Below are positions 1-34,430 of a stretch of 34,430 nt of DNA, one piece after another; position 1 is the stretch's first letter, and the number at the start of each line of letters is the position of its first letter. The stretch is from NCBI GenBank assembly GCA_031279635.1, contig JAITIC010000208.1, forward strand, positions 1 to 34,430, written 5' to 3'. The DNA is from Treponema sp. (GTDB taxonomy: Bacteria > Spirochaetota > Spirochaetia > Treponematales > Breznakiellaceae). The position numbers were made by a program, and so were the translations under genes. The notes beneath the pieces are model-generated. The model made no database searches. It had not been told where the DNA came from and saw only the letters and a list, made by a program, of their open reading frames with translations.

Positions 1-119
1 CTGTCCACAAAGTCGGTTACTTTGCGGACAGACATTGCATTTTCTCGCCTAACGGCTGCGAAAATGCGTTTTTTAAGGAAGTCTGTCCATAATGTGTCTA
101 CATTATGGACAGACTCTAA
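1..119. repeat. Three-hairpin dispersed repeat, copy A (cut by window edge)
   Basis: This copy has three successive inverted repeats. The first (1-31) has arms CTGTCC/GGACAG extended by CAAAGT/ACTTTG. The second (36-66) has 8-bp arms GCATTTTC/GAAAATGC. The third (81-114) has perfect 15-bp arms GTCTGTCCATAATGT/ACATTATGGACAGAC around a 4-base loop. The same architecture recurs at 19446-19576, with identical first-hairpin left arm and identical third hairpin but a different interior in the second hairpin. The left boundary lies at or outside the window. No coding sense is visible. It could be a REP/BIME-like or MITE-like element. Confidence 0.85.
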
Positions 120-128
120 GTAAATGAA

Positions 129-147
129 TACCGGTGAGAAATGCCGG
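129..147. repeat. Small hairpin upstream of gyrA
   Basis: Arms ACCGG and CCGGT flank a 9-base spacer between the dispersed repeat and gyrA. It is short and could be chance. The rest of 120-291 shows no gene, and I could not find a convincing -35/-10 pair for gyrA. Confidence 0.3.
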
Positions 148-291
148 TGAATACCCGTCTGTCCGGACGCCCTATTCCCGTGCGGCCCCTTTCTCTTTTC
201 CTGCAAAAAGTGTACACTAAAAAGGTAACAATTTGAGATTTACGCTCTTTAGATACCGCGCTAAGGGCTGACAATAAGAGGTTCCAATAAG

Positions 292-2787
292 ATGGCAGAA
301 ATTGCAGACGCCCCTGTTCCCGCCGGCAAGGTTATTCCTGTCGCGATAGAAGATGAAGTAAAAAACGATTATCTCAATTACGCCATGTCGGTTATTGTGG
401 CGCGGGCTTTACCGGACGTGCGGGACGGGCTCAAGCCGGTACACCGGCGGCTGCTCTACGCCATGGATGAGCTGGGGCTGCGGCCCAACGCAGCGACTAA
501 AAAGAGCGCCCGTATTGTCGGCGACGCCATGGGTAAGTACCATCCCCACGGGGACCTGTCCCTCTACGACGCCCTCGTGCGCATGGCGCAGGACTTTTCC
601 CTGCGTTACCCGCTGGTGCAGGGGCAGGGCAACTTCGGCTCTATCGACAACGACCCGCCGGCGGCCATGCGTTACACCGAAGCGAAGCTCTCCCGCGCCG
701 GCGAGGAAATGCTTCAGGATCTCCGCAAAGAAACCGTGGACTTTATACCCAACTTTGACGAGTCCCTTGAAGAGCCGCGGGTGCTGCCTGCGGCAATCCC
801 GAACCTGCTGGTCAATGGCGCAAGCGGAATTGCCGTCGGTATGGCGACTAACATGGCCCCCCACAATCTGGCGGAAATCTGTGACGCAATCTGCGCCCAT
901 ATTGATAATCCCGATATAAGCATCGACGAGCTTATGCACTTTGTGCAGGGGCCGGATTTTCCCACCGGCGGTTTGATTTTCGGCCGGCGGGGCATCCGGG
1001 ACGCTTACAAAACCGGCAGGGGAAAAATCCTCGTGCGGGGTAAATTCAACATTGAGACAAGCAAGAACGGTAAAGAGAAAATCGTCTTTAGCGAGATTCC
1101 CTACAACGTGAACAAGGCCCTTTTGCTGGAAAAAATCGGCATGCTGATGCGGGAAAAAACAATCGATGGCATCGCGATGGCCAACGACGAATCCGACCGC
1201 GAAGGTATCCGCATTGTTATCGAACTTAAAAAAGGCGCCATTGTCAAAGTGGCGCTGAACCAGCTTTTTTCCAGTACCCAGCTGCAAACTTCTTTCAGTA
1301 TTATCAACCTTGCCCTGGTGGGCGGTAAGCCGCAGTGCCTCAACCTGAAAGAACTTATCCACCACTTTATTGAACACCGCGTGGATGTGGTTACCCGCCG
1401 CACCCGCCACGATCTGCGCAAGGCCGAGGAGCGGGCCCACATCCTCGAAGGGCTGATTATCGCCCTGGCGAACATAGACGAAGTGGTGGCGATTATCAAG
1501 GCCAGCCGCGATGTGGCTGCGGCAAGGCTCAAGCTGCAGGAACATTTTCTGCTTTCAGAATCCCAGTCCGAGGCCATCGTTGAAATGCGCCTGGGCCGCC
1601 TTACGAGCCTTGAAATTGAAAAGATCAAGCAGGAACTGGAAGAGCTGAAAGTCCAAATCGCCTATTTCAAGTCCCTCCTGGCGGACGAAAAGAAACTGCG
1701 CGGCGTTATCAAAGACGAGACCAAAGTAATTGCCGAAAAATACGGCGACAAGCGGCGTACCGAAATCGTGTCCGGCGAAGTGGAAAACATCAACATCGAA
1801 GATCTGATCAAAAAAGAAGAGATGATGATTCTCATTTCCAACCTTGGTTATGTAAAACGGGTTCCGGTATCGGCCTACCGGAATCAGGGCCGGGGGGGAA
1901 AAGGAATGCAGAGCGCGAAACTTTCGGAAGACGATTTTGTGGAGCAGATTTTTGTCGCGTCCACTCACGAGTACATCATGTTTATCACCAGCGCGGGCAA
2001 GGCCTACTGGATGAAGGTCCACGAGATTCCGGAGGGAAGCCGCACGAGCAAAGGCTCCCACATCAAAAGCCTGCTCACCGTCTCGCCCAACGAGGACATT
2101 ACCGCGATAGTTTCACTCAAGGATTTCAGCGACAGCGAATACCTCTTTATGGGCACGGCGCGGGGCGTGGTCAAGAAAGTAAAAACAGCGGAATTCGCCA
2201 ACGCCAAAACCAGGGGCGTCATCGCCATCAACCTGGACGACGGCGATAAACTGGTGAGCGCCCTCCTGACCAAGGGCAGCGACGAAGTGGTGCTGATCTC
2301 CCGCCGGGGCCAGGCCCTGCGTACCCACGAAGACTCTATCCGCGCCATGGGCCGCTCCTCGCGGGGCGTCACCGGCATGAAACTCTCAGGCGGCGACGAA
2401 CTGACCGGCATGCTGCGGGCGGACACCGGCGAAGGCCGCAAGCCCGCGCAAACCGAAAAAATGCTGATTCTCTCCGAATACGGCTTCGGCAAGCGGGTTG
2501 AATTCAGCGAGTTCAGCTCCCACGGCAGAGGCACCGGCGGCCAGAAAATTTACACCGTAAACGAAAAAACCGGCGAGATCGCAGGCTGCGTCAGCGTACT
2601 TGAAGACGAGGAGATCATGTGCATCACGAGCCAGGGCAAGTCCATCAAACTCAAGGTGAAGGAGATCCGCGTGATGGGCCGATCCGCCCAGGGCGTGCGC
2701 ATCCTCAGCATAGACAAACCGGACTTTGTTATCGGCCTTGACCGGATTGTAAAGGAAGACGAGGCCGCGGCGTCTGTTGAGGAATGA
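292..2787 (+). CDS. gyrA: DNA gyrase subunit A
   Basis: GyrA is the cleavage-religation subunit of the A2B2 topoisomerase that introduces negative supercoils. The 831-aa product is of normal length. The winged-helix/tower part runs from about residue 20 to 500, with catalytic Tyr128 in AAMRYTE and the quinolone-pocket segment GKYHPHGD at 81-88. The C-terminal beta-pinwheel carries a GyrA box QGRGGKG at 532-538, which favours GyrA over ParC. The ATG at 292 follows an AAGAGG ribosome site at 276-281. The residue equivalent to E. coli Ser83 is Leu89 (codon CTG at 556-558), while the Asp87 equivalent (Asp93) is kept. No gyrB is adjacent, so the gene appears to be transcribed alone here. Confidence 0.97.
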
Positions 2788-3070
2788 CAGCAATTCCGAT
2801 TTCAAAATGGGCCTCCGCGGAGCAGAGCTTGGCAAGCATAGCCTGCCTTAGGGGTATTAAACCAGAGTTTCGAATAACCCTGAGTATTTCCGCTTTGGAC
2901 TGCGCGCGAAAATTTACCGGAAATCCCAACTCATGGGGAACTTCGGCCTTTTTCAGCTCAATTTCCAGGCATTTATACAGGCTTCCTGCTATACAGCCTC
3001 CGGGAAACCTGTGCCCGGTTTTCTGTTTGCTTCGTAAACACACCCCGGATACGAAGACTTTCGTTTTCAT
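2780..3070 (-). pseudogene. Decayed GxxExxY-family protein remnant
   Basis: A minus-strand frame starting at ATG 3070 and running into the end of gyrA (stop at 2729) encodes segments resembling GxxExxY proteins, a small nuclease-fold-like family of unknown function common in environmental bacteria. The segment SLYKCLEIELKKA matches the conserved region after the family signature, and GLIPLRQAMLAKL resembles the later 'L-P-hEAQLLNYL' region. The signature itself is damaged: the G and E that precede the Tyr by six and three residues read C and G. The central acidic-lysine region (the usual 'DKVIVELKA') is absent. I infer a decaying gene; the frame is open by drift or recent damage. The plus-strand frame 2784-3077 is its shadow. 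Confidence 0.45.
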
Positions 3071-3111
3071 ACCGTAGTTTTCCTTGTTTTTCCGCATACT
3101 ATTATATCGGT

Positions 3112-3145
3112 TTTGTCCGTTCTGTCCGTGATGGTCTGTGGTTGA
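3112..3145 (-). repeat. AACCACAGAC-type intergenic repeat
   Basis: Read on the minus strand this segment gives AACCACAGACCATCACGGAC followed by AGAACGGAC. It matches segments at 34330-34356 and both arms at 7456-7536. It lies in the gap between the GxxExxY remnant and the phosphoesterase gene. Confidence 0.55.
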
Positions 3146-3211
3146 ATTCGGAATTCCTGGAGGAATGAATTCTCCTGTAGTAAACTTCTTCAGTTTTCCG
3201 CATAATGGAGT

Positions 3212-3949
3212 ATGTCTGTTTTATTGTCCGGAGATTTTCACGGTAACGCGGTAGGTGAGCTTTCCATTTTAACGGCGAAATATCTGCGCTCCAAATACGG
3301 GGTGGAAAAATACAAAAGTATTACGATGCATGTTATTCTTGGGGACGGCGGTTTTTTGTGGCCCGGCAATGACCGGTATGACGCCTTTAATTACCGGACT
3401 TTGGCCCGGCGGCCTTTTCCCGTGTTGAGCGTTATCGGCAACCACGAGCCGATGCTGGGCATGACCCTGCCCGAAGCGGACATCGGCATTGGCGGGGCGG
3501 TATACCTGGTACACAAGAAGCCGCTGGTCGCCTATCTGAAGCGCGGCAAGGTGTACCAGATTGACGGCTTTAAATTCCTCGTCATGGGCGGCGCGCTCTC
3601 AATCGATCGGGAATACCGTATTCCCGGCAGAAGCTGGTGGAAAGAGGAGTACTGGTCCGCCCGGGAACGCGCCGATTTGCTTGAGCTGCTTGAGACGGAA
3701 AACGAGTTTGATTATGTATTGTCTCATACCGGCCCCGACAGCGTTAACTTTGGATTGTTCGGCGGCCTGTTCCCCGGCTCGCAGAAATTTACCGACGAGG
3801 TGGCGGAATTAAACGAGACTGTTGACGCGAAGATCAACTGCAAGGGCTGGTTCTGCGGGCACTGGCACCAAGACCGGCTGTACCGTGACGAGGCAAAACA
3901 GCGCTTTTATCAATACCTGTACCGAGACGTGGAACTGCTGGAACGCTAA
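3212..3949 (+). CDS. Calcineurin-like metallophosphoesterase
   Basis: This 245-aa protein is a cytoplasmic calcineurin-like phosphoesterase with the full two-metal motif series. GDFHGN is near residue 7 (the D-x-H motif), GDGGFLW near 44, GNHE near 72, HTGPDS near 172 and GHWHQD near 216. Members hydrolyse phosphomono- or diesters, and the substrate cannot be told from sequence. The start is uncertain: a GGAG at 3207-3210 sits only one base before the ATG, too close for normal use, and no in-frame alternative is better. The gene converges on the next minus-strand gene, and the two stop codons overlap at 3946-3949. No signal peptide is seen. Confidence 0.88.
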   Translation: MSVLLSGDFHGNAVGELSILTAKYLRSKYGVEKYKSITMHVILGDGGFLWPGNDRYDAFNYRTLARRPFPVLSVIGNHEPMLGMTLPEADIGIGGAVYLVHKKPLVAYLKRGKVYQIDGFKFLVMGGALSIDREYRIPGRSWWKEEYWSARERADLLELLETENEFDYVLSHTGPDSVNFGLFGGLFPGSQKFTDEVAELNETVDAKINCKGWFCGHWHQDRLYRDEAKQRFYQYLYRDVELLER

Positions 3950-4566
3950 TTTAAGTTTTTCAAATTGCTCAGGAACAAGAGGCTGGAAACTTCCCCGAAT
4001 GCTTTAAGCTGATCATAGTCTTCTTTTGTTTCGGTATCCCCCCCGGAAAGTATCAACTCATCTTTGGTGCGCAGATACCAAAGATAGTGCTTCCCCTTAA
4101 TGGTGATTCTCTTTCCGGTTGCCGCCATGTGCCTGGTTATTTGCTGTTCCAGCGTATCGGCAAGTTCAATATGATTGGCCTCCCCGGTGAGCCACAGGAA
4201 AAAACCATCGCAGATAAAAAGTACGATACGCCTGAACCCTTCCCGTATGCTGTCATCGTGGCGGAAACCGTCAAAAACCAGGCGGTATTTTCCCAGGGAA
4301 AGGTCGTAGCCTGAAAGCCGCAGTTCTTTTCTAAGTTCCACCAGTTCGCCGTGCACTTCCTTCAGGACTTTTTCCTTGCCGGTTTTGCCGGCGGAACTTA
4401 ATTTGGCCCGCAGCTCCCGCATCTGGCTTTCGTAGTGGGCGTATTCACCGGTACGGCTCAAAAAATAATCCGTTTCCGAAAGGAGACGCCATACATCAGT
4501 TGTTTTATCCGAGAGCAGATTTTTTAATTTGGCGCCAAAACTAATCTGGTCTTTTTTTGCTTTCAA
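3946..4566 (-). CDS. Hypothetical protein, 206 aa
   Basis: I do not recognise the family. The product is soluble in character. A charged helical segment (about residues 45-85, QMRELRAKL to ELVELRKEL) probably forms a short coiled coil. It is followed by a more hydrophobic stretch around residues 108-128 (RRIVLFICDGFFLWLTG). The coding frame is clean and codon use resembles the neighbours. The first codon is TTG at 4566 and no strong Shine-Dalgarno precedes it, so the true start may differ. Its 3' end overlaps the stop of the convergent phosphoesterase gene. Function is unknown. Confidence 0.65.
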   Translation of the reverse strand: MKAKKDQISFGAKLKNLLSDKTTDVWRLLSETDYFLSRTGEYAHYESQMRELRAKLSSAGKTGKEKVLKEVHGELVELRKELRLSGYDLSLGKYRLVFDGFRHDDSIREGFRRIVLFICDGFFLWLTGEANHIELADTLEQQITRHMAATGKRITIKGKHYLWYLRTKDELILSGGDTETKEDYDQLKAFGEVSSLLFLSNLKNLN

Positions 4567-4585
4567 GATACCGTTACTCTAGTTG

Positions 4586-4660
4586 CCTTAGGTTCACTGT
4601 GTCAAGGAAGGAAGCGGCGCCGTCGGCGCAGGCGATACAGATGCCGGAGTAAGCCTAAGG
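4586..4660. repeat. Short inverted repeat around a GC-rich 60-bp insert
   Basis: CCTTAGG (4586-4592) and CCTAAGG (4654-4660) flank a GC-rich segment upstream of the hypothetical gene. The right arm contains the stop codon that ends the transposase remnant. The arrangement looks like a small insertion or deletion scar but is not diagnostic. Confidence 0.35.
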
Positions 4661-4735
4661 TACCGCTGACGGCTCTGTTTCTCCCCGTTTCACCAATTGC
4701 ATAACCTTCCCTCTCAATAGCTCTTTCTGTCCCAT
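4655..4735 (-). pseudogene. N-terminal remnant of an ISNCY-type transposase
   Basis: From ATG 4735 the minus strand reads MGQKELLRGKVMQLVKRGE, then diverges and stops after 26 codons. This start closely resembles the beginning of ISNCY-like transposases, where a 'MSQKE..R..V..L...GK' segment leads into a helix-turn-helix. A good ribosome site GGGAG lies upstream at about 4742-4746. Everything after the first helix is gone. I infer an insertion-sequence relic. The longer frame to 4885 that contains it uses a start outside the element and is not a gene. Confidence 0.55.
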
Positions 4736-4809
4736 TGGTAATCTCCCGGCCGTCTGATTACACCCAAAAGTCCGCCCATTAAAAGCGTGCAAATAGGGGG
4801 AAAAGGGGT

Positions 4810-4815
4810 TATAAT
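4810..4815 (+). promoter_or_regulatory. Possible -10 element for the CYTH-tatD pair
   Basis: A perfect TATAAT stands about 87 bases before the CYTH start codon. No good -35 hexamer is seen at normal spacing. The predicted leader would contain the hairpin at 4822-4851. Confidence 0.4.
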
Positions 4816-4821
4816 AGAGCT

Positions 4822-4851
4822 TGTCCCAATAACACGCACGATTTTGGGACA
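4822..4851. repeat. TGTCCCAA/TTGGGACA hairpin
   Basis: 8-bp arms TGTCCCAA and TTGGGACA flank a 14-base spacer. The core CTGTCC resembles the ends of elements at 23637 and 29742-29812. It lies in the probable leader of the CYTH gene. Confidence 0.5.
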
Positions 4852-4902
4852 GGTTTAATAGTACAAAAAATGAAGGAAACCCCAAAACAGGGAGTGTTTG
4901 CG

Positions 4903-5490
4903 ATGGCAGTAGAAATTGAATTAAAAGCCCGGCTTGATGATCCGGAGCCGGTAAAACAGAGGCTGTTTTCCCTTGGAACCTATTGCCGTTCCTACGAAAA
5001 AAGCGATACTTATTGGGCCGCCGGGGGGAATATCCCTTCGTCAGAAGTGCGGGTGCGGCGGGAAATTGACACGGAGACGGACGGCCGTGTTCGGGAAAAA
5101 ACGCTGGTGACGTATAAAATAAAGGAGATACGGGACGGTATTGAAATAAACGACGAGCGGGAATTTCTCGTTGCGGGGGCCGGTCCTGACGGGGCGGGCG
5201 GGGATGTTTTTGAGGGCCTCTTGAACCGCCTGGGCCTGCGCCCGTTTATCAGGAAGGAAAAAAAGGGCCGCTCCTGGACCGTGGGGGCGCCTCCTGTTTT
5301 GGCGGAACTTTCCCTGGTAAAGGATCTGGGCTGGTTTCTTGAGCTTGAGATTCTGGCGGAGGAGAAGGACGAGCGGATCATCGCGGAAAGCCGGAAGCGG
5401 CTTCTATCACTCCTTGAAACTTTGGACATTCCGCCGGAGTGGGTTGAAAGCCGGCCCTACACCGAAATGCTCAAGAATGGGAAGGCTTAA
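4903..5490 (+). CDS. CYTH-domain protein, class IV adenylate cyclase-like
   Basis: The 195-aa product has the CYTH fold, a metal-dependent enzyme tunnel that binds triphosphates. It opens with the hallmark EIELKAR (residues 4-10, the ExExK motif). It continues with alternating acidic and basic strands, for example VRVRREI, TYKIKE, DEREF and LELEILAE. Families with this pattern include CyaB class IV adenylate cyclases and thiamine or inorganic triphosphatases, and sequence alone does not decide. I chose ATG 4903 over the upstream 4870 start because AGGGAG (4889-4894) is at ideal spacing and the ExExK motif normally lies at the very N-terminus. The following tatD-type gene begins 10 bases after this stop, so the two form an operon. 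Confidence 0.85.
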   Translation: MAVEIELKARLDDPEPVKQRLFSLGTYCRSYEKSDTYWAAGGNIPSSEVRVRREIDTETDGRVREKTLVTYKIKEIRDGIEINDEREFLVAGAGPDGAGGDVFEGLLNRLGLRPFIRKEKKGRSWTVGAPPVLAELSLVKDLGWFLELEILAEEKDERIIAESRKRLLSLLETLDIPPEWVESRPYTEMLKNGKA

Positions 5491-5499
5491 GAGGGAACC

Positions 5500-6321
5500 G
5501 TGTTTACGGATGCTCACTGCCATCCCTTTGATCTCAAGCGGGCAATAAACGGCGCGGTAGAAGCGCGGCGGCGGCTGGGGATTATGTGCGCCGCCAGCGC
5601 CACGGGCGCGGAAGAATTCGCCTATAACGAGGAACTTGCCCGTACAGCGAAGGCCGAAGGCGCGCCGCCCCTCTTACCCTGCTTCGCCGTACACCCCCAG
5701 CTTCCGGCCTCCCTGCCTGGAGCGGGGGATGCGGGCGGCAGGGTGCGGGACGGCCTCGCGCTGCTGGAAAGCTTCGCCTGCGAGGGGCGGCTTGCCGCAG
5801 TGGGCGAAACCGGTTTTGACCTTTTCAACGGGGCTTTTCGGGAAACCGAGGCGGTACAGGACGAACTTTTCGCCGCCCATCTGGAAACGGCGTTACGCCA
5901 CAAGCTCCCCCTGGTGCTCCATGTGCGCAGGGCCATGCACAAGGTCTTTGCCCACGCCCGAACCCTTGCCAAATGTAAAGCGGTGATCTTTCATTCCTGG
6001 CCGGGTACGGTGGGGGAGGGCGAAGCGCTGCTCCGGCGGAAGGTGAACGCCTTTTTTTCCTTTGGCACGGCGATTCTGCTTAACCACCGCGAAACAATGC
6101 GCTGCTGCGCCGCCTTTCCCCTCTCAAGAATACTCACCGAAACCGACGCCCCCTACCAGCCCCTGCGCGGAGCGCGGCACAGTACCTGGGAAGACCTGCC
6201 CCGCGTCCTCCAGGCCGCCGCCGCGCTGCGCCGTAATGCCGGGGCAGCCGGCTCCTCTGCCGGGGAACTGGAAACCGCCGTCGAAAACAATTTTCGCGCC
6301 GCGTTCGGCCCTTTTGAGTGA
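5500..6321 (+). CDS. TatD family metal-dependent hydrolase
   Basis: The 273-aa product belongs to the TatD deoxyribonuclease branch of the amidohydrolase superfamily (a TIM barrel). Visible motifs are the N-terminal metal-binding TDAHCH (residues 3-8), GETGFD with the bridging Glu, LHVRRA and FHSW for the two histidines, and TETDAPY with the terminal Asp near the C-end. Start is GTG 5500, supported by GAGGGA at 5491-5496. Relatives act in DNA repair or 3'-5' exonucleolytic processing, and the substrate here is inferred. The middle is somewhat divergent: the usual GIHPH reads AVHPQ. It follows the CYTH gene in the same operon. Confidence 0.85.
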   Translation: MFTDAHCHPFDLKRAINGAVEARRRLGIMCAASATGAEEFAYNEELARTAKAEGAPPLLPCFAVHPQLPASLPGAGDAGGRVRDGLALLESFACEGRLAAVGETGFDLFNGAFRETEAVQDELFAAHLETALRHKLPLVLHVRRAMHKVFAHARTLAKCKAVIFHSWPGTVGEGEALLRRKVNAFFSFGTAILLNHRETMRCCAAFPLSRILTETDAPYQPLRGARHSTWEDLPRVLQAAAALRRNAGAAGSSAGELETAVENNFRAAFGPFE

Positions 6322-6337
6322 GGGATAGTAACCTCAA

Positions 6338-6363
6338 AGCCGCCAGTTTACAGCGAGGCGGCT
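6338..6363. terminator. Hairpin between convergent tatD-like and URO-D-like genes
   Basis: Perfect 7-bp arms AGCCGCC and GGCGGCT flank a 12-base loop. It lies at the meeting point of two convergent genes and overlaps the last codons of the minus-strand gene. No clear T-run follows on either strand, so terminator function is tentative. Confidence 0.4.
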
Positions 6364-7430
6364 ATCTTCAACACGCCTTCCACGGTTTCCGGCTTTACGT
6401 CGGCCTGTATGATGTGGGCCGGGGCCATAAGGTAGCCGCCGTTTTTGCCCAGTATGGCCGCGCGCTCATGCATGTCTTTTTTGATTTCCAGAAGATCGCC
6501 GCGGGGCATCATGGCCTGCTGATCAAGGCCGCCGAAAAAACAGATCCTGCCGCCGTATTTTTCCGCCAGCTCTTTCGGGTCGGAACCGGGGACGTTGGGC
6601 TGCACCGGGTTATACACCTGTATTCCCATTTCAATAAAATCGTCCAACAGGGGCGCCACCGCGCCGTCGCTGTGCATGATGATGATAATATCAGGATTAA
6701 GGGCCTTTAGTTTTTTGATAATCCGTTCATGCCGGGGACGGAAACGTTCCCGCCACATAGAGGGCGAAATCAGCGTGGAAACCTGACTGCCCAAATCTTC
6801 GCCCAGCCAAATCGCGTCAACTCCCGCCTTTACCAGCTGTTCGGCAATGCCGCTGGTAAAATATTCAACCCTGTCATTCAGGGTTTCGATATAGTCCTCT
6901 TCGCTGGCCATATCGACCATGTATTTTTCAAGGCCGGTTAAATGCCAGGCAAGTTCAAAAAGGGAAAGCTCGCAGTCGCCGATGATAAAATAATCTTTCC
7001 CGAAGCGGGCTATGTCCCGGACGGCCTTTTCCATGCGTCCGGCCGCATAGGGATCGGGAAAGCGGTAGGCTTCGATATCCGCGCTTGATTCGGCGTTTTC
7101 AAGGGGGCATTTTACCACTTCCACGTAGAGGTCTGTCGGCATCATGTGCATACCGAATTCATTCGTAGTGATGCCCCCTATCACCTGGGGGGTAAAGTCC
7201 CGCGCCACTTCGCCGCCAACCACCACGCAGTCGCTTCCCATTTTGACGCGCAGTTTGTTGGCGGAAATCCGGTAGCTCAGGTCTTCATAGTAGGACAGGG
7301 TATAATCCGCTTCGATGCCGTATACACTACTAAAATGCTCTATCAGACTTTTACACAAATCAAACTGAAAAGGCACCCGGTCAGGCGTTCTTCTGCCAAA
7401 CGCCGCAAAAACTCTTTCCCGCGAATTCAT
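6348..7430 (-). CDS. Uroporphyrinogen decarboxylase-superfamily protein
   Basis: The 360-aa product is a TIM-barrel member of the URO-D/corrinoid-methyltransferase superfamily. Recognisable parts are the N-terminal RERVFAAFGRRTPDRVPF, the barrel motif HSDG near residue 253, then YNPVQPN and FFGGLDQQ. The second Cys of the methyltransferase HSCG motif is Asp here. The RQAGRY motif of true haem-pathway HemE is absent. Genes of this sub-family are often found beside sugar transport operons with no proven reaction. It follows the binding-protein gene by 113 bases on the same strand. A strong ribosome site (AGGAGG, about 7438-7444) precedes ATG 7430. It is probably the last gene of the sugar operon, but an inverted repeat lies in the gap. 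Confidence 0.85.
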   Translation of the reverse strand: MNSRERVFAAFGRRTPDRVPFQFDLCKSLIEHFSSVYGIEADYTLSYYEDLSYRISANKLRVKMGSDCVVVGGEVARDFTPQVIGGITTNEFGMHMMPTDLYVEVVKCPLENAESSADIEAYRFPDPYAAGRMEKAVRDIARFGKDYFIIGDCELSLFELAWHLTGLEKYMVDMASEEDYIETLNDRVEYFTSGIAEQLVKAGVDAIWLGEDLGSQVSTLISPSMWRERFRPRHERIIKKLKALNPDIIIIMHSDGAVAPLLDDFIEMGIQVYNPVQPNVPGSDPKELAEKYGGRICFFGGLDQQAMMPRGDLLEIKKDMHERAAILGKNGGYLMAPAHIIQADVKPETVEGVLKIAASL

Positions 7431-7455
7431 ACCTTAATCCTCCTTACCTTAAAAT

Positions 7456-7536
7456 TAACCATAGACCACGCAGACGCATGGACAAAAGATAGCATTACAA
7501 GCCGCCGGTCCGTGCTTTCCGTGTGGTCAGTGGTTA
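7456..7536. repeat. Inverted pair of AACCACAGAC-type repeats
   Basis: The left arm TAACCATAGACCACG...CATGGAC (7456-7482) is an imperfect reverse complement of the right arm GTCCGTGCTTTCC...CAGTGGTTA (7508-7536). Each arm resembles the repeats at 3112-3145 and 34330-34356. The pair could fold into a long hairpin between the binding-protein gene and the URO-D-like gene. Confidence 0.6.
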
Positions 7537-7543
7537 TATCCGA

Positions 7544-8602
7544 CTAGTAATTAAACTGGTCTACGTTGCTCGCGTCGAAAACCAGGGCAGGGCCAAGAAC
7601 CACCATCTTGTTGGAGATGGCTTTCTGTCCAAGGCGGCCCGCGTTGATCGAAGTCGAGCTTGATGTAATGGTGCCCTGGGCCATTTGATAGCCGGCCTGC
7701 ACGGAGAGGTAGCCGAGGTCCATGCAGTTCCAGAGAATCCCCGCGTCCAGCGGATTGTTGGGATTCTTGATATAGGCCTTGATGGCGTTGGGAGTGGCGA
7801 GGCCGACAATAACGGTCTTTTGGGGATCCGGCTTGGCGGATGCGGCTTCGTACTGTGAACCAAGGGCGGGAACGGACATGGAAGTAAGGCCGATGGCGCC
7901 CTGTATCTGGTTTGCGCCGGGGCCCATTCTGCCGACCAGGGTGCCGCTCTGGGCCTGGGTGGCGGTTTCATCCGGGCCGGGATAGTACACGTCGGTGTCT
8001 TCGTTCCTGAGGATCATCCAGCTGTAATCGCTTGAGGCAAGCAGTTTCTTGCACTCGGCAAGCCATTCCTGCTGATTCGCGTCGGTCTTTGACGACGATA
8101 CAAAAGCGACGTTGGCCTGGGTAGCGGGGCCGTAGCCTTTGGCTTTCAGGTTGTCGGCGGCGCCTTTTATAAGGCCCTGCGCGACACCGGCGGATACGAC
8201 CTGATTCACAAACAGGTCCCTGGCGTCCGCCTGGGCGTCCGCGTCAAAGGTAAGCACTTTAATTCCCCTGCTCTGGGCTTTTTTCAGCGTCGGGGCAATA
8301 GCGTTAGGATCGTTGGGTGATACAATGATAACCCCTACCTGTTGGGCAATCCAGCCTTCAAGGATGTCCACCTGCCGCTGGTTGGTGGCCTGATCCTGGG
8401 GCGGGCCGTCATAGAGCAGTTCAATACCCAGCTCTTTTGCCGCTTCTTCAGCGCCGACTTTGCAGGCGTCAAAGTAGTTTTCGCCTTTGAATTTGGGCAT
8501 CATGGCGATTCTTAGCGTCCCCGACTGCCTCTGGCCTCCGGCAAACGCAAAGGCCGAACAGAGTATGAGCAGCGTCAAAGCCGCTCCTGTCATCTTTCTC
8601 AT
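7544..8602 (-). CDS. rhaS: Periplasmic sugar-binding protein, rhamnose type
   Basis: The 352-aa product is a type I periplasmic binding protein (LacI/RbsB fold) of a CUT2 sugar ABC transporter. A signal peptide spans about residues 1-22 (MRKMTGAALTLLILCSAFAF) with no good lipobox, so release into the periplasm is likely. MPKFKGENYFDACKVGAEEA and NQRQVDILEGWIAQQVGVII are typical of the RhaS group. I chose ATG 8602 because GGAGGAG stands just upstream; the longer frame at 8614 begins with TTG inside that ribosome site. The adjacent mutarotase and AraC gene support L-rhamnose or a similar deoxysugar, but the ligand is inferred. A 71-base gap with a small hairpin separates it from the permease gene. 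Confidence 0.87.
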   Translation of the reverse strand: MRKMTGAALTLLILCSAFAFAGGQRQSGTLRIAMMPKFKGENYFDACKVGAEEAAKELGIELLYDGPPQDQATNQRQVDILEGWIAQQVGVIIVSPNDPNAIAPTLKKAQSRGIKVLTFDADAQADARDLFVNQVVSAGVAQGLIKGAADNLKAKGYGPATQANVAFVSSSKTDANQQEWLAECKKLLASSDYSWMILRNEDTDVYYPGPDETATQAQSGTLVGRMGPGANQIQGAIGLTSMSVPALGSQYEAASAKPDPQKTVIVGLATPNAIKAYIKNPNNPLDAGILWNCMDLGYLSVQAGYQMAQGTITSSSTSINAGRLGQKAISNKMVVLGPALVFDASNVDQFNY

Positions 8603-8632
8603 AATCTCCTCCAAAAAAAGATTTTATTGTCA

Positions 8633-8645
8633 GCGGCTGCGCCGC
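8633..8645. terminator. Small intercistronic hairpin before the binding-protein gene
   Basis: Perfect arms GCGGC/GCCGC with a 3-base loop lie in the gap between permease and binding-protein genes. On the minus strand a run of seven T lies some 11 bases further on. It may be a weak attenuator or a 3' end stabiliser; the stem is short. Confidence 0.3.
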
Positions 8646-8673
8646 CGAGAATACGGTTTCACTTACCCGCGGT

Positions 8674-9675
8674 TCATGGAGCCGGCGGGCTGTCCGCAAC
8701 GGTTTTCAGATTCATAATGCGGCTTCGGCTTACCCGCCGGTTCAGGATAAAGTAACTCACGAGGCTGATAACCAGGATCATCCCGTGTACAATGGTTTGG
8801 GCCGCTATGGGGATATTGAGCAGCGTAAGGCCGCTGTTCAGCACCGCGATGATCAGGGTCGCCAGTATGGTACCCTTCATGTCGCCGATGCCCCCCATAA
8901 TACTGGTGCCTCCCAGTACAATTATCGTAACCACCTTAAGCCCCAGGCTCGTACCGGCGTCGTATTTTACGCTGGTAAACCTGCCCAGCCAGATAAGGCC
9001 CGCAAAGGCGCAGATAAGGCCGCTTATCAAATAAATGAACAGCTTTACCCGCCTGGTATTGATGCCGCTGAACTTCGCGGCGTTTTCGTTCAGCCCGATT
9101 GCGTAGAGTTTCCGCCCAAGGGTGGTTTTTGCCAGAACAAACCAGAACACAAAAGCGAGGGCCGCGTACAGAAAAATCTGCAGCGGTATGCGCGCAACTT
9201 CCGTGTTGCCAAGCCATGCGCTGGGGGGGAACGAATACACCGAATCGCCTTTGGAAATGCTGCGGGCAAGCCCCATATACAGGTACATGGTCGCCAGCGT
9301 GGTTACCAGCGGCGATATATTCATTTCGGCGATGAGGAAGCCGTTAAAAAGCCCGCAGACGGCGCCGGTAAGCAGGGCGGCAATAATACCCGCGGTGTTC
9401 CCCGCGTGCAGGGAGACAATGCCTCCTATCATTGAGGCAAGCACCATGGTGGAACCCACCGAAAGGTCAATGCCCCCGGTGATAATAATGAGGGTAACGG
9501 CCAGCGACATCATGCCAAGTTCGACAATATTACGGAGCATCACGCCCATAAGGTAATCAAAGGAAAGAAACACCCAGTTGATGTTGGCAATAACCGCAAA
9601 GAGGACTATAAGAATGAGGGCAAGCGCCCAGTTAAAGGTAAACCATTTTTTTGTTCTCATTTTGTTCGCTCTCAT
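8674..9675 (-). CDS. rhaQ: Sugar ABC transporter permease (second)
   Basis: The 333-aa inner-membrane protein belongs to the branched-chain/ribose permease family (BPD_transp_2). It has about eight to ten hydrophobic segments, including WALALILIVLFAVIANI near the N-terminus and LGMMSLAVTLIIITGGIDLS, the characteristic GGIDLSVG motif. The EAA-like loop VVTIIVLGGTSIMGG is also present. ATG 9675 directly follows the stop of the first permease (TAA at 9676-9678), with GAGGGAG upstream inside that gene; ATG 9660 is an alternative. It forms the channel with the preceding permease as a heterodimer. The operon order and the two non-identical permeases match the rhizobial RhaSTPQ system. Confidence 0.87.
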   Translation of the reverse strand: MRANKMRTKKWFTFNWALALILIVLFAVIANINWVFLSFDYLMGVMLRNIVELGMMSLAVTLIIITGGIDLSVGSTMVLASMIGGIVSLHAGNTAGIIAALLTGAVCGLFNGFLIAEMNISPLVTTLATMYLYMGLARSISKGDSVYSFPPSAWLGNTEVARIPLQIFLYAALAFVFWFVLAKTTLGRKLYAIGLNENAAKFSGINTRRVKLFIYLISGLICAFAGLIWLGRFTSVKYDAGTSLGLKVVTIIVLGGTSIMGGIGDMKGTILATLIIAVLNSGLTLLNIPIAAQTIVHGMILVISLVSYFILNRRVSRSRIMNLKTVADSPPAP

Positions 9676-10647
9676 TTATGCTCCCTCGGCCGCGCCGCTC
9701 ATCGCGGGTTTACGTTCTCCCAGACGCAGGGCGCTGACAATAACCGCAATGATAATGATCGCCCCCATAATGGCGTCCGACCAGTCGGAACTAATCCCCA
9801 GGTAGTTAATTGCCGGGGCAATTACCGAAAGGATCGCCGCGCCGAAGATCGTTCCCAACAGTTTGCCGCTGCCTCCGCTTACGCTTGTCCCTCCCAGGAC
9901 AACCGCGGCGATAAAGGTCATTTCAAGACCCGTACCCATGGTTGTGGTAACCCGCTGGCTTGCCGTGGTGATGATCGTTCCGCTTATGCCGAACAGGATA
10001 CCGGCAATTACATAGGTAACAATGACAACCGCGTCGACGTTAATGCCCGAAAGCCGGGCCGCTTCGGTATTGTTGCCCACGGCGTAGATTTTTTTGGAAA
10101 ACCGCGAATACTGCATAAACCAGAGGGCGCAGGCGGTAATTATTACCATGATCAGTACCGAACCGGGAATAATCCCGAAGATTTTTGCTTCAAAGGCCAG
10201 CCAGGTAAAACTGGCGGGAAGATCGTAAATCGACCCTTCCACAACCAAAGGGAGGATTCCGGAAAAGAGCTGGGCCGTTGCCAGCGTCGCCACAATAGCG
10301 GGTATTTTGAACTTGGTGATAAAGAGGGCGTTGATAAGCCCCAGCGCCGCGCCGATGAGCATCGCCGCGGGAAGCAGCACCGCAAGGCCAAGGTCCAGTT
10401 TTCCCAGCGCGGCCAGCGCGAGGCATACCACGGATATAAGGCCCCCGGCGGAAACATCAATATTTGAAGTGATGATAATCATGTTCATGCCGATTGCCGC
10501 TATCAGCACATAGCTGAAACGGTTGAGCATGCTCATCGTGTTATTAAGGGAGAAAAAACTGGGGGCAAAAACAAGCAGGAGCAGCAGGATACCCAGGAGA
10601 AAAAGCCCCAGGTACAGCTCCGCGCTCAGACGAAAGCGATCTTTCAT
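9676..10647 (-). CDS. rhaP: Sugar ABC transporter permease (first)
   Basis: The 323-aa membrane protein is of the same CUT2 permease family. An N-terminal membrane segment LGLFLLGILLLLLVFAPSFF is followed by IGMNMIIITSNIDVSAGGL. The family's usual 'GGIDLS' motif reads SNIDVS here, a mild divergence. The later motif AAVVLGGTSVSGGSGKLLGT is clear. The start overlaps the ATPase stop in an ATGA (10644-10647), a sign of translational coupling. It is expected to pair with the second permease encoded immediately downstream. Confidence 0.87.
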   Translation of the reverse strand: MKDRFRLSAELYLGLFLLGILLLLLVFAPSFFSLNNTMSMLNRFSYVLIAAIGMNMIIITSNIDVSAGGLISVVCLALAALGKLDLGLAVLLPAAMLIGAALGLINALFITKFKIPAIVATLATAQLFSGILPLVVEGSIYDLPASFTWLAFEAKIFGIIPGSVLIMVIITACALWFMQYSRFSKKIYAVGNNTEAARLSGINVDAVVIVTYVIAGILFGISGTIITTASQRVTTTMGTGLEMTFIAAVVLGGTSVSGGSGKLLGTIFGAAILSVIAPAINYLGISSDWSDAIMGAIIIIAVIVSALRLGERKPAMSGAAEGA

Positions 10648-12164
10648 GCGGTTTCCCGCCTTTCCGGCGCCGTGGCCAGGGCAATGTGCAGTATGTCTTC
10701 CTGGGAAAAATCGGGCCGTTCAAAACAGCCGGCTATGGTTCCGTCTTTCATTACATAAATGCGGTCACACATTCCGATAAGCTCAGGCAGCTCGCTGGAA
10801 ATCATGATGATCGTAAGGCCTTCCGCTGCCATTGCGCTGATAATACGGTGAATTTCCGCTTTGGCGTTCACGTCGACACCCCGGGTCGGCTCGTCGAGGA
10901 TCAGCAGTTTGGGGTTTAAGGCCAGGGCTTTACTTACCGACACTTTCTGCTGATTGCCGCCTGAAAGGTTCACCACCAAAAAGTCCGTGTCCGGCGCGCG
11001 TATTCCCATGCGTTCCTTCATATCCTTTGCCAGGACATATTCACTTTTCCGGTTCATCACCCCAAACCTTGAGTTTTTGTTCAACTGCGGCATGACGATA
11101 TTGTCCTTGACGCTCATCTGAACAATCACCCCGTACTTGCCGCGGTCTTCGGTAACATATACGATGCCGTACTCCATGGCCTGCCGGTAATTTTTGAACT
11201 TTACCGGCTGCCCTTCGAGCACTATTTCGCCGTAATCGGGCGGGGTAAAGCCGCTTAAAGCCAGGGCAAGCTCGGTACGGCCCGAACCGGCAAGGCCGGC
11301 AAAACCCAGTATTTCGCCTTTGCGGACGGTGAAATCAATGTTGTGAAGCAGTTCCTTGCTGCCCAGGCCCTTTATTAAAAGAAACTCACCGCCTATTTGC
11401 ACATCCGACTTGGGATAATAATTGTCCATGCTGCGGCCTACCATATCGGCGACAAGCTCGTCTTTGTTGGTTTCCGCGACTTTCCGGGTGGAAATATAGC
11501 GGCCGTCGCGGATAACCGTTACCCGGTCACAGAGGGTAAAAATTTCTTCCAGCCGGTGACTGATGTAGACGATGCTTACCCCCTGGGATTTAAGGCCGCG
11601 GATTATCCCGAACAGGGCGTCAACCTCCTGCTGGGTAAGGGAGGCGGTCGGTTCATCAAGGATGAGGATACGGGACCGGAAGGTAAGCGCCTTGGCAATT
11701 TCCACCATCTGCTTCTGGGCCATGCCGAGGTTTTTGATTTTTTCATCTACCGGTATACTGATATGAAGGCTTTTGAAAATCTCCTCCATTTTTAGGGCCA
11801 TGGCATTGTAGTCAAGCATGGTAAGGGGGCCTATCTTTTTGATTATCTCCCGGCCCAGAAACAGGTTGTCCAGCACGGTCATTTCTTCAAAAAGACTGGT
11901 CTCCTGGTAGATAATCGCTATACCCTTGGAAAAGGCATCCAGGGGATTGGCGATTTTTACCTCGCTGCCGAAGAGTTTTATATGCCCCTCATTCGGGGGA
12001 TAGACCCCGCTGACAACCTTCATCAAGGTTGATTTTCCCGCCCCGTTTTCCCCGCAAATCGCGTGGATTTCCCCGGTCCTTAATTCAAAATTCATGTTGT
12101 TTAAGGCGACAACGCCGGGAAAAATCTTGACGATGGAAGACAAGGCCAACGTAATATCACTCAT
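10644..12164 (-). CDS. rhaT: Sugar ABC transporter ATPase, duplicated
   Basis: The 506-aa cytoplasmic protein has two fused ABC domains, as in the RbsA/MglA/RhaT group. The first domain has a full Walker A (GENGAGKST, residues 38-46) and Walker B LILDEPTA but a relaxed signature (LGMAQKQ). The second domain (from about residue 255) has a degenerate Walker A (GLAGSGRTELA) with a good signature LSGGNQQK and LLILDEPTRG. That pattern of one active and one altered site is normal for the family. ATG 12164 is preceded by GGGGGA. It lies between the mutarotase gene (45-base gap) and the permeases (4-base overlap) in one operon. Confidence 0.93.
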   Translation of the reverse strand: MSDITLALSSIVKIFPGVVALNNMNFELRTGEIHAICGENGAGKSTLMKVVSGVYPPNEGHIKLFGSEVKIANPLDAFSKGIAIIYQETSLFEEMTVLDNLFLGREIIKKIGPLTMLDYNAMALKMEEIFKSLHISIPVDEKIKNLGMAQKQMVEIAKALTFRSRILILDEPTASLTQQEVDALFGIIRGLKSQGVSIVYISHRLEEIFTLCDRVTVIRDGRYISTRKVAETNKDELVADMVGRSMDNYYPKSDVQIGGEFLLIKGLGSKELLHNIDFTVRKGEILGFAGLAGSGRTELALALSGFTPPDYGEIVLEGQPVKFKNYRQAMEYGIVYVTEDRGKYGVIVQMSVKDNIVMPQLNKNSRFGVMNRKSEYVLAKDMKERMGIRAPDTDFLVVNLSGGNQQKVSVSKALALNPKLLILDEPTRGVDVNAKAEIHRIISAMAAEGLTIIMISSELPELIGMCDRIYVMKDGTIAGCFERPDFSQEDILHIALATAPERRETA

Positions 12165-12209
12165 CGTTTCCCCCGCGCCGAATAGTTGTTTTTGCGTTCA
12201 TTCTTTCTT

Positions 12210-12527
12210 TTATGGATGATAAAAAACCTGTTCCAACTGGTAATGGGTGCCGGTAGCGGGGTCTTTTTCCATGACCATGACATCTTTCATGTACTCGTTC
12301 CACTTGTCCACCACGGGACTTTCCGCCTGCGTTTTGGAAGCGTAGGCAACCCCTTTTTCAGCCTCGTAATAGCCGAAAAGCTCGTCCCCGGCAAGCCAGA
12401 TGGTATAATTATGAATCCCCGCGCTGTTGAGGAGTTCCGTCATTTCCGGCCAAATCTCATCGTGCCGCCTGATATATTCCGCCTTCATGCCCGGAAGTAT
12501 TCTCGCTTTCCATGTAAATCGTTCCAT
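12210..12527 (-). CDS. rhaM: L-rhamnose mutarotase
   Basis: The 105-aa protein belongs to the RhaM/YiiL mutarotase family, which interconverts alpha and beta anomers of L-rhamnose. The start MERFTWKARILPGMKAEYI and the segment RRHDEIWPEMTELL are typical of the family. The central NYTIWLAGDELFGYYE is also characteristic, with His and Tyr residues of the kind used in catalysis. I chose ATG 12527 because the family is about 104 residues; the 32 residues of upstream frame run into the divergent promoter. A GGGGGAAG lies about ten bases before the start. It is the first gene of the transporter operon and is divergent from the AraC gene. It is the best evidence in the window for the operon's substrate. 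Confidence 0.9.
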   Translation of the reverse strand: MERFTWKARILPGMKAEYIRRHDEIWPEMTELLNSAGIHNYTIWLAGDELFGYYEAEKGVAYASKTQAESPVVDKWNEYMKDVMVMEKDPATGTHYQLEQVFYHP

Positions 12528-12612
12528 AGGTACTATCTTCCCCCGGTTTCCGTCTCCCGTAAATGGACAATTCTCTTGAGATGATGGGAAAAACTTGATA
12601 GTATAGAGCCTG
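12528..12612. promoter_or_regulatory. Divergent control region of rhaM operon and araC-type gene
   Basis: This 85-base gap must hold both promoters. For the plus-strand regulator, TTGAGA (12576-12581) and TAGTAT (12599-12604) stand at an exact 17-base spacing. The implied start of transcription falls almost on the ATG at 12613, suggesting a leaderless message. A 7-bp inverted pair TACTATC (12531-12537) and GATAGTA (12597-12603) spans the region and might be part of an operator. I see no strong promoter on the minus strand for the operon, which would fit activation by the AraC protein. Confidence 0.6.
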
Positions 12613-13509
12613 ATGAAAAACAATTCCGAAAAAACCTGGAATTCCTTTTTGCACTATCTTCCCTACAGCAAAGAGGATGAAAAACTGGGGATGGTATGTA
12701 CAACCGCGGGAAGCATGGAAGTCCCTCCCTGTTCCGCATATCCCCCCGGAAAAGACGATCATCCGGTCATATTCCGTTCCGTGGCGGAAGGCCGCAGCCT
12801 GCCGGGTTTTCACATCATTTATATAACCGGCGGCCGGGGTTATTTTGAGGCCGAAGGGAAACACTGGGATGTTGAGCCAGGCAGCGTTCTGTTTTTAATG
12901 CCCGGTATGAAGCACCGCTACATGCCGGTATTCGAAACCGGCTGGCATGAATACTGGGTAGGGTTTAAGGGAACTTTTTTCAATAAACTGGTAAAAGGAA
13001 ATATTCTTTCAAGGGATTGCGTGTTTTTTGATACCGGAATCCACAATCACATGATCGAAGCGTATCACCTGATTTTTAAGGAAGTAATATCCCAAAAACC
13101 ACTGTACCAACTGCGGGCCTGTTCGGGGATTATCTCGCTGATTGCCGAAATCCTCACCATGGAAAGGCGGAAAAGCCAGCCGAATTATTACGAGAGCATT
13201 ATTGAAAAGGCCAAATATCTTATGGAATCCAACATTTACGGGGCGATTAACCTGCCCAGCATCGCCGGGCAGCTCGGCATAAGCACATCATGGCTCAATG
13301 AAATATTCAAAAACCATACCTCCATGACTCCCTACCAGTATTACATCCACATCAAAATACACAAAGCCGAAGACATTCTTGCAGAGGAGGATATTTCGGT
13401 AAAGGAAGCGGCCTGGCGCATGGGCTTTGAAGACCAGTATTATTTTTCACGGCTGTTCAAAAGCAAAACGGGCGTCAGCCCTTCCGGCTGGAAAGAATAT
13501 ATTGGGTGA
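12613..13509 (+). CDS. AraC-family transcriptional regulator
   Basis: The 298-aa protein has an N-terminal cupin-like sensor. The segment GRGYFEAEGKHWDVEPGSVLFLMPGMKHRYMP, at about residues 75-106, is the typical AraC jelly-roll. It is joined to a C-terminal double helix-turn-helix from about residue 205. The two recognition helices include LPSIAGQLGISTSWLNEIFK and VKEAAWRMGFEDQYYFSRLF. It probably binds the sugar and activates the divergent transporter operon, as RhaS/RhaR do in enterics. There is no Shine-Dalgarno before ATG 12613, consistent with the leaderless promoter upstream; a start further in (Met27) would cut the sensor domain. Confidence 0.92.
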   Translation: MKNNSEKTWNSFLHYLPYSKEDEKLGMVCTTAGSMEVPPCSAYPPGKDDHPVIFRSVAEGRSLPGFHIIYITGGRGYFEAEGKHWDVEPGSVLFLMPGMKHRYMPVFETGWHEYWVGFKGTFFNKLVKGNILSRDCVFFDTGIHNHMIEAYHLIFKEVISQKPLYQLRACSGIISLIAEILTMERRKSQPNYYESIIEKAKYLMESNIYGAINLPSIAGQLGISTSWLNEIFKNHTSMTPYQYYIHIKIHKAEDILAEEDISVKEAAWRMGFEDQYYFSRLFKSKTGVSPSGWKEYIG

Positions 13510-13615
13510 GCCGGTACGGAGTGCCCGCGTTATGCGAAGTTGAGGCGTTTTACAATAATCAATCCCGCCCAACCGGCCTGGCAGTGAATACAAATCCCCT
13601 TCATTAACCGCGTTC

Positions 13616-13644
13616 TTGCGTCATTTCCCAATGTCCTGTAATAT
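13616..13644 (+). promoter_or_regulatory. Promoter of the DNase I-fold lipoprotein gene
   Basis: TTGCGT (13616-13621) and TAATAT (13639-13644) are separated by 17 bases. The ATG at 13657 lies only 12 bases after the -10, so the leader would be about 5-6 bases. No ribosome site is visible. Confidence 0.5.
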
Positions 13645-13656
13645 AAATTGAAAACC

Positions 13657-14532
13657 ATGAAAAACATAAAGGTCTTTTTTATTCTGCTGGCTCTGGTTTT
13701 TGAATCATGTAAAAGTAATGATTGTGTTGTCGGCGCCGAACAAGCGGCTCCTCCGCCGGTACTCAAGACCGCTAAAATAATGTCTTTTAACATTCAAATA
13801 TTCGGCGTTTCAAAAATGGCAAAACCGGAAGTGGTTGCTATATTGACCGATATTATATCCCAGGCGGATATTATCGCCATTCAGGAGGTACGATCCGCCG
13901 GAATTGAACCGGTCGAACAGCTTATGGCTTTGCTGCCTGAAAAATACAGTTATGTTATCGGCCCCAGAGAAGGCAGGTCAAGTTCCAAGGAACAATTCTG
14001 GATAATATACGACGCCGCCCTGTTTACGGTTCTGGGACAGGAAACCTGGGCCGACGAGACCGATGTTTTTGAAAGGAATCCGCTCGGCGTGTATTTCAAA
14101 TCCGATGATGATTTTGATTTTATTCTTATCAACAACCATATTCGGCCCGGCTCCGCGGAGGCCGAGATAAACGCTTTGCCGGAGCTTGTTGATTATTACC
14201 ACGATTTATGGAACGAGCCGGATGTGCTTATTGTGGGTGATTTTAACGCCGACGGGCGGTATTATGATGAAGTTCTTCTTGAAAATGTTTTTGATGAATC
14301 GGCGTATAAGATCATTATTAGCAACGAATACGATACCACGACAAATGCGAACGATAATACTTATGATCGTTTTATAATTACATCGTCCGCCATAGAGAAT
14401 TATACCGGCAATTTTGGAATCATCAGGTATGACGAGTTATACGATTTCAGCCAATACGGCATTGAGCCGAAAGAAGTGAGTGACCATTATCCGGTTTGGG
14501 CCGAGTTTTTGCTTTCCGGAGATACCGATTGA
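13657..14532 (+). CDS. Exported endonuclease/exonuclease/phosphatase-fold protein
   Basis: The 291-aa product has the DNase I-like fold. Active-site motifs in order are MSFNIQIFG (Asn), AIQEVRS (metal Glu), INNHIRPG (N-x-H), VGDFNADG (D-x-N) and VSDHYPV (the terminal Asp-His pair). An N-terminal hydrophobic signal ends at Cys18 (LALVFESC), so it may be a lipoprotein. The -2 Glu is unusual for a lipobox. I prefer ATG 13657 to the upstream TTG at 13648. It could be an extracellular nuclease for nucleotide scavenging or a phosphatase. Its last 46 bases overlap the convergent smc gene. Base composition here is more A+T rich than neighbours, which may mark transfer. Confidence 0.85.
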   Translation: MKNIKVFFILLALVFESCKSNDCVVGAEQAAPPPVLKTAKIMSFNIQIFGVSKMAKPEVVAILTDIISQADIIAIQEVRSAGIEPVEQLMALLPEKYSYVIGPREGRSSSKEQFWIIYDAALFTVLGQETWADETDVFERNPLGVYFKSDDDFDFILINNHIRPGSAEAEINALPELVDYYHDLWNEPDVLIVGDFNADGRYYDEVLLENVFDESAYKIIISNEYDTTTNANDNTYDRFIITSSAIENYTGNFGIIRYDELYDFSQYGIEPKEVSDHYPVWAEFLLSGDTD

Positions 14533-17501
14533 ACGCCCCGCGCGGCCCTAATCGGCCGTAACTGCGCCTCGCTGACTTTGCGGGGATCATTCACGCCGAT
14601 GGGCAGTTCCCGGCCCTCTTCGGGAGGCACATCCTCTTCTTCAAAATTGCCCTCTTCGTCCCATAGTTCATGCTGGGGCGGCTCAACATTTGCCTGGGCC
14701 ATTTCCTCATGCTCAATCCGCACGGAGATAAGTTTGGTCACGCCGGATTCTTCCATGGTGACGCCTAACAGAGTGCCCGCGCCGGCGACGGTTTTCTTGT
14801 TGTGGGTGATGACGATGAATTGGCTTGTGCCGCCGAATTCCCGCAAAAGCTGCACAAAGCGGCCCACGTTGACCTCGTCCAAAGCGGCGTCGATTTCGTC
14901 CAACAGACAGAAGGGGCTGGGCTTTACCATGTAAGTGGCGAAGAGCAGGGCCACCGCGGTCATGGAGCGCTCACCGCCAGAGAGCAGAGTGATGTGTTCC
15001 AGTTTTTTCCCCGGCGGCTGGGCAAAAATTTCAATGCCCGATTCCAGCACATGATTAATGTCGGAGAGCCGCAGTTCGGCGCGGCCCCCGCCGAAAAGCC
15101 GGCGGAACATATTGTGAAAATTTTTCCTTATGCGGTTATAGGTGGCAAGGAACAGGTCTGATGATTCCTGGCGGATCTCCGCGGTAAGGGCTTCAAGGTC
15201 TTTGCGGGCTTTTTCGAGGTCGGCTATCTGGTTGCTGAGGAAGTCGTAGCGTTCTTTGGTCTCGACAAATTCTTCCGGGGCCATAAGGTTCACCGATCCC
15301 AGATCCCGCATCTGGGATCGGGCGGCGGTGAGTTTTTCCCGCAGTTCCGCCGGTGCGGCGGTGATCGTAAAAATGCGCTCCTCAAACTCCATCAGATCGC
15401 GAGAGTGGGCTTCCCGGAAATTATCCTGGATGTTTTTGATTTCCGTTTCGGACTGTACCAGTTTCAGATGTATCTTTTCAAGGTCCTCCTGCACTTTGGC
15501 AAGATCCGCCATCCGCTTTTTGATAATCTCCTGCTTGCCCGCCACATCGCCGTTGCGTTTTTGAATTTCCTTCTCAAGTTTTTCCAGTTCGGCGGTAAAC
15601 GCGATTCCCTTTTGCTCAATCCCGGCAATTTCCGACTGCGTATCGGCGATACGCTCATCGGTTTCTTCCAGCCGCTTGCGGTCCAGAAAAAGCTCGTCAC
15701 GGATATTTTTGAGCAGGCTTTCCTGGCTTGCCAATTCCCGCCGGATAAGCCGGGCCTGTTCCTCCGCCGACTGCGCCTGGGCATTCATTCTGGCGCGGCT
15801 CACCCGCAGGTCTTCAAGGGTGGCGCGGTATTCGTCGATTTTTGCGGAGAGGCTTACGTTGTCGCCCCGCAGGGTTTTAATCCGCCCCCGGCGTTCATCG
15901 ATTCCGTCCTTCGCGCCGCGTATTTGCGCGTCCAGAGAGCGTTTTTTGGTGATGATCCCTTCCGGGGCGAGAAACTCGTCGATGAAAGCGGGGGAATGGG
16001 CGCGGTAGCTTTCAAACAGGGCCAGGGCCTTATCCGCGTTGCCGGCGGCTTCGGCAAGGCCGGCGGCCAGTACCCCGGCGACGCGCCTGAGTTCCGCGGG
16101 ATCAAGTCCCGCCCCGCCTGTTGCCGCGGCCGCCGCCAGATCGCGGATCAGCGTTTCCCTGCCGGCAAGAATCGTGCGCAGGCGGCTCAGGGTTTCGTTC
16201 AGGGCAGCCTCGGCGCTTCGGCGCTCAGCGGCGGAATAGCCCGCTTTACGCAGGCCCGCGTCAAGCTCCGCCACAATGTCGTCGGTTATCTTCGCCAGGT
16301 CTTTTTCAAAGGCCGCCTGCTCTTTTTCAAGGCCGTGAATATCTTCCTCTGCCTTTAGCACCGCCTTCTCGTTGTCGCCGATACGGACGGCGGCAAGCTG
16401 GATGTTTTCCTCAAAGGAGCGGATATTCGCTTCGATGTCTTCGGCCTTTTTCCGCAGACTCCGCAACACATCGTCCTGCTCGGCGGCGTCCTCGTTCAGT
16501 TCTTCAATTTTAACGCCGATCTGTTTTTCCCTGGTCTCGTTCTGCTTGATCTTTATGCCGCTCTCGTTCCGCTGTTCGCCCAGCAGCCTTACCTCGTTTT
16601 CCCGCGCGTTTTTTTCCAGCGCAAGACCGTAGATGTTTTTCTGCAGCTCCACCAGATGGGCTTCCATGGAGTTTACCTCGTCCATGTGCGCTTCCAGGGC
16701 CTTGTTCTCCGCCTCCATTTCCGCCCTGATTCGGTCCCGGTCAACGGTACGGCGTTTGAGGGTTTCCTTCCGCTCGTCCCGCTCGTACTTGAACTGCTTG
16801 AGGCGCAAAAGTTGAATGTCCAACTCGTAGTTAAAAATCTCGTCCCGCAAGGCGCGGTATTTCAGGGTCTTTTCGGCCTGGACCTTGAGCGTGTCGTAAG
16901 AGCGCTTCACCTCGCTGAGGATCACCTCAACCTGGCGCATGTTTTCTTCGGTCTTGGCGAGGTTCCGCTCGGCCTCGGCGCCCCGCTCCTTGAAACGGGT
17001 GATCCCCGCGGCTTCCTCAAACAGGTAGCGCCGCTCGTCGGGTTTGGAAGAAAGCACCTGATCGATTTTTCCCTGCTCCATCACCGAATAGGCCGTCTTG
17101 CCTACCCCGGTATCCCAGAACAGTTCGCGGATGTCCTTGAGGCGCACCTGGGCGGCGTTGATAAAGTATTCGCTTTCGCCGGAGCGGTACAGGCGGCGCT
17201 TAATCTCCACCTCCGGCATGTCCAGGGGCAGCAACCCCGCCTCATTTGCCAGGGTAAGGGTTACTTCCGCCACGTTAAGCGGCTTGCGCACATCGGTCCC
17301 GTTGAAAATCACGTCCTCCATCTTTTCCGCCCGCAGGGACTTGGAGGCGTGTTCCCCCAGCACCCACTTTACCGCGTCCACCACATTGGACTTTCCGCAG
17401 CCGTTTGGCCCCAGGAGGGCGGTTATACCGTCGCAAAACTCAATTTCAGTGCGGTCGGCAAAAGATTTGAAACCGAAGATGGTAAGATGTTTCAGGAACA
17501 A
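14487..17501 (-). CDS. smc: Chromosome segregation protein SMC, short form
   Basis: The 1004-aa ATPase of the condensin complex organises chromosomes. The N-terminal head has GFKSFAD, Walker A GPNGCGKS (31-38) and the SMC-type FEEAAGI segment (161-167). Two long coiled-coil arms flank the centre. The C-terminal head has SVNLMAPEE, signature LSGGERS (from 840) and Walker B CLLDEID. Typical bacterial SMC is about 1150-1190 aa. The roughly 150-residue hinge is not recognisable; the centre (about 405-525) is Ala-rich, partly helical and lacks hinge glycine motifs and Rad50-type CxxC. About 74 residues after 930 form an acidic then basic tail not usual in SMC. The start is TTG 17501, with GGAG seven bases upstream. 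It converges on and overlaps the nuclease-fold gene. Confidence 0.92.
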   Translation of the reverse strand: MFLKHLTIFGFKSFADRTEIEFCDGITALLGPNGCGKSNVVDAVKWVLGEHASKSLRAEKMEDVIFNGTDVRKPLNVAEVTLTLANEAGLLPLDMPEVEIKRRLYRSGESEYFINAAQVRLKDIRELFWDTGVGKTAYSVMEQGKIDQVLSSKPDERRYLFEEAAGITRFKERGAEAERNLAKTEENMRQVEVILSEVKRSYDTLKVQAEKTLKYRALRDEIFNYELDIQLLRLKQFKYERDERKETLKRRTVDRDRIRAEMEAENKALEAHMDEVNSMEAHLVELQKNIYGLALEKNARENEVRLLGEQRNESGIKIKQNETREKQIGVKIEELNEDAAEQDDVLRSLRKKAEDIEANIRSFEENIQLAAVRIGDNEKAVLKAEEDIHGLEKEQAAFEKDLAKITDDIVAELDAGLRKAGYSAAERRSAEAALNETLSRLRTILAGRETLIRDLAAAAATGGAGLDPAELRRVAGVLAAGLAEAAGNADKALALFESYRAHSPAFIDEFLAPEGIITKKRSLDAQIRGAKDGIDERRGRIKTLRGDNVSLSAKIDEYRATLEDLRVSRARMNAQAQSAEEQARLIRRELASQESLLKNIRDELFLDRKRLEETDERIADTQSEIAGIEQKGIAFTAELEKLEKEIQKRNGDVAGKQEIIKKRMADLAKVQEDLEKIHLKLVQSETEIKNIQDNFREAHSRDLMEFEERIFTITAAPAELREKLTAARSQMRDLGSVNLMAPEEFVETKERYDFLSNQIADLEKARKDLEALTAEIRQESSDLFLATYNRIRKNFHNMFRRLFGGGRAELRLSDINHVLESGIEIFAQPPGKKLEHITLLSGGERSMTAVALLFATYMVKPSPFCLLDEIDAALDEVNVGRFVQLLREFGGTSQFIVITHNKKTVAGAGTLLGVTMEESGVTKLISVRIEHEEMAQANVEPPQHELWDEEGNFEEEDVPPEEGRELPIGVNDPRKVSEAQLRPIRAARGVQSVSPESKNSAQTG

Positions 17502-17667
17502 TGCAATTCTCCGTGAGGCTTTTAATTTTGAACTTGGCCTGTGGATACTAATCTAGCATTAGAAGGGCGGAGAGTAAAGGGGAGGAGCAAAGAAAGAGAA
17601 AAGAAGACCGCCACAAAGGAAGAAGGATCGGTGAGGTATTTATGTGTTTCCAAGCCCTTTCCCTGTT
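17502..17667. other. Non-coding gap with purine-rich tract
   Basis: Between smc and kduD lies a segment with a strongly purine-rich stretch on the plus strand (about 17560-17640). I found no gene, clear terminator or convincing smc promoter here. Confidence 0.5.
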
Positions 17668-18465
17668 TCAGGGCTGCTTCCCGATATAGGCGAGAATACC
17701 GCCGTCCACGTACAGGATATGCCCGTTGATAAAATCCGATGCGCGGGAGGCGAGGAATACCGCGGGGCCTTTGAGGTCGCCGGTGGTTCCCCAACGGGCC
17801 GCCGGGGTTTTGGCGATGATAAACTGGTCAAAGGGATGGCGGCTGCCGTCGCTCTGCCGTTCACGCAGAGGTGCGGTCTGGGGGGTTTCGATATAGCCGG
17901 GACCGATGCCGTTGCACTGGATGTTAAAGCCGCCGTATTCGCTGGCGATATTTCTGGTGAGCATTTTCAGCCCGCCCTTGGCCGCGGCGTAAGCGCTGAC
18001 CGTTTCGCGGCCCAGTTCGCTCATCATGCTGCAAATATTGATGATCTTTCCCCCGCCTTTTTTTATCATCGAGGGGATCACCGCCTTGGAAACAATAAAC
18101 GGCGCGTTAAGGTCCACGTCGATGACCGTGCGGAAATCCGCGGCGCTCATCTCCGTCATGGGGATCCGCTTGATGATTCCCGCGTTGTTGACCAGTATGT
18201 CAATAACGCCGACTTCTTTTTCAATTCTTGCCGCCGTTTCATTGACGGCCTTTTCATCGGTAACATCGCAGACATAGCCGCGCGCGGGAATATTCGCCTC
18301 CCGGTAAGCAGCCAGCCCCTTGTCAACCTGGGACTGTCCGATGTCGTTGAATACCACGGTTGCCCCCGCATCGGCATAAGCCTGTGCGATGGCAAAACCG
18401 ATACCGTAGGATGCCCCGGTAATCCAGGCTGTTTTTCCCTCCAATGAAAAATCAATCGCGCTCAT
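17668..18465 (-). CDS. kduD: Short-chain dehydrogenase, KduD type
   Basis: The 265-aa Rossmann-fold protein is a classical SDR with TGASYGIG (cofactor loop, residues 16-23), NNAG near 92, catalytic Ser in ICSMMSE and the YAAAK pair near 161-165. With kduI immediately upstream the best call is 2-dehydro-3-deoxy-D-gluconate 5-dehydrogenase, which reduces 3-deoxy-D-glycero-2,5-hexodiulosonate to 2-keto-3-deoxygluconate. Gluconate 5-dehydrogenase is the main alternative because the two families are close. A ribosome site AAGGAGG stands just before ATG 18465. It is likely cotranscribed with kduI through a 70-base gap that contains a strong hairpin. Confidence 0.85.
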   Translation of the reverse strand: MSAIDFSLEGKTAWITGASYGIGFAIAQAYADAGATVVFNDIGQSQVDKGLAAYREANIPARGYVCDVTDEKAVNETAARIEKEVGVIDILVNNAGIIKRIPMTEMSAADFRTVIDVDLNAPFIVSKAVIPSMIKKGGGKIINICSMMSELGRETVSAYAAAKGGLKMLTRNIASEYGGFNIQCNGIGPGYIETPQTAPLRERQSDGSRHPFDQFIIAKTPAARWGTTGDLKGPAVFLASRASDFINGHILYVDGGILAYIGKQP

Positions 18466-18501
18466 ATTTCCTCCTTAGATAAAGACTAACGCTGCCGCAC
18501 A

Positions 18502-18526
18502 TTTCCCCAAACCTCGGTTTTGGGAA
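18502..18526. terminator. Intercistronic hairpin between kduI and kduD
   Basis: Arms TTTCCC-C-AAACC and GGTTT-T-GGGAAA form an 11-bp stem with one mismatch and a tiny loop. It lies ten bases after the kduI stop on the minus strand. No T-run follows, so it may stabilise or process the message, not end it fully. Confidence 0.55.
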
Positions 18527-18535
18527 AGCCGTTTT

Positions 18536-19372
18536 TCATTTTAATTCCGCGGCGGGAACCGTATCCATATCGTCGAAAGTTTGATTTTCCCCAGCCATGG
18601 CCCAGATAAAGGTATAGGCCGAGGTTCCCGCCCCGGCGTGGATCGACCAGGACGGGGAGATAACCGCTTCCTCGTTGTTCATCACGATATGCCGCGTTTC
18701 CCCCGGCTGGCCGTGCAGGTGGAACACCACGCCGCCGGGCTTCATGTCGAAATAAAAATAAACTTCCATCCGCCGCTCGTGGGTATGGCAGGGCATGGTA
18801 TTCCACACCGAGCCTTCTTCCAGGACGGTCATGCCCATGACGAGCTGACAGCTTTCGCAGACCGCGGGGTGGACGTACTGATAAATAGTGCGGACATTCA
18901 CCGCCGCCGCCTCTCCCAGCCTGCGGGGATTGGCCTTTTCAATGGGAATAAACACCGTCGGGTACGCCGCGTGGGCCGGCGCGCTTGCCAGGTAAAACTT
19001 CGGGGGATTGCCCCTGTCGGCGGCGGAAAACAGCACGTCCTTCACACCCTTGCCGATATACAGGCCGTCCCCTTTTTTCATCGCGTATTCCGCGCCGTCC
19101 GCGGACACCTTTCCCGCGCCGCCGATACAGATGATTCCCAGTTCCCGGCGCTCCAGAAATATATCGGTCCCAAAGTCCTTGCCCCCTTCCAGGCGCAGAA
19201 CCTTGTCAACCGGATAAGCCCCGCCGAAAACAACCCGGTCAGAATGGGTGTAACAAAGGCTGATATCGTCCTTCACAAAAACACGCTCAAAGTGAAAACG
19301 CTCCCGCATTTTTTGGGTGTCATACAGTTTCATGTCGCCGGGATGTTCGGCATAACGGATTTCCAGTTTCAT
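18536..19372 (-). CDS. kduI: 5-keto-4-deoxyuronate isomerase
   Basis: The 278-aa cupin enzyme isomerises 5-keto-4-deoxyuronate (4-deoxy-L-threo-5-hexosulose uronate) from cleaved pectin to the hexodiulosonate used by KduD. The zinc ligands are visible and line up in number with the E. coli enzyme: His196 and His198 in MPCHTHERRMEVYFYF, Glu203, and His245 in SPSWSIHAG. Length equals the family's. A GGAGG at 19380-19384 is seven bases before ATG 19372. It is the first gene of a kduI-kduD operon, implying that unsaturated uronates from pectin or rhamnogalacturonan are used. Confidence 0.96.
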   Translation of the reverse strand: MKLEIRYAEHPGDMKLYDTQKMRERFHFERVFVKDDISLCYTHSDRVVFGGAYPVDKVLRLEGGKDFGTDIFLERRELGIICIGGAGKVSADGAEYAMKKGDGLYIGKGVKDVLFSAADRGNPPKFYLASAPAHAAYPTVFIPIEKANPRRLGEAAAVNVRTIYQYVHPAVCESCQLVMGMTVLEEGSVWNTMPCHTHERRMEVYFYFDMKPGGVVFHLHGQPGETRHIVMNNEEAVISPSWSIHAGAGTSAYTFIWAMAGENQTFDDMDTVPAAELK

Positions 19373-19396
19373 TGATTTTCCTCCATCGGTGTAATT

Positions 19397-19425
19397 ACAT
19401 TAAACCGTACAGGGGAAAAAGTCAA
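19397..19425 (-). promoter_or_regulatory. Promoter of kduI-kduD
   Basis: On the minus strand TTGACT (19425-19420) stands 17 bases from TAATGT (19402-19397); an overlapping TTTAAT gives a 15-base spacing. The leader to ATG 19372 would carry the GGAGG ribosome site. Confidence 0.5.
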
Positions 19426-19445
19426 ACGGGGAGGAAGTAATTAGT

Positions 19446-19576
19446 GTCTGTCCACAAAGTCGGTTACTTTATGGACAGACCTTGCATTTGCTCCCGTTTT
19501 GTACCAAAACGGTGCGCAAAATGCCTGTTTTAAGGTAGTCTGTCCATAATGTGTCTACATTATGGACAGACTCTAA
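19446..19576. repeat. Three-hairpin dispersed repeat, copy B
   Basis: This copy lies between kduI and the radical SAM gene. Hairpin 1 (19448-19478) has compensating changes relative to copy A at 1-119. Hairpin 2 keeps GCATTT/AAATGC outer arms but has a different, still perfectly paired interior CCGTTTTG/CAAAACGG. Hairpin 3 (19539-19572) is identical to copy A. TAATTA occurs at both ends (19438-19443 and 19574-19579), a possible target duplication, though copy A gives no support because its left edge is missing. Confidence 0.88.
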
Positions 19577-19624
19577 TTAAATATGAACCACTTTATAGAC
19601 GATTGACAGCGCTGCTTTTTCAGG

Positions 19625-21283
19625 CTAAAAATCCGTCGCCGCCTTCAGCAGCTCGTTTTTGTCGATCCCCCAATTCCGTCCAAAGCGGGCAAGAAGCGCG
19701 TCCGACAGGGACAGAAAACTTTTGAATATTGACGCCTTCCCGTCTCCGCCGGCGCAGGGTAAGGACTGTTCCAATCTGATCATTTTTAGGAGAAGGTTTT
19801 CTTCATCCACAAGGCCCCGATTCACAATAAGTTCCCAGAAACGGGCAAAGTTTTTAATCCGGTCTAAATCGCGGGCGGGCAGGGCGGCGGTTTCCAGCAC
19901 CTCGTAAGGCGGCGAAGGGTTGTAACGCATGCCGAAACTTTCGGTGTGACGGGCAATGGGCGCGCCGGGGAGGAGCTTTAATATACCGAGCTGGATTTCG
20001 CTGCGGGAATGTGGCGGTCTATTTGAAGCGGCCCCGGCCGGTTCCGGCGAAAGCGCGGCCCAGAGCCGATCAAAGCCCCTGCCGAAAGAGGCCATGTCTT
20101 CACCGGGGAGGGCGGCGATAAGATCGGCGTGAATGATGGCGTTGGTTTTTTCTTTGAGAAAGCGAAGGGTTTCCAGTTCCCGCTCCGGGTCAGCGGGCCT
20201 CTTGATACGGGCTGAAACCGCGGGGTTAAGGGTTTGGATGCCGATTTCAATACGGAGCGCTCCGGGGGGAAAGCGGGCAATGGTTTCGCGCAGTTCAAGG
20301 GGGAAAAGCAAAGGAACCATTTCAAAATGAACGGTGAATGGCGGGGTATATACGCCGGATGATTTTTCTTTTTTCGATTCATCAACATTGTCAATTTCGT
20401 CAATCTTATCAAGAAAAAATTCCATGATCTGTTTTGCGCGGCTGAGGTTCAAATTAAAAGTCCGGTCAAGGAATTTAAAAGTCCGCGCTCCCCGGCGGAT
20501 CAGCGCTCCCATTTCATCAAGAAATTGTTCCAGGGGGAATTCACGCACCGTTTCAAAACCGGCATTTTCCAAAACCGGTTTTACGGCGCTCAGGCAAAAT
20601 TCGCAGTTAAAAGGACAGCCCCGGCTTGCCTCAACATAGATCAGCTTTCTGCGCAGATCCTCATCGCTGAACAGATAATAGGCGCTTTTAATTTCACTGA
20701 GATTAACCGGTTTTGCGTGAAGGTGAACGGGCTTTTCCGAAAAATCCGCTTTCGCGTATAAAAAACGCGATCCCACCGGCAAATTTGAGGGGCGCGAATT
20801 TTGCGTGGGCAGGCGCATATTTTGCCGCCTGGGTCCCAACAGGTACTCGCAGAGTGATCTGAACGCAAGTTCCGCCTCGCCGTGAATCACATAATCGGCA
20901 TAACGAAAAATCTCCGCGCCGGGGGGCAGATGCGAAACTTCCGGTCCGCCCAGCACAATTACCGGCCGGCGCGGGACAGGCGCTTCCCCATCCCCGCGAT
21001 CTTTGGCCCGGGTTCCCCAAACTTTCTCAAGCTCTCTGAGCAGTTCCGCCGTGGCAATATGATTCCAAATCGAAACCGAAACACCCAAAATCCGGGGCCG
21101 GGCCGCCAGGACGGGATCAACCTTTTCGCTCAAGGGCTGGCGCAAAGCAAACTCGATTATTTCGCAGCGTTTCTCCAGGGGGCCAAGATTCGCTTTGAGC
21201 AGTCTGAGGGCCAGGGACGGATGAATCCATTTGGCGTTAATCGCCGCGAGAACGATGCCGGAGGGAAATTGTCCCGCGCTCAC
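19625..21283 (-). CDS. B12-binding-domain radical SAM protein
   Basis: The 552-aa protein combines an N-terminal cobalamin-binding-like Rossmann domain (about residues 8-150, with VIVLGGPEVSH and DYVIHGEAE) and a radical SAM barrel. The cluster ligands are Cys223, Cys227 and Cys230 in SRGCPFNCEFC. Later segments such as FHFEMVP-like and EIGIQTLNP are usual in this group (members carry a DUF4080-type C-terminal region). The substrate is unknown. Its GTG start shares one base with the stop of the E1-like gene (TAGTG), so the two are translationally coupled. It is the last gene of the three-gene cluster with the PrsW-like protease. Confidence 0.88.
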   Translation of the reverse strand: MSAGQFPSGIVLAAINAKWIHPSLALRLLKANLGPLEKRCEIIEFALRQPLSEKVDPVLAARPRILGVSVSIWNHIATAELLRELEKVWGTRAKDRGDGEAPVPRRPVIVLGGPEVSHLPPGAEIFRYADYVIHGEAELAFRSLCEYLLGPRRQNMRLPTQNSRPSNLPVGSRFLYAKADFSEKPVHLHAKPVNLSEIKSAYYLFSDEDLRRKLIYVEASRGCPFNCEFCLSAVKPVLENAGFETVREFPLEQFLDEMGALIRRGARTFKFLDRTFNLNLSRAKQIMEFFLDKIDEIDNVDESKKEKSSGVYTPPFTVHFEMVPLLFPLELRETIARFPPGALRIEIGIQTLNPAVSARIKRPADPERELETLRFLKEKTNAIIHADLIAALPGEDMASFGRGFDRLWAALSPEPAGAASNRPPHSRSEIQLGILKLLPGAPIARHTESFGMRYNPSPPYEVLETAALPARDLDRIKNFARFWELIVNRGLVDEENLLLKMIRLEQSLPCAGGDGKASIFKSFLSLSDALLARFGRNWGIDKNELLKAATDF

Positions 21284-22293
21284 TAAAGCCCGATGTATTC
21301 AGCATAGGCCGAGCGCGCCGTCCGTTCGTCCTTGACGTTTTTGATGATTGCGCGGCCGTCGGCAAAAAGGTTGAATTCGATTCTGCCGTCGCTGAAACTC
21401 AGCATGAATTTGGTATGCGAAACGTTTCCCGCGTTTCGGAGCTTCGCTTCGAATTCGGAAAAGTCGATGCGGGTCTTTCTCCCCGGAACCACCTGGTACT
21501 CGTCTCTTCCGCAGAGGCTCGTGGTGTAGCTTTCCCTTAGGCGTCCCAGCAGTTCGTATTCCCCGCGGCCGCAGACCGGGCAGTCCGGGTCTTTTTGCAG
21601 AAGCACGTATTCCGCCGTGTTGTTCCATACGTCCAGCACAAAGACCTGGCAATTCGGTTCCGCAGAGCCGGTGATAATTTTTACCGCCTCCGCGGATTCC
21701 ATGGAGGCGATGATTCCGGCGGCCATGTTCAGCACTCCGGCGCTGCTGCAAGTGGGGTAACCGGGGGCGGGAATATCCGGCACGAAACAGCGGAAGCAGG
21801 GACCGCCGGGGAGTACGGTCATGCAGTTTCCGGCGCTGCCCAGTACCCCGCCATAGACCCAGGGAATGCGGAGTTTATGACAGGCCTCGTTGATGAGAAA
21901 GCGAATCTCCATGTTGTCGGAACCGTCCAGCGCCACATCGGCGTCTTTTATCAGTTCTTCAATATTCGATGAATTAACATCGGCTATTACCGGCTCAAGG
22001 GCAATTTCCGAATTGATCTTTGAGAGATGCTCCGCGGCCGCTATTGCCTTAGGAGTTTCTTTCGCGGCGTCGTCTTCGTCAAAAAGAACCTGGCGCTGGA
22101 GATTGTTCAGCTCAACATAGTCCCGGTCAATAAGGCGCAGATGTCCCACGCCGGCCCGGCACAGGTTATTGGCTATCACCGTCCCCAGCGCGCCGACACC
22201 GATAATTACGGCGCGGGCGGCGAACAATTTTTGCTGTCCCGCCTTTCCCAGCCTGGCAAACGCCGTCTGGCGGGAATATCGTCCCGGGTTCAT
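21283..22293 (-). CDS. ThiF/MoeB family E1-like adenylating enzyme
   Basis: The 336-aa protein adenylates the C-terminus of ubiquitin-like sulfur carriers or peptides. It shows the nucleotide loop IGVGALG (31-37), DRDYVELNNLQRQ with the conserved Arg and Gln, DGSDNMEIR, paired zinc cysteines (CFRC and CPVC), and YPTCSSAGVL, which holds the position of the catalytic Cys of ThiF. The last 80 residues are not part of the usual domain. MoeB, ThiF and related RiPP or amino-acid-modifying enzymes are all possible. No ThiS/MoaD partner is adjacent. MoaA and MoaC are in the same window 11 kb away. The start is 2 bases after the prsW-like stop. Confidence 0.88.
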   Translation of the reverse strand: MNPGRYSRQTAFARLGKAGQQKLFAARAVIIGVGALGTVIANNLCRAGVGHLRLIDRDYVELNNLQRQVLFDEDDAAKETPKAIAAAEHLSKINSEIALEPVIADVNSSNIEELIKDADVALDGSDNMEIRFLINEACHKLRIPWVYGGVLGSAGNCMTVLPGGPCFRCFVPDIPAPGYPTCSSAGVLNMAAGIIASMESAEAVKIITGSAEPNCQVFVLDVWNNTAEYVLLQKDPDCPVCGRGEYELLGRLRESYTTSLCGRDEYQVVPGRKTRIDFSEFEAKLRNAGNVSHTKFMLSFSDGRIEFNLFADGRAIIKNVKDERTARSAYAEYIGL

Positions 22294-22295
22294 GG

Positions 22296-23063
22296 TTAAG
22301 ATATGCTCTCCTTCCCCCGAATTTTCCCGTCCCGAATCGACAAAATTGAGGATGCCAGAGCGGAGAGGGCGATAAGGACAGCTGCGATTGAGGGGAAGCC
22401 GGGCATGATTATCATAAAATTGTAAATGCCGTGAATGGTCACCGCGGTAAGAAACCGGAAGACCGCCTGGGGGGAACGTTTTCGGAACAGCGCCACGGAG
22501 GCGCCGACGCGGGAGCTGCAGGCGCCGTGCAGGGGGGCGGCGGTAAAGGCCCGGAGCAGGACGACGCCGGCGTTGGATGCACCGTAAGCGGCGCTTTCAA
22601 GGATCGCAAAGCCAAGACCGGCGACCAGGCCGGCGGCGGCTCCCTGCATAACATCATTGTAGGAAACGGGAGACGTCTCGTCCGCGCCGGACAGGGTGGA
22701 CGCGCCGAAGACAGAGAGGCCGGATTCTTTTTGCCGCAGGCGGCCGCTTATCCCGAAAAAGATCAGCAGCATGATGAAGAGGCTCAGTTCCTCGGTCAGG
22801 GCCACACGGATAAAAATCTGAACAAACAAACCCCATTTGCCTGCGGCCCAGGCGCTTCCCCCGGGGGGAAAAAAACTCTGGAAAAGGAGCGCGGGGAAAA
22901 AGGCCGCCGCGCCGACCAGCAGGGTGTGTAAAAAAAGGATAAAAGAAAACGGGCGGCGGCTGACGCGGAACCAGATATACACCGCGATTGCGGGAATAGC
23001 GGAAATAAAAATAAGGAGGAACAGCACCCATAAGCCGGACATAGATAGCTTAATAGATAGCAT
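22296..23063 (-). CDS. PrsW-family intramembrane protease-like protein
   Basis: The 255-aa membrane protein has about seven hydrophobic segments and the PrsW pattern: a di-glutamate EE (91-92 in RVALTEELSLF), a His in APLHGA and another His in AVTIHGIYNF. PrsW in Bacillus cleaves an anti-sigma factor inside the membrane; the target here is unknown. I place the start at ATG 23063 because residues before it in the longer frame read into the divergent aroK promoter. ATG 23042 is also possible. Neither has a good ribosome site. It is the first gene of the cluster with the E1-like enzyme and radical SAM protein. Confidence 0.78.
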   Translation of the reverse strand: MLSIKLSMSGLWVLFLLIFISAIPAIAVYIWFRVSRRPFSFILFLHTLLVGAAAFFPALLFQSFFPPGGSAWAAGKWGLFVQIFIRVALTEELSLFIMLLIFFGISGRLRQKESGLSVFGASTLSGADETSPVSYNDVMQGAAAGLVAGLGFAILESAAYGASNAGVVLLRAFTAAPLHGACSSRVGASVALFRKRSPQAVFRFLTAVTIHGIYNFMIIMPGFPSIAAVLIALSALASSILSIRDGKIRGKESIS

Positions 23064-23091
23064 ATTATCAAATATTTCGATAGGGTAAGTT

Positions 23092-23625
23092 ATGGAAGAT
23101 ATTTTCCTTGTCGGCCCGAAACATTCGGGAAAAACCAGCGCCGGCAAAGCCCTGGCCGCTCTCTGTTCAGGCCGCTTTATCGATCTGGACGGATTGATTG
23201 CAGAGCGGACCGGGGAAAGCCCCCGCTCGCTTTACACCGAAGGCCCCGCCGTTTTCAGGAATGCTGAGGCCGCGGCGCTGGCCGCCCTCATCGGCTCAGA
23301 GACTCTTGACGCGCGCATTATCGCCGCCGGGGGCGGCCTCATCGACAACCCTGATGCGATTGCCCTGCTGGAAAACACAAAAACGGCCACGCCTGTGTAT
23401 CTCGATGTATCCGTGGACACCGCCTGGGAACGGATCAACGGAGAGGCCGGCGGAGAACTTCCGCCTTTTCTTAAAACCGAAAACCCCCGTGAAACGCACC
23501 GCGCCCTGCACGAGCGGCGGGCGGCCGCTTATCGGAAATTTGCCCGGCTCACCATTGAAGCGGAACGGAAAAGCCCCGAAGAAATCGCGGGGGAAATTTT
23601 GGAACGCCTTAAACATTTAAATTGA
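23092..23625 (+). CDS. aroK: Shikimate kinase
   Basis: The 177-aa P-loop kinase phosphorylates shikimate in aromatic amino acid synthesis. Walker A is GPKHSGKT (8-15). The shikimate-binding Asp is in FIDLDGLI and the Arg in VFRNAEA. The glycine triplet AAGGGLIDN and the lid region with PPFLKTENPR complete the fold. Length is normal. The gene is divergent from the PrsW-like gene with a 28-base gap. Only a weak GGGTAAG precedes the ATG. The pathway partner aroA lies 3.8 kb away on the same strand, separated by the TPR and solute-binding genes. Confidence 0.93.
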   Translation: MEDIFLVGPKHSGKTSAGKALAALCSGRFIDLDGLIAERTGESPRSLYTEGPAVFRNAEAAALAALIGSETLDARIIAAGGGLIDNPDAIALLENTKTATPVYLDVSVDTAWERINGEAGGELPPFLKTENPRETHRALHERRAAAYRKFARLTIEAERKSPEEIAGEILERLKHLN

Positions 23626-23636
23626 AAGAACATGGA

Positions 23637-23668
23637 GCCTGTCCCGCAACTAATTGACTGTGCGCTGG
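23637..23668 (+). repeat. Short copy of the GCCTGTCC element
   Basis: GCCTGTCCCGCAACTAATTG and the following ACTGTGCGCTGG match, with small changes, the reverse complement of the right half of the element at 29742-29812. It follows the aroK stop by 11 bases. Confidence 0.6.
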
Positions 23669-23850
23669 TGTTCTGCGCAGAGGCGGTTCACGTTGAATGG
23701 GAAAACCGTGAAATAACGTGACGCCCTGGTATTGCCTAATGCAAGCGAGCTGCTTCTTGAAGCGATGGACTGATTGTAAATCCGGCGACACAGAAGCCGG
23801 CCGTAGTCCGCGGCGATAAAATAGTGCGCCTGGTAAAATGAATTAACCTG
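23669..23850. other. Non-coding gap after aroK
   Basis: The gap contains a weak inverted repeat (TTCACG near 23687 with CGTGAA near 23708, and CACGTT with AACGTG). A short plus-strand reading segment ending ALVLPNASELLLEAMD before a TGA at about 23771 might be the tail of a lost gene, but it is too short to support. No other gene is seen. Confidence 0.45.
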
Positions 23851-26121
23851 TCAGGTTTTCGGCGGCCTGCCCCGTTTGAGTTTGACAGGCGCGGCGTCCC
23901 CTTTTGCTTCGGGGATTTTTTTTGCCAAAGCGGCGCGGGGCTTGCCCGCAGCCTTTGCCGGCAGAGCCTCTTTTTTCTCTGCCATCAGCCGGTTTATCAA
24001 TTCCGGAATTATGGGGGAGGAATTTCTGTTCCGCGTCCGGACAAGCAGTTCCTCCGCAGTGTCGAATAACTTGAGCGCGGCAAGACAGTCAACACGGTCG
24101 GAAAGGTATTCCAGGTTGTCGGGCGCGGCGGCCAAAGCCCTGCGGTAAAAAGTGTCGGCCCGCTCAAAATCGCCGGAGCGGAACAGCAGTTTTCCCGCGC
24201 AGTGCGCAGTCAGGCCTTCGCTGTCATCCCCGTCGTCGCTCAGGATTTTCAGCGCCCCGGTAATATCCCCCCGCAGGTAACGGAGCGTCCCCAGGTTTAC
24301 CCTGACCACGGGAATTTCGCCGAGGGCGGCGACGGCTTTTTGCAGATGCTGTTCCGCCGCTTCAAGGTCGGCGGCCTTCGGCGCGGCGGCGGCAAGGCGG
24401 ATTTGGGCGGCAAAATTGTGCACCCATCCGTCGTCGCCCATGAGGCTGAGGGCGGCCTGCAAATCCGCGGCAAGACCCGGGGCGCGGGCATTGCCGGAAA
24501 GGAGGTAGCGGTTTTCCGCGAGCTTAAAACGGAACAGGCCGTAGTCCGGGGCAAGACGGGCGGCTTCCACGAGAAAACGGAATCCTTCGCGGCGCTTGCC
24601 CCTGCGGATAAGCAGCAGGGCACGGAGGTAACTCACCGCGGGGTCCGCCGCCGGCTGGAGGCTTGATTTGCACCTGAGATCTTCGGCCAGAACCAATTCG
24701 GATTCGGAGCGGTCGTAATCCCCGATACCGAAGGCCCATTTTCCCACAAGCGCGCGGGCTTCCCAGTCCTGTTCTCCCAGGGAAAGAAGCCTGGGCATCA
24801 AAGCGCCCAGTTCCTCATTATTATCCTGGCGCAGGAAAATCCTGCCGCCCTCAAGGCAGCGTTTCAGGGCTTCACTGGTTTTTCCCAAAAACATATAGGC
24901 GTTGGCGGCGTTCACCGCATAAGACCCGTTTTCTTTATCCAGCTCAAAAGCCCTGTCCCACGCGGCAGCGGCCTTTTCATATTCTTTCAAATTCCAACAG
25001 GTACGGCCCAGCAGGGCGCGGAGGGCGGGATCGTTTTTTTTATTACTAATATATTTTGTAATATAGTCTTTAAGTTCAGAATATTTTTCCAGCTTGTCAA
25101 GGAGTTTCATTTTTTCGGCGGCGGCCGCTTCTCCATCGGGGCCGTCACCCTGTTCAAGACAGGCATTGAGGTATTCTTCCGCATCATCGTAGCGTTCCAG
25201 CCGCAGGGCCATGCGGGCGGCAAGGAGCAGTTCCTTGCGCATCCGCGTCTCCGTATAAGTCGCCGTAACGCTCCGCGCCGCTTCTTCCCTTTGGTTCCAC
25301 GCCTTGGTGAGTTGGTTTAACGCGGCGGCGGCGGCGCCGAGGGCGGCAAACGTTTCCGCCAGATGAAAACGGCTTTCCGCCGGAATCGTCAGGCTGTCAT
25401 CCCATTTCCTGCGGAACTCTTCTACACTTTTGTTTCGGGAATCCACGGAGAGAAAATCCAGCCATGCCCGGCATGTGCATACCGTGTTCGCGAAAATGCT
25501 TTTGGGTTGCCTTGCCCCGGTTTCGTAGGAGGCCAGGGCAAAACCGATATGCCCCTCCGTCAAAGCCGTGTCATGCGTTTCGGCGATCCACTGGCCGCCG
25601 ACGAGGAATATCAGGTGATCGCCGCAGGCGGCCGCGGTGAGGTTTATCGTAAGTGTTATATCCTGCCCCTCACCCTCCGCCTGCGTTGCGGATGCGGGAA
25701 CTTCGGTCCAGCCGATCAGGGGCAGGAACGAGTCGTTTTTCATTAAGTCGAGGCGGAAGTAACCCTTGCTGGAAACCAGCGCGAGATAGTAGTTCGCCTT
25801 GTCGGCAATGCGGAACATAAGGCCCGCGGCGGCATAGCCCCCAAGGCTGTCCAGGCGGAGCTTTGCTTCAATGATCTGGTCCCGAAAGCGGCGTTCCGGC
25901 GCTTCAAGCCAGGCGATACTGCCGGTCTTTTTCAGGCTGAGGCACAGGGGGCCGTTTTCCCGATAGGCATCATAAGAACTTTCTGGTTTAATATCAAAGG
26001 GGATTTTTTCAGCTTTGGAAAAATCAGTGATCCACTTTTCTTCTGCCGTCTTGTCGGGCTTAAGCCATCGGCGAATTTTGTTGGAAAGAATGTACAGGGA
26101 TCGTTTCAGAAAGGGGAACAT
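23851..26121 (-). CDS. Large TPR protein with N-terminal LamG-like domain and AT-hook tail
   Basis: The 756-aa product has three parts. Residues about 30-200 resemble the concanavalin-type (LamG/DUF1080-like) sandwich, for example GYAAAGLMFRIADKANYYLAL. Then comes a long array of TPR-like helical pairs from about residue 215 to 700, for example ALLGRTCWNLKEYEKAAAAW and LSDRVDCLAALKLFDTAEEL. The last 40 residues are Lys/Ala/Pro-rich and end KRGRPPKT, an AT-hook core. I place the start at ATG 26121. The 110 residues upstream in the frame are the shadow of the divergent gene. No signal peptide is seen, so it is probably cytoplasmic. It may be a scaffold; function is unknown. Confidence 0.78.
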   Translation of the reverse strand: MFPFLKRSLYILSNKIRRWLKPDKTAEEKWITDFSKAEKIPFDIKPESSYDAYRENGPLCLSLKKTGSIAWLEAPERRFRDQIIEAKLRLDSLGGYAAAGLMFRIADKANYYLALVSSKGYFRLDLMKNDSFLPLIGWTEVPASATQAEGEGQDITLTINLTAAACGDHLIFLVGGQWIAETHDTALTEGHIGFALASYETGARQPKSIFANTVCTCRAWLDFLSVDSRNKSVEEFRRKWDDSLTIPAESRFHLAETFAALGAAAAALNQLTKAWNQREEAARSVTATYTETRMRKELLLAARMALRLERYDDAEEYLNACLEQGDGPDGEAAAAEKMKLLDKLEKYSELKDYITKYISNKKNDPALRALLGRTCWNLKEYEKAAAAWDRAFELDKENGSYAVNAANAYMFLGKTSEALKRCLEGGRIFLRQDNNEELGALMPRLLSLGEQDWEARALVGKWAFGIGDYDRSESELVLAEDLRCKSSLQPAADPAVSYLRALLLIRRGKRREGFRFLVEAARLAPDYGLFRFKLAENRYLLSGNARAPGLAADLQAALSLMGDDGWVHNFAAQIRLAAAAPKAADLEAAEQHLQKAVAALGEIPVVRVNLGTLRYLRGDITGALKILSDDGDDSEGLTAHCAGKLLFRSGDFERADTFYRRALAAAPDNLEYLSDRVDCLAALKLFDTAEELLVRTRNRNSSPIIPELINRLMAEKKEALPAKAAGKPRAALAKKIPEAKGDAAPVKLKRGRPPKT

Positions 26122-26128
26122 ATTAAAG

Positions 26129-27472
26129 ATGTACCGCAAAATCAACGAAAAGTCGAGGGGTTGGGATGCCAAACGAATCGACATTTTTTTATTTCTTGCC
26201 GCTACCGTTCTGTGCCTTACGTTTATCGGTACTAACCTGTTTATAAAAGACGCCGCCGCCCAACGCGCCGAACTGATCCTTTCGCGGCAGTGTAAAGACC
26301 TGTTCGGCGCTGATCTTGTCGGCGCGTTGATCAAAGAATTTGAGGAACGGCATCCCGAATTGCGGCTCAGGCTGGAAAGCGCGGACGCGGACGATTCCGG
26401 TGACCAGCCCGCCACGCCCGACATCGTCTTTTTTGACGAAGACCGTTTCAAGGTTCCTCAGGCTGCGCTGATTCCGCTTAACCCTTACCTCGTTGTCGAA
26501 ACCGGAGACGAAACCGGCGAATCTCCTGTTGAGGCCGCCGCCGGAGCCGGCGTCGAAACGGCCGCCGAACAACGGGCGATTCTCCTGGTCTCGTTCATGG
26601 ATTTGCTTTTTTACAATATCGAAATTCTCGCGGCCGCCGGTTTTGACCGTCCGCCGAAAACCAGGGACGAATTCCTCGCCTGCGCAAAAGCGGTTTCGGG
26701 GCTGAGAGCCGCCTCAGGCGAGGCCGGCGGCGGCTTCACCGGCTCAGGCGTGTACGGCGCGGCCCTGGGCCTGAGCGAAGACGATCCGCTGGCCCTGCGC
26801 CGCGATGTCTTTTCCTGGATATGGGCGGCGGGCGGTGATCTCAACCCGCCGGACAGAGACGGCAGGCCCTATTTCACCGGCAGAACGGTAACCGACGTTA
26901 TCGCCTTTTTGGAACAGCTCAACCGTGAAGGGACGTTCGCCCCGGGAACCTTTGTCAGAACCGGCGCGGACCGGATCGAGGATTTCGCCGGGGGAAAAAT
27001 CGCCATGATGATCGCCTCCTCGCGGGAGATTCCCTTTCTGAGAAAGCGGATGAACTCTTCCGCTTTCGGCGTCACGATCATACCCGGTCCGTCCGTTGCG
27101 GCAAAAAACCACATCGCCCTTTCAGGCGTCTATGCGGGTATCAGCGCCGGCTGTCCGCGGCCCGATGAAGCCTGGACTTTCCTTGCCTTTCTTGCGGAAA
27201 AAAGCCCGGCCCTTGCCGCCGGGCTTGAAGCGGTGCCGGGCAGCCTTCCCGAATTCCCCGGCGCTTTTTCCGGCGATTACATAAAGGACGATCCTCTCTA
27301 TTCAAAGGCCCTTGATATTTTTGAAGCCTCGGAGATCGTTCAGGGATTTTCGGGACAATCCGTGGAGGAGCTTGAACACGCTGTACGCGAAGAACTGCGC
27401 CTGTTTTTTGAACGGGACCAAAGTCCGGCTGATACCGCCGCGGCAATACAGCGGCGCTGGGATTCCCTGTAA
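26129..27472 (+). CDS. Membrane-anchored extracellular solute-binding protein-like
   Basis: The 447-aa protein has a basic N-terminus and one hydrophobic anchor (IDIFLFLAATVLCLTFIGT, about residues 18-36), followed by a family 1 solute-binding fold. The binding-protein hallmarks include ALIKEFEERHPELRLRLE, TPDIVFFDE and DLLFYNIEILAAAGFDRPPKT, then a tail LIPYDEAWTF-like segment (CPRPDEAWTFLAFL). No lipobox Cys follows the anchor. No permease or ATPase gene is adjacent, so it may be a sensor or an orphan transporter part. ATG 26129 is supported by AAGGGG about 12 bases upstream, inside the divergent TPR gene. Its stop overlaps aroA by one base (TAATG). Confidence 0.78.
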   Translation: MYRKINEKSRGWDAKRIDIFLFLAATVLCLTFIGTNLFIKDAAAQRAELILSRQCKDLFGADLVGALIKEFEERHPELRLRLESADADDSGDQPATPDIVFFDEDRFKVPQAALIPLNPYLVVETGDETGESPVEAAAGAGVETAAEQRAILLVSFMDLLFYNIEILAAAGFDRPPKTRDEFLACAKAVSGLRAASGEAGGGFTGSGVYGAALGLSEDDPLALRRDVFSWIWAAGGDLNPPDRDGRPYFTGRTVTDVIAFLEQLNREGTFAPGTFVRTGADRIEDFAGGKIAMMIASSREIPFLRKRMNSSAFGVTIIPGPSVAAKNHIALSGVYAGISAGCPRPDEAWTFLAFLAEKSPALAAGLEAVPGSLPEFPGAFSGDYIKDDPLYSKALDIFEASEIVQGFSGQSVEELEHAVREELRLFFERDQSPADTAAAIQRRWDSL

Positions 27473-28845
27473 TGCGCGTCCTTGTCAAACCCCGCCGGTT
27501 TTCCGGCCTTGTGCGGATACCGGCCTCAAAATCCCACACGATCAGACAACTCTTGATCGCGTCCCTTGCCGGCGGGGTTTCGGAAATCCGCTATCCTCTT
27601 GACTCCCTGGATGCCCGTTCATGCGCCGCCGCCTGCCGCGTCCTTGGAGCCGGCGTAACGGAACACCGGGAGACGGACCCGCTCTGCCCCAATCCGGCGG
27701 ACGCCAAAGGGAAAAAACTCGTCCGTTATACGATACGCGGCAACGGGGGATTTACCCTCTTCCGGCACAGCATCTCATCCCGTCTCATCGACGTGGGCAA
27801 TTCAGGCACAACCCTGTACCTGGCCCTGGCGGCGGCGGCACTCGGTTCGGTACCCTTTGAATTTACCGGCGACGGACAGATACGGCGGCGCAGCGCCGGT
27901 CCCCTGCTGGAGGCCCTCGCCGGCCTGGGTGTCCGCGCCGAATCCGCCAATAACAAGGGCTGCGTCCCAATCATCATTCAGGGGCCGTGGAAGGGCGGCG
28001 CGGTGAGCCTTCCCTGTCCCACAAGCCAGTACCTTTCCGCGCTGCTGCTCGCCGCGCCCCTGGCGCCTGTCGGTACAATCACCGTTATTAAAGTGCCCCT
28101 GCTCAACGAAAAGCCCTACATCGAAATGACGCTTTCCTATTTACAGGCCCAGGGCATTCCCTTTGAAGCGGCGGCGGACCTTTCCCGTTTTGTGATTCCC
28201 GGCGGCTCTTCATGGAAGCCTTTAAGCCGCTCCGTGCCCGGGGATTTTTCTTCCGCCGCCTTTCCCGCCTGCGCCGCCGCGGTCTCAGGCGGCCCGGTCA
28301 CGATCCTCGGCCTTGATCCGGACGATCCCCAGGGCGACAAATTCTTTTTCGATATGCTTGCCCAAATGGGTTGTATGGTAGAATGGAAGCATGTTGAGAC
28401 GGACAAGGCCGCCTTTCCCGGCGGCTCTGAAAGCGCATGGTCACTCACTGTTTCCCGTTCCGGCCCCCTGCGGGGCGGTGTCTTCGATCTTAACGCTACG
28501 CCCGACCTGCTCCCCGCCGCCGCCGTTACCGCCGCCTTTGCCCGCGGGGACACGGCCCTGGTTAACGTTGCCCACGCCCGCATCAAGGAAACCGACCGCG
28601 TCGCGGTAATGGTCCGCGAGCTCGCCAAACTGGGCGTCAACTGCACCGAGCGCCCCGACGGCCTTGTCATCCACGGAGGAGCCGGAACCGGCATCTCAGG
28701 CGGCGCTGTTGACGGTCATGGCGACCACCGGATTGTCATGGCCTTTGCCGCAGCCGCCCTTGGCGCCTCAGGTCCCGTCGGGATAACAAGCGCCGAAAGC
28801 GCCGCGGTAACCTATCCGGGTTTTCTGGAATTACTTGTCCACTAA
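27472..28845 (+). CDS. aroA: EPSP synthase
   Basis: The 457-aa enzyme joins shikimate-3-phosphate and phosphoenolpyruvate. Motifs in order are PASKSHTIR (18-26, the catalytic Lys), VGNSGTTLY, GQIRRRS with the Arg equal to E. coli Arg124, PTSQYLSALL, NEKPYIEMT, GDFSSAAFP, ATPDLLP (catalytic Asp), RIKETDR and GDHRIVMAF. Two departures appear: the Arg that normally follows GNSGTT-x (E. coli Arg100) is Tyr, and the Lys411 position reads Val in SAAVTYPGF. The first is unusual; the second occurs in other subclasses. The gene starts one base inside the solute-binding stop, so translation is coupled. It is longer than E. coli AroA by about 30 residues. Confidence 0.92.
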   Translation: MRVLVKPRRFSGLVRIPASKSHTIRQLLIASLAGGVSEIRYPLDSLDARSCAAACRVLGAGVTEHRETDPLCPNPADAKGKKLVRYTIRGNGGFTLFRHSISSRLIDVGNSGTTLYLALAAAALGSVPFEFTGDGQIRRRSAGPLLEALAGLGVRAESANNKGCVPIIIQGPWKGGAVSLPCPTSQYLSALLLAAPLAPVGTITVIKVPLLNEKPYIEMTLSYLQAQGIPFEAAADLSRFVIPGGSSWKPLSRSVPGDFSSAAFPACAAAVSGGPVTILGLDPDDPQGDKFFFDMLAQMGCMVEWKHVETDKAAFPGGSESAWSLTVSRSGPLRGGVFDLNATPDLLPAAAVTAAFARGDTALVNVAHARIKETDRVAVMVRELAKLGVNCTERPDGLVIHGGAGTGISGGAVDGHGDHRIVMAFAAAALGASGPVGITSAESAAVTYPGFLELLVH

Positions 28846-28878
28846 AGCAAAACCGGAAGTTCGCGCCATTAATAGGGC

Positions 28879-29682
28879 ATGAAAACTTATGGTTTTGTGT
28901 TGATAGTTTGCGCGGCGTTATTTCCGGCAGGCTGTGACAGCGGCGGCGGCGGAGAAGGAATCTTTCCGGCCCTCCCCTCCCAATCCGGCTATACCCTGCA
29001 ATTTCCCGCAGTTCCCCCGGCATGGTCTCTGCTGGGATCTCCCTCCTGGCGGCTTGAATGGCTAAGCCCCGCGGGCGAAAAAGAAACGGCAACGATTCGG
29101 GACGGCAAAAGGCCGGAAATCAGCCTGCCGGAAACCTGGACCAGCCCGGTTATCGCCTGGCCCCATTGGCCGGATAAAGGTATCGGCCCCGGTGTTTTCA
29201 AGCCCGCCGGGGCGCTTTTCCCTTTTGACGTTTCAGGCGGCAACATGGCCCTGAGCTGGCGGGGCGGGGTGGACGCGGTTTTGTATTGGGAACTCGCGGC
29301 CGCCGATACGGATGCCGCCCGCGCCGCCGTCCCGCGCCTGCCACAGAACTTCAACTGGCCCCGCTTCAGGGACCTCTTCACGGAAGAAGGCGGTATCAAC
29401 GCCGATGTCCTCGGCGATCCCTGGCTCGCGGACTGGGCTTCCATCGCGGCAAAGATCGTCCAATCGGGCTTTGACAAGCGGCGGCTGACCCCCGAAGCCC
29501 GGAAAGAACTGCCCGTCCCGGCAGGCCCCGGTCCGTGGATAGGTGTTTCGCCTTTTTCCGAGCCTCTGCTCTTTGAGGGTCAGCCGGTTTTTCGTGTCAG
29601 GGAAACGCCCGATACCTGGGTTTCCGCCGAGGGGCTGCTGCGCTGTACACAGAAGACGTGGATTTTTCTGCCCTGGGATTAG
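28879..29682 (+). CDS. Hypothetical lipoprotein, 267 aa
   Basis: A signal peptide MKTYGFVLIVCAALFPAGC ends in a lipobox-like PAGC with Cys19, so a lipid-anchored envelope protein is likely. A glycine-rich linker DSGGGGEG follows. The mature part is rich in Trp and Pro (WPHWPDKGIGPG, NFNWPRFRDLF), probably a beta-rich domain. I do not recognise the family. The start at ATG 28879 has no good ribosome site. It lies 33 bases after aroA and may be cotranscribed. A second lipoprotein gene lies 375 bases downstream, past repeats and a relic. Confidence 0.75.
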   Translation: MKTYGFVLIVCAALFPAGCDSGGGGEGIFPALPSQSGYTLQFPAVPPAWSLLGSPSWRLEWLSPAGEKETATIRDGKRPEISLPETWTSPVIAWPHWPDKGIGPGVFKPAGALFPFDVSGGNMALSWRGGVDAVLYWELAAADTDAARAAVPRLPQNFNWPRFRDLFTEEGGINADVLGDPWLADWASIAAKIVQSGFDKRRLTPEARKELPVPAGPGPWIGVSPFSEPLLFEGQPVFRVRETPDTWVSAEGLLRCTQKTWIFLPWD

Positions 29683-29703
29683 GAGGCGCGGTAATTGAAA
29701 TTC

Positions 29704-29737
29704 GCAGTTTTGCAAGGCTGAAAGCCTGAAAAACTGC
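29704..29737. terminator. Strong hairpin after the lipoprotein gene
   Basis: Outer arms GCAGTTTT/AAAACTGC (8 bp) enclose inner arms AGGCT/AGCCT with a 3-base loop. It begins 22 bases after the stop codon. No T-run follows, so it could be a factor-dependent terminator or the edge of the adjacent repeat. Confidence 0.5.
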
Positions 29738-29741
29738 ACGG

Positions 29742-29812
29742 GCCTGTCCCAAAACCGCGCCCCAGGCTATGCCGGGAACGTGAGCGCACAGTCAATTAGT
29801 TTTTGGACAGGC
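29742..29812. repeat. GCCTGTCC...GGACAGGC palindromic element
   Basis: 8-bp terminal arms bound a 71-base element. Its right half in reverse complement matches 23637-23668. It interrupts, or abuts, the coding relic that begins at about 29815. Confidence 0.65.
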
Positions 29813-29814
29813 TC

Positions 29815-29961
29815 AATGTTCTGTACGACGAGCGGCTTGACGACAGCGACGGGGAGGAAGAGCTTAACGTCCGGTACTTGCTTATCGGTTTTGAAATTAT
29901 CAACGACTTGATTCAAAAAGAAATTGCCGCCGCAGCACCCTGCGCAGTACCCTGTTCCTGA
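29815..29961 (+). pseudogene. Unidentified truncated coding relic
   Basis: Directly after the palindromic element, one frame reads protein-like sequence (VLYDERLDDSDGEEELNVRY then LLIGFEIINDLIQKEI) for about 48 codons to a TGA at 29959-29961. There is no start codon with a ribosome site. Upstream the frame hits a stop inside the repeat. The acidic then amphipathic pattern looks like the C-terminus of a real protein. I do not know its family. I infer a gene tail left by insertion of the repeat or a deletion. The remaining gap to 30056 shows nothing else. Confidence 0.4.
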
Positions 29962-30056
29962 TCCTCTCCGGCCGCCCTCCTGATGCTTGAAACCGGAATC
30001 GCTGAGGAGGCGCATATCATCTGGAATTGCCCGCCCATTCCGGGTTAAAATGGGCC

Positions 30057-31172
30057 ATGTTCCGTTTTGGTTCAATTTTAGCGCTGCTTTGTATCTTCCT
30101 TTCCTGCGCCCGCTCCGGCGCGGAGTCAAGCGCCGTTCCTGTCCGGCCCGGCCCGCGGCCGGTTGCGGTGCTGCAGGCGGGAGAATATCCCCTGTGGTTC
30201 CAGCTTACCGATACAGGGCCGGCGTTGCTCGATTCAATAGAAGACGCCCGCTTTTCCGCCGCCCTTATCCCCTGGCCTCTGGCTCTCCATATCCGCTTTA
30301 TCCTTGCCGGAGGGGATGGGCTTGTGATGGCGGTAAACCGGGGCGGCTTTATGGGCCTCTCCCCCTGGGACGATGGCGGAGACGGCGGCATCGGGTTGTA
30401 CTATGTATCCGGCGGCGAATTCTGGCGGCGCTACACGGTGGGGGCCTTGCTGGTGTTTGAGGAAAAGCCGGCGGCCCTGCTGTACCGGGATGACCGCTTT
30501 CTTGATTCCGCGGCAAGCCTTCCCCAGCCAAGGACCTGGACCTTCAGCCTTGAGTCATCCGTACCGGTGAGGCTGGATATTCCCGCCCTTGATCCGTTTC
30601 CGCCGGAGGAGGGTTGGGACGCGGACACCCTGCGGCTCGCCCCCGACGGCTTCTGGTATTACCGGGTCTTGAAACAGGACGAAGTCCAGCCTGAAATACG
30701 CCAACTCCGCACCGCCGATTTGAGGCGGCCGGGGGAGACGGTTTCCATCGGGACTTTCCAGAATTCCGCTTTGCCTGAGCCTTTGAGCGCCGCTCCCGCC
30801 CCCTTGAGGGAACTGCTCGACGCGGCGGGCGGCAACGCGGCGCTGGTAATCTCCCCGGATTTTCCGCAGCCCCGTTCATTCGCGGGAAGCGGCGAGAGCG
30901 GCCCCGGCTTTTTGGCCTATTACCGCTCCGGCACGGCCGATGGCGCGCCCGCTCTCGCAGCGGCGGTTCTCCCCGACGGCCGGGGCATGTACCTCTCCGC
31001 AACGGCGGAACCGCGGCCGTTCTCCCTGCCGCCCCTGCCCGACAGCTTTGTCTACACCGGAATCGGCTTTGCCGCCGGTGTCCTGTTCGCCTTCTGGGAG
31101 GAACAGGAAGAGTTTAATATCGGCGCGGCGGGTTTCATGGTGATACAAATGGCGGATTTGAAAAATTTTTAA
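30057..31172 (+). CDS. Hypothetical lipoprotein, 371 aa
   Basis: The signal peptide MFRFGSILALLCIFLSC ends in a lipobox-like IFLSC, predicting an envelope lipoprotein. The mature region looks beta-rich, with repeated segments such as LVMAVNRGGFMGLSPWDDG, DGFWYYRVLKQ and FVYTGIGFAAGVLFAFWEEQ, which could be propeller-like blades. I do not recognise the family. ATG 30057 is chosen because the frame upstream of it adds ten residues before the signal; no ribosome site is clear. The style resembles the lipoprotein at 28879-29682, and the two may work together. Confidence 0.75.
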   Translation: MFRFGSILALLCIFLSCARSGAESSAVPVRPGPRPVAVLQAGEYPLWFQLTDTGPALLDSIEDARFSAALIPWPLALHIRFILAGGDGLVMAVNRGGFMGLSPWDDGGDGGIGLYYVSGGEFWRRYTVGALLVFEEKPAALLYRDDRFLDSAASLPQPRTWTFSLESSVPVRLDIPALDPFPPEEGWDADTLRLAPDGFWYYRVLKQDEVQPEIRQLRTADLRRPGETVSIGTFQNSALPEPLSAAPAPLRELLDAAGGNAALVISPDFPQPRSFAGSGESGPGFLAYYRSGTADGAPALAAAVLPDGRGMYLSATAEPRPFSLPPLPDSFVYTGIGFAAGVLFAFWEEQEEFNIGAAGFMVIQMADLKNF

Positions 31173-31230
31173 ACGTAAACTTGTTGACAGCGGGAGGCTT
31201 TCCCCACTCTCGCCCGCTCATCATGGGCTT

Positions 31231-31440
31231 ACCCTCCGCTTCGCTAAGGAGTATAATCTTACGGTAATGATCACCCATAACGTGAACCATGCTCTGGAAG
31301 CGGGTAACCTGCTTATGATGGAAGCGGGGGAGATCATCGTTGATATTGATGCCGCTGAAAAAGCGAAACTTACAATGATGGATATTCAGCGCTTCAAGAC
31401 ATCAGGAAAAAGGAACCGGCAAGCGACGAAATGCCGCTGA
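31231..31440 (+). pseudogene. C-terminal relic of an ABC transporter ATPase
   Basis: One frame reads TLRFAKEYNLTVMITHNVNH then ALEAGNLLMMEAGEIIVDI and DAAEKAKLTMMDIQRFK, ending TGA at 31438-31440. This is the H-loop (ITHN) and tail of a COG1101-like ABC ATPase, the type that partners uncharacterised binding proteins. The Walker and signature regions are absent. The homology begins at about 31231, with unrelated sequence before it. I infer a deletion relic. The rest of 31173-31483 holds no other gene. Confidence 0.65.
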
Positions 31441-31483
31441 ACGGATAGTCGCGGCCAATTATTCGTTTTTATAGGAGATAACT

Positions 31484-32482
31484 ATGGACAAATTACGAAT
31501 GGGGGTTTTGGGATGTTCCCGTCATTATGAGCTGCGGGTGGCCCTGCCGCTCAGATCGTCTCTGCTGGTGGAACCTTACGCCGTGGCGTCAAGGAACGGG
31601 GCGAAGGCACAGGCGTTTGCGGATAAACTTGACTTTCCCAAGGCATACGGTTCCTACGAGGCCCTGCTCGCCGATCCCGATGTTGATTTTGTGTATATTC
31701 CGCTGCCCAACCATCTGCACCTGGAATACATAAAAAAAGCCGCCGAAGCGGGAAAGCCGGTGCTATGCGAAAAACCGGTATGTCTGAACGCGAAAGAAGC
31801 GGCGGAAGCGGCGGCCTATTGCCAAAGCCGGAACGTTCCCCTCATGGAAGCCTTCATGTACCGCTTCCATCCCCAATGGGTTCGGGCAAAGGAAATTGTC
31901 ACATCGGGGGAAATCGGCGAACTGCTTACCGTTCACGCCCATTTTTCCTATTCCAACAAAGACGGAACCAACATACGCAACCGGGCGGAAACGGGCGGCG
32001 GCGCGGTTTATGACATCGGCTGCTATACCGTTTCAAGCGCCCGCCATCTGTTTGGCCGGGAACCCGCCAGGGTAATATGCACTCTTGTCCGTGACGCCTC
32101 GTTCAAAACCGATATTCTGGTTTCCGCGCTTCTCGATTTTGGGGAAGGGAGGGCCGCGACTTTCACCATCGGTACGCAGATGCACCCCAGTCAGCGGGTG
32201 GACGCCATCGGAAGCGGCGGCAGTCTTTCCATAGAGGTTCCCTTCAACATGTACCCGGATGTTCCCGGCAAAGTTACCGTTTTCACCGGCGTCGGCCAGC
32301 GCCTCATTGAAACGGAAATCGCCGATCAGTATTTGCTGGAATTTGACGCCTATGCCGAATCGATCATTCAGCAAAGGGAAGCGCCCACCCCGGTTTCTGA
32401 CGCAATCGCCAACATGGCGGTCCTGGACGCCCTTTTCAAATCCGCGGCAAGCGGCGCCTGGGAAACGGTGCGGAAGTACTGA
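31484..32482 (+). CDS. Gfo/Idh/MocA family oxidoreductase
   Basis: The 332-aa NAD(P)-dependent dehydrogenase has an N-terminal Rossmann fold (LRMGVLGCSRHYELRVALPL) and the family's EKP motif (VLCEKPVCLNAKEA, about residues 91-104) with the catalytic Lys. The substrate-domain segment GGGAVYDIGCYTVSSARHLF is typical. Members oxidise sugars, myo-inositol or related cyclitols, and no substrate can be fixed. The nucleotide loop is less glycine-rich than usual. A ribosome site GGAGAT is placed well before ATG 31484. It may act on sugars imported by transporters elsewhere; the sugar operon is far away in this window. Confidence 0.9.
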   Translation: MDKLRMGVLGCSRHYELRVALPLRSSLLVEPYAVASRNGAKAQAFADKLDFPKAYGSYEALLADPDVDFVYIPLPNHLHLEYIKKAAEAGKPVLCEKPVCLNAKEAAEAAAYCQSRNVPLMEAFMYRFHPQWVRAKEIVTSGEIGELLTVHAHFSYSNKDGTNIRNRAETGGGAVYDIGCYTVSSARHLFGREPARVICTLVRDASFKTDILVSALLDFGEGRAATFTIGTQMHPSQRVDAIGSGGSLSIEVPFNMYPDVPGKVTVFTGVGQRLIETEIADQYLLEFDAYAESIIQQREAPTPVSDAIANMAVLDALFKSAASGAWETVRKY

Positions 32483-32487
32483 AAACC

Positions 32488-32721
32488 CTACTCTTCCTGC
32501 CCTGTCAGCGCGGCTATCAGCAATTCCGCGAGCTTGGCCGCTTCCGCCGGGGTAAGGGTAAGGCCCTTCCCCATTTTTTCATGACCCTGCGCCCAGTCTC
32601 GCACGTCGAACTTGGGCGCTCTGCCGTTCCATGAAACTATATTCAGCTCTTTTTTCCAGCCGCCGCTTCCCTCGGAAACAACGCCGAAATGTTTAACAAT
32701 GTCGAAAGTAATATCGGCCAT
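32488..32721 (-). CDS. PC4-like (YdbC) DNA-binding protein
   Basis: The 77-aa protein has the PC4/YdbC single-strand nucleic-acid-binding fold. KKELNIVSWNGRAPKFDVRD and KMGKGLTLTPAEAAKLAELL are the hallmark segments. Relatives bind single-stranded DNA as dimers and are annotated as transcriptional coactivator-like in bacteria. ATG 32721 is preceded by GGAG at good spacing; the longer frame to 32754 adds residues in the leader. The gene ends 5 bases from the convergent dehydrogenase. Its promoter is seen at 32766-32774. Confidence 0.88.
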   Translation of the reverse strand: MADITFDIVKHFGVVSEGSGGWKKELNIVSWNGRAPKFDVRDWAQGHEKMGKGLTLTPAEAAKLAELLIAALTGQEE

Positions 32722-32765
32722 ACAAACTCCACAATTAAAAATCAGGCCACTCACGGCTCCGGATT

Positions 32766-32774
32766 AGTATACCA
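32766..32774 (-). promoter_or_regulatory. Extended -10 promoter of the PC4-like gene
   Basis: On the minus strand TGGTATACT gives an extended -10 (TGn plus TATACT). The start of transcription would be near 32759, about 37 bases before the ATG. No -35 is needed in this class. Confidence 0.5.
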
Positions 32775-32792
32775 CAAAACAACGGATTTCAC

Positions 32793-33785
32793 TCACCCGC
32801 CGATGCGGGACATCGCCTTGCCGGCGTGGTTTCCACGCCGGTTTCCGTAAATGCCGGAGAAACTGTGGCTTGCCGGTTTCCGGCCGACCAGCTCCCGCAC
32901 CGCGCCGGCCAGGTCGGAATCGGACGCGCCGGAAAGCAGCAGAGAGCGCAGATCCAGGCTTATATCGCTGGACAGGCAGGGCTGCAACAATCCGCCGGAA
33001 CTAAGACGGAGGCGGTTGCAGCTTTCGCAGAAGCCTTCGCTTACCGCATTTATCATCCCAATTAAACCGGCAAAACCGGAAACCGCGTAATACGCCGCGG
33101 GGCCGTTGCCCGGTTTTTCCCCTGCCGGCCGCAGCGCGCCGAGGCGCCGCTCCAGTATCAGGCGCAGTTCCATCCCGCTGATCGGTTCCAGTTCCCCGGC
33201 GCAGCCTATGGGCATCAATTCGATAAAACGCACCGCCTTTACGGTTTTTTCCGCCAGGGCCGCAATATCGCATAACTCGTCCTGATTGATGTTTTTCAGC
33301 GGCACGCAGTTTATTTTAACCGGTATACCCAAAAGGCGGGCCTGTTCCATGGTTTTAAGTATGGCGCCGGGCCAGTCACCATGTTCGCGTCTGGTAATAC
33401 TATGGAACGTTTCGGCATTCAGCGTGTCCAGGCTGATATTGATCCCCGCCAGGGGAATTGATGCAAGTTCTTCCAGATAGCGGTCAAGCAATACGCCGTT
33501 GGTGGTAATGCTCACCTGCTCTATTCCCGTAACGGCCTTAAGCCGGCGGATAAGATCGACCGCCCCTTTCCGCACCAGCAATTCGCCGCCGGTTACTTTT
33601 ACTTTGCGGATGCCCAGGCCCGCCATTATCCTGCAAAGCCGCAGCGTCTCCTCAAAACTGAGCATGGAGTTATGGGGCTTCCACTCAACGCCTTCCTCGG
33701 CCATGCAGTAGACGCAGCGGAGGTTGCAGCGGTCGGTAATGGAAAGGCGGAGATAATCAATAACTCTTCCGAAAGCGTCAATCAT
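32793..33785 (-). CDS. moaA: GTP 3',8-cyclase MoaA
   Basis: The 330-aa radical SAM enzyme starts molybdenum cofactor synthesis from GTP. The first cluster ligands are Cys20, Cys24 and Cys27 (DRCNLRCVYCM). The second cluster is CESC followed by 13 residues and a further Cys near position 270. The C-terminus is the expected double glycine (SRIGG). One oddity is that the GGEP motif reads GGEL (VTGGELLVRKG). The start ATG 33785 overlaps the moaC end by 8 bases, so the two are translationally coupled. MoaD, MoaE and molybdenum enzymes are not in the window. Confidence 0.95.
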   Translation of the reverse strand: MIDAFGRVIDYLRLSITDRCNLRCVYCMAEEGVEWKPHNSMLSFEETLRLCRIMAGLGIRKVKVTGGELLVRKGAVDLIRRLKAVTGIEQVSITTNGVLLDRYLEELASIPLAGINISLDTLNAETFHSITRREHGDWPGAILKTMEQARLLGIPVKINCVPLKNINQDELCDIAALAEKTVKAVRFIELMPIGCAGELEPISGMELRLILERRLGALRPAGEKPGNGPAAYYAVSGFAGLIGMINAVSEGFCESCNRLRLSSGGLLQPCLSSDISLDLRSLLLSGASDSDLAGAVRELVGRKPASHSFSGIYGNRRGNHAGKAMSRIGG

Positions 33786-34272
33786 GGGTTTCTTCCCGCC
33801 TGAAGTGACCGCTCTTGCCGCCGGACTTTTCCCAAAGCCGGATATCGCTTATCACCATAGACCGGTCCATCGCTTTGCACATATCATAAATCGTGAGCAG
33901 CGCGACCGATACGCCGGTAAGGGCCTCCATTTCCGCCCCGGTCTTGCCGGAAAGCCGTACCGTGCAACGGGCCTCAATTTGCGACTTCGCTTCATCAGGC
34001 AAAAAATCCACCGAACAGGAGTCAAAGCTCAGCGGATGGCAGAGGGGGATAAGCTCCGCGTTTTTTTTGGCCGCCATAATCCCCCCAAGCCGGGCAACTC
34101 CCAGCACGTCTCCTTTTTTGGCCGCGCCTTCCTGAACGGCCTTAAGCGTTTCGGCGCTCATAGTAATAGTCCCTTTGGCGACGGCAACCCTGACGCTTGT
34201 TTCCTTGCCGGAGATGTCCACCATAACCGCGTTGCCCGCCGAATCAAAATGGTTAAAACCTTTATCAGCCAT
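33778..34272 (-). CDS. moaC: Cyclic pyranopterin monophosphate synthase MoaC
   Basis: The 164-aa protein converts the MoaA product to cyclic pyranopterin monophosphate. Typical segments are MVDISGKE, GVARLGGIMAAKKNAELIPL, the conserved LCHPL and KTGAEMEALTGVSVALLTIYDMCKAMD. ATG 34272 is selected: the frame upstream of it starts with TTG inside a -10 element. There is no ribosome site, but TATACT on the minus strand (34284-34279) is just six bases before the ATG, so translation from a leaderless message is likely. The 3' end overlaps moaA by 8 bases. The final 18 residues are basic and extend a little past the usual end. Confidence 0.94.
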   Translation of the reverse strand: MADKGFNHFDSAGNAVMVDISGKETSVRVAVAKGTITMSAETLKAVQEGAAKKGDVLGVARLGGIMAAKKNAELIPLCHPLSFDSCSVDFLPDEAKSQIEARCTVRLSGKTGAEMEALTGVSVALLTIYDMCKAMDRSMVISDIRLWEKSGGKSGHFRREETHD

Positions 34273-34278
34273 AGTTGT

Positions 34279-34284
34279 AGTATA
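34279..34284 (-). promoter_or_regulatory. -10 element of moaC-moaA
   Basis: Minus-strand TATACT stands six bases before the moaC ATG. No good -35 is found at 17 bases. The implied transcription start is at the start codon itself. Confidence 0.45.
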
Positions 34285-34329
34285 CAACAATTCTCGATTT
34301 AACCACAGAGAAAACAGGGGTTTTACATT

Positions 34330-34356
34330 TAACCACAGACACGGAAAGACACGGAC
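34330..34356 (+). repeat. AACCACAGAC-type intergenic repeat
   Basis: TAACCACAGACACGGAAAGA followed by CACGGAC is the clearest copy of the family at 3112-3145 and 7456-7536. A partial copy AACCACAGAG lies just upstream at 34301-34310. Confidence 0.6.
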
Positions 34357-34392
34357 AATTTCGCGGAGTTTCAGGTAAAACCCGTGAAATTG
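34356..34392. repeat. Hairpin at window end
   Basis: Arms CAATTTCGCGG and CCGTGAAATTG pair over 11 positions with one G-T, around a 15-base loop. It directly follows the intergenic repeat; it may be part of it or an upstream gene's terminator. The remaining 38 bases show nothing. Confidence 0.45.
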
Positions 34393-34430
34393 TACGAATT
34401 ATAGCGGACTTATAGACGAAAACTGTGTTT

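Follow-up and report, generated by a model that had tools for sequence, protein, structure and literature searches.

The hinge counts as a defining feature of SMC proteins and is regarded as the gate through which DNA enters the ring, and in some bacterial SMCs both hinge and coiled-coil parts are reportedly shorter (Soppa 2001, in Gene). Hinges and unrelated apex domains can stand in for one another: B. subtilis Smc carrying a Rad50 zinc hook instead of its hinge, Smc(Zh), works in cells and grows normally on rich medium (PMC5344682), and in fission yeast Rad50 the hook can give way to the hinge of MukB or of B. subtilis SMC (PMC6969161). The natural variation of arm length has been surveyed with SMC sequences that were gathered using a hinge alignment as query, so that SMCs devoid of a hinge would tend to escape the survey (PMC5344682). 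Among spirochaetes, a Hi-C study of Borrelia calls Smc 'canonical', ascribes the missing inter-arm contacts to the absence of ScpB and does not mention the hinge (PMC10406323). A search confined to the open literature found no description of a missing or replaced hinge in spirochaetes, so priority for hinge replacement is not established.

The smc gene described here occupies positions 14487-17501 of the window (the whole 34,430-nucleotide stretch of Treponema sp. DNA that was analysed) and lies on the minus strand only, the plus strand of the same interval not being the gene. From a TTG start codon (17499-17501) to a stop at 14489-14487 it encodes 1004 residues; TTG is also the start codon of Borrelia smc (PMC9712426), and among 76 relatives aligned at the start of the head, 49 have TTG, 26 ATG and 1 GTG. 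The product is a genuine SMC with both ATPase half-heads intact, as an earlier note on this DNA had read it: it matches SMC_prok_B (TIGR02168) of NCBIfam with 848 bits (cut-off 567) and SMC_N (PF02463) of Pfam, the solved Smc heads 5xg3 and 3zgx match it strongly (E about 1e-137), and every ATPase motif is found. The N-terminal half-head (residues 1-165, end approximate; 17007-17501) contains the Walker A sequence GPNGCGKS (17388-17411), and the C-terminal half-head (residues ~751-930; 14712-15251) harbors both the signature LSGGERSM, whose LSGGE lies at 14970-14984, and DEIDAAL (14880-14900); Walker B reads FCLLDEIDAALDE, and an H-loop-like ITHN completes the set. The last ~75 residues form a variable, acidic and proline-rich C-terminal tail (residues ~931-1004; 14490-14711) that is poorly conserved, so that the conserved SMC core spans ~930 residues. 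The length to which the same note had drawn attention is correct, but by itself it is no evidence of hinge loss, because the SMC of Mycoplasmopsis cynos, with only 978 residues, has a complete hinge.

What sets the protein apart is its centre, where the alpha/beta hinge is missing. SMC_hinge (PF06470) matches neither the SMC itself nor anything else in its own genome, and across 149 Spirochaetota genomes it finds a single protein, which is not an SMC: a full-length Wadjet JetC1 (E 4e-161) encoded by a genome of the Treponema order (G116, locus L031). Because the Pfam model also misses several real proteobacterial hinges, giving no match in Acinetobacter and remaining under the cut-off in Legionella and Azospirillum, little weight attaches to its lack of a match, and hinge and tip profiles were therefore built for comparison. 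Matches of the purpose-built hinge profile all stayed at E 0.007 or above, and smc was not among them; as this profile scarcely detects two held-out proteobacterial hinges, HMM negatives were not relied upon alone, and profile-profile comparison and structure prediction were added. The failures of both models on true hinges are what could be said for a centre that is a strongly diverged SMC hinge, invisible to sequence methods. However, in profile-profile comparison the hinges of Bacillota and proteobacteria recognise each other (96.8%, E 3e-10), and the tips of Treponematales recognise those of other spirochaete families (99.2%, E 7.6e-20), with at least the last ~65 tip columns shared by the long-armed families (88-96%); any tip against any hinge remains at about 4% or less, which is no match. 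Moreover, the tip mostly measures ~95-120 residues, whereas hinge segments in other bacteria run to ~157-198, and two structure models are entirely helical. A hidden hinge is accordingly very improbable, and the absence that the earlier note had claimed holds by Pfam, the dedicated HMM, profile-profile comparison and structure prediction alike; the diverged fold that it had named as a possible refutation was sought by all four approaches and not found.

Like Rad50/SbcC, the protein is a long-armed ABC ATPase with a non-hinge apex, but its heads are of SMC rather than Rad50 type by model score. A Rad50-type zinc hook is ruled out, because CxxC is absent not only from the apex, where the note had already recorded its absence, but from the entire protein; the same feature distinguishes it from the artificial Smc(Zh), which depends on zinc and CxxC. 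Identity with Wadjet JetC was likewise rejected, as the PADLOC JetC models give weak coiled-coil matches instead of one over the full length. With SMC-type half-heads, the order head-arm-tip-arm-head and ScpA/ScpB in the genomes of most relatives, it resembles the Smc of B. subtilis, from which it differs by the lack of SMC_hinge, the helical tip and arms that are ~90-100 residues shorter; lacking a PF06470 hinge at the apex, it is therefore filed as a variant and not as a canonical Smc-ScpAB member.

Residues ~405-523 (15933-16289) constitute a different domain, predicted to be all-helical. An AlphaFold2 model of residues 340-630, based on 64 sequences (mean pLDDT 86.5), consists of two long helices, which flank the tip as two continuous, antiparallel coiled-coil arms with pLDDT over 90, and of a helical tip with a moderate pLDDT of 58-78; a second model, of the tip alone (58 sequences, pLDDT 80.6), shows five helices, and neither contains a strand. 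In fold searches the best matches of the arms model are SMC coiled-coil segments, whose shape is generic, and Foldseek returned no match under E 0.2 for the tip alone; its VIA matches, scattered over ESCRT-III, Vipp1, chemoreceptors and channels, have a Z of about 9-10.6, as is usual for helical hairpins, and no kinship is read into them.

Conservation is concentrated at the borders of the domain. Its entry motif ITDDIVAELD (residues 405-414; 16260-16289) and its exit motif FIDEFLAPEGIITKKR (residues 506-521; 15939-15986) are near-invariant in 58 relatives, unlike the adjoining coil, and rank among the best conserved stretches between heads and necks, with a variable hairpin between them. The Ala-rich centre on which the earlier note had based its reading does exist (~445-490), but it is the least conserved part and a feature of the lineage; the informative parts are the conserved borders. 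In Treponematales the exit follows the pattern F[IL]xxF[LI]xPEGxxxxKR, and phylum-wide all that remains of it is a Gly with a Lys five residues further on (GxxxxK). Since the conserved motif at the apex includes a basic TKKR, the tip could alternatively be a place where another protein, or DNA, docks; that partner, and not the tip, would then bridge two SMCs. No candidate partner is known, however, and other families retain only the Gx4K element of the motif, which makes such an arrangement quite unlikely.

The spacing of the tip from the heads is nearly invariant. Walker A and the start of the tip are separated by exactly 375 residues in nearly every family sampled, and the end of the tip and LSGGE by 312-318; four families have longer arms (424/391 for the same two distances) and Borrelia-like proteins shorter ones (333/287). 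Several spirochaete families (L032-L035 and L037) have SMC ORFs of 1076-1130 residues, with arms ~50-75 residues longer and the same kind of exit motif. In the protein under study the N-terminal arm comprises residues ~166-404 (16290-17006), ~90-100 residues under the Bacillus length, and the C-terminal arm residues ~524-750 (15252-15932). Compared with Bacillus (residues 31 to ~495-505 and ~668-690 to 1089), each arm is 82-108 residues shorter, with approximate boundaries. If the arm of B. subtilis is taken as 344 residues, the spirochaete arms would measure about 240-258, again with approximate boundaries; the natural mode of arm length is 238 and engineered arms of 253-267 residues are functional (PMC5344682), so that they would lie near the former and overlap the latter.

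The hinge has been swapped in nearly the whole spirochaete phylum, and this is neither an accident nor an artefact. Relatives of the SMC are encoded by 80 named termite-gut and other Treponema-type genomes and by 145 of the 149 genomes sampled across the phylum, most of them as full-length single frames without a hinge, which excludes chance; the tip profile is detected in 57 of 60 close relatives and in 240 of 296 Spirochaetota genomes. The nearest named relatives, with tip identities of 96% and 90%, are Treponema MAGs that, judging from their isolate names, most likely come from termite guts. A conserved alternative in relatives, for which the earlier note had suggested looking, thus exists, and the same note's proviso of a sequencing deletion is answered by the same comparison. 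The own genome is indeed a draft of 3.1 Mb in 276 contigs, 91% complete, as would suit a hinge lost by an assembly or sequencing deletion in this copy; but the same tip recurs in independent assemblies, many of them single-contig genomes, and the idea, which has next to no probability left, is refuted. The phylum-wide occurrence, the shorter arms and the retention of ScpAB had gone unmentioned in that note.

The genomes missed by the tip profile belong largely to a single family (f5), whose genomes are small and carry smc near 42-45 kb. Because this agrees with the published position of Borrelia BB0045 (PMC9712426), the family is taken to be Borreliaceae; family labels other than Treponema are likewise deduced rather than given. 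The Borrelia burgdorferi protein BB0045 is itself a spirochaete SMC, and its Borrelia-like orthologues (ORFs of 821-835 residues) also lack a hinge match, but their arms are shorter still, their tip, which measures 81 residues within the aligned region, goes unrecognised by the Treponema-type profile, and ScpB is missing. Because the tips of these and a few other families (L038, L039, L047, L048 and L052-L054) are unrecognised or marginal, homology of the tip over the whole phylum goes beyond the data. The hinge was presumably exchanged for a helical module in the ancestor of the phylum; the tree of SMC heads shows one change in 44% of bootstraps and, with the Borrelia-like rows on very long branches, does not resolve a single origin.

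The partners of the complex have been kept in most of the phylum. Of the 149 Spirochaetota genomes, 134 encode ScpA and 134 ScpB, and the protein is therefore assigned to an Smc-ScpAB condensin with a replaced apex. Neither ScpA nor ScpB is matched in the own draft genome, which is probably an assembly gap; each of the six relatives from its family has ScpA. Two genomes (G011 and G087) show the reverse, with ScpA and ScpB present and no clear SMC relative, reflecting either an assembly gap or a very divergent partner. The immediate surroundings of smc are little conserved: a plus-strand ORF (13648-14532) that converges on the gene and reads as endonuclease/exonuclease-like overlaps its 3' end by 46 bases (14487-14532) and is kept next to it in the two nearest relatives only (L072 and L073). 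Two genes upstream on the same strand (17668-19372) read as an SDR oxidoreductase and a KduI-like isomerase; no close copies of them were found beside smc in 80 relatives.

Taken together, these features suggest that the tip is probably a substitute dimerisation module of the Smc-ScpAB ring. In this SMC subunit of the chromosomal condensin of spirochaetes, the helical module would take over the job of the hinge by linking two SMC arms at the apex, where two protomers would pack against each other through their helical hairpins and the conserved motifs at entry and exit. Contact between tips would then close the ring at one end, the heads together with ScpAB would close it at the other, and ATP-driven translocation of DNA would proceed as in other Smc-ScpAB complexes, albeit with short arms of ~240-258 residues; the conserved basic TKKR is a putative DNA contact.

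Two observations count against a dimerising tip: its distal hairpin shows little conservation, contrary to what a dimer interface formed by the whole hairpin would lead one to expect, and its pLDDT in the longer model is only moderate. The same two observations agree with a tip that does not dimerise, two SMCs being joined only through their ATP-engaged heads, through ScpAB and through arms lying side by side; the apex would then be open, and DNA entry and loop formation would differ from those of classical SMC. The lack of inter-arm contacts in Borrelia burgdorferi Hi-C maps despite the presence of Smc (PMC10406323) also points in this direction. The Borrelia phenotype is confounded by the missing ScpB, however, an interface at the apex is favoured by the strong conservation of the entry and exit motifs at precisely this point, and the invariant arm length is what is expected of a two-armed ring. 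An open apex is consequently unlikely, and a dimerising tip remains the preferred reading.

The earlier note had concluded that without a hinge, dimerisation and loop formation must work differently. This is too strong: because the swaps in B. subtilis, where cells with the zinc hook grow normally (PMC5344682), and in fission yeast (PMC6969161) work, a hinge can be replaced without a new mechanism, and by analogy the mechanism could stay the same with a different dimeriser at the tip. There is a small chance, on the other hand, that a whole phylum has a condensin with no dimeriser at the apex, or with a new helical one that opens and closes unlike a hinge, in which case models of DNA entry and loop extrusion based on the hinge would not apply there.

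In summary, spirochaetes offer a natural, phylum-wide parallel, with ScpAB retained, to the hinge swap engineered in B. subtilis, and this product of evolution makes it testable which functions of the hinge are dispensable.
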